A DNA stretch of 64,000 nt from Granulosicoccus antarcticus IMCC3135 (GTDB taxonomy: Bacteria > Pseudomonadota > Gammaproteobacteria > Granulosicoccales > Granulosicoccaceae): assembly GCF_002215215.1 (NCBI RefSeq), contig NZ_CP018632.1:3778501-3842500 (forward strand), given 5' to 3'. The notes beneath the pieces were generated by a model. That model had not been told where the DNA came from. It was given only the letters and a program-made list of their open reading frames with translations, and did no database searches. Positions 1 through 64,000 of this stretch are shown here, one piece after another. Made by a program: the position numbers and the translations under genes. The stretch's first letter is position 1. Every line of letters begins with the position of its first letter.

Positions 1-1073
1 ATCATGGCCATCATGTTATTGCCGTCACCCATCATCATCTGCCCCATCATTCCGCCGTTAAAACGAATCTGATGCCGCGTAATGCCTGCCATGAGGGGTT
101 CTGGAAGGGTATTGGCTGGTAGTGCAATCGGCGAATCCAGTGCGTTTGATCGAAGCGATTCCGGTCCATAAACCACGTCGATCAGCTCGTACTCCAGCCC
201 TGAGTAGAAAGTGTCAGTGATGGTGAACCGGGTGTCGGGATCCCCCGTCAGGTCGAGCACCAGATCAACCCGCATTGCAGGGCCGAGCACGACAGTGCGG
301 TTGGCTGGCTCATGTGGTGTGACAGGTTGACCATCCAGCGCAATGATCTGCGGTTGATGGTCTTGAAAGTTCAAGGCGAAAATCCGCGCGTTGGCTGCAT
401 TGATCAGGCGCAGTCGGATCCGCTCGCCTTGTCTGACGCGAAAGTTGCCGGGAGCCAGTCCATTTATCGTGACGGTATTGCCGATGCGTCCGTTGTGACT
501 CATGTCATGTCGATTGGCAAAGTCATCACTGATACGCGCATCGCTCTTGAGCCGCCAGTCGTCGAGTATCCAGGTGACGTCACGATCGACAGTGATCGGC
601 TCCCTTTCCTCAATGATCAGTGGGCCATAGAGGCCGCGTCCCACCTGCTCGGCGCTGCGTTGATGCGGGTGATACCAATAGGTCCCGGCATCGGGCACAT
701 CAAACTCGTAGACGAAGTGCTTGTTTGATCCGATAGGAGTCTGTGTGAGATGTGGTACTCCGTCCATGGCATGCGGCACACGCAATCCATGCCAGTGCAC
801 AGTCGTCTCTTCGTCCAGTGCATTTTCCACGGCGATTCGCACACGATCACCCTGAATGAGGCGAATCTGGGGGCCCGGCACGCTCTGATTGTAGGCCCAC
901 ACGGGAGTCATCGGGTATTTTCCGGGGGCCAGCTGTGTGCTCGCCTTTCCGGGACGTAGAGAAAAGTGTCGCATCGGCTGCGGTTCAGCAACTGCTGCCT
1001 GAGTCACGAAACCAGGCAGTGTCGTCAATAGGGCCGTTGCGCCGGATCCGACAAGAAATTCGCGACGTGACAT
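1..1073 (-). CDS. multicopper oxidase, C-terminus outside window
   Basis: Periplasmic multicopper oxidase of the CueO/CopA-like group; such enzymes oxidise Cu(I) or other metals or phenols using O2. The minus frame stays open from ATG at 1073 to the window edge (about 357 codons). The N-terminus MSRREFLVGSGATALLTT is a twin-arginine export signal. Copper-ligand motifs HWHG and YWYHPH follow in the first cupredoxin domain. Near the window edge is a Met-rich stretch (GGMMGQMMMG), as seen in copper-tolerance members. The C-terminal domain with the type 1 copper site is not visible. It lies downstream of a Cys-rich small gene and in the same direction as the metal-related genes up to 3434, so a metal-resistance role is likely. 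The exact substrate is not determined. Confidence 0.9.
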   Translation of the reverse strand, partial: MSRREFLVGSGATALLTTLPGFVTQAAVAEPQPMRHFSLRPGKASTQLAPGKYPMTPVWAYNQSVPGPQIRLIQGDRVRIAVENALDEETTVHWHGLRVPHAMDGVPHLTQTPIGSNKHFVYEFDVPDAGTYWYHPHQRSAEQVGRGLYGPLIIEEREPITVDRDVTWILDDWRLKSDARISDDFANRHDMSHNGRIGNTVTINGLAPGNFRVRQGERIRLRLINAANARIFALNFQDHQPQIIALDGQPVTPHEPANRTVVLGPAMRVDLVLDLTGDPDTRFTITDTFYSGLEYELIDVVYGPESLRSNALDSPIALPANTLPEPLMAGITRHQIRFNGGMMGQMMMGDGNNMMAM

Positions 1074-1257
1074 GAGCGCCCGCGGGCGCTTTGCTCTGAA
1101 GTGTTGATAGGACATATCGATCTGGTCATGGTCGAAATACGGGGGAGACCATCCACGCGCCAGTTGTCAATCATGCGATCCACAAGACGTGGAACCGGCT
1201 GATCAGCAATCAAGCGGAGGGACTATGCGATGCGCGAGCCGCGCAACAACAAGGACG

Positions 1258-1683
1258 TCAGACGATAGGGGGGCGGAACAGCGGGGTAGCCAAGGGCGGA
1301 ACAAAGCCGTTGTTATCAACATCAGAGGTAATGTTGGCGCCGCTCGATAGATCACGATAAAAAAGACTTTCAAGCACGGCAACCTGAGGCGCAGGACAAC
1401 TTGAGGTGCATGACAGTGAGCACGCCTCAGAGTCATTACAACCGACTTCAGGACAACAGTCACTGGATTTCTGATCGTGAACCTCGGCACCGACCGCCAG
1501 GAGCGGTGAATCGACATTGCTGATGTCTGCAACTGGTAAAGAGAACGGACTCACCGGTGATTGCAACAACAGAGAACTGGCAACGATCCAGAAGCCCAAC
1601 AATGCCACACACAGGCGTACGGCATTCGTCCGGATACCCGAAGGTTCCGGCGAGCGGTACGACTGAGGAGGGTTCATTGTCAT
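1258..1683 (-). CDS. small Cys-rich membrane/secreted hypothetical protein
   Basis: A 141-aa protein from ATG at 1683. A hydrophobic segment at about residues 24-44 (signal anchor or uncleaved signal) is followed by a cysteine-rich stretch with CC, C, C, C and C spaced over about 25 residues. I do not recognise a family. The gene sits between the multicopper oxidase and the anchor/HupE genes on the same strand, so the cysteines may bind metal; this is inference from context. Other frames here are also open, so the call is moderate. Confidence 0.5.
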   Translation of the reverse strand: MTMNPPQSYRSPEPSGIRTNAVRLCVALLGFWIVASSLLLQSPVSPFSLPVADISNVDSPLLAVGAEVHDQKSSDCCPEVGCNDSEACSLSCTSSCPAPQVAVLESLFYRDLSSGANITSDVDNNGFVPPLATPLFRPPIV

Positions 1684-1904
1684 GCGTTGAATCTGTAAGT
1701 TTCCAGTAAGCCGCCACGCATCACCAAGTCTTTTGACGAGGCGTGTCAGTAGTCATGTCGGTTATGTGACCAGCTGAATATCGGTAAAGTTCCCGATTAT
1801 TTGATCATACGCTTTTTTCCAATAGATCAAGTCAGCGAAGACTGAATATGCAGTATTCACAAAAAGGATAGTGTCACCGAACCTGTCAACGCCCCCGATA
1901 GAGA

Positions 1905-2000
1905 TCTACGCCAACGCCTGTCCCAGCCGAGCACGGGTCAGTGGTTTGCTCAGATATAGTCGTCGAAGCCGGCCGCCTTTAATCGCTTACGTGAAATTAA
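1905..2000 (-). pseudogene. remnant of a response-regulator receiver C-terminus
   Basis: Reading the minus strand gives KAAGFDDYI and, one frame over, SKPLTRARLGQALA followed by a stop. Together these resemble the end of a CheY-like receiver domain (the ...GxDDYxxKPL... region, where the Lys is conserved). A frameshift separates the two parts and no upstream receiver is present. The 1684-2057 gap holds only this and an AT-richer stretch at 1770-1865 that may carry promoter elements for the Cys-rich gene. Confidence 0.35.
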
Positions 2001-2057
2001 CCGTGAGTCAGGTGCGTAGAGTCCCCGCCCATGGGCAGGGACGCTGGTATCACCGTT

Positions 2058-2684
2058 CTAATCAGCTCGCTTCAGTTCTTGGTAGTCGCCACGCACTGAG
2101 AGTGTGATTGACACCTCCTGGCTGTCACGGTTTCGCCAGAACCAGCCATGGTTTCCCGCAAATTCCGCTTTCAACGTGCCCTGGTCACCGGGAGCCCCAC
2201 GACCTTTTTCGTAGCTGATGTTCTGGCCGTCGCCATCCCCATGCAGGTCGTAGTTGACCACTCCGCCTTCGGCAGCCCAGAGAAAATCGACCTGGGCACC
2301 TTCGTCCATGGCGAGCTTGTACTCAGTGCTCTCACCCGGGGCTAGCGTAAAAGACACTTCCTCGTCCCATGAGTCTGCAGCCTCTTGTGCATGGGCCGTG
2401 CTCACGAACAAGCCCAGAAGGCCTTCGATAAGCCTGGACTGCCCCTTGTCTGCCTGTGACGTCTTGCGGTCCATCTCAGCCTCTTCGGCAAGCTGTGACT
2501 TGATCTCACCCATCTGGGTGAGACCAAGCACGCTACCAGATCCTGTCGGATCAATGCCGTATTCCGCAGGGAGAACGACAGTCACGAGAATTACCCCCGC
2601 GGCCGCGGCCGCAATCGCTGTGGATTTCAGCAGTCGGGCCGAGCTGGGTAGATCATCTATATCAGGTTTTTGTGTGTTGTACAT
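2058..2684 (-). CDS. transmembrane anchor protein next to HupE
   Basis: A 208-aa protein with a single membrane helix at about residues 22-42, then a linker containing a second weakly hydrophobic stretch ending in AHAQ, and a C-terminal beta-rich domain (FTLAPGESTEYKLAMDEGAQVDFLW...) rich in acidic residues. Proteins of this type are annotated as transmembrane anchor proteins and are commonly found beside HupE/UreJ permeases. It starts 18 bp after the hupE stop on the same strand, so the two are probably co-transcribed. Function unknown; probably a periplasmic partner of the permease. Confidence 0.75.
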   Translation of the reverse strand: MYNTQKPDIDDLPSSARLLKSTAIAAAAAGVILVTVVLPAEYGIDPTGSGSVLGLTQMGEIKSQLAEEAEMDRKTSQADKGQSRLIEGLLGLFVSTAHAQEAADSWDEEVSFTLAPGESTEYKLAMDEGAQVDFLWAAEGGVVNYDLHGDGDGQNISYEKGRGAPGDQGTLKAEFAGNHGWFWRNRDSQEVSITLSVRGDYQELKRAD

Positions 2685-2702
2685 TGCAAAAGTCTCTTGG
2701 GT

Positions 2703-3434
2703 TCAGGTAACAACAAAGAAGTAACCGGTGAGCTGGTAGCCCACCAGAATGAAGCCTGCTGACATCATCACGACATTCGCCGTGTAGGCGTGTTTCCAGA
2801 AGCCAGCCGTGCGCCGCCAGTAGCCCATGCCGATCAGAATCACCGACAGCGCCAGCAGTTGGCCAATCTCAACACCCACATTGAAAGCGAGCAGGTTGGG
2901 AAGTAGTCCGTCCTGAGCGATCTCATAATCAATGATCTTGGTCGCCAGACCCAGCCCGTGGAACAAGCCGAAAATCAGCGTAGCCGCTTTGGTGTTGGGC
3001 TGAACCCCAAACCAGCGCTGATAGGCACCCAGGTTGTCGAGCGCCTTGTAGACAACCGATAACCCGATGATCGCATCGATCAGGTAGGCGTTCACACTCC
3101 AGCCGAAGTACACCCCGGCCAGCATGGTCGTCGAGTGACCGATTGCGAACAGGGTGACGTAGAGCGCGACATGCTGCAGTCTGTAGAGGAAGAACACGAC
3201 ACCAAACAGGAACAGGATGTGATCGTATCCGGTAATCATGTGTTTTGCGCCAAGGTAGGAGAAGGGGATGAGGTGCACCCCCCATATCTCCATGATGTAG
3301 CCCTTGTCGCCTTCGGTGACTGCATGGGCCAGGACCGGGCTGACATTCACGGCGAACGCCAGACCGATCAAAAGAGAGAGAAACAGCGGCGTTCCAATCG
3401 AACGCACTATCCCGCCGGGATGAACAAATTTCAT
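2703..3434 (-). CDS. HupE/UreJ family permease
   Basis: Integral membrane protein of the HupE/UreJ_2 type, a family tied to nickel/cobalt uptake. From ATG at 3434 it has a signal-like helix ending SPVLAHA, then about six helices. The family signature HMITGYDHILFLFGVV carries the conserved GxDHxLF motif, and a second His pair lies in GLFHGLG. A longer frame from TTG 3506 exists but would include a terminator hairpin, so ATG 3434 is preferred. It is divergent from the nreA-like repressor and shares its operator region, which suggests nickel- or cobalt-responsive expression. The metal is inferred from family and context. Confidence 0.85.
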   Translation of the reverse strand: MKFVHPGGIVRSIGTPLFLSLLIGLAFAVNVSPVLAHAVTEGDKGYIMEIWGVHLIPFSYLGAKHMITGYDHILFLFGVVFFLYRLQHVALYVTLFAIGHSTTMLAGVYFGWSVNAYLIDAIIGLSVVYKALDNLGAYQRWFGVQPNTKAATLIFGLFHGLGLATKIIDYEIAQDGLLPNLLAFNVGVEIGQLLALSVILIGMGYWRRTAGFWKHAYTANVVMMSAGFILVGYQLTGYFFVVT

Positions 3435-3473
3435 TCGCGAATATTCCGTAGGTAATTGAGGAGGTAAAAACCG

Positions 3474-3496
3474 AAAAAAGCTGCCCGAAAGGCAGC
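3474..3496 (-). terminator. terminator-like hairpin in the hupE leader (possible attenuator)
   Basis: On the minus strand GCTGCC-TTTCG-GGCAGC is followed at once by six T residues: a 6-bp GC-rich stem and U-run. It lies about 40 bases before the hupE ATG and downstream of the operator, so it would sit in the 5' leader. This is the layout of a transcription attenuator. I did not recognise a known riboswitch in the about 160-nt leader. Confidence 0.55.
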
Positions 3497-3659
3497 AGTT
3501 CCTCAAACCCGCGGTGGGCTCTCGACGTCAAAGATCGGAGCGCAGTAGACCGGTGGCCCGGCATCTGCAAGATCGATGCAAGCGAGCTATTTTGAGTAAT
3601 TCAAAGATGGGGGCTACCCTGTTTGCTGGCTGTTTGCATCATCAATTCCGTTGCTTGAT

Positions 3660-3680
3660 TTATCCCCCCTGGGGGGATAA
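3660..3680. promoter_or_regulatory. CsoR/RcnR-type operator
   Basis: A perfect 21-bp palindrome with core TATCCCCCCTGGGGGGATA sits 9 bp before the repressor start and within the divergent hupE/nreA spacer. A G/C tract flanked by AT is the known operator shape for RcnR/CsoR/FrmR-family repressors, so the adjacent gene product probably binds here and represses both directions. Confidence 0.75.
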
Positions 3681-3689
3681 GCTAAGAGT

Positions 3690-3956
3690 ATGACAGATAA
3701 GCACACTCATGCAACACACCCGAAGGTCATTTCACGTCTCAAACGTGCGAATGGGCATTTGCGCAGCGTCATCGACATGATCGAGCAGGGTAAGCCTTGC
3801 CTTGAGATTGCCCAGCAGTTGCATGCCGTGGAAAAGGCGGTGATCAACGCAAAACGTGTACTCATTCATGATCATATCGATCATTGCCTCGATGATGACG
3901 CTGAGGGGCACAGTGCCGATATGGCTGAGTTCCGGGAGATTGCCCGTTACCTCTAA
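3690..3956 (+). CDS. nreA: metal-sensing repressor, RcnR/NreA type
   Basis: An 88-aa all-helical repressor of the CsoR/RcnR/FrmR family (DUF156). It contains the hallmark HPKxxxRLKRANGHLxxVxxMIEQG and AQQLHAVEKAV. Candidate metal ligands are the His-rich N-terminus (H5, H7, H10), C37, H60/H62 and H65/C66; the combination resembles Ni/Co sensors more than Cu sensors. It is followed by an MFS exporter with a His-rich tail, the nreA-nreB arrangement. On metal binding it should release the G/C-tract operator upstream. The symbol is by arrangement and similarity; a formaldehyde sensor is less likely given the partner genes. Confidence 0.75.
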   Translation: MTDKHTHATHPKVISRLKRANGHLRSVIDMIEQGKPCLEIAQQLHAVEKAVINAKRVLIHDHIDHCLDDDAEGHSADMAEFREIARYL

Positions 3957-5283
3957 GACATCCCTGTGGGGCGTTCTGGCTGATCGTACCTACCGCCATC
4001 TGTTTCTGGCTCAGGTGGTCGCACTGCTGGGTACAGGGCTTGCCACCGTTGCTTTGGGTCTCCTGGCGTACGATCTGGCTGGTGGGCAAGCCGGACTCGT
4101 TCTGGGTGCAATCTTTACGATCAAGATGGTGGCGTATGTTGTTGTAGCTCCCATTGCCGCAGCCTTTATCGATCGTCTTCCACGGCGTACAGTGCTGGTT
4201 TGCCTGGATATCGTTCGTGCGGTGGTTGCATTCATGCTCCCCTTTGTCACCCAGATCTGGCAGATCTATGTATTGATTTTTGTGCTGCAGTCGGCCTCGG
4301 CAGCCTTCACGCCGGCGTTCCAGGCCACCATTCCGGATGTCTTGCCTGATGAGGAGCGTTACACACGAGCCTTGTCGCTCTCGCGCCTGGCCTATGATCT
4401 TGAAAACATCGTCAGTCCGATTCTGGCCGCTTTGCTACTGATGGTCGTGTCGTCCAATGTGTTGTTTTTCGGGACTCTGGGTGGCTTTGCGGCTTCTGCG
4501 GCTCTGGTCCTTTCGGTGGTATTGCCTAGCCCGCAGCCCTCTGCAAAACGCGGGATTTACGAGCGAACCACGCGCGGAATCCGCATCTATTTAAAGACGC
4601 CACGCCTCAGAGGACTCCTGGCATTGAACCTTGCCGCCGCGGCAGCCGGTGCCATGGTTATTGTGAATACTGTCGTGCTGATACGCGCAAATCTTGGGCT
4701 TGGGGAGAGCGAAGTTGCCATCACACTGGGGCTCTTCGGTGCCGGCTCGATGCTGGCCGCCTTTGCCTTGCCAACACTGCTTGATCGGTTTTCTGACCGT
4801 TCGCTCATGCTGTTGGGTGCAATGCTCATGACAACCACCTTGATCGCTTTCGCACTCGGCATACGTATCCTGGAACTGAGCTGGGCAGGCGTGCTGCTTG
4901 CCTGGTTGATGACAGGTATCGGTTACTCAGCCGTTTTGACCCCCTCAGGTCGGCTGCTGCGCCGATCGGCCCATGCCCAGAACCGACCTGCGCTATTCGC
5001 TGCACAGTTTGCCCTGTCACATGCCTGCTGGCTGGTCACCTATCCGCTGGCAGGCTGGGTAATGACACAAGCCGGGCTTGTGCCTGCACTGTTGGTTTTG
5101 GGTGGGCTTTCGGTAGTGGGAATAGTGGTCGCACTTTTCATCTGGCCAAAGAGCGATTCGGATATTGTGGAACACCGGCATGACAGCCTTCCGGAGGATC
5201 ATCCCCATGTGAAGGATGGACGAACACATGCGCATCCTTTTGTCATTGACGACGAGCACATCCGCTGGTCGAGGCATCTGTAA
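3940..5283 (+). CDS. nreB: MFS exporter, NreB-like
   Basis: About 447-aa major facilitator superfamily transporter with 12 predicted helices beginning DRTYRHLFLAQVVALLGTG. The C-terminal tail is His-rich (HRH, HPHVKDGRTHAHP, DEHIRWSRH), as in NreB nickel exporters. The frame is open back to 3856 inside the repressor gene. The start used here is TTG 3940, overlapping the repressor stop, which would give translational coupling; the true start is uncertain and a non-ATG start seems necessary. It most likely pumps Ni2+ (or Co2+) out. Substrate is inferred from the tail and from pairing with the repressor. Confidence 0.7.
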   Translation: MPVTSKTSLWGVLADRTYRHLFLAQVVALLGTGLATVALGLLAYDLAGGQAGLVLGAIFTIKMVAYVVVAPIAAAFIDRLPRRTVLVCLDIVRAVVAFMLPFVTQIWQIYVLIFVLQSASAAFTPAFQATIPDVLPDEERYTRALSLSRLAYDLENIVSPILAALLLMVVSSNVLFFGTLGGFAASAALVLSVVLPSPQPSAKRGIYERTTRGIRIYLKTPRLRGLLALNLAAAAAGAMVIVNTVVLIRANLGLGESEVAITLGLFGAGSMLAAFALPTLLDRFSDRSLMLLGAMLMTTTLIAFALGIRILELSWAGVLLAWLMTGIGYSAVLTPSGRLLRRSAHAQNRPALFAAQFALSHACWLVTYPLAGWVMTQAGLVPALLVLGGLSVVGIVVALFIWPKSDSDIVEHRHDSLPEDHPHVKDGRTHAHPFVIDDEHIRWSRHL

Positions 5284-5455
5284 CCGGGGACTGACTCCCT
5301 TCCTCTAAGGATACGTCTACATTCCCGGGTATTAGCGTGGGTGCCTGTTTTGTATTACGAGGCCCGCCAAAAGACACGCAAAAGCCCCTTAGGCATCATT
5401 GCGCCGCATTTGGTTCCCACTGCCGATCCAGCATGACGCCGCAGACGGGTGTGCT

Positions 5456-5728
5456 TCAATCGACCGGCGGCCAGTTCCCGTCTGTCTTTTCTTCGGCGTC
5501 GTGCGCGTGCAACGCAGCATTCCTGATAGTGTCCGCTAGTTTGTCAAACGCAAGGATAACCTTGCCGTCGTGCACAGCTGATATCTCATCGGCGGTGATA
5601 CGCTGGTCGCCAAATCCCTCTATATACACAATGATATGGTCTGCGGACACCTCACGGACGGCTCCAATCCCGACTGTCCCTTCATTGATAAAAACGGCAT
5701 CGTCACGTTGAATTTTGTTAAACACCAT
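5456..5728 (-). CDS. small beta-barrel-like hypothetical protein
   Basis: A 90-aa protein from ATG 5728, chosen because GAGG lies 7 bases upstream. The core (VGIGAVREVSADHIIVYIEGFGDQRITADEISAVHDGKVILAF) has the alternating strand pattern of PRC-barrel/DUF2171-like small domains. No signal peptide. Function unknown. It is a lone gene between two plus-strand genes. Confidence 0.6.
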   Translation of the reverse strand: MVFNKIQRDDAVFINEGTVGIGAVREVSADHIIVYIEGFGDQRITADEISAVHDGKVILAFDKLADTIRNAALHAHDAEEKTDGNWPPVD

Positions 5729-5954
5729 GGGTGTACCTCTTATTATCTTTCTGCTCGAGAGTGATTCAGTTTCTGTCAATCGCCGTTGATCTTGGTTTCA
5801 GAATGGAAATCTAGCACGAAGGGGCTTTGACGAATACAGGTACGTTCAGAAATCTGTCTGTCTGTTTTTCCAGTTTACCGGGCACTGGTATGCACCGATG
5901 GTCTTCGGCATGCGTATACAGTGTTACATGCACTGACTCCCTGAGGATTCGATC

Positions 5955-6539
5955 ATGCTCCGTTGGTTGAGAAGTACCGAATTGCGTTCTGTTGCGTGCA
6001 CCATTGGCTTGGTGCTTGTTACGGGCGGCGTTTTCAGTGGAGTTGCGCTGGGCGATCAGACCGCCCCGGAATTACCGGGTCTGTTTGAGCAATTGCTTGA
6101 TGCAAGGGATGACCCGGAGGTGCAGGCTCTCGAAAACGAAATATGGCGCCACTGGCTGGTGGCACCCGATCCGATATCCGAGTTGCTGATGTCACGGATT
6201 AGCCGCGCCATGGCGGTTGAGGAGCTGGATGTGGCATTAAGGTTGTGCAACCAGCTTGTTGAAAGTGCGCCCGACTTTGCCGAAGGGTGGAACAGGCGGG
6301 CGACCCTGCATTACCTGATGGGAGATTTCAATTCCTCGGTTGCCGATATAGGAGAAACGCTGATTCGCGAACCCAGACACTTTGGCGCTATTTCCGGTCT
6401 TGGCCTGATATTCATGCGTCAGAACAAGCTCGAAGCGGCACTGGAGGTGTTTGAACAAGTGCTGATCATCAGTCCCGGTTCTGTCAGCGCCAGCAGGAAT
6501 GCTGAACGTATTCTCAAGGCCTTAAGCACGGAAATCTGA
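5955..6539 (+). CDS. secreted tetratricopeptide repeat protein
   Basis: A 194-aa protein with an N-terminal signal peptide (hydrophobic residues 13-32, ending VALG-DQ) and a C-terminal pair of TPR units at about residues 105-190 (A-x-L-C-N-x-L-V-E-S-A-P-D-F-A-E-G-W-N-R-R-A, then the ALEVFEQVLIISPGS repeat). Such small periplasmic TPR proteins mediate protein contacts; no specific role can be given. It is monocistronic. Confidence 0.75.
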   Translation: MLRWLRSTELRSVACTIGLVLVTGGVFSGVALGDQTAPELPGLFEQLLDARDDPEVQALENEIWRHWLVAPDPISELLMSRISRAMAVEELDVALRLCNQLVESAPDFAEGWNRRATLHYLMGDFNSSVADIGETLIREPRHFGAISGLGLIFMRQNKLEAALEVFEQVLIISPGSVSASRNAERILKALSTEI

Positions 6540-6540
6540 A

Positions 6541-6559
6541 ATATACCACCATTGCATTC
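6541..6559. repeat. 19-nt sequence shared with 32584-32602
   Basis: ATATACCACCATTGCATTC follows the TPR gene stop directly and recurs exactly at 32584, where a dehydrogenase gene is truncated. The flanks differ. Nature unknown. Confidence 0.5.
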
Positions 6560-6650
6560 AAGCTGGTGCCGAAGGCGAGAATATCAGCATCTGCGCAAGT
6601 GCACTCGTCACCACGCGCAAGGGAGGTTCGTTTGAATCAACATCAAGACT

Positions 6651-7457
6651 CTAGGCATCACGCTCCAGGATCCACTCGACTTCCGGTGCCGGAACAAAAC
6701 GCCACTTGCGCAGTGGGCCGGCCATCACGTTCAGGTAGTACATCTCAAATCCGTGTGGCGCGCCACAAGGGTGATGCCCACGCGGGACCAGCACGACGTC
6801 GCCATCGGCCACGGCCATGGTCTCATCCAGAGACCCATCATCGGTGTACACCCGTTGTATGCCGAATCCGTTTGCCGGATTCAGGCGATGATAGTACGTT
6901 TCTTCCAGATAGGTGATGCGTGGAAAGTCATCCTCATCATGACGATGGCTGGGGTAGGAGGACCAATTGCCAGCGGGGGTGAAGACTTCCGTGACCAGCA
7001 GGGAATCGCAGAAATCTTCATTTTCCATGGCGATATTGTTGATATAGCGCTTGTTGGAGCCTTTGCCACGTTCGGTCAGGGTAATGCCATCAGGTCCGAT
7101 TCTGCGTGCCTCATGGCCGCCCTTACCGGGAGCTGAGCACACGGCGATGACGCAGTCGGTCTCGGCTTTCGCATCCCACTGTGTATCGTTGGGAAGATAC
7201 AGGCAATGGGGGGCTGTGCGTTCAAATACACTTGCACGGTTCCCCAGTACGCCCCATTGCTGATCTGCGCCATTGATCTTGGCCTTGCCTTCCACCATGA
7301 CGAGAATCACTTCTCTGTCGCCCGTGGCTTCGCTGGCCGTCTCACCCGCCCTCAGTCGATACAATGAAAATCCGACATAGCGCCAGCCGGCGCTGCTGGC
7401 TGTTATCTCATGGACTTTTCCATGATTACCGAAGGGTTTTTTCAACAATACTGACAT
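6651..7457 (-). CDS. iolB: 5-deoxy-glucuronate isomerase IolB
   Basis: Isomerises 5-deoxy-glucuronate to 2-deoxy-5-keto-gluconate in myo-inositol catabolism. The 268-aa length is normal. It has two cupin halves; the metal site motif is visible in YPSHRHDED (HxH...E) followed by LEETYYHRL, and VLVPRGHHPCGAPHG is characteristic. Its ATG overlaps the iolE stop by one base (TGATG), showing translational coupling. It is the last gene of the iol operon. Confidence 0.95.
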   Translation of the reverse strand: MSVLLKKPFGNHGKVHEITASSAGWRYVGFSLYRLRAGETASEATGDREVILVMVEGKAKINGADQQWGVLGNRASVFERTAPHCLYLPNDTQWDAKAETDCVIAVCSAPGKGGHEARRIGPDGITLTERGKGSNKRYINNIAMENEDFCDSLLVTEVFTPAGNWSSYPSHRHDEDDFPRITYLEETYYHRLNPANGFGIQRVYTDDGSLDETMAVADGDVVLVPRGHHPCGAPHGFEMYYLNVMAGPLRKWRFVPAPEVEWILERDA

Positions 7458-8386
7458 CAGATTGACTCCAGGCCTTGCTTGTTGGTGTTGATCATGAGCC
7501 CCGACTGCTGGCAGATCTTGACAATATGATCATAGCCCATGCTGGCGTATTCATACGGTGGCGCCTTGGCAGGATCCTGCTCGGCTTCCACGACAATCCA
7601 GCCCGCATAATCCTGTTTTTGCAACGCGTCGGTAACCCCCTGAAAGTCGATGCAACCCTGAGGATCTCCGGGTACGGTGAATACACCGGCAATCACGGCA
7701 TCAAGAAAACTCATGTTTTCGCGACGCGCCCGCTGCATGACGTCCTCACGCACATCCTTGAAATGCACATGGCGTACACGATGGCCCCAGGTGTCCAGTG
7801 TTCTGAGCACATCAGCTCCGCCAAAATGCAGGTGGCCTGTATCAAAGAGCAGTGTGACATCATCCGAGCTGTCTTCCATCAGCCAGTCCACATCATCCTG
7901 ATCCTCGATCATCGAGCCCATGTGATGGTGGTAAGCCAAGACCAGCCCCTGGCTTGCCGTCCAGCTAGCCAGTTCGGACAGCTTGGCGGCATACCGAGTG
8001 ATGTCGTCTCGCGTCAGCTTGGGGCGATCATTGACCGCAACCGACTGATTGCCCTGAACGGTGTTAGAGCATTCTGCGTACACAATGCAAGGAGAGCCTA
8101 GCGCTACAAACTGCTCGACTTGCTGAGAGATCAGCTGCTTTTCTTCAGCAACCGATGAATTCATGAGATTGCCGGAACACCAGCCTCCACACAATGCCAG
8201 CTGGTTATTAGCCAGGTAGGTGCGCAGGCCTTCGGTATCCTGTGGCATGCGTCGACCGCGCTCGACCCCGGTGTAGCCGATCTTGCGTGCTTCCTGCAGT
8301 GCCTGTTCCATGGTGTAGGCGGCGGTCAGCTCTGGCAGGTCGTCGTTTTGCCAGGAGATAGGAGAAATACCGATTTGTATGCTCAT
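7457..8386 (-). CDS. iolE: inosose dehydratase IolE
   Basis: Dehydrates scyllo-inosose to 3,5/4-trihydroxycyclohexa-1,2-dione; a cytoplasmic TIM-barrel enzyme of the sugar-phosphate-isomerase-like fold. Start ATG 8386 (MSIQIGISPISWQNDDLPEL) overlaps the iolC stop as ATGA; 309 aa. Metal-site features typical of the fold are visible: LAYHHHMGSMIE, LLFDTGHLHFGG, VRHVHFKDVR and IVVEAEQDP. It is translationally coupled on both sides. Confidence 0.95.
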   Translation of the reverse strand: MSIQIGISPISWQNDDLPELTAAYTMEQALQEARKIGYTGVERGRRMPQDTEGLRTYLANNQLALCGGWCSGNLMNSSVAEEKQLISQQVEQFVALGSPCIVYAECSNTVQGNQSVAVNDRPKLTRDDITRYAAKLSELASWTASQGLVLAYHHHMGSMIEDQDDVDWLMEDSSDDVTLLFDTGHLHFGGADVLRTLDTWGHRVRHVHFKDVREDVMQRARRENMSFLDAVIAGVFTVPGDPQGCIDFQGVTDALQKQDYAGWIVVEAEQDPAKAPPYEYASMGYDHIVKICQQSGLMINTNKQGLESI

Positions 8387-10275
8387 TGTTTTTGTGCGTT
8401 GTCCCAGAGCGTGCAAAGTCGTCGGTAGTTATCCGTCATGGTGGTAATCGCATCCTCATCGGACAGTTCGCCTCGCATCCAGCGGCTGGCACTTTCAGCA
8501 AAGATGGTTCGTCCTACGGCAAATCCTTTGACCAATGGATAGCGGGCGGCAATATTGAAGCTCTCAGCCAGTTTCTCTTCGGTTTCACCCAGGCCCAGTA
8601 CCACAATGCCGCGAGTATTCTGATCATGGCGTTCGATCGCATCAATGGTCTGTTGCCAGGCTTGTTGCGTGATCATGGGTTCCAGCTTCCACCAGTCGGG
8701 ATAAACCCCGGCGGCGTAGAATCGATCGATGACCTGGGCTGTCGTGCTGTCGTTCACGGCTGCCACCTTCGAGGGAATCACTTCCAGCAGAAACTCCAGT
8801 CGATTGCGACGACAGGCTTGATAGAGCCGCACGATGGTCGCTTCATGATCGGCCCAGGTTGCCTCGTCATCATCCGGATGGCAGAAGCACAATACTTTCA
8901 CCACCTGATCCCGCGGCCATTGCGACAATCCGCCAAAATCCAGACCGATGCTCGGTTCAAGTGTCAGCGGACGTGAGCCGGGCCATTCAACCGGACGGCC
9001 GATCCACAAAGGGGTATCAACGGCACGATAGAGTGCATCACGGCCGAGTCGACCATCGCACAGCAGTCCATAGCCGGGCTGACCGGCGGCGACCCTGTTG
9101 GCAGCCTCCAGGCACAGCAATTTGAACTGGCCAATCTTCTCGTTGGTGGCACCTTCCAGCTCTTCGAGCTGTATACGATGGTCGAATGCAAAAATTCTGA
9201 CCACAGGCCAATCCAGATGGCGATTACTGGCCCAGTGGACCTGCTCAAGCTCCACATCATTACGCAGATCCGGTTGCTTGATGCCACGCTCGAAGAAATA
9301 CTGCAGCTCTTGCCAGCTGGGGTAGGCCGGTGTGCAACCGTGCCGGCTCACAGCGAATGCACCACAGGCGTTTGCATACTTCAGTGTGGTTGGCCAGTCT
9401 TCGCCATCCAGCCAACCCTTGAGCAAACCAGACATGAAGCCGTCTCCGGCTCCCAATACGTTGAATACTTCAATGGCAAAGCCCGGACCACTTTCACCAT
9501 CGTCAAGCGTGTCAGGAATATCGCTGGTAAATGCAACAGCACCAGCGGCTCCACGTTTGCAGATCAAAGCGGCATTCGAGACGGCTCGCACCGCCTTGAG
9601 CGCTGCTATCGTATCTGTGGTGCCGCCTGCGATATGAAATTCTTCCTCGGTGCCCACTATCAAGTCGAACAGATGCAGAGTCGACTGCAGCTTGGCTGTT
9701 ACCTGATCGGAGGCCACGAAGCGACTCTCCCCCTCACCATGGCCGGCAACTCCCCACAGGTTGGGGCGATAGTCGATATCCAGCGCAGTCTGCATTCCCT
9801 CCTGGCGGGCAATGTTCAGTGCCTTGAGTGTCGCAGCTTCCACTTGTGGGTGACTCAGGTGGGTGCCGGTGGCCACCACTGCACGAGCCTCGCGGATAAG
9901 CGCCGGATCAATGTCATCGACCGTCAGACCCATGTCAGCACATTGCTCACGATAGAAAATCAAGGGGAATTGTTCCTGGTCACGTATGCCCAGCAATACA
10001 AGGGCTGTCAGACGCTCCGAATCGACCTTGACACCGCGCGTGTCAACACCTTCACGCTCCAGCTCTTCACGAATGAAGCGCCCCATGTGCTCATCACCGA
10101 CACCGGTGATCACCGCTGACTTCAGTCCGAGTCGCGCCGTACCACAAGCGATATTGGTGGGACTGCCACCGATGTACTTGTCGAACGAGCGCATGTCCTC
10201 GAGACGGCCGCCAACCTGGGCGCCATAGAGGTCTACTGAAGAACGCCCAATAGTAATAAGATCAAGTTTTTTCAC
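8383..10275 (-). CDS. iolC: bifunctional IolC kinase with C-terminal aldolase-like (DUF2090) domain
   Basis: A 630-aa two-domain protein. Residues 1-320 are a PfkB-family 5-dehydro-2-deoxygluconokinase: GGSPTNIACGTARLG near the N-terminus and the catalytic motif NVLGAGDGFMSGLL. Residues about 340-630 are a DUF2090 domain related to the IolJ-type aldolase that splits 2-deoxy-5-keto-gluconate 6-phosphate, so one polypeptide may do both steps. Start is GTG 10275. It lies 124 bp after iolG, whose spacer holds an imperfect GC-rich hairpin (about 10355-10395), and overlaps iolE by 4 bp. Confidence 0.93.
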   Translation of the reverse strand: MKKLDLITIGRSSVDLYGAQVGGRLEDMRSFDKYIGGSPTNIACGTARLGLKSAVITGVGDEHMGRFIREELEREGVDTRGVKVDSERLTALVLLGIRDQEQFPLIFYREQCADMGLTVDDIDPALIREARAVVATGTHLSHPQVEAATLKALNIARQEGMQTALDIDYRPNLWGVAGHGEGESRFVASDQVTAKLQSTLHLFDLIVGTEEEFHIAGGTTDTIAALKAVRAVSNAALICKRGAAGAVAFTSDIPDTLDDGESGPGFAIEVFNVLGAGDGFMSGLLKGWLDGEDWPTTLKYANACGAFAVSRHGCTPAYPSWQELQYFFERGIKQPDLRNDVELEQVHWASNRHLDWPVVRIFAFDHRIQLEELEGATNEKIGQFKLLCLEAANRVAAGQPGYGLLCDGRLGRDALYRAVDTPLWIGRPVEWPGSRPLTLEPSIGLDFGGLSQWPRDQVVKVLCFCHPDDDEATWADHEATIVRLYQACRRNRLEFLLEVIPSKVAAVNDSTTAQVIDRFYAAGVYPDWWKLEPMITQQAWQQTIDAIERHDQNTRGIVVLGLGETEEKLAESFNIAARYPLVKGFAVGRTIFAESASRWMRGELSDEDAITTMTDNYRRLCTLWDNAQKQ

Positions 10276-10399
10276 ATCCGTTCTCGGCTGGTATTCAAGT
10301 AAGGTTGGTATTCGTACTCGCTCAAGTTGCTGATCGACTGCAGGCAGCTTGATGCGTTACCCGCCCGGGCTGGTCTTGAATAGTCCGGACGGGTGACAA

Positions 10400-11395
10400 T
10401 CAAACGTCTGCCAGTTTTACCGGCAGACCCGTCTGCATTGATTTTGTCGCAGCTTCGGCCATTGCCAGAGCTGCAACGCCATCTTCCAGAGTGATTGGAA
10501 GTGCCTTGTTGTTGATGACAGAGTCGACGAAAGCGGCCCATTCAGCTTCATAGGCCGGCATGTAGCGCTCCAGGAAGAAGTAGGTAGGCTTGGCGTTGTT
10601 GACACCGGCATTCGTGGATTTGACAAGCGAGTTCTCAGGCACGTTCAGTACCTGAAGATGGCCATCGGAGCCCAGAAGCTCCAGGCGCTGATCGTAACCG
10701 TAGGCGGCTCGTCGAGAATTCTTGATAACGGCAATACGACCATCGGCATAGCGCAGAGTCGCAACGGCGGTATCCACATCGCCAGCCTCACCGATGGCAG
10801 GGTCGACAAGGGATGAGCCGATTGCCGTAATGGATTCTGGCAGATCTCCCATGATGAAATTGGCCATGTCAAAGTCATGGATCATCATGTCCCGGAACAA
10901 TCCGCCGGACACCTTGACGTAGCTTACGGGAGGTGGAGAAGGGTCGAATGAGGTGATGGACAGCAATTCACTCTTGCCGATTTCACCGGCGACAGAGGCG
11001 GCCTTGAGAGCTGCGAAGCTGGGGTCGAAGCGTCGGTTGAAGCCGACCATTACAGGCTTTCCATTGGCGCTGGATACTTTCAGGCAGGCTCTGGCACGTT
11101 CAAGGCTCAGGTCGACCGGTTTTTCGCACAACACCGCCTTGCCAGCCGAGGTGGCTGCTTCGATCAGTTCAGAATGCGTATCGGTGGAGGTGGCGATGAG
11201 AACGGCATCGATCTCAGGATCAGCGATGATCTGCTCCACGCTACGGGCTACCGCGCCATGCAGTGCGGCCAGTTTTTCGGCACTTTCCGGTGCCACATCG
11301 GCAACGGCAACCAGTGTGCTACCACGGTGAGCGGTAATGGTTTGTGCATGTACGGTACCGATGCGGCCGGCACCCAGAAGACCTACTCTCAACAT
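10400..11395 (-). CDS. iolG: inositol 2-dehydrogenase IolG
   Basis: NAD-dependent oxidation of myo-inositol to scyllo-inosose. A Gfo/Idh/MocA family protein of 331 aa: Rossmann motif GLLGAGRIGTVHA at the N-terminus, CEKPVDLS with the catalytic Lys of the EKP motif, and the FMVGFNRRFDPSF and MIHDFDMANFIMG segments. ATG 11395 is preferred to an upstream ATG because GAGGGG lies 5 bases before it. It is the first gene of the operon, facing a LacI regulator across a spacer with operator repeats. Confidence 0.93.
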   Translation of the reverse strand: MLRVGLLGAGRIGTVHAQTITAHRGSTLVAVADVAPESAEKLAALHGAVARSVEQIIADPEIDAVLIATSTDTHSELIEAATSAGKAVLCEKPVDLSLERARACLKVSSANGKPVMVGFNRRFDPSFAALKAASVAGEIGKSELLSITSFDPSPPPVSYVKVSGGLFRDMMIHDFDMANFIMGDLPESITAIGSSLVDPAIGEAGDVDTAVATLRYADGRIAVIKNSRRAAYGYDQRLELLGSDGHLQVLNVPENSLVKSTNAGVNNAKPTYFFLERYMPAYEAEWAAFVDSVINNKALPITLEDGVAALAMAEAATKSMQTGLPVKLADV

Positions 11396-11448
11396 ATTCC
11401 CCTCGTTCATCTCATTGAAACCCTAGTTGTGCGAGCGATAATGCCCCG

Positions 11449-11492
11449 CTTTGCACTCGCGTGCAAGTAGATCTTGCTCGCGTGTGCAAAAG
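11449..11492. promoter_or_regulatory. paired operator sites for the iol LacI regulator
   Basis: Two similar half-palindromic elements, TTGCACTCGCGTGCAA at 11451-11466 and TTGCTCGCGTGTGCAAA at 11474-11490, together form a larger inverted repeat between iolG and the divergent LacI gene. TGCAC/GTGCA around a central CG is typical of LacI-family operators. Confidence 0.65.
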
Positions 11493-11540
11493 TTGTAATA
11501 ATTGATGAGAATGCACAGCGATACCGTAGCAAGAACACCC

Positions 11541-12554
11541 ATGAAACCGGACAAACTCCGCGAATCGATTACCGCAAACGACGTTGCAGAGCTGGCTGGT
11601 GTCTCACGCTGGACGGTCAACAGAGCGTTCAAGACGGATGCATCCATCTCGTCAGAGAGTCGCAGAAAGGTTCTGGAGGCAGCAAACCAGCTGGGCTATA
11701 CGCCAGACTTGATTGCCGCCAGTCTTGCCTCTGACAGAAGCAATCTGGTCTCGCTACTGATCGATGATTTTTCGAACCCGCACAAGCTGGTGATGATGGA
11801 ACGGCTCACGCGTATCCTGCGCCACAGTGGGTGGGGGACTCTGTTGGTCAATACACTGGACGCGGACGATGCTGCTCTTGCGCTGGTGAACGCACGACAG
11901 CATCGTGTCGATGCCGCCGTGTTGATAGGTAGTCAGTTCAGTGAATCCATCCTTGCCGCCGCGGGTGGGGCGCGACAGGTGAAGAAGCTGATTCTCTTTG
12001 CCCGCTACTCGGCAGATCCTGGAACCATTTCAGTGTGTTGTGACGACGAGGCGGCGATGGAGAGCATTGCAGACCATGTCATCAGCCGCGGTTATTGCCG
12101 CCCTGTGTTCGTTGCCGGACCACAGACGCAAAGCGCCCATGTGATGCGCAAGGAAACATTCCTGAAGCGGTGGCAGGAGGCCAGGGGAGAGCAAGTGGCT
12201 TTTACGGTGGTCGAAACCTACGACCCGCAGATTGCCTATCGGCAAGTCACCCGGTATCTGTCTGGCCTGAACCGCTCTGAGTGGCCGGATATTCTTGTTT
12301 GCGAAAATGATGCTCTGGCCATGGGGGCCGTTGATGCCATACGCTACGAGTTCGGATTGCACGTGCCCGATGATATCGCTGTAACCGGCTTTGACGACAC
12401 ACCTGTGGCTGCAAATCCGAACTACCGCTTGACCACCTATCGCCAGCCAATTACCGCGATGGCAGAAGGTCTGGTTGGCGTGTTGAAGGGGGAGTATGAC
12501 GCGGATTCGCTCAGCCATTTTGTCGGGCGGTTGGTGGTTCGCGAAAGCGCCTGA
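11541..12554 (+). CDS. LacI-family regulator of the iol operon
   Basis: A 337-aa protein from ATG 11541 (MKPDKLRESITANDVAELAG); ATGs at 11505 and 11511 are alternatives and ribosome-binding signals are weak for all. The N-terminal helix-turn-helix ITANDVAELAGVSRWTVNRAF and hinge helix region precede a periplasmic-binding-protein-like effector domain ending with VTGFDDTPVAANP. It is divergent from iolG with palindromic sites between, so it likely represses the iol operon and responds to inositol or an intermediate. Effector identity is inference. Confidence 0.88.
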   Translation: MKPDKLRESITANDVAELAGVSRWTVNRAFKTDASISSESRRKVLEAANQLGYTPDLIAASLASDRSNLVSLLIDDFSNPHKLVMMERLTRILRHSGWGTLLVNTLDADDAALALVNARQHRVDAAVLIGSQFSESILAAAGGARQVKKLILFARYSADPGTISVCCDDEAAMESIADHVISRGYCRPVFVAGPQTQSAHVMRKETFLKRWQEARGEQVAFTVVETYDPQIAYRQVTRYLSGLNRSEWPDILVCENDALAMGAVDAIRYEFGLHVPDDIAVTGFDDTPVAANPNYRLTTYRQPITAMAEGLVGVLKGEYDADSLSHFVGRLVVRESA

Positions 12555-12559
12555 CAAGC

Positions 12560-12984
12560 TTTTTCGCCAGTTGCCTGCATTCTCTGCCGATATTGCGTAT
12601 CAGGGCAAGGCGCCTGTGCCTGCTCTCTACTGATCGCCGAGGAAGCCGCCGGTAGCAATACCCGGCAATGGCAATACGTTGTCGTTGCCCACCTGATAGT
12701 TTCACACCACATTCGCCCACGAATGCCATCCACAGCAATGCCGTGGAATGTGTTTCGAGAAAGGCCGAGGGCTCTGTGCTCCCCATCCAGTCGAGAATAC
12801 GGCCCAGATAGATATACACATACAGCTCGCTGAGAGCCGCCACACCGGAAATTACAAGTGTGGCCAGCAGAACATGGCGTACGGGGTGCAGAAAGAAACG
12901 GAAGAACGCCAGCGTTGCCTCAGGCGGGCGCGATGCCTCGCGGGCCTGCATCGGATCGACCAGAGATTCAAAGAAACGGAACAC
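12560..12984 (-). pseudogene. ABC exporter remnant with internal deletion
   Basis: The frame begins like an exporter-type ABC protein (MFRFFESLVDPMQAREA..., one and a half membrane helices), then jumps after LLWMAF directly to VGECGVKLSGGQRQRIAIA, the ABC signature of the nucleotide-binding domain. Helices 2-6 and the Walker A region are missing and the reading frame ends in unrelated residues. This is a deleted and dead gene. Confidence 0.75.
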
Positions 12985-13296
12985 GACGTCGATTCTGTAG
13001 AGACTTGGGTGAAGCCTTCCGTACGATTTCTCTGGTTAACCGCTTTTCAGGCAGCCGGAGCCGTGATAGCCGTGACCTGTATTACAAAAGCTTACCGAAT
13101 CGGCATCCCTGCTTACGTCGCCGTATTCGAATACTCGTTCCTGATCTTCGCAAGCCTTTGGGCCTTCATGCTCTGGGGCTTACCCAGCAACAAGTTGGCG
13201 ATGCTGGGGATCGCCATCATCCTCGCCTCTGGCATTGCTCTCACACTCAGTACATCACGAACCCGCACAGTCGGGTTACAAGGGGAAGGCGAATGA
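12985..13296 (+). pseudogene. EamA/DMT transporter C-terminal remnant
   Basis: The frame from about 12990 reads as the last three helices of an EamA-domain drug/metabolite transporter (FLWLTAFQAAGAVIAVTC, AYVAVFEYSFLIFASLWAFM, LAMLGIAIILASGIALTL). The N-terminal half is absent; upstream residues of the frame are antisense to the ABC remnant. A truncated gene. Confidence 0.65.
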
Positions 13297-13336
13297 TCAG
13301 CATTGAACCGTGTCAGGGTGGCAAGGGCTCGATATC

Positions 13337-13790
13337 ATGATCGCGCTGGATGCGCAAACCACTCAAGCAGTCTTGCCCTGGCCAGAACTGATCACGACCC
13401 TGCGCCAGTCCGCCGGCATCGCATCATCTGCTTGTCGGCACCGGTGGGCTTTCTCGCTCCCTGGCAATGGCAACCTCTACGGTGCGACCGATCACCACGG
13501 TATCCGTCTGGGGCAGATCGCTACGCAAGGCAGGTGAGATGGCCGATGAACTTCGACACAACGGTCTGAACGCTGTAGCCGTTGATGATCTGGAAAAGGC
13601 GGTGCGCATGTTCATCCAGAAAATCCATCGAGCCAATCTGATCGATTTTGGCCGTGAGCTTGATGGTGAAGAAGATGTGCATTGTCTTGATGCTCATGAT
13701 GCTGCCTTGAAAGCAATGGAGTATCTTCAAACCGGTGTGGTACGAAGTCTGGATGAAGTGCTGGAAGCCATGAAGAGCAGTGCGCTATAA
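13337..13790 (+). pseudogene. ornithine cyclodeaminase/mu-crystallin family remnant
   Basis: MIALDAQTTQAVLPWPELIT at 13337 is like the N-terminus of this family. A second frame from 13467 carries VRPITTVSVWGRSLRKAGEM, a piece of its Rossmann domain, followed by unrelated sequence to a stop at 13790. The middle is deleted and the frames do not match. A possible hairpin (GCGCCTG/CAGGCGC) follows at 13821-13840. Nothing else is seen up to 13981. Confidence 0.6.
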
Positions 13791-14008
13791 AGGCCAACCA
13801 ACCTACGCAATGAACGCCACGCGCCTGGCTGATCAGGCGCTGATTCCAATCGCTTTAATGACGCAGCCATGACCGGTTGCACGGGCTAACACAGAGTTGC
13901 GGCGGATGAGCGAATTACGGTCTATCTTGCACAGCCTTGCTATGGCATTAAGAGTGCTGTTGCAGGCCTCTGTTTATTTCATTGCACGAATCCACGGAAG
14001 ATTGCCCG

Positions 14009-16201
14009 ATGTCAGAATTTAGAAAGATTTCAACCCTTAAGGTTTTAGGCAGTTGCGCGATAGCATCTGCAATTTTGCTCGTAGCCTGTTCCGATTCGGA
14101 CAATGACCAGGACCCGGATGACTCGACCTTCGTTGGCAGTCGTGCGGGGCGCGCTGGTGTCAATAACCACCCGGGGGTGCTGACGGCGTTGCCGACAGCA
14201 GGTGAGAAAGTCAATGGAGAGGGAGTTCGCAAGCTGCTCATGCTCTACATGGTCGGATCCGACCTGGAAAGCGGAAGTGATGCCGGTACGACTGATCTGC
14301 TGGAGGTGCAAACGGCGCTGAATGCCATGTCCGATGCGCAGCTGGCCAACTTTGACATCGTCGTGGCGTTTGGTGGCTCAGAGAAGGAAGGTTGGAAAGG
14401 CATGCGCATTGCCGATACTGATCTGTTGTTCGACGATGCCGAAGATGGTATCTACGGCAACCTGCCCGCAGAGAGCTATAGATACCTGGCCACTGGTGCG
14501 AATATGGGTGACCAGAGTTCTCTGGAGTTGTTTTTTCGCTATATCAACCAAACTTACGAAAACTACGATGACACCGCTTTGGTCATGTGGGATCACGGTT
14601 CGGCCTATGGGCCCTTCGGAAATGATGATAACTTCAATTCAGATGCCTTGAGCTTGTCTGAAATCAACGGAGCACTGGCGGCAGCATCGCCAGGCGAGCC
14701 TGTCAATAATGGCAAGCTTGGCATGATCGGATTTGATGCCTGCCTGAACGGCAACCTGGAGATCGCATCGGTGACCCAGCCGTATGCCGAATACCATGTC
14801 GGTTCCGAGGAGCTGGAGCCAGGGCATGGCTGGAACTACACCTTTGTCGTGAATGAGTTTGGCAAAGGCACAGGTATTCGGCAATTCGCCACAGGTCTTG
14901 TCGACAACTATGTAAATCACGGCTCGCATCCGTACAAGAGCGACGGCAAGACTTTATCGGTCTATGACCAGACCCAATTTGCGCCTGTGCGCTCGGCAGT
15001 TGATGCCTTGTACGCGGACTTGAGCAGCAACTACAACCTTGAGGCTGACATCGCCAATGCAGTCATCGATGCAACCGAAGGCTCGTTCGGTTTTGGCAAG
15101 TCCAGCCGTGAAGATGAGTCAATCAGTATCGATCTAAGGGAGTTCATCACTATCCTCAAGAGCAAGCTGGATGTAGTTGGTTACGCCGACACTCATGCCA
15201 AAATGAGTGCCGTTGAAACGGCATTGGACGCGTACATCATCAAGACGGCACAAGACGGTACTCGGGCAAAGGCAGGCGGTATCACGATTGCTCCGCCAAG
15301 CGTCAGTCCCGGTAGCTACGCATCGGTCAAGTTCTCGAATGGCGTCGAAAGCCTGGTCAAGACCTATGCGGCTGATGTTTCCAGTGACGACACGGCACCG
15401 GTCGAAGCGCTGGCCCTGGCTACCAGAAATGCGGAAGGCGATAGTGTCAATGAAATTCGGGCACGATTCATTGACGACAATCTGGCAAGTGTCCATGTGA
15501 TATACGGCTTTCAGGATACCGATACCATCGACGGTAGTGACGAGCCCGTTGATTATTTTCTGCCGATTATCACGTTCCCGGCTGATTATGACGAACAGAA
15601 CGATGAATATGTGGGTACCACCTGGGAGGGTAAAGGCTTTTTTCTGAATTATGGTGAAGCTGAAGAGGACAGCGTTTTTATTCCGGTCGAGTTCAATCAA
15701 CGATATGAAAACGAAGAAGGCAGCTTCGAGGTATACACGACTGAGGTTGATTTTGTACCGGCATCAGTGACGAGTGATGTTGAGCCAGGAAGTGATGATG
15801 AGCTCATCGAAACCGCCGTTCTCCAGCTGGTTGCGAGGGTCAATGATGATGACAGTCTGACGGTTGTCGACCATCATTTTCGAACCTATGTACAGATCTT
15901 CGACAATGATGTGGATGACCATTCAACGCTTCTGTTCGATCGAAATGATCGACGGCTGGCGATTGGTGACCGAGTGGTATTCTACTCTCAGGCTCTGGCT
16001 ATGGATGAAGGTGAAGAAGATGAATTTATCACCACCAGTGATAGTTTTGTGCAATTGACTCAGACTGCCAACTTCTCGTTCGAGGGTGTCGAGCATACCG
16101 ACAGCAGCGGTCAGGTGGCGGTGCCGGAAGCGGCACTGGCAGCTTTCGATATCGCTGGAAACTTCACTCTGACTGCGCCTCGAGAGATTGTGGTCGAATA
16201 A
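14009..16201 (+). CDS. clostripain-family (C11) lipoprotein peptidase
   Basis: A 730-aa protein from ATG 14009, with GGAAGA about 9 bases upstream. A lipoprotein signal ends in LVAC (lipidated C27). The C11 catalytic dyad is visible: His in VMWDHGSAYG (about H196) and Cys in IGFDACLNG (about C245), preceded by LLMLYMVGSDLES typical of the fold. The last about 270 residues form an acidic beta-rich domain with no recognised family. It is probably exported and outer-membrane attached. It stands alone, with no neighbouring partner genes. Confidence 0.88.
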   Translation: MSEFRKISTLKVLGSCAIASAILLVACSDSDNDQDPDDSTFVGSRAGRAGVNNHPGVLTALPTAGEKVNGEGVRKLLMLYMVGSDLESGSDAGTTDLLEVQTALNAMSDAQLANFDIVVAFGGSEKEGWKGMRIADTDLLFDDAEDGIYGNLPAESYRYLATGANMGDQSSLELFFRYINQTYENYDDTALVMWDHGSAYGPFGNDDNFNSDALSLSEINGALAAASPGEPVNNGKLGMIGFDACLNGNLEIASVTQPYAEYHVGSEELEPGHGWNYTFVVNEFGKGTGIRQFATGLVDNYVNHGSHPYKSDGKTLSVYDQTQFAPVRSAVDALYADLSSNYNLEADIANAVIDATEGSFGFGKSSREDESISIDLREFITILKSKLDVVGYADTHAKMSAVETALDAYIIKTAQDGTRAKAGGITIAPPSVSPGSYASVKFSNGVESLVKTYAADVSSDDTAPVEALALATRNAEGDSVNEIRARFIDDNLASVHVIYGFQDTDTIDGSDEPVDYFLPIITFPADYDEQNDEYVGTTWEGKGFFLNYGEAEEDSVFIPVEFNQRYENEEGSFEVYTTEVDFVPASVTSDVEPGSDDELIETAVLQLVARVNDDDSLTVVDHHFRTYVQIFDNDVDDHSTLLFDRNDRRLAIGDRVVFYSQALAMDEGEEDEFITTSDSFVQLTQTANFSFEGVEHTDSSGQVAVPEAALAAFDIAGNFTLTAPREIVVE

Positions 16202-16318
16202 GTATTCAGTTATTCGATGCGCAGCGCCATGCAAATTATTCGATGAAACAGGGTATTGAGTTCGGAGCTTTGCACTGGTGTTTACCGATAACCTCGGTTG
16301 CGAGTGCAGAGCTCTGAT

Positions 16319-16339
16319 TGCACGGATTTTATCCGTGCA
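16319..16339. other. hairpin after the peptidase gene
   Basis: TGCACGGAT-TTT-ATCCGTGCA is a 9-bp perfect stem with a 3-nt loop, without a T-run. It could be a weak terminator or part of the repeat-rich spacer 16202-16990, which also holds the repeat element at 16416, an inverted repeat at 16710-16747 and operators further right. Confidence 0.4.
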
Positions 16340-16415
16340 GGATTACAATGAAACTGTACGCAGATCGCGCGAGTTGCCTGAAAGATCGATGGTGGATCCT
16401 GCCCCAACGGACCAG

Positions 16416-16580
16416 CTTAGGGATCGTGAAACAATTAACTATCATTTTCAGTCGTCCCTGCATCCTGCCCTGCGGCGTTGTTCGGCGGTTGAATAGCAAG
16501 CTATTCGCCCTTCTCACGCCTTGCCGGGCAGGCGCTGGAACACCTGAAAATTGATACTTAATTATTTCACGATCCCTTAG
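16416..16580. repeat. palindromic repeat element, copy 1 (MITE-like)
   Basis: About 165 bp with imperfect terminal inverted repeats: CTTAGGGATCGTGAAACAAT at the left and the inverse (ATTATTTCACGATCCCTTAG) at the right. Inside are GCATCCTGCCC and GGGCAGG arms and a central GAATAG/CTATTC hairpin, so the whole unit folds on itself. A second copy with the same order of blocks lies at 53103-53265. It contains no gene and is probably a non-autonomous mobile or REP/BIME-type element. Confidence 0.8.
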
Positions 16581-16709
16581 TCGCCGTCCACATTGATGGT
16601 GAGCACTATCCGGGCGGAAGACTGGTCGATCTGAACCAGTAATTGGCACTGGATAGCCAACTGACTAAGGACAGACAATGAGCTGCTCGATGCTGTTGTC
16701 AATGAATCC

Positions 16710-16747
16710 TGTTAACGACCACCGGCTTTAGCAGATAGTCGTTAACA
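16710..16747. other. inverted repeat with 10-bp arms
   Basis: TGTTAACGAC (16710-16719) and GTCGTTAACA (16738-16747) are perfect inverted arms around an 18-nt spacer upstream of the phosphodiester-uptake operon. It could be a regulatory site or a stable hairpin; no T-run follows. Confidence 0.4.
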
Positions 16748-16812
16748 GTTGAAAGAAGTCAGCAATGCCGAGGCTGAATGATTCGTTTGCAATTCAAATA
16801 AAATTTCAATAG

Positions 16813-16830
16813 AGTGCACACGTGTGCACT
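16813..16830. promoter_or_regulatory. LacI-type operator upstream of the phosphodiester operon
   Basis: AGTGCACACGTGTGCACT is a perfect 18-bp palindrome about 160 bp before the binding-protein gene. A LacI-family gene is inside the same operon (23008-24024) and is the obvious ligand. Confidence 0.6.
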
Positions 16831-16874
16831 AATAAAAACAAATAGAGATAGTAATTATATTGCTAATACGCTTG

Positions 16875-16894
16875 TATGAAAGCGTTGTTTCATA
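16875..16894. promoter_or_regulatory. second palindrome upstream of the phosphodiester operon
   Basis: TATGAAA-GCGTTG-TTTCATA, with a GAAAGCGTTGTTTC core that also resembles LacI/PurR operators. It lies closer to the likely promoter than the site at 16813. Confidence 0.45.
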
Positions 16895-16990
16895 AAGGTT
16901 GTAGGCGTTGATTGATTCCGTATCTTCAAAAATGCACACGAGGGCAGTCTATTTGAGAACTGTTTTCATAAACAATAGAGAGGATAATTC

Positions 16991-18343
16991 ATGCTGTTTT
17001 CACGAACGAAAGGCCTGTTTACTGGGGTAGTACTCTCAGTATTTACACTGCCTGCTTTAGCGCAGGATATGACGATCACCGTGTGGGCTGGTGGATCAAA
17101 CGACAATGACGCCTATAGAATCGATGCCATTTCCATGGCTGCAGACTTGCTTATGCGAGAAGCTGCAATAGAAGGAAGAGACTTGAATATCATTGTTGAG
17201 GGAAAGCGGGATTTTGGTGGTTGGGAAGAATTCAAGCAAGGTGTGACGCTGGCAGCAGAGGCAGGAAAAGCACCCAATATTGTTGTTACTTCGCATCTCG
17301 ATATCGCTCCGTGGAGTCAGGCTGGCTACATCGTTGCGGTTGAAGATTACCTGGATTTCGACTCATGGCCTCTCAACGATATCTATCCAAACCTATTGGA
17401 AATCGCTGCCTATAACGGCACTCAGTGGGGAATACCTCAGGATGCAGAGAGTCGTCCATTCTTTTTCTGGAAAGAGACCATGCGCGGCATTGGTTACTCG
17501 GATGATGACATAGCGGCATTACCAGATCGTGTGGCCTCTGGGGAGTACACCCTCACAAATGTGTTTGAGGATGCCAAAAAAGCGGTTGATATGGGACTCG
17601 TTGAAAAAGGCTATGGCTTCTATCCCAGGCCTTCAAACGGTCCTGACTGGGGGCAGTTCTACCAATCATTCGGTGGTGTGCTTCAAGATCCTGAGACCAA
17701 CAAACTGGTGCTCGACAAATCTGCAATGCAGGACTTCTATCAATTTTTCGTCGATGCAGTAGAAGCTGGAATCACGCGAAAAAATCATATCGGTACAGAT
17801 TACGGGCAGTGGTACAGCGAAGTTGCCAATGGCAAGGCTGCGCTTTGGCACGGCGGCACCTGGCACTACGCACGCTACACAGGACCAGAAGGAAATGATG
17901 ATTTCTTCGGAACCATTGAATTTTCGCTTATCCCCTCTGGCAACGAAAATGGAAAGCCCAACACCATTACGCAGCCGCTTGTCTATCTGGTTACGGACCA
18001 AGTCGACGACGACATCGAAGAGGTTGCAGCACAGCTGATAAAAATCGCCAGTGAGCCGCGAATCAACTCTTTGCATGCGATTAAATCAGCGCATCTTGCC
18101 ATTGGCAAGCAGCAGTCGAACATAGAGCTTTACTCGAACGATCGTTGGGCGTCTGAAGCGACTGATCGCCTGCTTGGCAGTGCCAATGCTCAACCCAATC
18201 ATTTGGACTATGGTGTCTATTCGGAAGCTATGTGGGCAGGGCTGGAGTCCGCGTGGACGGGTGTGAAGACTCCCGCTGACGCGGTGGCAGAACTCGAGGC
18301 TGAGTTGACTGCAAAACTCGGAGACGAGCTAATCGTACGCTGA
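16991..18343 (+). CDS. CUT1 ABC transporter substrate-binding protein
   Basis: A 450-aa periplasmic binding protein of the family-1 solute-binding type, with a Sec signal ending LPALAQ-D and GAGAGG upstream of the ATG. The pattern NIVVTSHLDIAPWSQAGYIV...YNGTQWGIPQDAESRPFFFWKE is typical of the fold. First gene of the operon 16991-26605. The substrate is inferred from the neighbours (phosphodiesterase, phosphatase) to be a glycerophosphodiester rather than a plain sugar, as for UgpB. Confidence 0.88.
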   Translation: MLFSRTKGLFTGVVLSVFTLPALAQDMTITVWAGGSNDNDAYRIDAISMAADLLMREAAIEGRDLNIIVEGKRDFGGWEEFKQGVTLAAEAGKAPNIVVTSHLDIAPWSQAGYIVAVEDYLDFDSWPLNDIYPNLLEIAAYNGTQWGIPQDAESRPFFFWKETMRGIGYSDDDIAALPDRVASGEYTLTNVFEDAKKAVDMGLVEKGYGFYPRPSNGPDWGQFYQSFGGVLQDPETNKLVLDKSAMQDFYQFFVDAVEAGITRKNHIGTDYGQWYSEVANGKAALWHGGTWHYARYTGPEGNDDFFGTIEFSLIPSGNENGKPNTITQPLVYLVTDQVDDDIEEVAAQLIKIASEPRINSLHAIKSAHLAIGKQQSNIELYSNDRWASEATDRLLGSANAQPNHLDYGVYSEAMWAGLESAWTGVKTPADAVAELEAELTAKLGDELIVR

Positions 18344-18350
18344 GCCTTAC

Positions 18351-18378
18351 GCCAGAGGTGGGCACCACCACCTCTGGC
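18351..18378 (+). other. intercistronic hairpin between binding protein and permease genes
   Basis: GCCAGAGGTGG-GCACCA-CCACCTCTGGC is a perfect 11-bp stem with a 6-nt loop and no T-run. It is placed just after the binding-protein stop, where such hairpins usually protect the upstream message and partly stop transcription, giving more binding protein than permease. Confidence 0.65.
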
Positions 18379-18401
18379 AACACGTTCTATGAGGTATCTA
18401 A

Positions 18402-19703
18402 ATGTTTCAACGATATTCACTCGGATTCGCCTTTCTGGCACCCGCTATTGTCATAGTGGTTTTGTTTTTTTTGGCGCCCGTAGTCTTAACCGTTTTTTTC
18501 GCTTTTACCAATATGTCCACCTCGACGGGAATTCGAGGCGGTGAATATCTGCTGACTCAATCCAGCTTGCATGAATTGAGCGCACAGGGAGTCTCAGAGC
18601 AGACACTCACCGCACTCAAGGACTCCAGTTACAACGTCGACGAAGTCGGACTGTCTCGCTTTGCCGAGGCGCAAGGCCAAGCAACGGCAAACGAATTCAA
18701 AAAACTTCATGATGGCGCAGTGTTTGGAAACAAGCGAGAAATTGATAGAGCGCTGAAGGAGTTGAGCGTTAACAAGATTCGCTCAACACGCGATAGAAAG
18801 GCTGCTGCTGATTTTTTCAAGGTCAGTGTCATGGATGAACGGATAGACACCGAAGAAGAGTTTCGTGCAGTACTGATAAGTTCGAATATTGCCGCTGAGG
18901 AACACGATTCCCTGACTGCTGAGGCCTACACGGGGTGGACCTGGACTATCCAGAACATGAAGCTGTTGTTCTCATTGGATTCATCCTATCGCTATGCCAT
19001 CAACACCGTTTTCTATGTCATCTTGACGCTGGGTTTTAATATTGGTTTTGGTCTGTTCCTGGCTATTTCCACGTTTTATCTTCCCGGGAAAATAGCGTCG
19101 ACGTTTCGCACCGTCTGGTTTTTACCCCGAATCCTTCCGCCCGTTCTCTACGTTCTTATGTGGAAGTGGTTTACCTGGGACACCGGGTTTATCGCAACGG
19201 TAACTTCCTACTTTGGCATTGCACCGCGAAACTGGATGCTGGACACGGCGGCTAACGCCTGGGTTTCTGTCGTGTTGATTAACGGCTTTGTTGGTGCGTC
19301 TCTGGGAATGATCCTGTTTTCATCGGCTATCAAGGCGATTCCAAGTTCGATGCTATATGCCTCTGAGGTCGATGGGGCTAACCGGTGGCAACAAATTAGG
19401 TACATCATCATTCCTCAGCTTAGCTGGCCAATACTATTTACAACCTCTTATCAAACACTCTCACTCTTGACCTCTTTTGAATACATTCTGCTGGCTACAG
19501 AAGGGGGGCCAGGCAGAGCGACCGAGGTTTGGGCATTGGCTGCCTACCACACGGCTTTGAACAACTATGGGGGGAATCTCCAGTACGGCTTCGGTGCAGC
19601 CTACGCACTGGTCCTTGTCGTCATCGGTATCGCTGCAAGCCTTCTCTACTTGAAATTCTTCAATTTCAAGGAGCTTGTAACAAAACCGCGAATTGAACAG
19701 TAG
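18402..19703 (+). CDS. ABC transporter permease, MalF-like with large periplasmic insert
   Basis: A 433-aa inner-membrane permease. After helix 1 (residues 8-30) comes a soluble helical insert of about 140 residues (residues 40-180), as in MalF-type subunits. The remaining helices follow, with the ATPase-docking EAA loop EVDGANRWQQIRYIIIPQL. GAGG lies 7 bases before ATG. It pairs with the permease starting at 19715. Confidence 0.88.
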   Translation: MFQRYSLGFAFLAPAIVIVVLFFLAPVVLTVFFAFTNMSTSTGIRGGEYLLTQSSLHELSAQGVSEQTLTALKDSSYNVDEVGLSRFAEAQGQATANEFKKLHDGAVFGNKREIDRALKELSVNKIRSTRDRKAAADFFKVSVMDERIDTEEEFRAVLISSNIAAEEHDSLTAEAYTGWTWTIQNMKLLFSLDSSYRYAINTVFYVILTLGFNIGFGLFLAISTFYLPGKIASTFRTVWFLPRILPPVLYVLMWKWFTWDTGFIATVTSYFGIAPRNWMLDTAANAWVSVVLINGFVGASLGMILFSSAIKAIPSSMLYASEVDGANRWQQIRYIIIPQLSWPILFTTSYQTLSLLTSFEYILLATEGGPGRATEVWALAAYHTALNNYGGNLQYGFGAAYALVLVVIGIAASLLYLKFFNFKELVTKPRIEQ

Positions 19704-19714
19704 GGGAAGCAATC

Positions 19715-20542
19715 GTGCACTCAAATTTTAAATCATGGCCTGTAATAGTCATTCTTACAGTGGTGTCTTTGCCACTGCTGATCATGTTTGTTTTCCAGAT
19801 TGTAGATACCTTTACAAACCCCTACCCGGGAAGTATCTGGCCACAGACATTTACCCTGGAGCATTGGCGATTCCTTTGGGAAAAACCAGACACGGGGCGA
19901 GCCAATATATGGGCGGTAACCTGGAATACATTTGTGTTCGCAGGCGCCACCGCAATCGCTGTCACGTCAATCTCATTAACAGCTGCGTATGCCTTGTCTC
20001 GATTGAACTTTCCAGCAAGACGTTTTTTTCTGGCAGGTCTGATTGTATTGCACGCATTTCCAACGATCACTCTTATCATTGCGATATTTCTGATTCTCCA
20101 GTATCTGGGACTCTATGATTCATTGATTGGCGTGATCCTGGTCAAGTCAGCATTGGAGCTGCCATTTGGTATCTGGATAATGAAAGGATTCTACGATACC
20201 GTGCCGTGGGAAATAGAAATGGCGGGTGTACAGGACGGTGCAAGTAGATTGACGGTCTGGTGGAAGCTTGTATTGCCACAGGTTCAACCTGGATTGTCAG
20301 CACTTCTGATCTTCTCGTTTCTATCCGGGTGGAGCGAATTCATATTGCCACTCGTGCTTGCACCAGGAAACGAGGCACAGGTACTTTCAACTTACTTGTC
20401 AGCGTTGATACTTGATGATACCAAGCCCGATTTTAACCTGTTCAAATCGGTGGGTATGTTCTATGCGATACCCGTTATCGTCATTTACCTCATATTTCAA
20501 AACAAGCTAATGAATATTTACGGTGGAGGTTCAAAAGGCTGA
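19715..20542 (+). CDS. ABC transporter permease, MalG/UgpE-like
   Basis: A 275-aa permease with six predicted helices and the EAA loop EMAGVQDGASRLTVWWKLVLP. Start GTG 19715 with GGGGAAG upstream, 11 bp after the first permease. It overlaps the ATPase gene by one base (TGATG). Confidence 0.88.
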   Translation: MHSNFKSWPVIVILTVVSLPLLIMFVFQIVDTFTNPYPGSIWPQTFTLEHWRFLWEKPDTGRANIWAVTWNTFVFAGATAIAVTSISLTAAYALSRLNFPARRFFLAGLIVLHAFPTITLIIAIFLILQYLGLYDSLIGVILVKSALELPFGIWIMKGFYDTVPWEIEMAGVQDGASRLTVWWKLVLPQVQPGLSALLIFSFLSGWSEFILPLVLAPGNEAQVLSTYLSALILDDTKPDFNLFKSVGMFYAIPVIVIYLIFQNKLMNIYGGGSKG

Positions 20543-21591
20543 TGCAAATAAAACTAACAAATTTCACAAAATCATTTGGCGATATAACCGTCATTGACAA
20601 GCTGAATCTGACTGTCAATAGTGGTGAAATGTTGGCACTGCTGGGCTCATCAGGTTGCGGTAAATCCACCACCTTGTTCACGATCTGCGGTATTCACAGG
20701 ATGAACGGCGGAACCTTGCATTTCGGGGATCGCGATGTGTCGAATGTTCCTTCTCAGAAACGGAATGTCGGTGTTGTTTTTCAGAACTATGCACTCTATC
20801 CGCATATGAGTATTCGTGAAAACATAGCTTTCCCACTTAAAGTACAAAAGCAGGACAATGCAACGATACTTCGGAAAGTGGACGAGATAGCCGAGCTTGT
20901 GCATATCTCCGAGCTACTGGATCGAAAACCTGCGCAACTATCAGGTGGACAGCAACAACGTGTTGCATTGTCCAGGGCACTTGTACGTAAGCCTGATGTT
21001 CTACTTCTCGATGAGCCGCTCGCGAATCTGGATGCCAAGTTAAGACTTGAAATGCGTTCGGAAATTCGGCGTATTCAACTCGAGACCGGTATAACCGCCG
21101 TTCTGGTCACACATGATCAAGTGGAAGCGATGTCGATGTGCGATCGAATTGCCTTGATGAAAGATGGAAAGATACTGCAATTGTCCGAGCCTGATCAGAT
21201 GTATAACGATCCGGCCAATAAATTTGTAGCAGGTTTTCTCGGCAATCCACCTATCTCGTTTATCGATTCCACTGTTGGTGATGGCCATTTTGTTTTCGGT
21301 GAAAACAAAATAAGGATATCGGAGGCTCTGAAAGTAAAAGTCAAAAATCGGGTTGACCTTGGCTTGCGTCCTGAGTTCTTTGGCCCACAATTTGGTGAGG
21401 GTGTGCGAGGTAAAGTGAGCTTCGTTGAAACGCAAGGTCGTGAAGATCTGTACAACGTCACCCTGACAGATGGAACGGTATTGCGATCCATCCAGCCTGC
21501 TGGAAACCGCGTTCAACTTGGGGCGGATGTCAACTGGGGAGTCGCCACGGAAAATGTCATGGCGTTTTCAGAGCAGGGTTTACGATTGTGA
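20542..21591 (+). CDS. ABC transporter ATPase, UgpC/MalK-like
   Basis: A 349-aa ATPase that energises the transporter from the cytoplasm. Walker A GSSGCGKST, signature LSGGQQQRV, Walker B VLLLDEPLANLD, switch His in LVTHDQ, and a C-terminal TOBE region from about residue 240. GTGA overlap with the phosphodiesterase gene shows coupling of transport and hydrolysis. Confidence 0.93.
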   Translation: MQIKLTNFTKSFGDITVIDKLNLTVNSGEMLALLGSSGCGKSTTLFTICGIHRMNGGTLHFGDRDVSNVPSQKRNVGVVFQNYALYPHMSIRENIAFPLKVQKQDNATILRKVDEIAELVHISELLDRKPAQLSGGQQQRVALSRALVRKPDVLLLDEPLANLDAKLRLEMRSEIRRIQLETGITAVLVTHDQVEAMSMCDRIALMKDGKILQLSEPDQMYNDPANKFVAGFLGNPPISFIDSTVGDGHFVFGENKIRISEALKVKVKNRVDLGLRPEFFGPQFGEGVRGKVSFVETQGREDLYNVTLTDGTVLRSIQPAGNRVQLGADVNWGVATENVMAFSEQGLRL

Positions 21592-23006
21592 ATCAATCGC
21601 TGCCGTATTCCCGACCATTGTCGATAGCACATCGCGGTGCTAGTGCTTATGCGCCAGCGAATTCAATACAGGCATTTCTTTTCGCTGCACAATTGGGTGC
21701 AGACATGTGGGAGGTGGACTTACGCCTGTCAGCAGACAAGCAAATACTGGCGTTTCACGACGATAATTTGCCTGATGGTCGCAAGATAGGTGAGTTGAGC
21801 TATGCGGAGATACAAAAGGCTGTTCCAATTGATACGCCGCCATTGTTCAAGGACATATTGAATCTTGCACAACAGCACAAGTGCGGCATCTATGCTGACA
21901 TCAAAGATCGAGAGGCTGCCATTCCAATATCCAACATGCTGACTGAGCAAAAGATTGAGTTAGCGATTCTAGGCTCGTTTGATCAGGCGACCATCACTCT
22001 GCTGATTGAGCACGAGACTCCCTATCCACTGGCTGGTTTGATACCTGTTGGCGCCGACCCTTTCAGCTTCCCGCTTGATATTGATGTCATTCATCTGTGC
22101 TGGGAGCGATTGGATAGACCGCAGGATCTATTGGATGAAGCGTTCTTTGCCAGGTGTCGAAAAGAGGGGCGGAAGGTTGTACTGTGGCATGAAGAGGGGC
22201 CTGCTCGTATGAGTGAGCTTCGGGGCCTGCCGGTTTTTGGTATCTGCTCTGATCAGCCCGAGCTGGTCCATCCATTTGTGCCACCTGAGGACTGGCCGGT
22301 TCAAATTGTTTGCCACCGTGGTGCCAATCATATAGCTCCGGAAAATACATTAAAGGGGGCAGTGGCTTGTTTTGCAGCAGGTTTCAGTCATGTTGAGCTT
22401 GACGTTCAGGTAACCGCTGACAATAAGCTTGTTGCCATGCATGACTCATCCCTTGAACGAACATCCAACGGTACAGGCCCGGTCTGTGAGAAGACGCTAA
22501 AGGAGCTAGGCAACCTGAGTGCTGGTGCATGGTTTTCAGATCACTATGCTGATGAAAAGATACCCACACTTGAGGCCTATTTGCGTCTTGCAAAATCCTG
22601 GGGCAGACAGCTCTATGTTGAGTTGAAAAATGCACCTGCAGAGCTTGTGTGGCAGTCAGTGGTGTCGAATGAAATGGTCGATAGCTGCTTCTTCTGGTCT
22701 TTCAATCATGATTTGCTGGTCGATATGCGGGCGATTGCACCCACTGCTCATATAATGTTGCGACGACAGGATTTTGATACGCTCAATGAAACACTCGAAA
22801 GTCTGTCTCCTGCGCTTGTTGAATATACCGTGAATGATGAGCTACATGATATTGAAACTCTGCGTGATAAAAACGTTCTTTCCATGCTCGCGTACAACGG
22901 TAAGGATTTAGAGGTATTCCAATCTATCGTTGCTTTGAAACCGGATCTTGTGAACCTCGGATATCCATTCGAGTTTGCAGCGTTCATTTCTGATAAACGA
23001 GAATAG
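21588..23006 (+). CDS. tandem-domain glycerophosphodiester phosphodiesterase
   Basis: A 472-aa cytoplasmic protein with two GDPD TIM-barrel domains in one chain, about twice the usual length. Domain 2 (about 238-470) has all expected residues: H243-R244, E270/D272, H285-D286 and E345 (VELK). Domain 1 (about 9-235) keeps H15-R16, E42/D44 and H57-D58 but has PAN for PEN and D104 (ADIK) where a metal-binding Glu is usual. It hydrolyses glycerophosphodiesters after uptake. Start GTG overlaps the ATPase stop. No signal peptide. Confidence 0.88.
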   Translation: MNQSLPYSRPLSIAHRGASAYAPANSIQAFLFAAQLGADMWEVDLRLSADKQILAFHDDNLPDGRKIGELSYAEIQKAVPIDTPPLFKDILNLAQQHKCGIYADIKDREAAIPISNMLTEQKIELAILGSFDQATITLLIEHETPYPLAGLIPVGADPFSFPLDIDVIHLCWERLDRPQDLLDEAFFARCRKEGRKVVLWHEEGPARMSELRGLPVFGICSDQPELVHPFVPPEDWPVQIVCHRGANHIAPENTLKGAVACFAAGFSHVELDVQVTADNKLVAMHDSSLERTSNGTGPVCEKTLKELGNLSAGAWFSDHYADEKIPTLEAYLRLAKSWGRQLYVELKNAPAELVWQSVVSNEMVDSCFFWSFNHDLLVDMRAIAPTAHIMLRRQDFDTLNETLESLSPALVEYTVNDELHDIETLRDKNVLSMLAYNGKDLEVFQSIVALKPDLVNLGYPFEFAAFISDKRE

Positions 23007-23007
23007 C

Positions 23008-24024
23008 GTGTCCAAAAAGCACAATAAGTCTGTGACCTCATTTGATGTTGCTCAACAAGCAGGTGTTTCGCGATCAATGGTATCTCGCGCCTATACAGAC
23101 GGTGCAAAAATATCGAACGAGTCCCGCAAGAAGGTATACGAGGCAGCTGAAAAATTAGGGTATCGGGTTAATTATCTGGCAAGAGGGCTGCAGACGCGCC
23201 AATCCAATCTTGTTGGCATCGTAGCTTCTGCTCTTGATACGCCATTTCGTGCGCGACAGGTAAAGATGGCGGCACGTGAGTTCATAAGGCAGGGGTATCG
23301 TCCCATGTTGATGGTGGCGGAAACGCCAGATGAAGTCGAACAATTGATATCACTTCTCTTTAGCTACAATGTTGCGGGCATGCTGATTACCTCTGCCACC
23401 CCTTCCTCAGAGATCATTGTTGAGAGTAATAATTTATCCGTTCCGGTTGTGCTGATTAACAGGGAGACTGAGATAGTCGGTCCTGATAAAGTTCAAATAG
23501 ATATACAGCAGGCTGGAAAGCTGGCTTTTGATATGTTGATTCGTTCGGGGGCAAAAAACCTGGCTGTTGTACGGCCTGTATCGCCCTCATTCTCAGTGAC
23601 CGGGCGCTCTGACGCATTTGTACAGCACTGTTCTGAGAATGGGTACAGCGCACAAGTGTTCAATGCTGCTTCACAAAGCTATGACTCTGGCTTCGAGGTT
23701 GCAGGTAAAATAGGTCTGGCCCTCGACAGGATAGATGGACTTTTCTGCACAACTGACTTACTGGCTATTGGCGTCATGGATCGACTACGGGCGGATTGGA
23801 ATGTTGACATACCCAATGGGCTGCAAATTGTCGGATTTGATGACATAGAGCAAGCGAAGTGGGGTAGCTATCAGCTATCTACGATACGGCAAGATGCCAA
23901 GGAACAAGCCTGCGCGGCAGTTGATCTCATGCTGGACAGAATAGAGAATCCTGATCGAGATCCTAAAATCTACCTTCAAACCGTGGTTCCGATATTCAGA
24001 AATACAACGCAGAAATCGCAATGA
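23008..24024 (+). CDS. LacI-family regulator of the phosphodiester operon
   Basis: A 338-aa regulator from GTG 23008; the frame extends to TTG 22975 inside the upstream gene. The helix-turn-helix VTSFDVAQQAGVSRSMVSRAY is followed by a hinge helix and effector domain ending VGFDDIEQAKWGSY. It lies inside the operon it probably controls through the palindromes at 16813 and 16875. Its stop overlaps the next start (ATGA). Confidence 0.87.
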   Translation: MSKKHNKSVTSFDVAQQAGVSRSMVSRAYTDGAKISNESRKKVYEAAEKLGYRVNYLARGLQTRQSNLVGIVASALDTPFRARQVKMAAREFIRQGYRPMLMVAETPDEVEQLISLLFSYNVAGMLITSATPSSEIIVESNNLSVPVVLINRETEIVGPDKVQIDIQQAGKLAFDMLIRSGAKNLAVVRPVSPSFSVTGRSDAFVQHCSENGYSAQVFNAASQSYDSGFEVAGKIGLALDRIDGLFCTTDLLAIGVMDRLRADWNVDIPNGLQIVGFDDIEQAKWGSYQLSTIRQDAKEQACAAVDLMLDRIENPDRDPKIYLQTVVPIFRNTTQKSQ

Positions 24025-24830
24025 TTGATCGAATTGACGAAAGACTTGAATTGGCTAAAAGAATTGCGGTGGAGGCCGGTGATCTGGCTTCTGGCATGCG
24101 GTCCAACAGGGGAGACCTGGTTGGTAACGTGAAATCGCATCAGGATTTCGTAACAGCTGCTGATCTAGCCGCTGAACGACTCATCCGTGATCGAATTTCC
24201 GAACACTTCTCTGACGATTCTGTATTGGGTGAGGAGCAGGGAACTTCGGGCGATGGCAAGGCTCTATGGGTTGTTGATCCGATCGACGGTACGACCAATT
24301 TTATGCACGGTCTTGCCGATTGGTGCGTATCAATCGCATTTTGCTACGACGGTGTCATTGTTTGTGGCGCAATCTACGTCCCTGACAGCGCCACACTTGC
24401 GTGGGCAAGTCTGGGTAATGGCGCATTCATGAATGGCGAACGTATGGCTGTGTCTTCGTGTGTGGACCCCAAGCGTGCCTTGGTATTGCTTGGTCGATCC
24501 GGCAGGACCAGTAATGCTGACTACCTGAGCCTTATCAAGAGCGTATTCGAACAAGGAATGGAGTATCGTCGCAACGGTTCTGCTGCAGTGAGTTTGCTAA
24601 CCGTCGCATGCGGTCGTGTTGAAGGGTTCTATGAGTCTCATCTGAATGCCTGGGATGTTTTTGCAGGAATTCTTCTCATACAAGAAGCAGGGGGGAAGGT
24701 TGATTGTCCTTCCATCACAGAGTTCATTACCAATGGTGGCTACCTGATGGCCAGTAACACTTGTTTACATGACGATATGTCAGTTATCTCAAGAGCTCAT
24801 GACGCCGACATTGCCTTAGCGGCTGAATAG
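24021..24830 (+). CDS. inositol monophosphatase family protein
   Basis: A 269-aa Mg2+-dependent phosphatase. The metal motifs are intact: GEE at 70-72, DPIDGTTN at 86-93 and WD at 211-212 followed by the Ala-Gly context. Family members remove phosphate from inositol 1-phosphate and related phosphates. In this operon it would dephosphorylate the product of phosphodiester hydrolysis. With iol genes 10 kb away, inositol phosphate is the most attractive substrate, but glycerol phosphate or others remain possible. Confidence 0.88.
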   Translation: MIDRIDERLELAKRIAVEAGDLASGMRSNRGDLVGNVKSHQDFVTAADLAAERLIRDRISEHFSDDSVLGEEQGTSGDGKALWVVDPIDGTTNFMHGLADWCVSIAFCYDGVIVCGAIYVPDSATLAWASLGNGAFMNGERMAVSSCVDPKRALVLLGRSGRTSNADYLSLIKSVFEQGMEYRRNGSAAVSLLTVACGRVEGFYESHLNAWDVFAGILLIQEAGGKVDCPSITEFITNGGYLMASNTCLHDDMSVISRAHDADIALAAE

Positions 24831-24907
24831 AGGATGTTCTACCAGTGCTGGTTTCAGGTGAGTGCAAGGGTGTTTCGCACCGCTGCCATTGTATGATAGG
24901 TTATTGA

Positions 24908-26605
24908 ATGGAAATATTGAGTTTCGTAGTAAACCTGACTGGCGCCACAATGCTCCTGCTCTTTTCTGTACGTTTGGTACGGACAGGAATAGAGCGTGCA
25001 CATGGAGCCGCATTTCAGAAACACCTGGTCAAGCAGACAAATTTGATCAGTGCCAGTTTGTCTGGGGTTGGTCTGGCCGTAATACTGCAAAGCTCTGCAG
25101 CTGTTGCATTGTTGGCATCCGGCTTTTTCATGTCGGGCTATCTGAGCTTTTCTACTGGCCTTGCAATTGTATTGGGCGGAGATTTAGGCTCTGCGTTGGT
25201 AATACGTATATTGTCTTATTCTGTGGATTGGATAATTGCACCCTTGCTGGCGGTTGGCGGCTGGTGTGTGATCAAGTCGGAAAGCAAAACACTGCGTCAA
25301 TATGGCCGTGTCATTATGGGCATCGCACTCATATTGATATCGTTAGGCTATCTTCGTCAAGCAATCGAACCATTTCGGGAGAGTGCTCTCCTGCCTACTA
25401 TTGCGGCTTACCTGGAGCAGGATTACGTATCCGCATTTATTGTAGGTGCAATACTTACATTTGGAATGCACTCCAGTGTTGCTGCAATACTGGTAGTCAT
25501 CACCTTCGTTGAAATTGATGCGGTCACGTTTGAAGCGGGCCTGTCGTTGCTGGTCGGGGCCAATTTTGGTAGTGGATTCATACCAGTCTGGTTAACCAAA
25601 GGCATGCCGGGTGAGGCACGCAGACTGGTTTTTGCAAATCTGTTTGCTCGTGGAATATTGTCACTGTTTGTGCTGAGTATCTTACCCATCCTTCATTCCT
25701 ATTTTGTTGGAAAGCCGGAGCCTGGCTCTCACATGCTGATGGTTGGGCATATGGTTTTCAACGCCACTTTGGTTCTGTTGACTCTTCCCTTCTGCCGGCA
25801 TATCGAAGGCATCATGAAGAAAATGTACCCAGGCAGACAGTCCGTTAAAAGTGTGAAGCGGGCTCTGATACAACCTGTCTCCGTACTGGAAAAAGGCACG
25901 ATCAACACGCCTAAACTGGCATTTACCAGTTTGAAACAAGAACTTCTCAGAATGCTGGGCCTGGTTGAATCAATGTTTCATCCTGTCATGCAAATCTATT
26001 TGGACAGCAATGATGATCAGGTTCAAGCGATCAGACAGAAAGACAAAGAAGTGAACGCTTGTCTTTTCGGAATTCGCTCTTTTGTTGCAAGCATTCCAAC
26101 AGAGCTCTATAACAAGGCTGAGTCCAGAGTGGCGAGTGATTTGCTCGAATACGCTATACGGCTTGAATCCGCAGGGGATGTTGTTGCAAGGCAGATTACA
26201 GAGCTGGCCGTAGACTTTCGTATCAATGGATACAAGTTCAGCGGTGAAGGACAGGCAGAGCTGACAAAAATGCATGAAGAAATTCTTTCAAATTTCAAAC
26301 TTGCGGCTAATGTCCTTATTTCAAATGATCCTGAGAATGCCAGGCTCTTGAGCCTTGAGAAAACAGAGATCAAGCGGGTTGAACGACAAAGTCGAAAACG
26401 ACATTTGAAGCGTTTGCAGAATGGCCTGACAGAGAGTTTCGAGACCAGCGACATACATTTGGAAACACTCAGAGCATTCAGAGAGTTCAACGGTCATGTC
26501 GCTGCGATAGCCTATCCAGTTCTGTATGAAACTGGACAGTTACTTGAAACACGATTAATTACCACTCTTCCCGTGAGTTCGGATTCTGTGAAAAAGCAGG
26601 CATAG
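24908..26605 (+). CDS. Na/Pi cotransporter family protein with PhoU-like domain
   Basis: A 565-aa protein: eight or nine membrane helices carrying two Na/Pi family repeats (ILQSSAAVALLASG and GMHSSVAAILVVITF), then a cytoplasmic PhoU-like helical domain from about residue 330. E. coli YjbB of this family exports phosphate. As the last gene of the operon it could discharge phosphate released by the phosphatase; direction of transport is inference. It lies 77 bp after the phosphatase gene. Confidence 0.85.
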   Translation: MEILSFVVNLTGATMLLLFSVRLVRTGIERAHGAAFQKHLVKQTNLISASLSGVGLAVILQSSAAVALLASGFFMSGYLSFSTGLAIVLGGDLGSALVIRILSYSVDWIIAPLLAVGGWCVIKSESKTLRQYGRVIMGIALILISLGYLRQAIEPFRESALLPTIAAYLEQDYVSAFIVGAILTFGMHSSVAAILVVITFVEIDAVTFEAGLSLLVGANFGSGFIPVWLTKGMPGEARRLVFANLFARGILSLFVLSILPILHSYFVGKPEPGSHMLMVGHMVFNATLVLLTLPFCRHIEGIMKKMYPGRQSVKSVKRALIQPVSVLEKGTINTPKLAFTSLKQELLRMLGLVESMFHPVMQIYLDSNDDQVQAIRQKDKEVNACLFGIRSFVASIPTELYNKAESRVASDLLEYAIRLESAGDVVARQITELAVDFRINGYKFSGEGQAELTKMHEEILSNFKLAANVLISNDPENARLLSLEKTEIKRVERQSRKRHLKRLQNGLTESFETSDIHLETLRAFREFNGHVAAIAYPVLYETGQLLETRLITTLPVSSDSVKKQA

Positions 26606-26613
26606 GCCTGCTT
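26591..26613 (-). terminator. intrinsic terminator of the amidase gene
   Basis: On the minus strand AAGCAGGC-CTAT-GCCTGCTT followed by TTT forms an 8-bp stem with a short U-run. It overlaps the 3' end of the Na/Pi gene and sits about 50 bp past the amidase stop, so the convergent genes share it. Confidence 0.6.
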
Positions 26614-26661
26614 GTCAAGCTGATCCTAAACATCCGTCATCCGAATTCATCGTCGAGTTTG

Positions 26662-28050
26662 TCAATGAGAGAGGACCTCTTCAACAGTAAGAGCCAGTTC
26701 GAGAAGGTCCTGGTCCCTGCCCATAACTCCATCAAATTCGATGCCGATCGGCAAACCGTTGACGTTCTGGCAGGGCAGGGAGATACCGGGCACACCCAGA
26801 TTTGATCCCAGATCGGTATTCCGAATGAAGGTAGGGAAGGTAGGTACCTGTTCACCGTTCAGGCTAACGGTCTCATCTGAACCGATGTCGGTTGCCCGCA
26901 ATGGTGATGTTGGAAACGCAAGGGCTGTCAGGTTGTGCTGAGCAAATGCCTCGGCATAGATTGCGCGCATGGCCGGACGATGTTCATTGATGGCAGCCTG
27001 ATAGGCAGTTTCAGGCATGGCACCACCACCAAGTTGACTCTTGAATGCACCGGCGACATCGGGTGACCCAATTTGTTCGATAAGCTTCTCGAAGCTGACT
27101 TCAGGAGCATGCTCTTTCAAATAGGCCGGTAAGTCGCGCATGACCTCGTACAAGACAACAGGAAAACTGAATTCCTCATTGTGACTCCAGATGTCGGAGA
27201 TATTGACTTCCACCAGCCTGGCTCCCGCGGACTCGAGTGTCTTGAGTTGCTCCTGAATAGCTTTCTCGACTTCAGGCTCCAGATTCTCAAACAGAACCTC
27301 TCTGCAGATACCCAGTACCACCTGGTTGATGTCTTTCTTCCTGGCAGCTGTCGACGAACCGGAGAGCACAGAGTCAAGCAAGACGATATCCTCAACCTTA
27401 TTCCCAAAGGTGCCAGCGGTATCACGAGTATGGCTGATAGGGACGATGCCATTGCTTGCATAGCGCCCGACAGTTGGGCGGAAGCCAACAATGCCGCAAA
27501 GCGCTGCAGGCAGCCTGACAGAGGCACCTGTGTCTGTACCAAGGCCCGCTGGGAATATACCCGCTGCAACAGCAGCTGCGGTACCGCCAGAGGATCCGCC
27601 TGGTATCTTGCTTTGGTCATGCGGGTTTCGTATAGCACCAGTCACTGAGTTATTCGATGTGACGCCGAATGCCAGTTCGTGCATGCCTGATTTTGCCGCA
27701 ATGATAGCGCCTTGGCCCTCAAGCGCGACGATGACGCCGGCATCCGTTGCAGGCGTATGGTTCTGCAGCGCGGTAGTACCAGCGGTCGTTGGAAAGGCCA
27801 CGGTATTGATGTTGTCTTTGACGATCAGTGGTATTCCGCAAAGAGGCTCTGCATTACCCGACTGACGTCTCTGGTCAGCACGCTTTGCGTTCTCCATCAA
27901 TAGATTGGGATCGAAGCTTGAAATTGCATTCAGACTCGTATTCTGCTTCTCACGCAGAATGACATCTGCGGCGAATTCTGCAGCAGAAATGTCTTTCTTT
28001 TCTAGTCTGCGTTTTAGCTCCGCAGCGCCAATTAGTTCTGAAGTTGCCAT
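26662..28050 (-). CDS. amidase (amidase-signature family)
   Basis: A 462-aa hydrolase acting on amide bonds. The Ser-Ser-Lys triad region is visible: Lys in LIVKDNINT, and IPGGSSGGTAAAVAAG with the cis-Ser and nucleophile region GTDTGASVRLPAALCGIVGFRP. The start has AAGGAGAG upstream. No carrier-protein or GatB/C partner is near, so it is a small-molecule amidase rather than GatA. A palindromic site lies 50 bp upstream. Confidence 0.88.
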   Translation of the reverse strand: MATSELIGAAELKRRLEKKDISAAEFAADVILREKQNTSLNAISSFDPNLLMENAKRADQRRQSGNAEPLCGIPLIVKDNINTVAFPTTAGTTALQNHTPATDAGVIVALEGQGAIIAAKSGMHELAFGVTSNNSVTGAIRNPHDQSKIPGGSSGGTAAAVAAGIFPAGLGTDTGASVRLPAALCGIVGFRPTVGRYASNGIVPISHTRDTAGTFGNKVEDIVLLDSVLSGSSTAARKKDINQVVLGICREVLFENLEPEVEKAIQEQLKTLESAGARLVEVNISDIWSHNEEFSFPVVLYEVMRDLPAYLKEHAPEVSFEKLIEQIGSPDVAGAFKSQLGGGAMPETAYQAAINEHRPAMRAIYAEAFAQHNLTALAFPTSPLRATDIGSDETVSLNGEQVPTFPTFIRNTDLGSNLGVPGISLPCQNVNGLPIGIEFDGVMGRDQDLLELALTVEEVLSH

Positions 28051-28099
28051 ACTTTCTCTCCTTTTCTACGCTGTAGGGTACCTCGGAGGGAAGGTAGAA

Positions 28100-28123
28100 A
28101 ATATCATCACAAATGATGATATT
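28100..28123. promoter_or_regulatory. palindrome upstream of the amidase gene
   Basis: AATATCATCA-CAAA-TGATGATATT is a perfect inverted repeat with 10-bp arms, located upstream of the amidase and downstream of the LuxR-type gene. It could be the operator of an amidase regulator; a terminator role is less likely because GC content is low. Confidence 0.45.
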
Positions 28124-28189
28124 CCTGAATCAGGGCTTTGCCTGGCCATCTACGAAGTACCCGTTCAGGCGAGTGCTGAGAATTGAAAC

Positions 28190-28951
28190 TCAGTGAAGAA
28201 GATTCACTTGATCTGCCAGAAACTGGCTTAGCTGAGTTCGTCGGTTGAGATCAGATTTTCGGAAAATTGAGCCAATATGTGTTCTGAGTGTCGACTTTGA
28301 GAAGCAGAGCTTTTGGCAAATCTCATTATCCGTAAATCCGACCACCAACATATCGGCAATTTCAACTTCACGATTTGTGAGTTGAAGTTGCGCACTGATC
28401 TGGCTAAATCTTAGCGCAGGCAAAGTCTCATCAAGCTTGTGCGCTCTGATAAGCGCATTGACAAAACTTGGTCCAATGGCATCAATGATCATGGCATCGC
28501 GGGCCGAGAAATCTTCTGCTGATTTACCTCGCCAAACTCTGACATCCCCAATATTTGTACCTCTGTCATAGGCAAAATAGTTGATGCCATAACATAAGCC
28601 ATCTTGTTTGAGGAAGTCATTGAAGAACTCGGTCTTAACCAATCGCTTGTGACTCAGAACCTGGCTAACAGGCGTGGCTTTTCGTCGCCTTTGAAGCATG
28701 GGCGTGATGGGGTCGTGAAATTGATAATATGCTTCATATCTGGAAAGGTTGTCTAGACACATATTGATTTGTACGCAGGACAAGAATTTGTTCGCATCCT
28801 GGTCCCAGACAAAAGAGGCAAAATATTCTGCATTCAGTAATTCAAGTAAACGGCTCCCAACACGTTGACGAACCTGCGCATGATCAAAGTCGCCACTTAG
28901 ATCGCGCATGATCGAAAAAACAAGATCAGTCTCATGAGTGTTCAGGTTCAC
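28190..28951 (-). CDS. LuxR-type transcriptional regulator
   Basis: A 253-aa protein. The C-terminal LuxR helix-turn-helix is clear (LTNREVEIADMLVVGFTDNEICQKLCFSKSTLRTHIGSIFRKSDLNRRTQL). The N-terminal about 180 residues form a GAF- or autoinducer-like sensor with no recognised ligand signature. Start is GTG 28951 with a G-rich stretch upstream. It lies upstream of, and on the same strand as, the amidase, so it may control that gene. Confidence 0.82.
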   Translation of the reverse strand: MNLNTHETDLVFSIMRDLSGDFDHAQVRQRVGSRLLELLNAEYFASFVWDQDANKFLSCVQINMCLDNLSRYEAYYQFHDPITPMLQRRRKATPVSQVLSHKRLVKTEFFNDFLKQDGLCYGINYFAYDRGTNIGDVRVWRGKSAEDFSARDAMIIDAIGPSFVNALIRAHKLDETLPALRFSQISAQLQLTNREVEIADMLVVGFTDNEICQKLCFSKSTLRTHIGSIFRKSDLNRRTQLSQFLADQVNLLH

Positions 28952-29064
28952 TGTTGTACCCCCAATGTATTGAGTCCAAGGAAAAACGATATCACAACAC
29001 CAAAGGCGCGATTATGTCGGGGACTCGTCATTGCGCTTTTGGGTATAAGCAGACCAAATCGGCA

Positions 29065-29617
29065 TCAGAGAACCTCTTTCAGCTTTTCCGCAAGCACTCT
29101 TACGATGACTGGGGGATCGATGATGGCCATTTCGATTGCAACGCTGAACTCCGGCAGTTTGGGCAAGCGGTGATGTTCCCGGATCAGCGTCAAGTCGGTA
29201 CAGTCCTCGACTGGAATCACGCCGACTCCCATGCCTGAACAGACACCTGCCCGCACGCCCTCCAGTGTGCTGCATGAATACACCGAGCGCCAGTGATCAC
29301 CGGCAGCCTCGATGGTCGTGGTGGCAGCCCGAAAGTATTGGCAGGGACCACTGATATGTGCCAGCGAAATACTGAGCTCGTTGTCGAGATCAAGGCCCGC
29401 ATCCGCGATCCAGACCAGCTGGTTCTTTGCAAGCACTTTACCGGTTTCTATGCCAAGGGGTTGTCGCATGATGGCCAGATCGAGGAAACCATCGCGAAGG
29501 CTCTTTCGATGATGTTCCGAGAGGCTTGCGTCGATTCGCACTGATACCTTTGGCCTCGACACCGCAAACTCACGAATCACTTTCATTACCTTCGGAAAAA
29601 GATAGTAGTCCTCAATG
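29065..29617 (-). pseudogene. LysR regulator lacking its DNA-binding domain
   Basis: The frame reads as the effector domain of a LysR protein, beginning IIEDYYLFPKVMKVIREFA and ending at 29065. Upstream in the same frame is a stop at about 29620 and no helix-turn-helix. About 90 N-terminal residues are missing, so the gene is truncated at the breakpoint beside the chimeric gene that follows. Confidence 0.7.
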
Positions 29618-29715
29618 ATTTATCGCATATCGCGATGGATAGGGCAACAAATGTCGTTTATCAACGGATGAATGAGCCTGTATGCTCGCTCGCAAAGCAA
29701 CTTTTGGAAAGTTCC

Positions 29716-30396
29716 ATGCAAGATTCCATTACCTTTGATCCAGTTGATTTCACAGCAAAGCTGGTACGCATCCCCAGTTGCGATCCACCGGGTGGTGAGC
29801 TCGCAGTGGCGCAAGTGGTGGCACAACAACTGACGGCACTTGGCATCGAATGCGAGCTGGACGAATTCCAGCCGGGGCGGACGAACGTGATTGGTCGCGT
29901 GCGCGGTACAGGGACGAAGCGCCCGATGGTTTTTTCTGCCCATCTGGATACGGTTCCAGTTGGTGATCAGGAATGGGACTTTCCACCGTTTGCTGGCACG
30001 GTGAAAGAAGGCCAGCTGCAGGGCCGTGGATCGTCCGACATGAAATCGGCAGTAGCCACGTTCATCGCAGCGGCGGACCGGCTGAACTATGCGGATGAAT
30101 TGGGTCTGGATCGTGACATCGTTTATCAAATGTTAAGTGGTGGTGCAGGGCAGTCGCGTATGTCTGATCTGCGGATGCCACTCATGATTTCGGGGGCTTA
30201 TGATCCACCTACGGCTAGCCTCAAGATGTTTGAAAAAGACCTAAGCATCATTGGCAATGACATCGCTGAAAAGGGTGTGCAGACGCCGTTATTTGACGCC
30301 TGCCAGGTGCTGTACGGTGCCGCTTTCGCAGAGTTGCCAGAAGGGTTGGATACCGCTGCGATATTTGAAATCTATCGCAACGGTCGCAAGGATTAA
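29716..30396 (+). pseudogene. chimera of M20 peptidase N-terminus and dehydrogenase C-terminus
   Basis: An open frame joins two unrelated genes. Residues 1 to about 120 are the start of an M20-family metallopeptidase (FSAHLDTVPVGD and GRGSSDMKSAVATF, zinc-site motifs). From about 30085 it becomes the C-terminal helical domain of a 3-hydroxyisobutyrate/threonate-type dehydrogenase (LDRDIVYQMLSGGAGQS...KMFEKDLSIIGNDIAEKGV). A deletion has fused them in frame. Neither part should be active. An imperfect inverted repeat (30398-30443) follows and may be the old terminator. Confidence 0.72.
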
Positions 30397-30489
30397 GGCT
30401 TGACGTCAGTTTGGCCAAATACGCCAAACAATGACGTATCAAGCTCAGACCAACCGCCCGCTGCCGCATCTTCGGCACGGGTGCGAGCA

Positions 30490-32048
30490 GCGCTGACCAC
30501 GGGCGAGGGCGCGCCCACGTAACCGTTCACGGCCCCGCATGCGGGGTGTAGGAACCGCAGCTGATTCTTTCAGCTAGTCGCTAACCGAGGCGTATCAAAC
30601 GGAAAGCGCACTTTCACCTCGCCCTCAATCATCGACTGGTGACACGCGATGCGGATAAACTGATAGCTTGAGATCCCTATCCGTTGTGCAGTGCCCACGA
30701 TGCTCAGTATCAAGGGACGAAACTGATCGCCTTGATACGATTGGGTGGCAAAGCTCAACTTGCGCCAGATCACATAGGGCCGAAGCGCACGCTCAGCGCT
30801 ATTGTTGTCTAGCGGGATTCTGTGATCTTTGAGAAAGGTCCAACACATCGATTCTCGCTTGAGAAGATGTTGGCATTGACGTTTGGTTCGCCCATCGATT
30901 CGTAGCCGGGCACCTCGCTCCAGCGTCTGGTGAAAGCTGCGGCGTAGTCGCTGCATTCGCCGGTAATAAACGGCCTCGTCGATGAGTTGATCTTGCCATC
31001 GATGTCGGGTGCGGATAACCGCGTGGGCAAGTAATAAAAGTCGGCGTCCGATCTTGCCGCCATTGCTTACCCGTCCAGCAATATCGATGAATTTTCGAAT
31101 CAGGTGCGGCCAACACAGTTGACGACGACTTTGCGGTACACGGTTATAACCCACGTAGTCATCAGTGACCAAATACCCTGTGAATTCGCCTAACAGCCTA
31201 TCGGCAGCCTCTTTGCCGCGCGAGGCCTGTGTCAGGAAATAGCAAGCTTGCACACACACTAACGACCACAGCCAACGGCACTCATTGCCGCGAAAATGCC
31301 GTGTTTCATCGGCATGCGCCACGGGTTGTTGGCGAACAAAATCGCCAATCTGTCGGTACGGGTCGCCTAATGCGCTCGTCGCTTTTGCCTGAGCCTGAGA
31401 GAGGGCACCGAGACTGAAATGCAACTGCCAGTGCTCAACCAGATAATCCTGAATATTACGAATCGACAAATGATAACGCCCGGACAGATGAGCGATAAGT
31501 GCCACCAGATTGGGGCCCATCTGCCCCGAAGGCACGCTATCGGGAGTCTGGGCGCAATGATGTTTACCACACCCGTTGCACTGCCCACCGAACAGTTGAT
31601 GCTCAATCACTGAAAAACGCACCACCGGGATATCAAACACCTGGTGACGACAGCGCGGCTCGGGATCGACAAAGATAGAGCCACCACAGCCACAGGCCGC
31701 GGTCGGAAAATAGCGCTGAATCTGATCGACATCACTTTCGGGTACCAGCGGGCGTGCTTTTCATGACCCGGCTGCGCACCCTTTCGTTTTGTAGATCTGG
31801 GTTTCTTTTTTCGGTTGGCTCGTTGCGAGGTGGAGTCTGAAGAGGGTGGACGGGAGGAGTTACGCGAGCTTTTGCCCATGCGTTCGTTCAGCTCTCGAAC
31901 CTGTTCAACAAGCTCCTCATTCTGCGCTTTAAGATCTGAGGCTATCGATTCTAACTGACCAACCACATCCCACAATTGCTCGATCTGAGTGCGAGCCTCA
32001 TCAAGCGTTTGGGGTGGATTTGATAGATGAGGATCGGGCACGATGATG
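30490..32048. mobile_element. IS66-family insertion element, right end truncated
   Basis: The left side carries GTAACCGTTCACGGCCCC near 30520, which may be part of an inverted terminal repeat. No matching sequence exists at the right, where the transposase start lies within 10 bp of a truncated dehydrogenase gene. Boundaries are approximate. Confidence 0.55.
30570..32041 (-). pseudogene. IS66-family transposase with frameshift
   Basis: Two overlapping minus frames make one transposase. The N-terminal part (from GTG 32041) has the coiled coil and KSSRNSSRPPSSD plus GAQPGHEKHAR linker. After about 31755 the continuation is in another frame (LVPESDVDQIQRYFPTAACGCGG...), leading to the DDE domain with HADETRHFRG, YVGYN and NNSAERALRP. 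The frame change lies inside the conserved linker, so the gene is probably inactive. No tnpA/tnpB helper genes are present. Confidence 0.85.
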
Positions 32049-32049
32049 G

Positions 32050-32595
32050 CTAATAAACTCGCGGGGCCTTTTCTTCAGAATAGCCTACATAGTCAGAAAA
32101 CGCTATTGCAACGCCGTGAACGCTTACCGCGCCCACCAGGCTGAGTGCTGCTTCCATCAGTTTCATATCCTTGATGCCGTTCTGCAGGTTCAGACTTGTT
32201 GCACCGGGGTTTCCTGTGGTCAGAAAGTCATGGATTGGCGGTACACGCTTTTTGGCTGCACCAATAGCACCGGAACTGTCTACCAGAATATCTGTGGCCA
32301 ACGCCGGGTCAACACCGTTGCCAACCGCAAGGGCGATGGCTTCTCCGACTGCCCCCCAATAAACCATCAACGGCAGGTTAATGGCCAGTTTCATGGCAGC
32401 CCCGCGTCCAACCGGACCGAGGTGTTCCAACCGGCGAGTAAGATCCCGCATCACAGGTTCAGCAGCTGCAAATGCCACATCTGTTCCTGCCGCCAATCCG
32501 AGCAGTAGTCCCGCCTTGGCAGGGCCAATGGTGCCTCCTATATGAGGGCCTGCCTTGGCATTCCGACTATAATCCAAGCAAATATATACCACCAT
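32050..32595 (-). pseudogene. truncated NAD(P)-dependent beta-hydroxyacid dehydrogenase
   Basis: The frame carries the middle and C-terminal part of a 3-hydroxyisobutyrate-dehydrogenase-like protein (GGTIGPAKAGLLLGLAAGTD..., the catalytic-Lys helix GRGAAMKLAINLPLM, KDMKLMEAALSLVGA). The N-terminal Rossmann domain with the GxGxxG motif is absent and the C-terminus stops early at the IS66 edge. Its 5' break coincides with the shared 19-nt sequence at 32584. Confidence 0.75.
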
Positions 32596-32602
32596 TGCAT
32601 TC
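32584..32602. repeat. 19-nt sequence shared with 6541-6559
   Basis: ATATACCACCATTGCATTC, identical to the copy after the TPR gene, located at the point where the dehydrogenase gene loses its 5' part. Confidence 0.5.
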
Positions 32603-32777
32603 GATCTGAAGAAATCGCAATATCAAACATACAGAACCTGCCGGATTTTTAAAAGACAAAGTCACCAAAGGGTAGGAGCTAGCGCTGACCTTGGCCGGCA
32701 TTGGATAACTCAAGGATGATCTGAGCGCTTTGTCACTGTAGGGCAAACTGCAATATGATGGGTAACAACTGGATCGA

Positions 32778-33335
32778 ATGACGAGTATTAAAACAAGCGT
32801 GGCGACTGACAAATCGAAGAGGATTGAATATGTATCTGATGACAGACAAAGTGATCTATCTCAGCAATTTTCAAATTTAATAGAAGTTCATCATATTGAA
32901 GATGATGAATCTTACAAAACATTAGCTATTTCGGTATTCGATCATTGGCTAAATGATTCTGAAGCAAGAGACCTGCTAGCCATTGACAAGTCAGAGTCAA
33001 GCGATGAGCCACGTCGTAATAGTGCTCTTAACGGCTTACGTTCAATCATGGCTCAATCAACAGAATGCCTTAGCTATGAAATAGTCGAACGAAACGGACA
33101 CGAGTATCCAATGTTTTACAGGTTCAATACATCGCAGGATCTATGTAAGTATTTCAGCCAGAGTCCTTATGGTGTGAGTGCAAAGTTTCATTTCAAAATA
33201 GTTCTCCCAAAGCTCTCAGCGTTGTACTTCGAGGGCCATGATTTTACGAATTATCTCTACTACAAAGATGATAATCATATTCGGAGAATTAGAAGCTGGA
33301 TCGCTGATGCAGGGCTACATGTGTTAGAAAGCTAG
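32778..33335 (+). CDS. orphan hypothetical protein, AT-rich
   Basis: A 185-aa protein from ATG 32778 with no recognised family. It is rich in Asp, Ser and Tyr, has no signal or membrane helix, and its codon use is clearly more AT-rich than the genes around it. It ends over the 3' end of the convergent NmrA-like gene. Its position between broken genes and insertion sequences suggests recent acquisition. Function unknown. Confidence 0.55.
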   Translation: MTSIKTSVATDKSKRIEYVSDDRQSDLSQQFSNLIEVHHIEDDESYKTLAISVFDHWLNDSEARDLLAIDKSESSDEPRRNSALNGLRSIMAQSTECLSYEIVERNGHEYPMFYRFNTSQDLCKYFSQSPYGVSAKFHFKIVLPKLSALYFEGHDFTNYLYYKDDNHIRRIRSWIADAGLHVLES

Positions 33336-34150
33336 CTACGTGAGCTGAAGTACGCATCCCAGCTTTGGTGCGACCGTGCGACCGTCCGGTCACCGCATCG
33401 AAATCACTGGCATTGTCGTAGGCACCAAGACGTATTCCGTCGTAGATCCCTGCGATGATCTCGCCGAAAAACGGGCCAAGTTCGGCCGTGCGATCCTCGG
33501 TATACTCGGCCGCGGTCATGGTGCGGTAGGTAAGCTGTGTTCCGAATGCGCTGTTCATATAATTAACCAACTGCGCTTGCGTGATCGGAGTACCGTTGAT
33601 ATTGACGATCTGGTTGTCGTGATCCGAATTCAACAGAAGCTGTGCGTAGGCGTGGGCAAGCTCCGCTCGGGTCGTGTAACCGCATTTCCCGTCGCCAGCG
33701 CTATTCGCAATTTCTCCACGTGATCGGTAGCTGTCGATATAGTCCACGTCCGGTTCAATATAAATACCATTACGGCCGATGACCCATGTCAGCCCGCTGG
33801 CTCGAATGTCGGCCTCGGTTTGGCGACTGCTCTGTACCACGGGCGAAAAGCGGGTTCCCTGTTCCGGTCCCTGAATGCCGGTGTAGACAATTTTGCCTAC
33901 ACCGGCGATTTGGGCAGCCTCGATCACGTTACGGTGCTGCTGAATGCGTTCCTCCGGCGGGTCAATGCCTGACACCAATAGCAATGTGTCTATACCCGTC
34001 AGCGATGCCTGGAGTTGCATTGGTTCGGAGTAATCTCCGGGACGTATTTTCATGTCAAGACCCTGAGCCTTCTGCGGGGTCCGTGCAAGACCGACGACCG
34101 GTGTGCCGCCCGGCGTATCCAGAAGTGCTTGCGCTATCTCGAGCTCTTCT
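33289..34150 (-). pseudogene. NmrA/QOR2-like NAD(P)-binding protein, 5' truncated
   Basis: The frame matches an NmrA-type atypical short-chain dehydrogenase (GGTPVVGLARTPQKAQGLDMKIRPGDYSEP, then GIDTLLLVSG and NVIEAAQIAGVGKIVYTG). The first strand with the GxTGxxG cofactor loop is missing; upstream residues are antisense to the next gene. The C-terminus is also unusual. It is cut at about 34140-34160, the same point where the opposite gene loses its 5' end. Confidence 0.7.
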
Positions 34151-35340
34151 GGGATCGTGTCGAGGGACAAGCCTACCAGTACGATGTTGAGATCAATGGC
34201 GAGGCAGTCGGCAGCACCGATGGCACCAGCTTCTTCATAGGTGACGAGACGACCTATCGCGATGGATCGGGCCAGTTGCAGATCATGCTGGTTGCGCGCA
34301 ATGCAGCGGGTGCGAGTTCGGCACAAAGTGCGTTGGCGCTGACGGCGGGCGATGGTGTACCGGATGATGGTGGGGACAATCCGCCCGAGCCAATTGATGA
34401 TGCCTTGTTATCGCTCGAACGTGCTGGCAGTCTTCTTCAGGAGCTCACTAGCCTGATGCGCAGTAATGGACTGACCGAGCATCAGGGTACCTTGCGCTCC
34501 CTTAACAGAATCGACGCAGACAACTACACCTCGGAAGAGGTGCTTGCAAGCAGTAGTGAGTCCTCTTACTCATCAGATACGCTGTACCGACGCAACTGTG
34601 TCAACGGCGGCAACGTTGAGCATCGTGTTGAGTTCAGTTATCACGGCTTTTACAGACACGGCTTCGATGCGTTTGATTGTATGTTTCCGGGTTACCGACT
34701 TGTTTCAGGGTTTGGTACCTACACAAATCAATACGATGGTTTCGACTATGCCGGTAATACCTGGACCGGTTATCGCGGGGCGTTCGATGCACTGGTTGTC
34801 GAACAGGGCGATGCCCGCGAGACGATGACGGCATCCTCTATCCAGGACAACACGTCGCGAGGTCAGATCAATTCGAGCGAGCGCTATCGCATACGTCGCT
34901 ATTTGCGCATCGAAAACGGGGAATACGATTACGAGAAGGGCGATGTCGAAGTGGCGGTGCGTAACTGGAATCATCGCTTCAACCGGTTCGACCCAAACAC
35001 GGGGCAGCATGCCTTCAATCGCCTGAACTCCACTTTCACAGTGAGCGCGAGCTGGACTGATAGACAGACGCTCGACATCGACGCGGTGTTTGATGGTCGG
35101 GGCGAAGCAGCACCTTGGTTCGACAACGGTCGCCTGCGCATTGTCAGCGATACGGGCGACTCGCTCGAAGTATTAGCCGGCACGGGCGATCCGGAGACCT
35201 ATCAGCTGGTTTCCACCGTGAATGGCGTGACGATATCGGAGATACGTCGCTGGGATGTCAATGGCTGTGAGCTCGTCAACACTTTTTGGCAGCAGAGCCT
35301 TGACCGGGAACAGTGTGTGCTGATGCCACCGCTTGGGTGA
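34145..35340 (+). pseudogene. secreted beta-rich protein fragment, 5' truncated
   Basis: From about 34145 the frame reads ELFWDRVEGQAYQYDVEINGEAV, the middle of a fibronectin-III-like domain, then an acidic linker (GDGVPDDGGDNPPEPIDD) and a long beta-rich domain of unknown family to the stop at 35340. The open frame extends to 34015, but that part is antisense to the NmrA-like gene and is not protein-like. A signal peptide and the first domain are missing, so this is probably a broken gene. The cysteines are few and late. Confidence 0.55.
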
Positions 35341-35368
35341 TGGGATTCTGGCGTATGGTCCGCTCTGT

Positions 35369-35560
35369 GTTGCTGAACCTTCAGGTATTTGACATCCTCC
35401 TCTCCCCTTGAAGGAAGAGGATTCCTACGGCGTTCAGGCTATTGCCCAAATCGCTTCAGCGGGTTCCTGTTTCACTGGGGCCGCCTGAATGACATGCTCT
35501 CGTAATTCAGGTCTGACATCCCCTCCACAGGCCAACACGGCGTGTCCCGCCGCTTCTATA
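35369..35560 (-). ncRNA. probable omega (guide) RNA at the tnpB 3' end
   Basis: TnpB proteins use an RNA transcribed from the right end of their element, overlapping the end of tnpB, with the guide read from flanking DNA. Here the scaffold would end at the TCAA at 35389-35392 and the present guide would be ATACCTGAAGGTTCAGCAAC (35388 to 35369). The 5' limit is a guess. Confidence 0.45.
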
Positions 35561-36672
35561 TTTTTTGCTGCATTGGTATCAGCGTTGTCCGAATACCCAC
35601 AGCTCTGGCAGCAGAAACCTGCCTGGCTCTGTCGGTTTTCCTTCGCTATGTGCCCACAGCAAGAGCATTGCTGACTCGTGTACTGAGCCGGGACGACAAT
35701 CAGCTCTCCTCCTGCCCAACCAAGCTTGTAGCCTAACTGACGTCGGAATTCGCCCCACCCCTGGTCCAGAATGGCACGGTTGAGACCGGACTTGGCCTTC
35801 ACGTTCTTGCCCGGCAATGCCTGACTACCCGACGCCGAACGAGACATATTGGCCACTTTCAGATCTTCGATACACACGACTGCGTGGTTATTGCTGATGG
35901 TGTGTGTCTTCTTGTGCAAATAGTCGGCTCGGGCATTGGCAATACGTCGGTATAGTCGGGCAACCCTGTCTTTCTGCTTTCTCCAGTTGTTGGAAAATTT
36001 CTTTTTACGCGCCAGTGAGCGTTGCTCCCGGGCAAGCTTTCTTTGATACGTTGCAAAGCTGTTGAGCGGCAGATGATTCTCTCCGTCACTCTGTGCAGCG
36101 AATACCTTGATGCCCATATCAATACCCACCAAACTCGTGGAGGGGTGTTGTGACGCTTCCACCTCGCGTACTGTCTGCACAGAAAAAAACCACTTGCCAC
36201 AACGCTCACTGATCGTGATATTGCGTAACGTACCCAGCACCTTTCGACTGTTGCGGTAGCGAATCCAGCCTAGTTTGGGCAGAAACACACGATTGTTGGC
36301 TTGATCCAGTTTGAATTGTTTGGGTTCAGGGTATCGAAAACTGTCGCCGTCGCCTTTTTTCTTGAACCGGGGAAATCCTGCCCGCCCGGCAAAGAAATTC
36401 TGAAACGCACGATCAAGATCCCGCAGTGACTGCTGTAACGGGTGGGCCGACGCATTCTTGAGCCAGCAGCTGCCTTCTTCCTTTCGCCACTTCGGCAGGC
36501 GATTGGCCATGGGCACATAGCCTATATACTTCAATCCGGCCTTGTGGTTCTCCTGCTGCAAACCCAGTGCCCTGTTATAGACAAATCGGCAACTACCGGC
36601 AAACTGTCGCAACTTACCCAGTTGTTCGCCGTTGGTACGTAGTTCGAATTTGTAGGCTTGAAGGCGTTCCAT
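35434..36672 (-). CDS. tnpB: TnpB RNA-guided nuclease (IS605 OrfB)
   Basis: A 412-aa TnpB of typical length. RuvC residues are intact: D185 in GIDMGIK, E269 in CIEDLKV and D365 in DNADTNAAKNI. The zinc finger has CSCC at 336-339 and CCQSC at 354-358. The N-terminal OrfB helix-turn-helix region (RFVYNRALGLQQ) is present. No disruption was seen, so it may be active. It promotes retention of the element by RNA-guided cleavage of empty sites; such activity is established for homologs only. Confidence 0.92.
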   Translation of the reverse strand: MERLQAYKFELRTNGEQLGKLRQFAGSCRFVYNRALGLQQENHKAGLKYIGYVPMANRLPKWRKEEGSCWLKNASAHPLQQSLRDLDRAFQNFFAGRAGFPRFKKKGDGDSFRYPEPKQFKLDQANNRVFLPKLGWIRYRNSRKVLGTLRNITISERCGKWFFSVQTVREVEASQHPSTSLVGIDMGIKVFAAQSDGENHLPLNSFATYQRKLAREQRSLARKKKFSNNWRKQKDRVARLYRRIANARADYLHKKTHTISNNHAVVCIEDLKVANMSRSASGSQALPGKNVKAKSGLNRAILDQGWGEFRRQLGYKLGWAGGELIVVPAQYTSQQCSCCGHIAKENRQSQAGFCCQSCGYSDNADTNAAKNIEAAGHAVLACGGDVRPELREHVIQAAPVKQEPAEAIWAIA

Positions 36673-36694
36673 GCATTTATTATACTATTGGCCT

Positions 36695-37111
36695 ATGAGC
36701 AAAGATACGACTATTCGCACAGGAAGACACTGTGTATTTATTATGCATGTCCACTTGGTCTTCGTCACAAAGTATCGTCGTGATGTCTTCACCAAGAAAA
36801 TTCTCGATGACTTGAAGATCACCTTCACCAAGGTATGTGAAGACTTTGAAGCCACTCTGGTGGAGTTTAATGGTGAAGACGATCATGTCCATCTTCTGGT
36901 TAACTACCCACCCAAGGTGCCAGTATCTGGCCTGGTCAACAGTCTGAAGGGGGTATCTAGTCGCCGAGTAAGAAAAGCAGATTATCCGAGCATCAAAAAC
37001 AAACTGTGGGGTAATGCACTATGGTCTCCTTCGTACTTTGCCAGCAGTTGTGGTGGAGCTCCGATTGGCCTGATCAGACAATACATCGAACAGCAACGAA
37101 CACCGCGCTAA
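36695..37111 (+). CDS. tnpA: TnpA Y1 transposase (IS200 family)
   Basis: A 138-aa HUH transposase from ATG 36695. The HUH motif is DHVHLLV (H64, H66) and the nucleophile is Y130 in LIRQYIEQQ; HLVFVTKYRRDVF is the family N-terminal signature. All catalytic residues are present. It cuts and joins single-stranded element ends. Divergent from tnpB. Confidence 0.92.
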   Translation: MSKDTTIRTGRHCVFIMHVHLVFVTKYRRDVFTKKILDDLKITFTKVCEDFEATLVEFNGEDDHVHLLVNYPPKVPVSGLVNSLKGVSSRRVRKADYPSIKNKLWGNALWSPSYFASSCGGAPIGLIRQYIEQQRTPR

Positions 37112-37341
37112 CACAACAGAGAGGCTTCGCCTCTCGCGCTATCCATCCCCGCCCTGAAGGACGAGGTTTTTCGCGCAGATGGATAAAGAGGAAAAGAGGA
37201 GATGACACGGGTGGACCTTGATGATACCTGTCTGATATATTGCAGCTTAGACAGGTGAACGTCTTTGGTTTGAGATAAGCCCAACTGACTGGCGCGGTGG
37301 TTCGCTGATCATATCTATCATTGAATTTGTAGGACGCGACC

Positions 37342-37500
37342 ATGGCACGAAGTTTTGGTCGCCTTGTTATCAAGGCGCTAAAGGAAGTCGATAAGGCTGC
37401 ACGCCAAGCTGTTATTGATGCAGGTAAGAAGGCACTCGAACGACGGGTGCAGGCTCGCGACAAGTTGTGTAAACGGTATATCGATTCAGTGGTTGAATAG
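37342..37500 (+). CDS. 52-aa basic protein upstream of the GIY-YIG gene
   Basis: A short frame from ATG 37342 to TAG 37498-37500 encodes a strongly basic, probably helical protein (starts MARSFGRLVIKALKEVDKAA, 15 Lys/Arg in 52 residues). AGGA lies about 8 bases upstream. It ends one base before the ATG of the next gene, so the two are probably translated together. No family recognised. It may be a partner of the nuclease-like protein. Confidence 0.6.
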   Translation: MARSFGRLVIKALKEVDKAARQAVIDAGKKALERRVQARDKLCKRYIDSVVE

Positions 37501-37501
37501 T

Positions 37502-39118
37502 ATGGAACAGCTACTGAATGAATCGTCCCGGTGGGCGTTGATAGATGGGTATCTTCAATTGCCCATTACCGATCTTTTGGCCACGGTTGCTGGTCTGATC
37601 ACCTTTTTACTTGTTTGCTATTTCGTTACTCGATACAGGATTCGCCGGTTTCGTCATCGCTATAACCGAGTGTACCGGTCGCTGGAAGAGCTCAATAGCG
37701 AGTTTGTGGAACAGCAATTTCAGCTCGTAGAGTGGCAGGATGAGACGGCACGCCAGAGGCACCGGGCAAAGAATGATCTGCAGCAATTGACCGCAGAGGT
37801 CAGTACGGTATCGCAGAGAGCTGCCGAGATGCGACCTGTCTACGAAGCGCTGCAACGGCGGCAGGCTGACCTACAGGACAACGTTGTACAGTTGGAGGCT
37901 CGGCATTCAGATATCGTGAGTGTTCTGGATAATACCGGACCACTGCACGAACACTTTGCGAACCTGAATTGGAAAGTAGTTGAGAAATCAGATGAGCTGG
38001 TGCGTGTAGAGCGGCAGTTGCAGAATCTAAGGTTAGAGCTTGATCTGTACGATCGCCAGAATAACCTGGTTGCTTACGCGCATTACGCAGAACCGGAATA
38101 CCTGCATCAGAGTAGTGATCGCTTCAAGATAGAGGTCAAGCGCGAGCGAGATTTTCAAAAAGCGCTTATCAGCGAGAAGAAAGAACTGACGGGATTGGAT
38201 GCATTGAAGGATGCATCCGAACGCACGCAGGCGTCTCGGCACGGAAAATTGTTGATAAGAGCATTCAACCTAGAGTGTGACAAGTTGTTTGCTACCGTAC
38301 GGCATTCAAACTATGCAAAAACTGTTGAACGCGTCGGCAAGCTGGCTCATGATCTTGAGAAGTTGATGAATGATCAGCGCTTCGGAGTATCACTGGAATA
38401 CGTGGAATCCAAGCTGCGTGAGTGCACGCTCATTTATCAGGACAAGTACAAGGCTAAGGAAGAGGCTGATGAGCAGCGACAGCAACGAGAGCAGTTGAGA
38501 GAGGAGCGTAAGGCTCAGCGTGAATACAAAGCCGCCCTGAAAAAAGCACAGGATGAAGAGAAGGCCTATCAGCAGATGCTGGAGAAAGCGCGAAGGGAAA
38601 TCTCGGAGGCCACGGGCGGGCAGACTCTGGAGCAACAGGAAAGATTCCGGTATCTGGAGGAAATGCTGGAAGGCGCACGTCAGAATGAACAGCGCGCCAT
38701 GAGTATGGCGCAGCAGACACGTTGCGGATTCATTTACGTAATCAGCAATGAAGGTTCATTCGGCAAGGGTATTTACAAGATCGGTCTGACACGCAGACTG
38801 GAACCGATGGACCGTGTAAAGGAGTTGGGGGATGCGAGTGTGCCATTCTCATTCGACGTGCACGGCATCATTTACTCGGAAGACGCGCCCAAGCTGGAGA
38901 ATGAGCTGCACCGGCATTTTGATGGTAAGCGCGTGAATGTAGTCAATAACCGAAAGGAGTTCTTCCGAGTTGAGTTGAATCAGATTGAAGTGGCTATCAA
39001 TGAACTGATGGGTGAGCCTGTTGCTTTGAAGCGCGAAGGATTTGAGGATGATGATTATTCGGAGGCAATGCGGCTGCGCAATAGTGTGATTGAAGGGGTG
39101 GTTGAGACAGTGGTTTGA
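37502..39118 (+). CDS. membrane-anchored DUF4041/GIY-YIG protein
   Basis: A 538-aa protein from ATG 37502. One membrane helix at about residues 22-44, then a long charged coiled coil (about 50-190), a DUF4041-like helical region (about 195-320), a second Lys/Glu/Gln-rich coiled coil (about 330-420) and a C-terminal GIY-YIG-type T5orf172/MUG113 domain (GFIYVISN...GIYKIGLTRR...ELHRHFDGKRVNVVNNRKEFFRV). Proteins of this architecture occur in phages and bacterial genomes; a nuclease or anti-phage role is possible but not shown. It lies beside an IS605 element and follows a 52-aa basic gene. Confidence 0.8.
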   Translation: MEQLLNESSRWALIDGYLQLPITDLLATVAGLITFLLVCYFVTRYRIRRFRHRYNRVYRSLEELNSEFVEQQFQLVEWQDETARQRHRAKNDLQQLTAEVSTVSQRAAEMRPVYEALQRRQADLQDNVVQLEARHSDIVSVLDNTGPLHEHFANLNWKVVEKSDELVRVERQLQNLRLELDLYDRQNNLVAYAHYAEPEYLHQSSDRFKIEVKRERDFQKALISEKKELTGLDALKDASERTQASRHGKLLIRAFNLECDKLFATVRHSNYAKTVERVGKLAHDLEKLMNDQRFGVSLEYVESKLRECTLIYQDKYKAKEEADEQRQQREQLREERKAQREYKAALKKAQDEEKAYQQMLEKARREISEATGGQTLEQQERFRYLEEMLEGARQNEQRAMSMAQQTRCGFIYVISNEGSFGKGIYKIGLTRRLEPMDRVKELGDASVPFSFDVHGIIYSEDAPKLENELHRHFDGKRVNVVNNRKEFFRVELNQIEVAINELMGEPVALKREGFEDDDYSEAMRLRNSVIEGVVETVV

Positions 39119-39934
39119 AGAGGCCTTTGATTCTCAGTCAGATGACGATTGTCAGTTGCCACACGACGCAACCAATAAAATAGTCCCATCAAGTGCCATC
39201 GCAGCCCTTGTGGTGTGGTTCTTTGGCGTATACAGGAACTTGTATACCGGTGTCTAACGGGGTCAGCATCGCCTAGAAAAGTATCACGTTGCGCCAGCAT
39301 GAGATGCCCCTCATTCAGATAAGCACAATTGGTCCCGCAACATTTACATCAATAGGCAAAGCCTTTCCCGGTGTCGGTCGATCGAGGTAACCATGGAAGC
39401 GCGGACGTGGCGATCGTCGATTTCAGGCCGAGGCTCGACATGCTGAACTGATGGAGCAGGTAGCCCATCGAGGTAGCAAGACTGCCCAGCGCTATGCCCA
39501 GCAACGCTTACTCGGCACCGCGCTATGATCCGCCAAGACGTACTGGCGTGGTGGGGCTGACAATCGCTTTTCAGGCGCCGAAAAAATGCACACCACTACG
39601 CCACTATCCGGTCATTCTCTTATATAGGGGACGATAGAGGATGCGGATCGGATAGGCAGCGACTATCACCAGCCCCCGTCATTACAGCGAAGCATTCGCT
39701 TTTTCCAACCTCTCACATCAGACTGTCCTGCCGAGGCAGCGGCAATACGGGGTTTCCACGTTCCGCTAAAACGAGCATGTTGAGTTAGGTGCCAGCTATC
39801 GACCAGGAAGCTTGTGGACCACGAGTGCATATTTCGTAACCACACTCCCGCTTCCATTACCATTTTGGTCAAGCGTTAAACAACCACTTTCACTGAAGGC
39901 TCCTCGTGTTGGCAAATCCTGCATCATTGGCAGT
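39119..39934. other. 816-bp region without a supported gene
   Basis: It contains an inverted repeat GTATAC/GTATAC at about 39219-39238, a short decayed reading RGRGDRRFQAEARHAELMEQ (about 39392-39451) ending at a stop near 39527, and a 68-codon minus frame at 39666-39872 with no ribosome site. It looks like decayed DNA between the mobile region and the catabolic locus. Confidence 0.4.
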
Positions 39935-40687
39935 TTAGTAGGTAGCCCGTCCACCTGACAGGTCGAACACCGCGCCGGTGGTGTAGGAACATTCCTCGCT
40001 GCACATCCAACCCACCATGGCAGAAATCTCTTCCACTGAACCCATGCGTCCCATTGGTATCTTGGACAACATATAGCTTATTTGCGCTTCGGAGACGTCG
40101 TCCAGCATTTCGGTCTTTATCACGGCAGGGCAGATTACGTTGACTCGTATTCCCGTGTTGGCCAGTTCTTTGCCCAGGCTTTTTGTCAGGCAAATCACAC
40201 CCGCCTTTGACACTGAATAGGCAGACGCGTTGGGGTTGCCGTCTTTACCCGCCATGGAGGCGATATTGACGATGCGCCCATAGTCGCCCTTGAGCATGTA
40301 AGGCACAATTGCTCGGCTGGTGTGAAAGCTGCCATTGAGGTTGATGTTTATCACCGAGTTCCAGGTGTCCAAGGGGTAGTCCACCAAGGGTGTATTGACC
40401 CCGGCAATACCGGCGGCGTTGACCAGCAGGTCGATCCCGCCTAATTCCTGCGCAACGGCGGCTGCGCCGGCTTCGACGCTGGCGTAGTCACCCACGTCCA
40501 CTCGCTGAGTGATTACCTTGCCCAAGGAGGATAGCTGCTTATGCGCATTTGCGAGGGTATCCTCGCTGATATCCCACAGCGCTACAGAAGCACCACTTTG
40601 AAGAAAGCGCTGGGCGATGCCAAAGCCCATGCCACGTCCGCCGCCAGTGATAACTGCCTTGCGCCCTTTAAGGTCCAATGTATTCAT
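39935..40687 (-). CDS. SDR-family oxidoreductase
   Basis: A 250-aa classical short-chain dehydrogenase. Cofactor loop TGGGRGMGFGIA, NAAG motif in LVNAAGIAG, catalytic Ser in VNIASMAG and YSVSK with the Tyr-Lys pair; C-terminal TGAVFDLSGGRATY. The acidic residue after strand 2 (ALWDIS) suggests NAD preference. It is the last gene of the kinase-enolase-SDR operon and probably oxidises a hydroxyl of the pathway substrate. Substrate unknown. Confidence 0.85.
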   Translation of the reverse strand: MNTLDLKGRKAVITGGGRGMGFGIAQRFLQSGASVALWDISEDTLANAHKQLSSLGKVITQRVDVGDYASVEAGAAAVAQELGGIDLLVNAAGIAGVNTPLVDYPLDTWNSVININLNGSFHTSRAIVPYMLKGDYGRIVNIASMAGKDGNPNASAYSVSKAGVICLTKSLGKELANTGIRVNVICPAVIKTEMLDDVSEAQISYMLSKIPMGRMGSVEEISAMVGWMCSEECSYTTGAVFDLSGGRATY

Positions 40688-40785
40688 GAATCTAGTCCTG
40701 TTTGAAATTGTTCAAGCTACAAATAAGTGGTTATCGCGCGACAAGATTTTTTGCGCGATTCGCTGATTCAGCGCGGGCTTGCCGA

Positions 40786-42102
40786 TCACCACACCCCTTT
40801 TGATCCTTGTTGTTTGCCCCACCAGGTACGTCGCAGCGATGCGCCGCCGACAAAAGAACCTGCACCAAGCTGCTCTTGAATGCGCAGGCATTCGTTCCAT
40901 TTGGCCATGCGCTCGGAACGTTGGAAAGAGCCTACTTTGAGTTGCCCAGCACCCAGACCGGTTGCCAGATGGCTGATCGATGTGTCTTCAGATTCGCCAG
41001 AGCGAGCTGACACCACTGCACCCCAGCCAGCTTTTTGAGCTGCCAGGTAGGTGTCGATGGATTCACTGACCGTTCCCGCCTGATTGACTTTTATCAGTAC
41101 CGCGTTGCAAGCTCCGGCTGCCGCTGCCTCTTCGACAAGGGTGGCGTTGGTGACAAGGTAATCGTCGCCGATAATTTGCACCTGATCGCCGAAACGGCGA
41201 GTAAACTCGGCCATACCCTCTGGATCGTCTTCGCTCACCGGATCTTCAATGGAGACGATAGGGTAGTCATTCAGCCAGCCACCAAGCATTTCGATCAGTG
41301 CGCTGGAGTCCATTTCCCGATCCTCAAGTGCAAGCCTGTACCGACCCTTTTTTGCAAACTCGGAGGCGGCGATGTCCAGTGAAATCACGACGCGATCTCC
41401 AGGTTTTTCACCGGCTTTTTCAATGGCCAGGACCAGCGTCTCCAACGCCTCCTCATTGGAATCAAACATCGGCCACCAACCTCCTTCGTCGGCGACGCCA
41501 GCGGCTTTGCCCCGCGAAGCCAGAATATCTCCAGCGGCGAAGTAGATCTCGCTGGTTACTTCCATCACTTCGTCGAATGAGCTGGCGCCAGGAACCATGA
41601 TCATGAAATCCTGAATGTCGACCCGTCGCCCCGCGTGGGCGCCACCGCCAAATATTTGAATTTCTGGCAATGGAATCGAGGGCGTGCAGTTGTAGAGATC
41701 GGCAACATGGCGCCACAGCGGTTTACCCGTGTCGGCGGCGGCTGCGTGTAGTACTGCCAGGGAGGTGGCGACGGTTGCGTTGCCACCGAGCACTTCCTTG
41801 AAAGACGAGCTGTCCAGCGCCAGCAGGGCGTTATCGATAGCTTGTTGATCTTGTACCTCCATGCCACGCATTGCTGCAGCGATAGGGCCGTTGACACTGT
41901 CAAGCGCCTGCATCACGTTTTTTCCTCGCAACGCGACGCCGCCATCGCGAAGATCTATCGCCTCGCGGCTGCCACGCGAGGCACCTGCAGGGGCTATGGC
42001 TCGGCCGACGAGTCCGTTGTCCAGAGTCACGTCAACTTCAACAGTGGGGTTGCCCCGCGAGTCCCAGACTCGGCGGCCATAGATGGACTTGATCGTTGTC
42101 AC
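40786..42102 (-). CDS. enolase paralog with altered active site
   Basis: A 438-aa homolog of phosphopyruvate hydratase over its full length. Metal ligands D243, E286 and D313, catalytic K338, E206, K389 and H156 are conserved. Differences from housekeeping enolase: D165 in place of the catalytic Glu (QDFM for QEFM), A366 in place of the conserved His of SHRSGE, and R43 in the mobile loop (GASRG for GASTG). These pocket changes plus its operon with a kinase and SDR argue for a substrate other than 2-phosphoglycerate. ATGA overlap with the kinase gene. A C-terminal extension rich in Trp, Gly and Lys is present. Confidence 0.85.
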   Translation of the reverse strand: MTTIKSIYGRRVWDSRGNPTVEVDVTLDNGLVGRAIAPAGASRGSREAIDLRDGGVALRGKNVMQALDSVNGPIAAAMRGMEVQDQQAIDNALLALDSSSFKEVLGGNATVATSLAVLHAAAADTGKPLWRHVADLYNCTPSIPLPEIQIFGGGAHAGRRVDIQDFMIMVPGASSFDEVMEVTSEIYFAAGDILASRGKAAGVADEGGWWPMFDSNEEALETLVLAIEKAGEKPGDRVVISLDIAASEFAKKGRYRLALEDREMDSSALIEMLGGWLNDYPIVSIEDPVSEDDPEGMAEFTRRFGDQVQIIGDDYLVTNATLVEEAAAAGACNAVLIKVNQAGTVSESIDTYLAAQKAGWGAVVSARSGESEDTSISHLATGLGAGQLKVGSFQRSERMAKWNECLRIQEQLGAGSFVGGASLRRTWWGKQQGSKGVW

Positions 42103-43112
42103 GCGTAATGCTCCTTCAATGCTGTGGAAATATGTTCGAGTGCCTGGTCTAGCTCAGAAACGGGATGGCGTATCAAGTGGATCGCCAGTTTTCGAACAAG
42201 GCGGCGTTTATCGTCATCCAGATACTCTACTGGAGATTTCCCGTCGATCCGGGCCAACATCAACGCGGGCAACAGGCTGCATATCCGTGTTTGTACTTGT
42301 TCAGCAGGTTCCCAACTGATATGAGCCGCATAGGCGCGCCATAAGTCGGCAGCGTTCGCCAGCAGGCGAGCGCGCGAATCAGGTAGCAGGGCAGCTTTCA
42401 GCACCAGGTGATTCAGACAAAACGAGGGATCGAAGCTGGCGTCTCCCATGGTTGCGCACTCGGCGTCCAGCATTACCGGTCCGCCGGTGCGAAACAAGAT
42501 GTTTTTCGGGCTGACGTCTCCGTGTACAAGCACTTGCTCAGACTGGTACAACATGCACGCCAAGGCATCAAGGTGTGTTGCCAGTTCCGAATGCTGCAAA
42601 GCGGTGAAGCTCAAATAAGGTTCGATGCGCAGTGCGCGAAAATCATCGCGATTGTGAAACTGTGAGGTGTCAAACTCTGCGAGCGAGGATGCTGCGTGAA
42701 TGCGACCGAGAATATCGCCAACCGCTGTGGCTTCGCCGTGATCAGGCGCTTCCGCCAACAGAGCGGATTTCCACAGATAGACATCGTCGCCGCTGATGAA
42801 CTCCATGGCAAAGCCGTGAAGCTTTTCGGAGCGGCCCAGCAGTTGTACGGCGCCGCTGGGCAGAATGTCGGCGGCGGTTTGCAGCCACCTGTACTCTGCC
42901 GCGTTGCGGTGTACTGGCGCATGCCAATCTTCGGCGACTTTCAATTTGGGAATGGCAAATTTAATGCAAATTTGCCGGGAGTCGAGAACGACTCGGGCAA
43001 TATCAGATGACACACCTCCGGTCAGAGGATGAACACTCTGGACTTCTGCTGCCTCGCCCAGTCCCAATTCCGAGATTAGTTCTCTGCAACGCGCTTCTAA
43101 TTGGACAGACAA
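42099..43112 (-). CDS. APH-type small-molecule kinase
   Basis: A 337-aa protein with the aminoglycoside/choline kinase fold: Gly-rich loop near LTGGVSSDIARV, Lys in ICIKFA, catalytic loop VLVHGDVSPKNILF (D199, N204) and Mg motif MLDAE (D216). It phosphorylates a hydroxyl of a small molecule with ATP. Placed first in an operon with an enolase paralog, it probably makes the phosphorylated substrate for that enzyme. It is not an antibiotic-resistance gene by context. Confidence 0.83.
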   Translation of the reverse strand: MSVQLEARCRELISELGLGEAAEVQSVHPLTGGVSSDIARVVLDSRQICIKFAIPKLKVAEDWHAPVHRNAAEYRWLQTAADILPSGAVQLLGRSEKLHGFAMEFISGDDVYLWKSALLAEAPDHGEATAVGDILGRIHAASSLAEFDTSQFHNRDDFRALRIEPYLSFTALQHSELATHLDALACMLYQSEQVLVHGDVSPKNILFRTGGPVMLDAECATMGDASFDPSFCLNHLVLKAALLPDSRARLLANAADLWRAYAAHISWEPAEQVQTRICSLLPALMLARIDGKSPVEYLDDDKRRLVRKLAIHLIRHPVSELDQALEHISTALKEHYA

Positions 43113-43125
43113 GACAACACCTGGC

Positions 43126-43143
43126 TATGTTCACGTGAACATA
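43126..43143. promoter_or_regulatory. LacI operator before the kinase operon
   Basis: TATGTTCACGTGAACATA is a perfect 18-bp palindrome 14 bp upstream of the kinase start and about 80 bp before the LacI gene. Its core GTTCACGTGAAC is identical to the site at 44529. Confidence 0.78.
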
Positions 43144-43220
43144 CATCTTTACCCAGAATCAGAACAGTGTCAAGATGATCTATCAACTACTTGTCACTTT
43201 TTTCCAGGAGTAAAGTTCCA

Positions 43221-44225
43221 TTGGGCCGCGTCACGATAAAATCAATCGGTAAAGATCTCGGCATTTCGCACATGACCGTTTCAAGGGCTCTGTCGGGTCA
43301 CCCCAATGTTCAGAAGGCTACCCGCGAAGCGGTGCTGAAGCGGGCGCAGGAGTTAGGCTATGTAAAAAGCGCCGCAGCCAACACCATGCGTGGAGACAAG
43401 ACCGACATCGTCGGCCTGTTGTTGCCCAATATAATCAACGAGTTCTACGCTCGATTTGCCAACACTTTGTCACAGTGCTGCCGCGAGCGCTCTCTGCATT
43501 TGATCATCCACCTGACCGGTGACGATACAGAGCTTGAGCGAAAGTCTCTGGAACGCCTGTGTGAAGTGCAGGCAAGGGCTGTTGTCATGGTGCCGGCTCC
43601 AGGTGAGTCAAAAGACCTTGAGACTTTATTGAAGTCCATGCGGGTTATTCAGCTGATACGACAGCGGCCCATGAGTACGCCAAGTTTTGCGCTCCTTGTT
43701 GATGATCACAGCGCGCTGCATGACGCGGTTGTGGAGCTGGCCAGGCGAGGGCATCAATCGATCGGGTATATTGGTGCGGATGCAGGCTTATCGTCGGGTC
43801 GTGAGCGACTTCAGGCATTCAAACACGGACTCAAGAGCGCGAAGCTTAAATGGACCAAACGGTTTGTTCTCACCGGAGCACCATCGTTCGAGATGGGGCG
43901 CTATAACACAGTGAAGCTACTTGACGCCGGTGAGGTCACCGCCATGGTGTGCGGTGGATTTGAAATTTCCAATGGTGCTCTGAGCGTTCTGATGGAGCGC
44001 GAGATCCACCCGTCTCGTGATATCGGTTTTGTTGGCTATGGCGATCCTTCCTTCTATGCTCGTGTAAACGGCGGGGTTTCCACCATCGAAGTTCCTGTCG
44101 ACGAACTGGCCTTACGAGCAAGTGAATTGCTGGCGGAGGACTCGTCGGCACAAACCGAAGCTTCGCCAGAAACCGTGGAGCTGGGTGCCAGGCTTTTACT
44201 TCGCGGCAATTTGCGCATAACATAA
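43221..44225 (+). CDS. LacI-family regulator of the kinase/enolase/ABC regulon
   Basis: A 334-aa regulator. TTG 43221 is chosen as the start because AGGAG lies 10 bases upstream (43206-43210); the frame extends to TTG 43191. Helix-turn-helix VTIKSIGKDLGISHMTVSRALSGHP and hinge ANTMRG, then an effector domain with VGYGDPSFYARV. It is flanked by identical palindromes on both sides, so it probably represses both the minus-strand operon and the transporter operon. A hairpin TGAGCCC/GGGCTCA follows at 44239-44258. Confidence 0.88.
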   Translation: MGRVTIKSIGKDLGISHMTVSRALSGHPNVQKATREAVLKRAQELGYVKSAAANTMRGDKTDIVGLLLPNIINEFYARFANTLSQCCRERSLHLIIHLTGDDTELERKSLERLCEVQARAVVMVPAPGESKDLETLLKSMRVIQLIRQRPMSTPSFALLVDDHSALHDAVVELARRGHQSIGYIGADAGLSSGRERLQAFKHGLKSAKLKWTKRFVLTGAPSFEMGRYNTVKLLDAGEVTAMVCGGFEISNGALSVLMEREIHPSRDIGFVGYGDPSFYARVNGGVSTIEVPVDELALRASELLAEDSSAQTEASPETVELGARLLLRGNLRIT

Positions 44226-44528
44226 GTAGGCGATTTCGTGAGCCCTTCGTTGGGCTCATAGTGCAGGGCGGCTAAATTACTTTCGTGCAACTGACAAACG
44301 TGCGGCTGGCAAATACCGCTGCCTATTGATGTCAGTGCAGTCGTATTTCACCCATGACTCGTGCGCTTTAATGCCACCGTGCAATCTCATTCACCGGTGC
44401 GCACTGCGTAGTCTTGAAAGTGAATAGCGATTGTTACGACTTTGCGTGTGCCGAAAGCCCGCAAACCCTATCAGTGCTGCGTACGGATTTTAATACAGAA
44501 AAAATTCGATATATTAAGTTGATAATAT

Positions 44529-44544
44529 TTGTTCACGTGAACAA
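44529..44544. promoter_or_regulatory. LacI operator before the transporter operon
   Basis: TTGTTCACGTGAACAA is a perfect 16-bp palindrome about 110 bp before the binding-protein gene, sharing its 12-bp core with the site at 43126. TATATACTGATGCC just downstream may include the -10 region. Apart from this site and the hairpin at 44239-44258, the spacer 44226-44651 shows nothing else. Confidence 0.78.
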
Positions 44545-44651
44545 TAACTGTATATACTGATGCCATTGCCGGGCTCACCACCGGGTTAATGCTTGGAGTA
44601 AACGCCTTGAGAGTCGTATTTTTCAACAGACCATCAACACAAGGAAATTAG

Positions 44652-45929
44652 ATGAAAACCAACATAGCCATCAACTTTTGCAAAGCAACAGCTTTTACCG
44701 CAGCCGTTGGGTTGGGTATTTCCACAGCGCACGCCGAGCCCAAAACCAATATGTTGCACCAATGGGCCCAAGGCTCAGAAGCCGCAGCAATCGCCAAGCT
44801 AGGCGAGATGTTTGAGGAAAGGGGGGGAACATGGGAACAGACAGCAATCTCAGGCCATACTTCGAATACGCTTGCCAAGCTGCGTTCGGATGTTGTATCG
44901 GGTAATGCACCGGCCGCAGTCCAGCTCAAAGGCCCGGAAATAGCCGAGTGGAACAAGACCGGGCGCACTGCCAACCTTGACGATGTAGCTGAGGCTCAGG
45001 GCTGGGATGCTGTGGTTGCCCCAGAGCTGACTGCTGTCATGAAGCCAACTGGAAACTGGGTAGCGGCACCGATGAATATTCATCGCGTCAACTGGCTCTA
45101 TTCCTCAAAGAAGATTATGGATGATCTTGATATCGAGATTCCCAAAACCTGGGAGGATTTCAATACCGCTTGCGAAAAAGTTATCGCCGCAGGCAAGATC
45201 TGCATTGCACACGGAGCAGCTGACTGGTCAGACACCACCACATTTGACAGTGTTGTTTATGGCATGGATATCGATCTTTATCGCAAGGCATTTCAGGAAG
45301 CGGATACCGACGCTATGCGCAGCCAGGGCATGATCGACGCCTTCGCACAGCTACGGAAGATGGTCGGTTATATGGACGATGGAATCAACGGCCGCTCCTG
45401 GGAGCAGTCCATGGCGATGACCATGGATGCCAAGGCCGCCTTCTTTCTGATGGGAGATTGGACCGTCGCATCAGCCAATGCAGCAGGCTACAAGGAAGAT
45501 GTGGACTACGTGTGCACCCAAACACCAGTGGACTGGGGCGGCAATGGATTCATTCTGATTGCAGATTCGGTTGTCTTCTTCGAGCAAAAGGATCAGGACT
45601 ATATTGATGGCCAGAAGCTATTGGCTGAAACCATCATGTCGCCTGAGTTTCAGGTGACCTTCAATGTGGCCAAAGGCTCGATTCCGGCGCGCACAGATAT
45701 CGATCTGTCAAAAGGCGGTTTCACCCAGTGCCAGCAAAAAGGCTTGGCTGATCTGAAAGCGTCTGTCGCTGAAGGCACGCTGGTGCGTTCGTTAGCGCAC
45801 AACATGACGGTACTGCAAAAATTCCGCGGTGCAATGATGGAAGTCATCACTGAGTATGTCGCGGATTCATCCATCAGTCCCGAAGAGGCTGCCAACCAGC
45901 TTGCGGATGCTGTAGAGATCCAACAGTAA
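44652..45929 (+). CDS. CUT1 ABC transporter substrate-binding protein
   Basis: A 425-aa periplasmic protein with a Sec signal ending STAHA-EP and AAGGAAAT upstream. The sequence MLHQWAQGSEAAAIAKLGEMFEERGG and the later NAPAAVQLKGPEIAEW and PMNIHRVNWLYSS are typical of glucose/mannose-type family-1 binding proteins. It contains four Cys residues in pairs (C157/C163-like spacing, and two further on). First gene of the transporter operon. The ligand is unknown and should be the substrate of the kinase/enolase pathway. Confidence 0.9.
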   Translation: MKTNIAINFCKATAFTAAVGLGISTAHAEPKTNMLHQWAQGSEAAAIAKLGEMFEERGGTWEQTAISGHTSNTLAKLRSDVVSGNAPAAVQLKGPEIAEWNKTGRTANLDDVAEAQGWDAVVAPELTAVMKPTGNWVAAPMNIHRVNWLYSSKKIMDDLDIEIPKTWEDFNTACEKVIAAGKICIAHGAADWSDTTTFDSVVYGMDIDLYRKAFQEADTDAMRSQGMIDAFAQLRKMVGYMDDGINGRSWEQSMAMTMDAKAAFFLMGDWTVASANAAGYKEDVDYVCTQTPVDWGGNGFILIADSVVFFEQKDQDYIDGQKLLAETIMSPEFQVTFNVAKGSIPARTDIDLSKGGFTQCQQKGLADLKASVAEGTLVRSLAHNMTVLQKFRGAMMEVITEYVADSSISPEEAANQLADAVEIQQ

Positions 45930-45993
45930 ATTCAGCACCAGTCGACGCCGCGTCGGACGAGGCGGCGCCGCTTTAACGATCGGAGAATACTGA

Positions 45994-46914
45994 ATGCCGG
46001 ACAGTAATACAAACAAGCGATCTGTAACTCAACTGATTCAGGATTACCTGCCCCAAATCGTACTGGTGCCCACAGTAGTGGCGATGGCGATGTATGTCGT
46101 TGTTTTCTCCCTGTGGACACTGTGGCTCTCTGTATCAACATCGACGTTGCTCCCCGATCCATCATTCGGCGGATTCGGTGAGTACGTCGCACTCTGGAAA
46201 AGCAAGCGCTGGACTGTTGCTTATCAGAATCTGTTTATCTTTGGGTCACTGTATGTACTAGGTGCCTTGTTTATAGGCACATTGCTGGCGATTCTGATTG
46301 ATCAGCGCGTCCGGTTCGAAGCTGTGTGGCGAACGATATTTCTTTACCCCCTGGCTATATCGTTCATCGTGACAGGTACAGTCTGGCGTTGGATTTTTCA
46401 CCCGCAAACCGGTGTGGAACTGGCACTGCACGATATGGGCTGGCTTAGCGCTCAGTTCAACTGGATTACCGATCGAGATCTAGCCTTGTACGTCGTTGTC
46501 ATAACCGGCATCTGGCATGCCTCCGGCTTTGCAATGGCACTGATTCTTGCAGGTCTGAGGGCAGTAGATGGTGACACTATAAAAGCGGCACAAATAGATG
46601 GTGCCTCCATGGCACGCACCTATCGTCGTGTCATCCTCCCATCTATCTGGCCTATTTTTCTTGCTGTCGCCGTGGTGCTACTGCAGTTCGCCATCAAAAC
46701 CTATGATCTGGTGGTGGCATTGACACAAGGTGGGCCTGGCGTTTCAACAACAGTTCCGGCAATAGTGGTCTATGACCTGATGTTTCAACGCGGCCAGATT
46801 GCGCAAGGGTCGGCGGCAGCCGTCATGATCCTGGTTGCCTTGGCCGTTGTGTTGATCCCGTATGCGCTTTATATGAGTTACCGCCGTCGCGGTGAGGAAA
46901 ACACCCATGGCTGA
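45994..46914 (+). CDS. ABC transporter permease, subunit 1
   Basis: A 306-aa inner-membrane permease with six predicted helices and the EAA loop KAAQIDGASMARTYRRVILP. CUT1 type without a large periplasmic insert. Its end overlaps the start of subunit 2 by 8 bp. Confidence 0.9.
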   Translation: MPDSNTNKRSVTQLIQDYLPQIVLVPTVVAMAMYVVVFSLWTLWLSVSTSTLLPDPSFGGFGEYVALWKSKRWTVAYQNLFIFGSLYVLGALFIGTLLAILIDQRVRFEAVWRTIFLYPLAISFIVTGTVWRWIFHPQTGVELALHDMGWLSAQFNWITDRDLALYVVVITGIWHASGFAMALILAGLRAVDGDTIKAAQIDGASMARTYRRVILPSIWPIFLAVAVVLLQFAIKTYDLVVALTQGGPGVSTTVPAIVVYDLMFQRGQIAQGSAAAVMILVALAVVLIPYALYMSYRRRGEENTHG

Positions 46915-47809
46915 AGTAGACACTCATATCGAATTCGATCCTTTGTCCACTGGCAGTCTAAGGAGGCGCATTACCTCGAAAGCCATCATTTATGGGCTGC
47001 TTGTCCTGTTCTCGATCTACTACCTGGCACCGTTGGCGATCCTGCTGATGAATTCCATGCGGCCACTCGAAGATATTGTCCGAACTGGCTTTATTGATAT
47101 TCCGAGTAGCTTGTCGTCGCAATATTGGGTAGAAGCATGGGGAACATTCTGTATCGGTGGCACGTGCGAAGGTGTGTCTCGTTTCTTCATGAATTCACTG
47201 TTGATGGCTGTTCCTGCGACGATCATCTCAACCGTATTGGGGTTGATCAACGGTTATGCGCTTTCAAAATGGCGATTCAAGGGAGCGGACATTCTTTTTG
47301 GATTGATCACTCTGGGTGTTTTTCTTCCAGCGCAAATGACCTTGTTACCCTGGGCATTTGTTCTGGGTTCCATCGGACTGTCCAATACGATTAGCGGATT
47401 GGTTCTGATTCACACCATCCAGGGGCTATCGTTCACGACTTTATTCTGTCGGAACTATTTTTTAGCTGTTCCGGATGATCTCATCAAAGCCGCGCGCATC
47501 GACGGCGCCGGATTCTGGCGGATATTCCGACGTATCATTCTGCCACTCTCGCCACCGATAATCATCGTCACAGTCATCTGGCAATTTACTGGCATCTGGA
47601 ATGAATTCCTGTTCGGTACGGTATTTACCTCCGGTGCCAATCAGCCGATCACATCCGCACTGGTTGCCTTCTCAGGCTCAGGTACCGGTGTCCGCGCGTA
47701 CAACGTAGAAGCTGCTGCCGTGATCATGTCAGCTCTGCCACCCCTCGTCATTTATGTAGTTGGCGGAAAATATTTCGTTCGTGGCCTCACACAAGGCGCA
47801 GTCAAATAG
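46907..47809 (+). CDS. ABC transporter permease, subunit 2
   Basis: A 300-aa permease; ATG 46907 is chosen over an upstream in-frame start because GAGG lies 9 bases before it. Six helices and the EAA loop KAARIDGAGFWRIFRRIILP. Pairs with subunit 1. Confidence 0.9.
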   Translation: MAEVDTHIEFDPLSTGSLRRRITSKAIIYGLLVLFSIYYLAPLAILLMNSMRPLEDIVRTGFIDIPSSLSSQYWVEAWGTFCIGGTCEGVSRFFMNSLLMAVPATIISTVLGLINGYALSKWRFKGADILFGLITLGVFLPAQMTLLPWAFVLGSIGLSNTISGLVLIHTIQGLSFTTLFCRNYFLAVPDDLIKAARIDGAGFWRIFRRIILPLSPPIIIVTVIWQFTGIWNEFLFGTVFTSGANQPITSALVAFSGSGTGVRAYNVEAAAVIMSALPPLVIYVVGGKYFVRGLTQGAVK

Positions 47810-47819
47810 GAGATTCGTT

Positions 47820-48923
47820 ATGTCCTCACTGTTAATCAGCGAGTTGCGCAAAAGCTACGGGAGTGTGGAAGTCCTGACCGATATAAATCTTGAGGCGAAA
47901 CCTGGCGAGTTCGTTGCGCTGGTTGGACCGTCAGGTTGTGGAAAATCCACGCTGCTTTCGCTAATAGCGGGTCTTGAGGACATAACGTTCGGTGAGATTC
48001 GTATTGAGGATCGAGTGGTGAACAACGAGGCACCCAAAGATCGCGACATTGCCATGGTGTTTCAAAGCTACGCTCTTTATCCAACCATGACCGTGCGAGA
48101 GAACATGACCTTTGGCATGGAAAGTCGGCGAGTGCCTAAAGCCGAACAGAATCGGGAAGTGGCGCGTGTGGCTGCATTATTGCAGATTGAACCTCTATTG
48201 AAGCGCAAACCGAGTCAGTTGTCAGGCGGGCAGCGTCAGCGTGTTGCCATGGGCAGGGCACTTGTTCGGAATCCAAAATTGTTTTTATTCGACGAACCAC
48301 TTTCCAATCTGGATGCCAAGCTTCGGATCGAGATGCGCACCGAGATCAAGAAGCTCCATCAGAATGTCGGCAAGACAACCGTCTATGTGACCCATGATCA
48401 GATAGAAGCAATGACCTTGGCAAGCCGCATAGCGGTGATGCACAAAGGGCTGTTGCAACAATACGATACGCCAAAGGTGATCTACGAACAGCCGGTGAAT
48501 CGTTTTGTTGCAGGCTTCATGGGATCACCCACTATGAATTTTCTGGACGCGACGGTAGTAAAAGAGGGCAAGGGGCTGATTCTGGCTGGCAGTAGTGGCG
48601 AAGTACTGCCGTTGCCTGAAGGGAAATTCACAGCACTTCAACAAGGACAGAAAGTTTGTTTCGGTGTCCGTCCTGAACATTTCAGTCCTGCCTCTCAGAA
48701 TCGTGCGGAGCGAGTGGGCGGCATCTCGGTTCTGGTTGAGGCGCATGTGGACATGGTCGAACCGACCGGCTCCGAAACAATCCTAATGACAACAATCTCT
48801 GGTCAGACAGCCATCGTAAGTTGTGAGCCAGATGACACTCCTGAACAGGGCGAGCGGATGGAACTTGCCATCGATATGAGAAAAATATGTTTGTTTGATC
48901 CAATTACGGAGAACAGATTGTGA
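47820..48923 (+). CDS. ABC transporter ATPase, MalK/UgpC-like
   Basis: A 367-aa ATPase from ATG 47820, with AGGAGA upstream. Walker A GPSGCGKST, signature LSGGQRQRV, Walker B LFLFDEPLSNLD, switch His in YVTHDQ, and a C-terminal TOBE domain. The stop overlaps the following SDR start (GTGA). Confidence 0.93.
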   Translation: MSSLLISELRKSYGSVEVLTDINLEAKPGEFVALVGPSGCGKSTLLSLIAGLEDITFGEIRIEDRVVNNEAPKDRDIAMVFQSYALYPTMTVRENMTFGMESRRVPKAEQNREVARVAALLQIEPLLKRKPSQLSGGQRQRVAMGRALVRNPKLFLFDEPLSNLDAKLRIEMRTEIKKLHQNVGKTTVYVTHDQIEAMTLASRIAVMHKGLLQQYDTPKVIYEQPVNRFVAGFMGSPTMNFLDATVVKEGKGLILAGSSGEVLPLPEGKFTALQQGQKVCFGVRPEHFSPASQNRAERVGGISVLVEAHVDMVEPTGSETILMTTISGQTAIVSCEPDDTPEQGERMELAIDMRKICLFDPITENRL

Positions 48924-49678
48924 CAAGCACTCATGCGATTTATCCTGATCTTGCCGGTAAGGTCGTCGCCGTTACGGGAGGTGCCAGTGGCATTGGTGCG
49001 GCGATTGTCACCGCGTTTCATAATCAAGGCGCGCACGTTGTATTTTTTGACAAAGACGAGCTTGCTGGTGCAGCGCTTGCTGAGAGCCTGGGAAACAGAG
49101 TTCATTTCCGGGCTCTCGATTTGACCGATATCGAAGCGCTCACCAACCGGTTTGCTGAAACCGCTGCAATGGTCGGAGATTTTGACGTGCTGGTCAACAA
49201 TGCCGCGCGGGATGACCGACATGAAATTGCATCGGTGACCCCTGCTTATTGGCGCGAACAATTGGCAGTTAACCTTGACCACCAGTTTTTTTCAACACAA
49301 GCAGTGATTCCGGGCATGCGAAAAAAAGGTGCCGGCGCTATCGTGAATATGAGCTCCATTGCATGGCGGGTCGGACTTGAAAGCGCTCCAGCCTACGTTG
49401 CTTCGAAAGCGGCTATCGAAGGATTGACTCACTCGCTTGCACGCGAACTGGGTCCAGCGGGAATACGGGTGAACTGCCTGTTACCGGGTTTCGTCCGTAC
49501 TCAACGACAAGTGGATAATTGGTTGACCCCCGAGTTTGAACAGAGAATTAAAAGCAGCCAATGTTTAACGAGTTTTATCGAACCGGAAGACATTGCTGAA
49601 ATGGTTATCATGCTGACTTCAGATGCGTCACGTGCAGTGACAAATCAAACGCTGGTAGTTGATGCAGGCTGGACATGA
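48920..49678 (+). CDS. SDR-family oxidoreductase in the transporter operon
   Basis: A 252-aa classical short-chain dehydrogenase from GTG 48920. Cofactor loop TGGASGIGAAI, acidic residue in VFFDKDE suggesting NAD, NNAARDDRH, catalytic Ser in NMSSIAW and YVASK. Translationally coupled to the ATPase. Likely the oxidation step for the imported substrate. Resembles sugar/aldose dehydrogenases, substrate unproven. Confidence 0.87.
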   Translation: MTSTHAIYPDLAGKVVAVTGGASGIGAAIVTAFHNQGAHVVFFDKDELAGAALAESLGNRVHFRALDLTDIEALTNRFAETAAMVGDFDVLVNNAARDDRHEIASVTPAYWREQLAVNLDHQFFSTQAVIPGMRKKGAGAIVNMSSIAWRVGLESAPAYVASKAAIEGLTHSLARELGPAGIRVNCLLPGFVRTQRQVDNWLTPEFEQRIKSSQCLTSFIEPEDIAEMVIMLTSDASRAVTNQTLVVDAGWT

Positions 49679-49760
49679 TCCGCCTGTCCTGTCGCTTTGG
49701 GCATCGAGGGCCTGGGCGAGCAATCTCAGGTCACACACCCCGTCTCCAGGAGGACAATTA

Positions 49761-50358
49761 ATGGATCTGACTCAACGTTTGAAAGGCAAGACTGCTGTAG
49801 TGACCGCCGCTGCACAGGGGATTGGCCGGGCAGTTGCAGAACGATTGCGCTCCGAAGGAGCCTTGGTACATGCCAGCGATCTGAACGGTGATCTGCTTAT
49901 GAGTCTGGCCGGCGTGGAGAGCGCTGTTCTTGACGCAACCGACGATGCTGCGGTGCAAACTTATTTTGACAAATTCGACCGTATTGATATCTTGGTTCAT
50001 GCCGTCGGATATGTCCATCAGGGAACAATTGAGGAATGTAGTTACGATGATTGGCGCAGATCCTGCGCGATCACGTTGGACAGTGCCTTTTTCGTTAGAC
50101 TATATCGGCAATGGCATTCGTTGCAATTCGGTTTGCCCCGGTACTGTTGATAGTCCAAGCCTGCAGGATCGGATCAATGATCTGGCTGACACAATGAAGA
50201 ACCGTGACGAAGCCGTTAAGTTCTTCATCGACCGCCAGCCAGCTGGTCGTTTCGGCACACCTGAGGAGATTGCCGGTCTTTGCGCATTTCTAGCCTCAGA
50301 CGACGGGGCGTTCATGAATGGGCAGGCAATCAACATAGACGGGGGCATCACGATCTGA
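49761..50358 (+). pseudogene. SDR gene with internal deletion and frameshift
   Basis: The first frame (ATG 49761, MDLTQRLKGKTAVVTAAAQGIGRAVAERL) runs to SAFFV near 50095. The continuation is in another frame (DYIGNGIRCNSVCPGTVDSPSLQDRI...GQAINIDGGITI). About 60 residues holding the Ser and Tyr-x-x-x-Lys catalytic site are missing between the two. The tail GIRCN-x-VCPGTVDSPSL resembles 2-keto-3-deoxy-sugar-acid dehydrogenases, a hint to the pathway type. Non-functional as read. Confidence 0.8.
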
Positions 50359-50410
50359 CATGCAAGCGTCAAACCGTCTCATAAGAACACTGTGTCAGCT
50401 TTACAGCCTA

Positions 50411-50548
50411 TCAATCAGGCTCGATTCTCGTGGCTTTCCCCGAAATTTTTTTACTCGCATTCAATTTATTGCGGGCAAATAATTTCACTTGCTCCCAGTT
50501 TCGACCCGCTAACCAGCCAAGCGCAAATACGAAGATTGTCCAGAACAT
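50411..50548 (-). CDS. 45-aa membrane protein
   Basis: A short frame from ATG 50548 with GAGG 9 bases upstream. One membrane helix (MFWTIFVFALGWLAG) is followed by a basic tail rich in Lys/Arg/Asn. Family unknown. The remainder of 50359-50714 shows nothing else. Confidence 0.45.
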   Translation of the reverse strand: MFWTIFVFALGWLAGRNWEQVKLFARNKLNASKKISGKATRIEPD

Positions 50549-50714
50549 GTCACTACCTCTTGATGCAGAATCAGGTTGTAAGGGTTGTTAAAGCATTGAA
50601 GCCAGAAAATGCCCTCCATGTCCTTGATACTTTATCAGCTCCAATAGTTTGACAGCAAGTGAACTAATGGGTCCGGAGCCACCTGAAGGATAGCTGAGTG
50701 ATGAAGACTAATCT

Positions 50715-51690
50715 TTAGCGAAGAACCAATATCGGCACTTCACCGCTGCGTCCACGTAGTTGAATGGGGTCATGAGCGTCCAGTTGATCTCGATACGAGG
50801 CGATTTCGGCCAGGTTTTCCGTTGTCGAGGCATCAACCAGTTCCTGGATTATCAAGTATTTGCATCCCAAATCTCTGGTGGCAGATTCCAGTCGACTCGC
50901 CACGTTGACAGCGTCTCCAAGTACCGCGAATTCAAGCCTCTCCTGGCTGCCGATATCACCGATGACGACCGTGCCATAGTGGACACCAACAGCCAGCTTC
51001 AGTTGCTCACCGTTTGAAATGAAGCGTCGCGTCTGCCAGGATTCAAACGCGTTGGACATTTCGATCGCTGCCATCAGTGCATTTGAAGCGTCGTTCGAGC
51101 TGGGTTCAGGTGTGCCGAAGGTCGCCATCAGACCATCGCCAATATATTTATCCAAGGTGCCATCATGACGAAAAATAACCTCTGCCAGGATTCCGTGTAC
51201 TTCACGAAGTAGCTCGATAGTCTGCGTGGGCGTGTGCATCTCAACGCCAGTAGCCCTGCTGCGATTAGTAGAACGACAACTTCCTGAACTCGTACTACAA
51301 GATCAACGTAAGTGGGTTGCGCGTAGATATTGAGCGCCGCGTCCAAGCTTATATCGCCAGAAGATAAAAACACTGTATCAGGCAACTGCAGCAACCAGGC
51401 AACTCCAATTGTCCAGCTAACAGCAGCAGATAACCCGCCCCACATCACCAGACTTGGCCGATAGAAATAAGCCAAGCGCCATAGCCCAGCAATGCAAATA
51501 CCAGTAGGAGCAGGTACAAATAAAGCGGCCCAGGCCATGGCACCATAATGGTCACCAAAAGTGCAATGAGCAGCAACGCCACCGCCCGTCCCCAAACGGC
51601 AGTATGTTGAGCAGAAACCTGCTCATCTCTCAGTGAAAAAATGGCTGCTCGCTTCCTTGTTCTGAAGTCACTTTTAGGCATGTCTGTTAT
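50715..51690 (-). pseudogene. membrane adenylate cyclase, broken
   Basis: Three frame pieces make one class III cyclase. Membrane helices begin MPKSDFRTRKRAAIFSLRDE (start about 51681) in one frame; after about 51460 they continue in a second (LAYFYRPSLVMWGGLSAAVSW...). The catalytic part from 51239 (TPTQTIELLREVHGILAEVIFRHDGTLDKYIGDGLMATFG...) is in a third. The start of the catalytic domain with the first metal-binding Asp (FADI/LRGF region) is missing, so it cannot be active. Nucleotide-site residues NVASRLE remain. Confidence 0.75.
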
Positions 51691-51760
51691 CCAATTGGTC
51701 GCGCAGGTCTGGGCATCGAAAAAAGTAGCTGAATAACACTGCAATGCCTGAGCGATGGTC

Positions 51761-52384
51761 TTAGTCTGCGATATAGCGGTCGCCGCGATGATTGAAGGCG
51801 ATGACAGCACTGAGGATCAGTGCACCGAGCAATGAGTACCACACGCGCGAAGGCTCGAACAGCGTGAAGGCAACGGCGAACAGGACTGCATCGAAGGCCA
51901 GTTGCACCAACCCGGCGCGCACCCCGAAATGCTCCTGTGCATACAGCGCAATGACGCCGAGACCGCCGAGGCTGCCTTTGTGCCTGAAGGTGCCAAGTAG
52001 GCCATATCCCGTCAGGATGCCAAAGGTGATGATGCCAAAGAGCGGGTTGATGTAGTCGAAGCTCAGCCAGTTCGGAATCTGTGCCATTAGCAAGCTGAGT
52101 ATCGTTACGCAGGCTACCGACTTCAGCGTGAATTCCCGACCCATTCGCGTCCAGGCAAGCGCATAGAAAGGCAGATTGATCAACCAGAAGACCCAGGAAA
52201 ACGACCAGCCCGTCAGGTAGGAAATGACAAGCGCCAGGCCCGCCGTTTGCCCCGTGATGAACCCCAGTTGCGCGATGATCGACAAGCCGATGGCGGTAGT
52301 GATCAGGGAGATCGCAAAACCTTGTACATCCTCAATCGGGCTGTGTTTCGGCTGCGGCTGATTCAGGACAATGGGTGTAGGCAT
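51761..52384 (-). CDS. YitT-family membrane protein
   Basis: A 207-aa protein from ATG 52384 with about six membrane helices (TAIGLSIIAQLGFITGQTAGLALVIS first) and the motif GSLGGLGVIALYAQEHFGVRAG typical of YitT/DUF161 proteins. Transport function is assumed for the family but not known. The upstream 52385-52796 spacer shows no further gene. Confidence 0.82.
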   Translation of the reverse strand: MPTPIVLNQPQPKHSPIEDVQGFAISLITTAIGLSIIAQLGFITGQTAGLALVISYLTGWSFSWVFWLINLPFYALAWTRMGREFTLKSVACVTILSLLMAQIPNWLSFDYINPLFGIITFGILTGYGLLGTFRHKGSLGGLGVIALYAQEHFGVRAGLVQLAFDAVLFAVAFTLFEPSRVWYSLLGALILSAVIAFNHRGDRYIAD

Positions 52385-52796
52385 GGGTTCAATTCGAGGA
52401 GGGCACGCTGGAGGAGGACACGCCGAGGGGCAAGCAGTAAAAAAGATGCGGAAGATACAAACTGCATACCTGTACAAGCAAGATAAGGTGGATTACTCGT
52501 GGTGACTTTGCTGTTCTGCTGATGAACTTCGCGGCCTCAGGATGTGTCAAGAATACCGATGAAGTACAACGTTGCTGTCGCTACAACCCCGGACAAGTCT
52601 TGTGACGGTACTCAAACCCCATCGCCACGTGGTATAGCCGACGATCGGGTGATACAGCGTTGAGTGCGATGTCATCAGGCGAACAGATCATGGCGCGATT
52701 TTTCCACCAAGGAGAACGTCTTGGAGTTTGATATGGTTGACGCGGCTTATAGCTCTGTATGAGACTGAATCCCTTTCGAGCCGGAGTGATTAACCA

Positions 52797-53105
52797 ATGG
52801 AACCGATGTCCGAGAAAGACTGGCGCGCCTTCAAGGCGCTGAAAGCCGACGCGCTGGAGCGTTACTGTGCGTCGATACTGGCAGAATCAGCAGCGTTGAG
52901 TGCGGACATGGCACGCACTGCCCATGAGCGGTATCTCGCGGTGTATGCGTTGATCGATAAGCGCAATCGCTCGATGGCAAAAGCCTTCGATGGGCATAGC
53001 CGATCCAAGGCTCTGTATCAATTGCGCGTAATGCATACAATGGGATTGATCGCCGATGAGGATCTGCAGCGCTTTGGCCTGCAGTGCTTTGACCTGGACG
53101 ACTAA
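52797..53105 (+). CDS. small hypothetical protein
   Basis: A 102-aa mostly helical soluble protein (starts MEPMSEKDWRAFKALKADAL). No family signature recognised. Its stop codon lies at the left edge of the palindromic repeat element, which may serve as its terminator. Probably a real gene given even codon use. Confidence 0.6.
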   Translation: MEPMSEKDWRAFKALKADALERYCASILAESAALSADMARTAHERYLAVYALIDKRNRSMAKAFDGHSRSKALYQLRVMHTMGLIADEDLQRFGLQCFDLDD

Positions 53106-53265
53106 GGGGTCGTGAAACAATAAACTATACTTTTCAGTCGCCCCTGCATCCTGCCCTTCTGCGTTGTTTGTCGGTTGAATAGCCCGCTATTCGCCCTCCT
53201 CACGCCTTGCCGGGCAGGCGCAGGACCAACCGAAAAGTATAGTTAATTATTTCACGACCCCTAAG
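53103..53265. repeat. palindromic repeat element, copy 2 (MITE-like)
   Basis: About 163 bp with terminal inverted repeats of about 36 bp (left TAAGGGGTCGTGAAACAATA, right the inverse, ending TTCACGACCCCTAAG). Same internal blocks as copy 1 at 16416: GCATCCTGCCC, GAATAGCCCGCTATTC and CACGCCTTGCCGGGCAGG. It overlaps the stop codon of the gene to the left. Confidence 0.82.
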
Positions 53266-53375
53266 TTAAAATCGTAATGCTGCAAGACAGCTATCCTGCA
53301 TGAGCAACTGCAGCATCCGGATGCTGTTTTCTTGGTCACTGATATGTCAACAGCTTTAACAGATTGAGTGAAAAG

Positions 53376-53402
53376 CCCGCTCTTTCAGGGCGGGGTTGTC
53401 AA
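53376..53402. repeat. IS200/IS605-like end relic
   Basis: The sequence around GCCCGCTCTTTCAGGGCGGGG forms a hairpin and shares TTCAGGGCGGGG with the tnpA-side end of the IS605 element (37148-37161, inverse strand). No transposase is attached. The rest of 53266-53566 shows nothing. Confidence 0.35.
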
Positions 53403-53566
53403 CATAAAACACATCACGCACAACAATACAATGGCGGCACCTTCGGTGTGATAGCAATAGTATCTGGCCGAATGCCTGCCTCCTCCAGCTCCTATGTATG
53501 GAGAATTGCTAAATAGCGCGAAAAATCGTCATGATTTGCAACTCTCCATGCTCTCGCGCAGATGCG

Positions 53567-54589
53567 TCATTGAAACATCTTCAGCCCTGGGTGATTATCG
53601 AAACGCGTCTCTGCGTCCACATATTCCCGTACGGTGTCTAATGACCGGTGCCGCGACTGGGCGGCGATCGCAAAGACATCCGCGCGATTCCTGGCGGCGG
53701 TGGTGATAAATCCGCGTCGCAGACTGTGTCCAGCGAACATTGACACGTTCTCATGGCCAGCGTTTTTGGCGCATTGTTTGATGAGTTTGGCCACGGTGCT
53801 GTCGGACAGTCGATCCTGGCCTACGCGCGGGCCGCGTCGCAACCGCCGGAACACAGCCCCTTCAGTGAGTCCTGCAACCGCAAGCCAGGCCTTCAACGCA
53901 GCCACCGGGCAGTAATCCGATAGGGGAATGGCCGGTACCGCAATCTGGGCCCCCTTACCGGCTTGATCGGTCTTTGAGAACGGAATCATGAGTGTCAGTC
54001 CTTCTGGACGGAATGCCAGGTGCTCTACATCGATGCCAACCAGCTCCGAGCGTCGCAGGGCGGCGGCGAAGCCGATCAACAGCAGTGCCCGATCTCGTGC
54101 GCCTGCCAGCGTGGTCGTATCCATTGTGTCGACCAGTAAGGTCAGGTCGGTATCGATCAGCGGCGCTTTTTTCGGCGAAGGCCGACCCTTTTGCCGGTTG
54201 CGAATACCACGCATCACCTCGCGCACAGCTGGCGCATCGTGGGCCGACGTCTGCTGATTACCCTGATGCACGACTCGAATGGCCGCCAGTCGGCGGTCGA
54301 GGGTAGCGGCGGCCAATCCTGCGTCTGCCTCTGTGGCCAAAAACGCGCAGATCGTGCTGGCACTGGCAGGTAGGGCTGATTGACCGACGGACTCGCACCA
54401 GCTGGCAAACCGCTGCCAGTCGTGTGCATACGCGCGCCAAGTGGCATCACTTCGACTGGCGGTGGCGTAATCGCGGGCTGAGTCCAGCGCGGTGGTGAGG
54501 GCGGGCGAGGGACGACCTTCTACCGTCCAGATTTCGGATTCTGGAGCATCGATCTCGCCCGTGAGTGTCACTTTGTCGGAAATCGTCAT
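53567..54589 (-). CDS. tyrosine recombinase/integrase
   Basis: A 340-aa site-specific recombinase. The catalytic set is present: R179/R180 in AALRRSEL, H288 and R291 in HSLRRGF, H314 in SRHRSLD and Y323 in REYVD. The N-terminal core-binding domain (about 35-130) is normal. It likely moves the island to its right or is a relic of its entry. No attachment site or tRNA was identified beside it. Confidence 0.9.
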   Translation of the reverse strand: MTISDKVTLTGEIDAPESEIWTVEGRPSPALTTALDSARDYATASRSDATWRAYAHDWQRFASWCESVGQSALPASASTICAFLATEADAGLAAATLDRRLAAIRVVHQGNQQTSAHDAPAVREVMRGIRNRQKGRPSPKKAPLIDTDLTLLVDTMDTTTLAGARDRALLLIGFAAALRRSELVGIDVEHLAFRPEGLTLMIPFSKTDQAGKGAQIAVPAIPLSDYCPVAALKAWLAVAGLTEGAVFRRLRRGPRVGQDRLSDSTVAKLIKQCAKNAGHENVSMFAGHSLRRGFITTAARNRADVFAIAAQSRHRSLDTVREYVDAETRFDNHPGLKMFQ

Positions 54590-54841
54590 ACGCTAACTCT
54601 CGGTTGAACTCCCTTATATCTCTCCAAGCACCGGATATATAAGGTTTTTTAGCGATGTATTTGGTTTTAACCCTGAAATCTCGGGCTTTTACTTCCAAAT
54701 CGTCCTGAGTTTCACGAGGAAGAACATCAGGCTGGGTCTCGGGCATTCTCGTTATTGCGTTTTCAGTCGATCGGAATTCACTATCAATATAACACCTGAG
54801 AAGGGAAACTTCTCGTGCATTAGTCGTAGCAGTATCGATAC

Positions 54842-54861
54842 ATGTAGCGTATATGCTACAT
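54842..54861. promoter_or_regulatory. palindrome upstream of the kfrA-like gene
   Basis: ATGTAGC-GTATAT-GCTACAT is a perfect 7-bp inverted repeat about 105 bp before the start. KfrA proteins bind palindromes in their own promoters, so this is a candidate autoregulatory site. Confidence 0.5.
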
Positions 54862-54967
54862 TAGACATAGTTGGAATATTCGCCTTAACGTCCGTAAGAC
54901 ATCCGTTATCAGCGCTGGGCGGTGCGCGCGCCACCGGCAGCGACCGCTACTTCGAGGGCTCTTCCGC

Positions 54968-55969
54968 ATGGTCGACACACCGCTCATCACCCGCGACTCG
55001 GTGGCCAGCGCCCGGCAGGCGCTACTCGCGCAGGGGCGCAAAGCGTCCCAGCGCGCCGTGATCAAGCATCTGGGCGGCGGCAGCTTTTCACAGGTGGGGC
55101 CGCTGCTGCGTGAACTGGAGAGCGACGCCGGGGAGGTGCCGGGCAGTGCGCTGACCGAGCCGCTCGCAGCAAGCGTGACCGAGGCGATCGAGACACTGTG
55201 GCGTGCCTTGGGCCTCGAAGCCGATAGGGTGGTCAACGACGCCCGGCAACAGTTCGAGCGGGATCTCAAAGCAGAGCAGGCGGCAAGGGCCCAGGCAGAG
55301 GCGGCGACGGTGCGCACGCAGGAGCATCTGCAGGCGGCACAAACCACACTGATCGGTTTGGAAAAAGCCCTGGCCAGTGAGCAGAGCGCTCGCGAGCAAA
55401 CCACCGCGGCTCTGGAGCAGGAACGCCTGGCGCATGCCCGAACGGACACCCAGCGAGAGGCAGCCCAGGCATTGGCCGCTGAACGTCAGCAGTTACGCGA
55501 TGAAGCACTGGCCGAGCGTGACGGATTGCGGGTCGAACTGGACAGCGTCCGTCGTCAAACCGATGAATTGACCCAGGCACTGCGTCGGGAGATCGGTGAG
55601 CAACGCTCAGCCCATGAAAAACGAGTGGATGCACTCAATGAAGCCGCGACTGCAGCGCGAACGAGCCTGGCTGAACAGCGCAGTCAGCTGGATGCCCTAC
55701 AGCGGGAGAACACCAATCTGACCACCCTCAACAGCGGCCTGTCAGTACGGATCGACAACACACAGTCGTCGCTGGCAAGTACCGAAGCTCAGTTGTCGGT
55801 ACTCAACGCGCAGCGCACGGCCGAACAACGGGAAAGGGAGACGCTTCAGAGCATGATGACGTCGCGACTCGCCGACAAGGACGAGCTGATTGCCAGCCTC
55901 CAACAACAGATTGCCGAACCACCCAACGATCCGGATGCACCCGTTGAGAACGATACCGGTGGCGTCTGA
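54968..55969 (+). CDS. kfrA: KfrA-like DNA-binding coiled-coil protein
   Basis: A 333-aa protein: an N-terminal KfrA_N-type DNA-binding domain (about 1-110, with RKASQRAVIKHLGGGSFSQVGPLLREL) and a very long Ala/Glu/Gln/Arg-rich alpha-helical coiled coil (about 85-320). KfrA proteins are plasmid-associated autoregulators and nucleoid-like partition helpers. GAGG precedes the ATG. The 3' end is repeated in diverged form at 58981-59324. Confidence 0.8.
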   Translation: MVDTPLITRDSVASARQALLAQGRKASQRAVIKHLGGGSFSQVGPLLRELESDAGEVPGSALTEPLAASVTEAIETLWRALGLEADRVVNDARQQFERDLKAEQAARAQAEAATVRTQEHLQAAQTTLIGLEKALASEQSAREQTTAALEQERLAHARTDTQREAAQALAAERQQLRDEALAERDGLRVELDSVRRQTDELTQALRREIGEQRSAHEKRVDALNEAATAARTSLAEQRSQLDALQRENTNLTTLNSGLSVRIDNTQSSLASTEAQLSVLNAQRTAEQRERETLQSMMTSRLADKDELIASLQQQIAEPPNDPDAPVENDTGGV

Positions 55970-56222
55970 TTGGCGGGTTCGCAGGTTGGGTGGTGTCGCT
56001 TTTTCGTAATTGAAAAGTTGCCGAGAGCGGTCACCCCGAGTTATCCACAGTTTGTCGGGATAACTCTGTGTATAAGGGTGGAAAGTGGTTGAGCGCACAC
56101 ACGTTTTTGGATTGGTTAAAAATTAGACATTGCAGGGCGAAGAAGCTGGCCGCCCTGAGGGTTCCGAGCAGTCCGAGTATGTGGACAATCAACGGTTGTT
56201 CGACGATCATGCCGCTGAGGCG
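55624..56222 (+). repeat. about 600-bp duplicated segment, copy 1
   Basis: The kfrA 3' part plus the following spacer matches 58981-59583 in the same orientation, from TGGATGC(A/G)CTCAATGAAG to CATGCCGCTGAGGCG, with many substitutions. The spacer holds the DnaA-box-like sites. Confidence 0.8.
56041..56075. other. inverted DnaA-box pair in the kfrA downstream spacer
   Basis: TTATCCACA at 56041-56049 is the consensus DnaA box, and TGTGTATAA at 56067-56075 is an inverted near-consensus box. GTTATCC/GGATAAC arms lie between. The duplicate has TTATCCACA at 59396-59404 and a degraded second box. Next to kfrA this suggests an origin-like or former plasmid origin site. Confidence 0.55.
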
Positions 56223-56260
56223 TCAACACTCGAGGACATCAACATAGTGACTACCGAACG

Positions 56261-57397
56261 GTGAGCGACAAACTGGACAACGAGGCGCTGACAAAGCGAC
56301 TCGTCAGCATTGTCGAGCAGGCACGTGAGCACGTATCCCGTTCGGTCAACACCGCCATGGTGCATGCGTACTGGCTCATGGGGCGTGAAATCGTTGAGTC
56401 CGACCAGGCTGGCCGGACCCGTGCAGACTATGGCGAGGTGTTGATGCGCGCTGTTGCCAAGAATCTGCAGAGTCAGTTCGGGCGTGGATTCAGTTACTCC
56501 AACGTCAAACGCATGCGTCAGTTTTACTTGACCTACCCGGAAGGCTCGCCAGCGATTGCTGATGGAAAAGGCGCGACGGCGTCGAGCCTTTTGCCTCCCG
56601 TTCAGAAAGGCGCGACACTGTCGCGCCTTTTCACTAGCGAATCAACACGGTTTCCAAGTGCAATGAGCTGGAGCCACTACTGTCTGCTAATGCGTATCGA
56701 TTCGAAGCCGGCGCGCAGCTTCTACGAAATCGAGGCGGTGCAGGGCGCCTGGTCAGTGCGCGAACTGGAGCGCCAGATCGGCTCGATGCTGTATGAACGA
56801 CTGACCAAAAGCCGGGACGAGGCTGCGGTCAAAGCCTTGTCGAGCCAAGGGCTGATTATTGAGAAGCCCGCTGATGCCATCAAGGATCCCATGGTACTGG
56901 AGTTCCTTGGTCTCGAGGAGCGCACGCACTGGCACGAGCGCGACTTGGAACAGGCGATCATCGATCGGCTGGAGACGTTTCTACTCGAGCTCGGCAAGGG
57001 CTTCTGTTTCGTCGGACGACAAAAGCGATTGACGGTCGATGGCGATCATTTTTACGTCGACCTGGTGTTTTACAATCGATTACTTCGTTGTTTCATTTTG
57101 ATCGACTTGAAGCTAGGGAAGCTGACACACCAGGACCTTGGACAAATGCAGATGTATGTCAACTACTTTGATCAATTCGAACGCGAAGAATCAGATGCAC
57201 CGACTGCCGGTATCGTCTTGTGCTCGGACAAGAATGACGCGATGGTGAAAATCACCTTGCCTGAATCCGATCCGGCCGTCCATGCGGCTCGTTACCAGTT
57301 GTATCTACCGACCGAATCTGAACTGAAAAAGGAATTAACCAAAGAGCGTGCCGCTGCTGAGGTCGCATTGCAAACAGCATCAGACGATTCTGCATAA
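56261..57397 (+). CDS. PDDEXK nuclease, YhcG/DUF1016 family
   Basis: A 378-aa protein from GTG 56261. The N-terminal DUF1016_N domain (VNTAMVHAYWLMGREIVESDQ...GRGFSYSNVKRMRQFYLTYP) is followed by a variable insert at about residues 101-130 and the C-terminal nuclease domain with FYVDLVFYNRLLRCFILIDLKLGKL (D...D-x-K) and the GIVLCSDKND region. Such proteins occur in mobile elements and defense-like loci and may be recombination-promoting nucleases. The insert is made of palindromic DNA in frame. Confidence 0.85.
   Translation: MSDKLDNEALTKRLVSIVEQAREHVSRSVNTAMVHAYWLMGREIVESDQAGRTRADYGEVLMRAVAKNLQSQFGRGFSYSNVKRMRQFYLTYPEGSPAIADGKGATASSLLPPVQKGATLSRLFTSESTRFPSAMSWSHYCLLMRIDSKPARSFYEIEAVQGAWSVRELERQIGSMLYERLTKSRDEAAVKALSSQGLIIEKPADAIKDPMVLEFLGLEERTHWHERDLEQAIIDRLETFLLELGKGFCFVGRQKRLTVDGDHFYVDLVFYNRLLRCFILIDLKLGKLTHQDLGQMQMYVNYFDQFEREESDAPTAGIVLCSDKNDAMVKITLPESDPAVHAARYQLYLPTESELKKELTKERAAAEVALQTASDDSA
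56566..56630. repeat. two REP-like palindromes inside the nuclease gene
   Basis: At 56606-56630 AAAGGCGCGACA and its exact inverse flank one base. At 56566-56592 lies an imperfect version (AAAAGGC...GCCTTTT). Both start with AAAGGCGCGAC. They are read through in frame in the DUF1016 gene. Confidence 0.7.
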
Positions 57398-57472
57398 GCC
57401 AGAGAAGAACATGGAAAGAAGCTGTGATGGCGAGCCACGCTATCTGGATCGAGAGTGTTCAAATGCTGGGGG

Positions 57473-58144
57473 TCATGCGGCTAGCGGCAGAGTGGTGATT
57501 TCAAGTTTCTGGAGCTGATCAGTGGTATTTCGGTTTTCGAAATCACCGTTGATCAGAGCCATCCTCACTCGCAGCACGCTCTGGATTCCACTCTCGGTCC
57601 AACGCATTTGTCGTTGCTTGTTCATGCGTTGATTCACCAGACTGTTGACGGCTGACTCGACCAATGACGTCGATACACGTTGTCCTGCGTGGTGTCGACG
57701 ATGATAGTTGGGGATGAGCACTTCGTTGCTACAGACATACGCTTTTAGTTCGAGCAGCATCGCCCATAGCGTTCGATACCCTTGTGGATCCTTCCGGTGC
57801 GGTTTGTTATGAAATCGGAATCGACGGATGGCCGAAGATAGTTTTTGTTGAAATTGTTCGACACTCGAAACTCGACCGTGCCAGAGGCGCCAACGCAGTT
57901 TCTCCAACTCGTCCTGGATAATCATCTTTGCTTCTCGATGGGTGGGCACCCGCGTACTGAGTCCGCGGGCCTTTTGTCGCATGTGCTGTAGCCGCATAGC
58001 GATATGGAACCAGTCCAGGATGGGTGTGATAGGCGCGTCGACGGCACTGCGTGCAAGATTTCTCAAACCCTTCGCACCATCTGTCAGTACCGTCAGATCG
58101 GTGCTCTGATGGTAGCCCGACACATTGAGCTGAGATCGGATCAT
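57473..58144 (-). CDS. ISKra4-like transposase, C-terminal part
   Basis: A 223-aa frame with LTVLTDGAKGLRNL, ILDWFHIAMRLQHM and STSLVESAVNSLVNQRMNKQRQMRW, the second and third acidic-residue regions of ISKra4-type DDE transposases. Its ATG overlaps the stop of the N-terminal frame as ATGA. Either the two parts are made separately or a frameshift has split one gene. Confidence 0.75.
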   Translation of the reverse strand: MIRSQLNVSGYHQSTDLTVLTDGAKGLRNLARSAVDAPITPILDWFHIAMRLQHMRQKARGLSTRVPTHREAKMIIQDELEKLRWRLWHGRVSSVEQFQQKLSSAIRRFRFHNKPHRKDPQGYRTLWAMLLELKAYVCSNEVLIPNYHRRHHAGQRVSTSLVESAVNSLVNQRMNKQRQMRWTESGIQSVLRVRMALINGDFENRNTTDQLQKLEITTLPLAA

Positions 58145-58830
58145 GGTGGTAGCTTGCGTCGAGCCGTAAAATACCGGCGCGTCTCTTGGTGCTCAACGCA
58201 GCCCACGAGCACGCCATGATGGCGAGCGATAGCAGGTGTCGTCGATCGAACGAAACCTGTATCCAAGCCCAGTATCAGCTCTGTGGCTTTTGAACTATTA
58301 CTACTCACACACGATAATGCATCTTTGCGTTCCAATTCCGCTGCAACCTGCGCAGTCCTGTTCCGGATGGTAGTGTGCGTGACTCCCGAATCCGCCGGTA
58401 GCAAGGTGGTCAGCACATTGCTGGCCACTCGAAAAGGCAAATAGGCTGCCAGTTTAGCCCGTATCTCATCAAACTCGGTGGTTGAACGCTCAAGCATTGG
58501 CAAAGCAGCCAAACCGCACAGCGAGCAGGTAAATCGCGGACAGCGCGCAGTGATACGCCCATACAGAGTGTTTATATTCCGAGACCGATAGTCTTTTATC
58601 GTCTGAGGTTTACCACAACCCCGACACGTTGAGCGGTGCTGGGCGTCCCGCTTGAATTGGGAGGTTGCAACGGCTTGTTGGATTGCTGAAAGCAGCCGTT
58701 TGGCGTCGTGGCTGCGGAGTCCAATGTCATCGACAGTGTCGATCGATGAAGGCTGTTCAATGGTCATAACATTCTGACGACGAATGATTTTTCCATCACA
58801 TACTTCTTCCAATTTGAGTACCCAGGTCAT
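58141..58830 (-). CDS. ISKra4-like transposase, N-terminal part
   Basis: A 229-aa frame with a zinc-finger-like CRGCG...CPRFTCSLCG region, a helix-turn-helix stretch (LLPADSGVTHTTIRNRTAQV) and the first Asp region LILGLDTGFVRS. It stops 3 bases into the next frame, where most relatives continue as one protein. Confidence 0.75.
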   Translation of the reverse strand: MTWVLKLEEVCDGKIIRRQNVMTIEQPSSIDTVDDIGLRSHDAKRLLSAIQQAVATSQFKRDAQHRSTCRGCGKPQTIKDYRSRNINTLYGRITARCPRFTCSLCGLAALPMLERSTTEFDEIRAKLAAYLPFRVASNVLTTLLPADSGVTHTTIRNRTAQVAAELERKDALSCVSSNSSKATELILGLDTGFVRSTTPAIARHHGVLVGCVEHQETRRYFTARRKLPP

Positions 58831-58980
58831 AGAGGGATCCCTTTAACGATTGGCCGATCCTCAGTCTACTCCAAAGGACCGGACCCCCAGGAATTGAACA
58901 CTTTCGCCAAGGGTTTTTAACCTGTTGAATTTGTTCGCTTTGCTTAGCGGGACTTTCAGCACGTTTTGCACGCCCTAGCC

Positions 58981-59583
58981 TGGATGCGCTCAATGAAGCT
59001 GCGGCGACGGCACGAACGAGCCTTGCTGAACAGCGCAGTCAGCTTGGCGCTCTGCAGCGTGAGAAAACCAATCTGACCACCCTCAACAGTGGCCTGTCCG
59101 TGCGGATCGACAACACACAGTCGTCGCTGGCGAGTACCGAAGCCCAGTTGCTGACTCTCAACGCGCAGCGCACGGCCGAGCAACGGGAAGGGGAGACGCT
59201 TCAGAGCATGATGACGGCGCGGCTTGCTGATAAGGATGAGCTGATTGCCAGCCTGCAACGACAGATGGCTAAACCACCCAAGGACCCGGAAGGGGCCGCT
59301 GATAAAGACATCGGTGACGCGTGATGGGAGGGTTCGCGGGTTGGGTGGTGTCGCTTTTTCGTGATTGAGAACTTGCAGAAGACGGCCGCCACGAGTTATC
59401 CACAGTTTGCGGGGATAACTCTGTGAGTAACGATATAAAGTAGTTGATCACACACACGTTTTTTGGTTTGGTCAAAAAATGGAAATGGGCTGGAGCGAAG
59501 AAGCTGGTCGCTCTGACAGTTCCGAGCAGTCCGAGCCTGTGGACAATAAACGTTTGTTCGACGATCATGCCGCTGAGGCGACA
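58981..59583 (+). repeat. about 600-bp duplicated segment, copy 2, with kfrA 3' remnant
   Basis: 58981-59324 encodes the KfrA coiled-coil end (starting LDALNEAAATARTSLAEQRSQL) without the DNA-binding domain. The spacer follows with TTATCCACA at 59396. The order kfrA end, spacer, DUF1016 gene is the same as in copy 1, so an old unit was duplicated and then cut by insertion sequences. Confidence 0.8.
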
Positions 59584-59849
59584 ACCGGATCAGCACTATT
59601 GATCAACAAGCCAGGCGCGGTACCGTACGCGCGGTCAATGTTGGCCTGACACTTCGTAATTGGGCGATTGGATTGTACATCGACCACTATGAGCTCAACG
59701 GAGAAGATCGGGCTCAATACGGTGACCAATTGTTTGACAATCTCGCAAACCGTCTTCGCAAACTCCAGGTGAGAAGCTGTGACCGGCGGCAATTGTATCG
59801 ATATCGTGATTTTTTCACCTGCTATCCGGTACAGGGGAGGATCAAATGA
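59577..59849 (+). pseudogene. second DUF1016 N-terminal fragment
   Basis: The frame between stops reads IDQQARRGTVRAVNVGLTLRNWAIGLYIDHYELNGEDRAQYGDQL...RRQLYRYRDFFTCYP, the N-terminal half of a YhcG-like protein of a different subtype from the gene at 56261. There is no start codon and the nuclease half is replaced by a transposase fragment. Confidence 0.72.
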
Positions 59850-60387
59850 CCGAATACACGTCATATATTTGTAATTCGCCATGCACACCGGTTTCGTCAA
59901 TATCGGTACCGACCATGACACCGGCGAATTTGCGGTCGCCTCGATCCGGGGTTGGTGGGAGCAGGAAGGCCGGCATCTCTACCCGAAGGCAGACCGGCTG
60001 CAGATCACCGCCGACGGAGGCGGAAGCAATGGTTGGCGATTGCGCCTTTGGAAACTCGAGCTGCAGCAATTGGCAGATCAAACCGGCTTGAGTGTTTCGG
60101 TTTGCCATTTTCCTCCAGGCACGAGTAAATGGAACAAGATCGAGCATCGGCTATTTTCCTTTATTTCATCGAACTGGCGTGGAGAGCCGTTGTGTGACTA
60201 CGAGACCATTGTTAATCTCATCGCGAACACAAAAACAGCAAAGGGATTGACCGTCACCTGCCGGGTAGATCGATCCAAATACCCCAAGGGGCGCAAGATC
60301 AGCGACGAACAAATGAAAGAGATTAAAATAAAGCGCAACAGATTCCACGGGGAATGGAACTACGTGATTACGCCAAGAGCAGGATAA
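59850..60387 (+). pseudogene. ISAzo13-family transposase C-terminal fragment
   Basis: The frame to 60387 reads FVNIGTDHDTGEFAVASIRGWWEQEG, LQITADGGGSNGWRLRLWKLELQ and HFPPGTSKWNKIEHRLFSFISSNWRG, the catalytic core end of ISAzo13-type transposases. The N-terminal half is missing. In the following spacer a 43-codon tail (AFHTTFLADLPASAMEKRSI..., about 60410-60556) may be another gene end of unknown family. Confidence 0.78.
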
Positions 60388-60669
60388 TATACTTGCTACC
60401 TTTATTTATTTACACTGCCTAACAGCATTCCACACAACCTTCTTGGCTGATCTGCCTGCAAGCGCGATGGAAAAACGCTCAATTGCTGACCCTTCGGATA
60501 TGGTCAACGCGGAAATCTTCAGCAAGCTGGACGAAAACACCTACGGCCTCAACTAGGTCGACTGGTCAAGTATCGATCCTCCCATTTATGAAACGGGCCG
60601 CGAGTAGTGGCCCTTTTTCTTTTGATCCGCTGGACCTGTAACGCCTTGACGTGAAAGAGGCCGATGCGC

Positions 60670-61086
60670 TTACGTGCGCGCCTTTGGAAACTGGGGCAAA
60701 TGGCTTGGAACATGGTGCCATTCAGGCGCAGAACTTGTCCACACGGCGCTGCCAGGTTCAAGTTTTGGGTCCTGATCCCAGACCCCAGATTTCACCGCAT
60801 ATAAACTGGGATAAAATTCAAGTTCTGAATACAAAGGCGTGCCGCAGTTTTCGCAGAAACAACGCGTGACCGATTTTGTACTGTCTGCGTCCTTGGAGTA
60901 GCGTTTGAGCGATCCTTTGACGATATTGAGGTTGGATTTGGGGATCATGACAACCAAAACTGTGCCGCCGCCAGTCGACTTTTGGCAGTCGGTGCAGTGG
61001 CACTGCGTAACAGCGACTGGATCACCGTCAATTTGCAGTCTGACAGAGCCACAAAGGCATCCGGCATTTCCTGTTTCGCTCGCCAT
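60670..61086 (-). CDS. GFA-family (glutathione-dependent formaldehyde-activating-like) protein
   Basis: A 138-aa protein from ATG 61086, chosen because GAGGAG lies 5 bases upstream. Zinc motifs C-x-C (GCLCGSV), CHCTDC and CFCENCG are those of the GFA/CENP-V fold. Many family members have unknown substrates. It is a lone gene between the island and the IclR gene. Confidence 0.85.
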   Translation of the reverse strand: MASETGNAGCLCGSVRLQIDGDPVAVTQCHCTDCQKSTGGGTVLVVMIPKSNLNIVKGSLKRYSKDADSTKSVTRCFCENCGTPLYSELEFYPSLYAVKSGVWDQDPKLEPGSAVWTSSAPEWHHVPSHLPQFPKART

Positions 61087-61255
61087 GGGGCTCCTCATCG
61101 TTGAGTTCATACTATTATATTACTGTGAAAACCCCTTTTTGGTAAACCTAAGGTTGAGCTTATCAGTCCATTGAGTTAGCAAAGCAAAAGACCCAACACC
61201 AGAAACACAGGACTTTTATTTGTATTGTGGCTTATGCGAACTTCACGCCAGCGGC

Positions 61256-62080
61256 CTAAAGCAAATTTAACTTCTGAATACCGGCTTTGATGAGGGCCTC
61301 ACGAGTTTGCATAAGTTTCTCGCCGACTTCACCGTATAGGCTTTCCTCGGATAACCAAAACGCAGGGCCACCAATGTTCATGGACAGAACGCCTTGGCCG
61401 TCATCCAGTTTGAATGCGGTGGCTGCTCCGTTGATATCCGGTTCCCAAAAACCGGCCACGACGCAATAGCCGTTCGTTCGAAGCTCCTCACCGGTTCGTT
61501 CATGAAGCTCAAGAAAACGTGCCTTTTGATCGCCCATCATTTCGGCAAGCTTTGCAACCTTTGCGGCACGGATTTCGTCAGGTTGCGCATGTAGATACGC
61601 ATGCCCCACTGCAGTGGTCGCCATCGGCATACGGCTGCCGGTGCTTTGTCGAAGCATGATGCGGGAAACAGACCTGCGCATTGCGATGTAGACGATGTCG
61701 TCCAGATCGGCCTGACCGATCGCGGTGGTTCCTCTGGTTTCATCGGCCAGTCGCTGCAACGGGCCGTTCGCGATTTCCGCGATGCCGGTGCCTGAGCTGA
61801 AGGCTTGGGCGAGCCCCAAAACGCCAGGACCGAGGCGATAGTTTTCTTTCTCAGACGAATACACCAAATACCCCAGCTCGGCGAGCGTATAAGTGATGCG
61901 GCTAACTGTAGGCTTTGGCAGGCCAGTTCTTGAAGATATCTCCTGATTGCCAAGGCGACTACCGTGTGGAATGAAGGCTTGTAATACCTCAAACCCACGC
62001 GAAAGGGACTTAACAAATTGACGAGAAGACCTCGCGAATTCTGGGTTGTCTTGGGATGTCGTTTTGCGGGGTCTTGCCAT
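61256..62080 (-). CDS. IclR-family regulator
   Basis: A 274-aa regulator: N-terminal winged helix (SRGFEVLQAFIPHGSRLGNQEISSRTGLPKPTVSRITYTLAELGYL) and C-terminal IclR effector domain (MPMATTAVGHAYLHAQ, GYCVVAGFWEPDINGAA). Divergent from the nitronate monooxygenase gene with a palindrome between, so it probably controls that operon. Confidence 0.92.
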   Translation of the reverse strand: MARPRKTTSQDNPEFARSSRQFVKSLSRGFEVLQAFIPHGSRLGNQEISSRTGLPKPTVSRITYTLAELGYLVYSSEKENYRLGPGVLGLAQAFSSGTGIAEIANGPLQRLADETRGTTAIGQADLDDIVYIAMRRSVSRIMLRQSTGSRMPMATTAVGHAYLHAQPDEIRAAKVAKLAEMMGDQKARFLELHERTGEELRTNGYCVVAGFWEPDINGAATAFKLDDGQGVLSMNIGGPAFWLSEESLYGEVGEKLMQTREALIKAGIQKLNLL

Positions 62081-62176
62081 GCTGCCTCTCGATTTATCAT
62101 TCTAACTGTCAGATGTTCGCCGAGTTCTCAAGCGGTTTAGAGTTGGGAAGAATACCGCTTGTGGGCAAATTTAAAA

Positions 62177-62195
62177 TGCAAAATAATATTTTGCA
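62177..62195. promoter_or_regulatory. IclR operator candidate
   Basis: TGCAAAATAATATTTTGCA is a perfect 19-bp AT-rich palindrome midway in the divergent spacer between the IclR gene and the monooxygenase gene, the usual place and shape for an IclR site. Confidence 0.6.
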
Positions 62196-62248
62196 GAGCG
62201 AAATATATGTGTTTTAATAGGAAATATGAGTCGTAACCCGCAATCAAA

Positions 62249-63256
62249 GTGAGTGCTTCCGTGCTGAAGACCCGCCTTACCGAGAAACTTGGCATTGAGA
62301 AGCCGATCCTTTGTGGAGGGCTCATGTGGCTTGGAACGGCGGAATATGTCGCTGGCGTCGTCAATGGCGGCGCGATGGGATACATAACGCCACGCTCTTA
62401 TCCAAACGAGGCCGACTTTGTGGATGCGCTTCGGCGGTGCCGTCGATTGACGGGCGGCCGACCATTCGGGGTAAATCTGTACATCTCGGCGCGACCGGAA
62501 GAAAACGTCCGTCTCACACGTTGGATCGAAATTTTGGCACAAGAGGGCGTTCAGCATGTGGAAACAGCGGGCTATAGCCCTGCGAAATTCCTTCCGTCTT
62601 TGAAGGCTGCAAATAGCATCGTTGTGCACAAAGCAACAAGTGTGCGTCATGCCGTTGCAGCTGCCAAAGCGGGTGTGGATGTTGTCGTTTTGTTGGGCGC
62701 GGAATGTGGTGGACACCCGGGGCAAGCTGATATTTCCTCGATGATTTTGGCCGCACGTGCGTTGGATCAGGTCGATATTCCTGTTGTTGTAGGCGGTGGT
62801 ATTGGCAGCGGGGCGCAATTGGCAGCGGCACTGACGCTTGGCGTGGACGGCGTGTTGATCGGCTCCAGAATGCTGGTCGCCGACGAAATCTGGGCACACG
62901 CAGACTATAAGGATCACATCTTAAAGCTGGACGAAACTTGTTCGACGACAGTTCTGAGCGCGCTGAAAAACACCTATCGCTGTCTAGCCAATGACACTGC
63001 GGCTGAAGTTAGAGCGCTCGAGGCGTCGGGCGTGCGCGATTATGAAACACTTGGACCGCTGGTTGGTGGACAGGGCCAATTGCCGGCTTACAAGACAGGC
63101 GATCGGACCAAGGGCATTTTGTCTTTGGGTCCGGCAGCCTCTTGGTGTGACCGTCGCGAACCGGCGGCAGCAATTCTGACACGCTTGGCTGATGATGCTG
63201 AAAAGGCGTTGGCGGCTGCGTCTGCGCGCTTTGTTCAGCACGCCGTGCCCGCATGA
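62249..63256 (+). CDS. nitronate monooxygenase family flavoprotein
   Basis: A 335-aa FMN-dependent TIM-barrel protein of the NMO/2-nitropropane dioxygenase family. Visible signatures: KPILCGGLMWLGTAEYVAGVVNGGAMG at the start, LLGAECGGHPG in place of the usual GxEAGGH, and VVVGGGIGSGAQLAAALTLGVDGVLIGSR, the FMN phosphate site. The catalytic His of classical nitronate enzymes is at GGHPG. Start GTG 62249. It precedes an acyl-CoA dehydrogenase by 22 bp, so a role in acid or CoA-ester breakdown is possible. Confidence 0.85.
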   Translation: MSASVLKTRLTEKLGIEKPILCGGLMWLGTAEYVAGVVNGGAMGYITPRSYPNEADFVDALRRCRRLTGGRPFGVNLYISARPEENVRLTRWIEILAQEGVQHVETAGYSPAKFLPSLKAANSIVVHKATSVRHAVAAAKAGVDVVVLLGAECGGHPGQADISSMILAARALDQVDIPVVVGGGIGSGAQLAAALTLGVDGVLIGSRMLVADEIWAHADYKDHILKLDETCSTTVLSALKNTYRCLANDTAAEVRALEASGVRDYETLGPLVGGQGQLPAYKTGDRTKGILSLGPAASWCDRREPAAAILTRLADDAEKALAAASARFVQHAVPA

Positions 63257-63278
63257 AAATTTAGAGGATAAAGTGACT

Positions 63279-64000
63279 ATGGGACTTGATAACGATACAT
63301 TTCAGCAAGTGCTCAACAGCATTGATCGTTTTGTCGACCGACGGCTGATCCCTGCCGAAGACATTGTTGAAGCTGAAAACGATATTCCGGCAGATATTGT
63401 GCAAGATATGCGTGAGATGGGATTGTCCGGTTTTTCGATACCCGAGGAGTTTGGGGGTTTGGGGGTTAGCCTCGTCCAAGAAGTGAAGATCATGCAAAGT
63501 ATTGGGCGGACGTCAGCGGCGTTCCGGTCGCTGTTTGGCACCAATATCGGCATTGGATCGCAGGGTATCGTCATGGACGGGACCGAAACGCAAAAACAGG
63601 AATACCTTCCGCGTTTGGCGACAGGTGAAATCACTGCGTCTTTCGCCCTGACGGAACCGGACGCTGGCTCGGATGCGGCAGCAATCCGAATGACAGCGCG
63701 GGCTGATGGCGACGATTATGTGATCAATGGCACCAAGCGCTATATCACCAACGCATCCCGCGCGAGTATTTTCACTTTGATGGCGCGCACCAATCCGGAT
63801 GAAAAGGGCGCAGCCGGAATATCTGCGTTCATTGTCCCAACTGACTTGTCCGGTATCACGGTGATGCCCGCGGATCGCAAGATGGGCCAACGTGGCACCA
63901 AAACGCACGACGTGGTGTTTGAAGATGTGCGGGTACCAGCAAGCGCAATCATCGGCGGAACGCCCGGCGTGGGTTTTAAGACTGCTATGAAGGTACTTGA
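63279..64000 (+). CDS. acyl-CoA dehydrogenase, C-terminus outside window
   Basis: Open to the window end (240 codons visible). N-terminal helical domain then ASFALTEPDAGSDAAAIRMTA and KRYITNASRA, the FAD and substrate-binding motifs of the family, and VVFEDVRVPAS. The catalytic Glu is beyond the edge. ATG 63279 is used; GTG 63273 in frame is an alternative with AGAGGA nearer. It oxidises an acyl-CoA in the operon started by the monooxygenase. Confidence 0.9.
   Translation, partial: MGLDNDTFQQVLNSIDRFVDRRLIPAEDIVEAENDIPADIVQDMREMGLSGFSIPEEFGGLGVSLVQEVKIMQSIGRTSAAFRSLFGTNIGIGSQGIVMDGTETQKQEYLPRLATGEITASFALTEPDAGSDAAAIRMTARADGDDYVINGTKRYITNASRASIFTLMARTNPDEKGAAGISAFIVPTDLSGITVMPADRKMGQRGTKTHDVVFEDVRVPASAIIGGTPGVGFKTAMKVL

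Follow-up and report, generated by a model that had tools for sequence, protein, structure and literature searches.

A SNIPE (PD-Lambda-1) homolog of Granulosicoccus antarcticus lies behind a small basic gene linked to one branch of the SNIPE family

Two genes adjoin on the plus strand of the Granulosicoccus antarcticus IMCC3135 chromosome in a stretch of 64,000 nucleotides that was analyzed as a whole and is called the window here; positions are those of the window unless another locus is named. The first gene (37342..37500, ATG to TAG) encodes a protein of 52 amino acids (aa), and the second (37502..39118) encodes a protein of 538 aa. A single T at position 37501 separates the TAG of the first gene from the ATG of the second, in agreement with an earlier note on this DNA, which had placed the end of the 52-aa open reading frame (ORF) one base before the large gene. 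The same note had assigned to the large protein a membrane helix, coiled coils, a DUF4041-like region, and a GIY-YIG domain of the T5orf172 type, and our analyses recover all of these, the coiled coils by way of a structural model.

The 538-aa protein matches the PADLOC PD-Lambda-1 model PDLC03976 over residues 83-528 (E = 2.7e-125). Pfam places a DUF4041 core (PF13250) at residues 249-304 (38246..38413; E = 9.3e-13, 48.3 bits versus a cutoff of 27) and a T5orf172 GIY-YIG nuclease domain at residues 409-501 (38726..39004; E = 5.3e-17), the latter overlapping a match to MUG113 at residues 425-501 (E = 2.3e-18), with both nuclease matches above their cutoffs. Residue E466 (codon at 38897..38899) aligns with the catalytic E414 of Escherichia coli SNIPE and with the Glu at position 414 of a 500-aa homolog from phage PhiR26_1 that is annotated as PD-lambda-1 (L016); its column is one of 55 that are invariant across 27 SNIPEs. 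The single hydrophobic segment of the protein, residues 25-43 (37574..37630), is a predicted transmembrane helix (mean Kyte-Doolittle value of 2.32 over 19 residues) and is followed by RYRIRRFRHR, as expected of an N-out, C-in anchor. An AlphaFold2 model of modest confidence (mean pLDDT of 73.5) combines long helices at residues 22-142 and 148-190 and a further helix at residues 298-369, which are consistent with coiled-coil regions, with DUF4041 and a small alpha/beta nuclease domain. A structure search with this model returned nothing at an E value of 0.001 or below, only weak matches to the GIY-YIG domain of Slx1 amid long-helix noise, and a sequence search of the PDB returned no relative.

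Of the features by which SNIPE is recognized, the large gene has the family profile over most of its length, DUF4041, and GIY-YIG with the catalytic Glu, and an inner-membrane anchor near the N terminus with the rest of the protein in the cytoplasm is predicted. The membrane helix is typical but not strictly defining, because about one-third of the homologs covered in the main text of PMC13190303 have no predicted one. Profile, domain, and alignment evidence thus identifies the large gene as a SNIPE (PD-Lambda-1) homolog. Since the family is anti-phage in E. coli, the guess of a membrane-tethered anti-phage system acting on nucleic acid is supported by homology. This SNIPE is the only one in the genome (7.78 Mb, single contig). 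Orthologs in two other Granulosicoccus genomes share 81-83% identity with it, loci of this type are carried by 3 of the 27 genomes of the genus, and the nearest named relatives with such a locus are uncultured Granulosicoccus.

An IS200/IS605 element (35434-37111) stands beside the gene pair, as had been noticed before, with tnpB at 35434-36672 on the minus strand and tnpA, which encodes a Y1 transposase, at 36671-37111. Relative to L002, the corresponding locus of a Granulosicoccus relative, the element is inserted between 35343 and 37193, where it has a gene remnant on one side and the SNIPE pair on the other; it is likely a recent arrival, because it is absent from the same place in L002. 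The ORF upstream of the element (34015-35340) has no Pfam match and is a 5'-truncated copy of a protein that L002 carries as two tandem copies of 545 and 536 aa with a signal-like N terminus (L002 positions 1870-5316). The region directly upstream of the pair (37193..37341, plus strand) is kept between the window and L002 (blastn identity of 82% over 206 bp from 37193 and of 80% over 168 bp) and probably holds the promoter of both genes. It includes an inverted repeat, ACCTGTCT...AGACAGGT (37226-37256), about 85 bp before the small gene and largely kept in L002, which is a possible operator or promoter element. On the other side, blastn homology between the window and its relatives stops at the SNIPE gene. 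The idea of a defense island did not hold up: PADLOC found none among 10 neighboring proteins, the only resemblances being those of an ABC-transporter ATPase to mad3/mad8 and of a LuxR-type helix-turn-helix protein to a CARF model. Farther away, the stretch 55001-56000 has a G+C content of 0.637 and an AT skew of 0.26, both above the surroundings.

The product of the small gene is basic, as the earlier note had stated, with a computed pI of 10.2 and 14 Lys plus Arg versus 7 Asp plus Glu residues. Its position is occupied in two Granulosicoccus genomes (L002 and L003) by a gene for a basic protein of 131 aa. The window DNA aligns to both ends of this longer gene, with 237 bp (79 codons) missing between them and the frame kept. 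In L002, the missing stretch is flanked by two 8-bp copies of GACAAGGC that lie 237 bp apart; the window retains a single merged copy, GATAAGGC, at the junction GATAAGGCT (37390..37398). Two repeats in L002 and one merged copy in the window make this a typical repeat-mediated event. What is left encodes a cationic amphipathic helix at about residues 1-18 (37342..37395), whose hydrophobic moment of 0.76 was equaled by 7 of 2,000 shuffles of the first 26 residues, and a conserved C-terminal part with an invariant K...R-x3-R (37396..37497). Comparison with L002 identifies the window copy as a natural mini-form that has kept both conserved ends and lost the rod.

The 52-aa ORF is no chance frame: with a profile that left out its own clade, it was the only significant match (E = 1.1e-6) among the 73 ORFs that reach 30 aa in a 6-kb stretch, and the 52 codons shared with a relative differ by 18.5 synonymous versus 5.5 nonsynonymous changes. 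Profile and codon evidence together mark it as a real gene, and the existence of homologs rules out an orphan. Pairwise dN/dS values relative to L002 are 0.06 for the partner, as we call the small gene here, and 0.07 for SNIPE, ratios that mostly average the time before the deletion.

Ordinary members of the partner family are basic proteins of 93-132 aa (pI of 10.1-11.7 in the 16 computed) that are annotated as "hypothetical protein" in named records. Beyond the first Met, an alignment of 15 sequences has three invariant residues, a Lys and the two Arg of an Arg-x3-Arg motif near the C terminus. A cationic amphipathic helix makes up the first 26 residues in each of the 15 forms that have this part, including that of the window, with a moment of 0.58-0.86 that 0-92 of 2,000 shuffles reached; the same analysis found no amphipathic pattern in the C-terminal 26 residues. 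The 131-aa partner is predicted to be a single helix spanning residues 2-130 (pLDDT of 92). Across 15 sequences of the same length, the pN/pS values of codons 1-30, 31-75, and 76-104 are 0.078, 0.201, and 0.120, respectively. These values indicate that the partner gene is under purifying selection, with both ends held more tightly than the middle, and the two tightly held ends are exactly the parts that the window copy has retained. A second short form occurs at L010, where a 42-aa partner consists of the C-terminal part without the amphipathic N terminus and begins at a GTG that overlaps the stop codon of the repressor-like gene before it; both the 52-aa and the 42-aa forms adjoin intact nucleases. 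Neither Pfam nor NCBIfam has a model that the family matches near the curated cutoff, PADLOC gave no match, and the family profile found in the PDB only Huntingtin and a 36-residue peptide, which we took for helix noise. At several loci (L013, L014, L027, L028, L270-L272, and L282-L289), the partner reads LARRGSG and has an apparent TTG start, which may be a conserved means of limiting expression.

The partner family became visible only through its SNIPE neighbors. SNIPE loci were gathered from collections of genomes, viruses, plasmids, and phages, and at each locus the ORFs preceding SNIPE were inspected; from 185 plasmid and 38 phage records, nine plasmid loci (H1, H2, H3, H4, H5, H9, H12, H13, and H14) and one phage locus (H45) were taken. 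Before counting, we dropped SNIPEs shorter than 400 aa (L033, L161, and L280), loci with identical last 300 residues (the proteins of L032 and L010 are identical), and near copies with 85% or more of their 6-mers in common, which removed L028 from the partner rows of the first tree and reduced the second from 123 to 98 rows. In the first tree, of 64 rows, the partner-bearing branch comprises 14 rows (bootstrap of 98, SH-aLRT of 99), and the trait needs a single change in 97% of the bootstrap trees. A small basic ORF lies directly upstream of SNIPE in all 14 rows of this branch versus none of the 50 others. The distance from partner end to SNIPE start ranges within the branch from a 4-nt overlap to a 10-nt gap; in L002, the genes overlap by 8 nt if SNIPE is read from an upstream TTG and are otherwise 1 nt apart. 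When 15 loci were searched with profiles that left out close relatives, the partner was the sole significant ORF every time, at E values from 1e-6 to 1e-22. The 3,276 ORFs of 70 partner-free loci gave no upstream match, which rules out a partner in all SNIPEs. The check set in advance by the earlier note, conservation of the small ORF upstream of homologs, therefore did not refute its reading: the ORF is conserved in one SNIPE clade, although it is absent from the other SNIPEs sampled. The best match in those 70 loci (E = 9.8e-5) is a helical linker inside the SNIPE of L066 and reflects coiled-coil resemblance. Searched alone, this linker helix between DUF4041 and the nuclease domain (residues 301-375) resembles the partner rod with an E value of 9.8e-8 at biased composition, perhaps through convergence of charged helices or mimicry.

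The sample was enlarged by a phylum search (398 genomes) and by a search of the genus of one match (227 genomes, 49 with a SNIPE-like match), which yielded 39 further loci, 13 with a partner by profile and 26 without. In the resulting 98-row tree, the branch has 26 rows, 25 of them with a partner by profile, versus none of the 72 rows outside. The remaining row, L291, is preceded at a distance of 1 nt by a basic ORF of 126 aa, which the partner profile missed and whose last residues, SRNIERLKLIREIFK, resemble the partner C-terminal end by eye; a fusion of the partner into the 576-aa SNIPE of L291 was looked for and not supported. For the 49 matching genomes of the enlargement genus, 30 loci were fetched: 12 with a partner by profile, the divergent L291, and 17 SNIPEs of other types without one. 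A blind search with the partner profile in 212 genomes of this genus matched 11 genomes, all directly beside a SNIPE, and found no orphan partner; G895, which carries the partner of L284, was not among these 11. A class-wide search of 369 genomes for the partner returned the window genome, G203, and three other matches, which lie in open frames of 455-1,099 codons and were taken as coiled-coil noise. A tblastn search of plasmids with the 131-aa partner and a search of phage records with the Pseudoalteromonas form found nothing. Partner and SNIPE distances across 11 lineages are correlated (r = 0.70, a value reached by 2 of 5,000 permutations), and both genes therefore travel together. What can most safely be claimed is that SNIPE is a two-gene system in one of its branches.

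Other branches have upstream genes of other kinds. On two Hymenobacter plasmids (L263, positions 1462-1905, and L268, positions 1117-1602), SNIPE is preceded within 11-17 nt by a gene for a TerB-family protein or for a NINE membrane protein, a hint that partners may differ among SNIPE branches. A large SNIPE branch lies on prophage-like IMG/VR contigs (L055, L057-L059, and L083-L102), where most loci have a repressor-like helix-turn-helix gene about 20 nt upstream of SNIPE, suggesting control by a prophage switch region.

SNIPE is described in the main text of Saxton et al. (Nature 2026; PMC13190303) as an inner-membrane nuclease that cleaves λ DNA during injection and contacts ManYZ and the tape-measure protein. 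The anti-phage function of the E. coli protein was shown by experiment, and E414A abolishes defense; without its membrane helix, SNIPE is toxic, and at the membrane it is seemingly autoinhibited. How membrane SNIPE spares the host chromosome and how the injection complex is recognized are questions that the authors state to be open. We found no partner mentioned there; the main text lacks the words "upstream" and "small ORF" and uses "operon" three times, at least once for manXYZ; the accessible texts of PMC9519451, PMC12904381, and PMC12322248 likewise do not mention one. In the openly accessible main texts of journal papers that were searched, we found no description of a SNIPE partner, and to that extent the small basic helical partner of one SNIPE branch is undescribed.

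We propose that the pair is a two-gene SNIPE variant with a translationally coupled accessory protein that helps to load or position substrate for the nuclease, a reading that we consider somewhat more probable than its negation. The nuclease would be anchored in the inner membrane by its N-terminal helix, would expose DUF4041 and the GIY-YIG domain to the cytoplasm, and, by homology, would cut phage DNA during injection. The upstream gene would supply a conserved accessory of one SNIPE clade, probably through translational coupling. Its cationic amphipathic N terminus may lie on the inner membrane, while the basic helical rod and the C-terminal K...R-x3-R may contact SNIPE, DNA on its way into the cell, or the tape-measure complex of the phage and thereby help to load or position the substrate. 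A protein that is membrane lying, positive, and helical and is made just before a membrane nuclease would most simply hold phage DNA or the injection complex. Sequence comparison shows the SNIPE homology with its catalytic residue, the clade-wide linkage, purifying selection, the amphipathic N terminus, and the in-frame deletion; we infer that the partner binds the membrane, touches SNIPE, is translationally coupled to it, and acts positively in defense.

Several observations bound this proposal. The partner is dispensable for SNIPE action in general, because E. coli SNIPE and most other SNIPEs are without it, and the N-terminal membrane step is not universal, because L010 has no amphipathic N terminus and the L291 ORF escapes the profile. 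Partner length correlates with the length of the SNIPE N-terminal region among 11 pairs (r = 0.77), but the correlation vanishes once the natural short forms are counted (r = 0.14, n = 13), which is evidence against a strict side-by-side coiled coil. We consider it about as likely as not that a stricter version holds, a two-subunit SNIPE in which a membrane-bound basic helical partner is obligatory, captures DNA or the tape-measure protein or sets autoinhibition, and has a rod that can be shortened to a C-terminal core of ~40-50 residues with the pairing kept.

In many toxin-antitoxin operons, the small gene stands before the toxin gene. The window has this order, small gene first and nuclease second with 1 nt between them, and a type II toxin-antitoxin pair would be consistent in gene order and closeness only. 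The partner could accordingly be an antidote-like regulator, bound to SNIPE and silencing it until displaced by phage injection. The tight linkage of the two genes and the main text of PMC13190303, in which helix-less SNIPE is toxic and membrane SNIPE appears autoinhibited, favor such a role. However, E. coli SNIPE is tolerated although it has no partner (same source), the partner is strongly basic rather than acidic, and forms of 52 and 42 aa stand beside intact nucleases, so that we regard an antidote as doubtful.

We also think it unlikely that the family is real while the window copy is decaying, with its partner cut down, an IS605 in front, and degraded DNA behind. Repeat-mediated deletion did remove 79 codons, and L002 has no IS605 where one lies just upstream here. 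Nevertheless, the deletion leaves the frame and the two conserved ends intact; the 1-nt spacing and the upstream region (~80% identity to L002) have persisted; SNIPE is full length with its catalytic residue; and the dN/dS values given above are low in both genes, although they refer mostly to pre-deletion time. Quite improbable is a translational leader, in which the small ORF would only set the level of SNIPE and its protein would have no role. Stop and start codons do fall within a few bases of each other at all partner loci, and the window SNIPE start has, by eye, merely a weak Shine-Dalgarno-like sequence. Such a leader would not need amino acid conservation at both ends (pN/pS of 0.08-0.20), invariant residues across 15 diverse sequences, or codivergence with SNIPE, and these therefore argue against it. 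Least credible is a purpose other than phage defense, such as DNA uptake or tethering of the chromosome by a pair that acts on nucleic acid at the membrane, given the close match to the PD-Lambda-1 model, the relatives on prophages and plasmids, the occurrence of two clade members on plasmids in the vicinity of integrase or recombinase genes plus RT, SLATT, NERD, FRG, or HigB genes, and the patchy distribution within the genus.

A partner gene conserved across a clade offers a direct genetic handle on the self-restraint of SNIPE and on recognition of the injection complex, and the two natural minimal partners of 52 and 42 aa mark its likely core. Scanners and cloning strategies that treat PD-Lambda-1 as one gene may take half a system in the partner branch, which could give false negatives in defense assays.

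Zorya and Kiwa, which PMC13190303 also brings up, are membrane-located, multiprotein defenses that act at genome entry; their proteins are unrelated to those of the two-gene SNIPE, and we claim no homology. PD-Lambda-1 was reportedly first selected by Vassallo et al. in 2022. As first selected, it is described as one protein in the accessible text of PMC9519451. A homolog with tested protection against dairy phages is PD-Lambda-1 of Streptococcus thermophilus, for which the accessible text of PMC12322248 mentions no partner and which we liken by description, not by sequence. The window SNIPE resembles that of E. coli in having a predicted membrane helix near the N terminus, DUF4041, a GIY-YIG domain whose Glu aligns with the catalytic one, and a family-level profile match, and differs from it in a longer N-terminal helical region. 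E. coli-type loci (L016 and L034) have no partner gene, whereas the window SNIPE belongs to a separate branch with an upstream basic gene; the one-gene subtype, defined by the lack of a conserved upstream partner, thus accommodates neither the window locus nor its branch as a whole.
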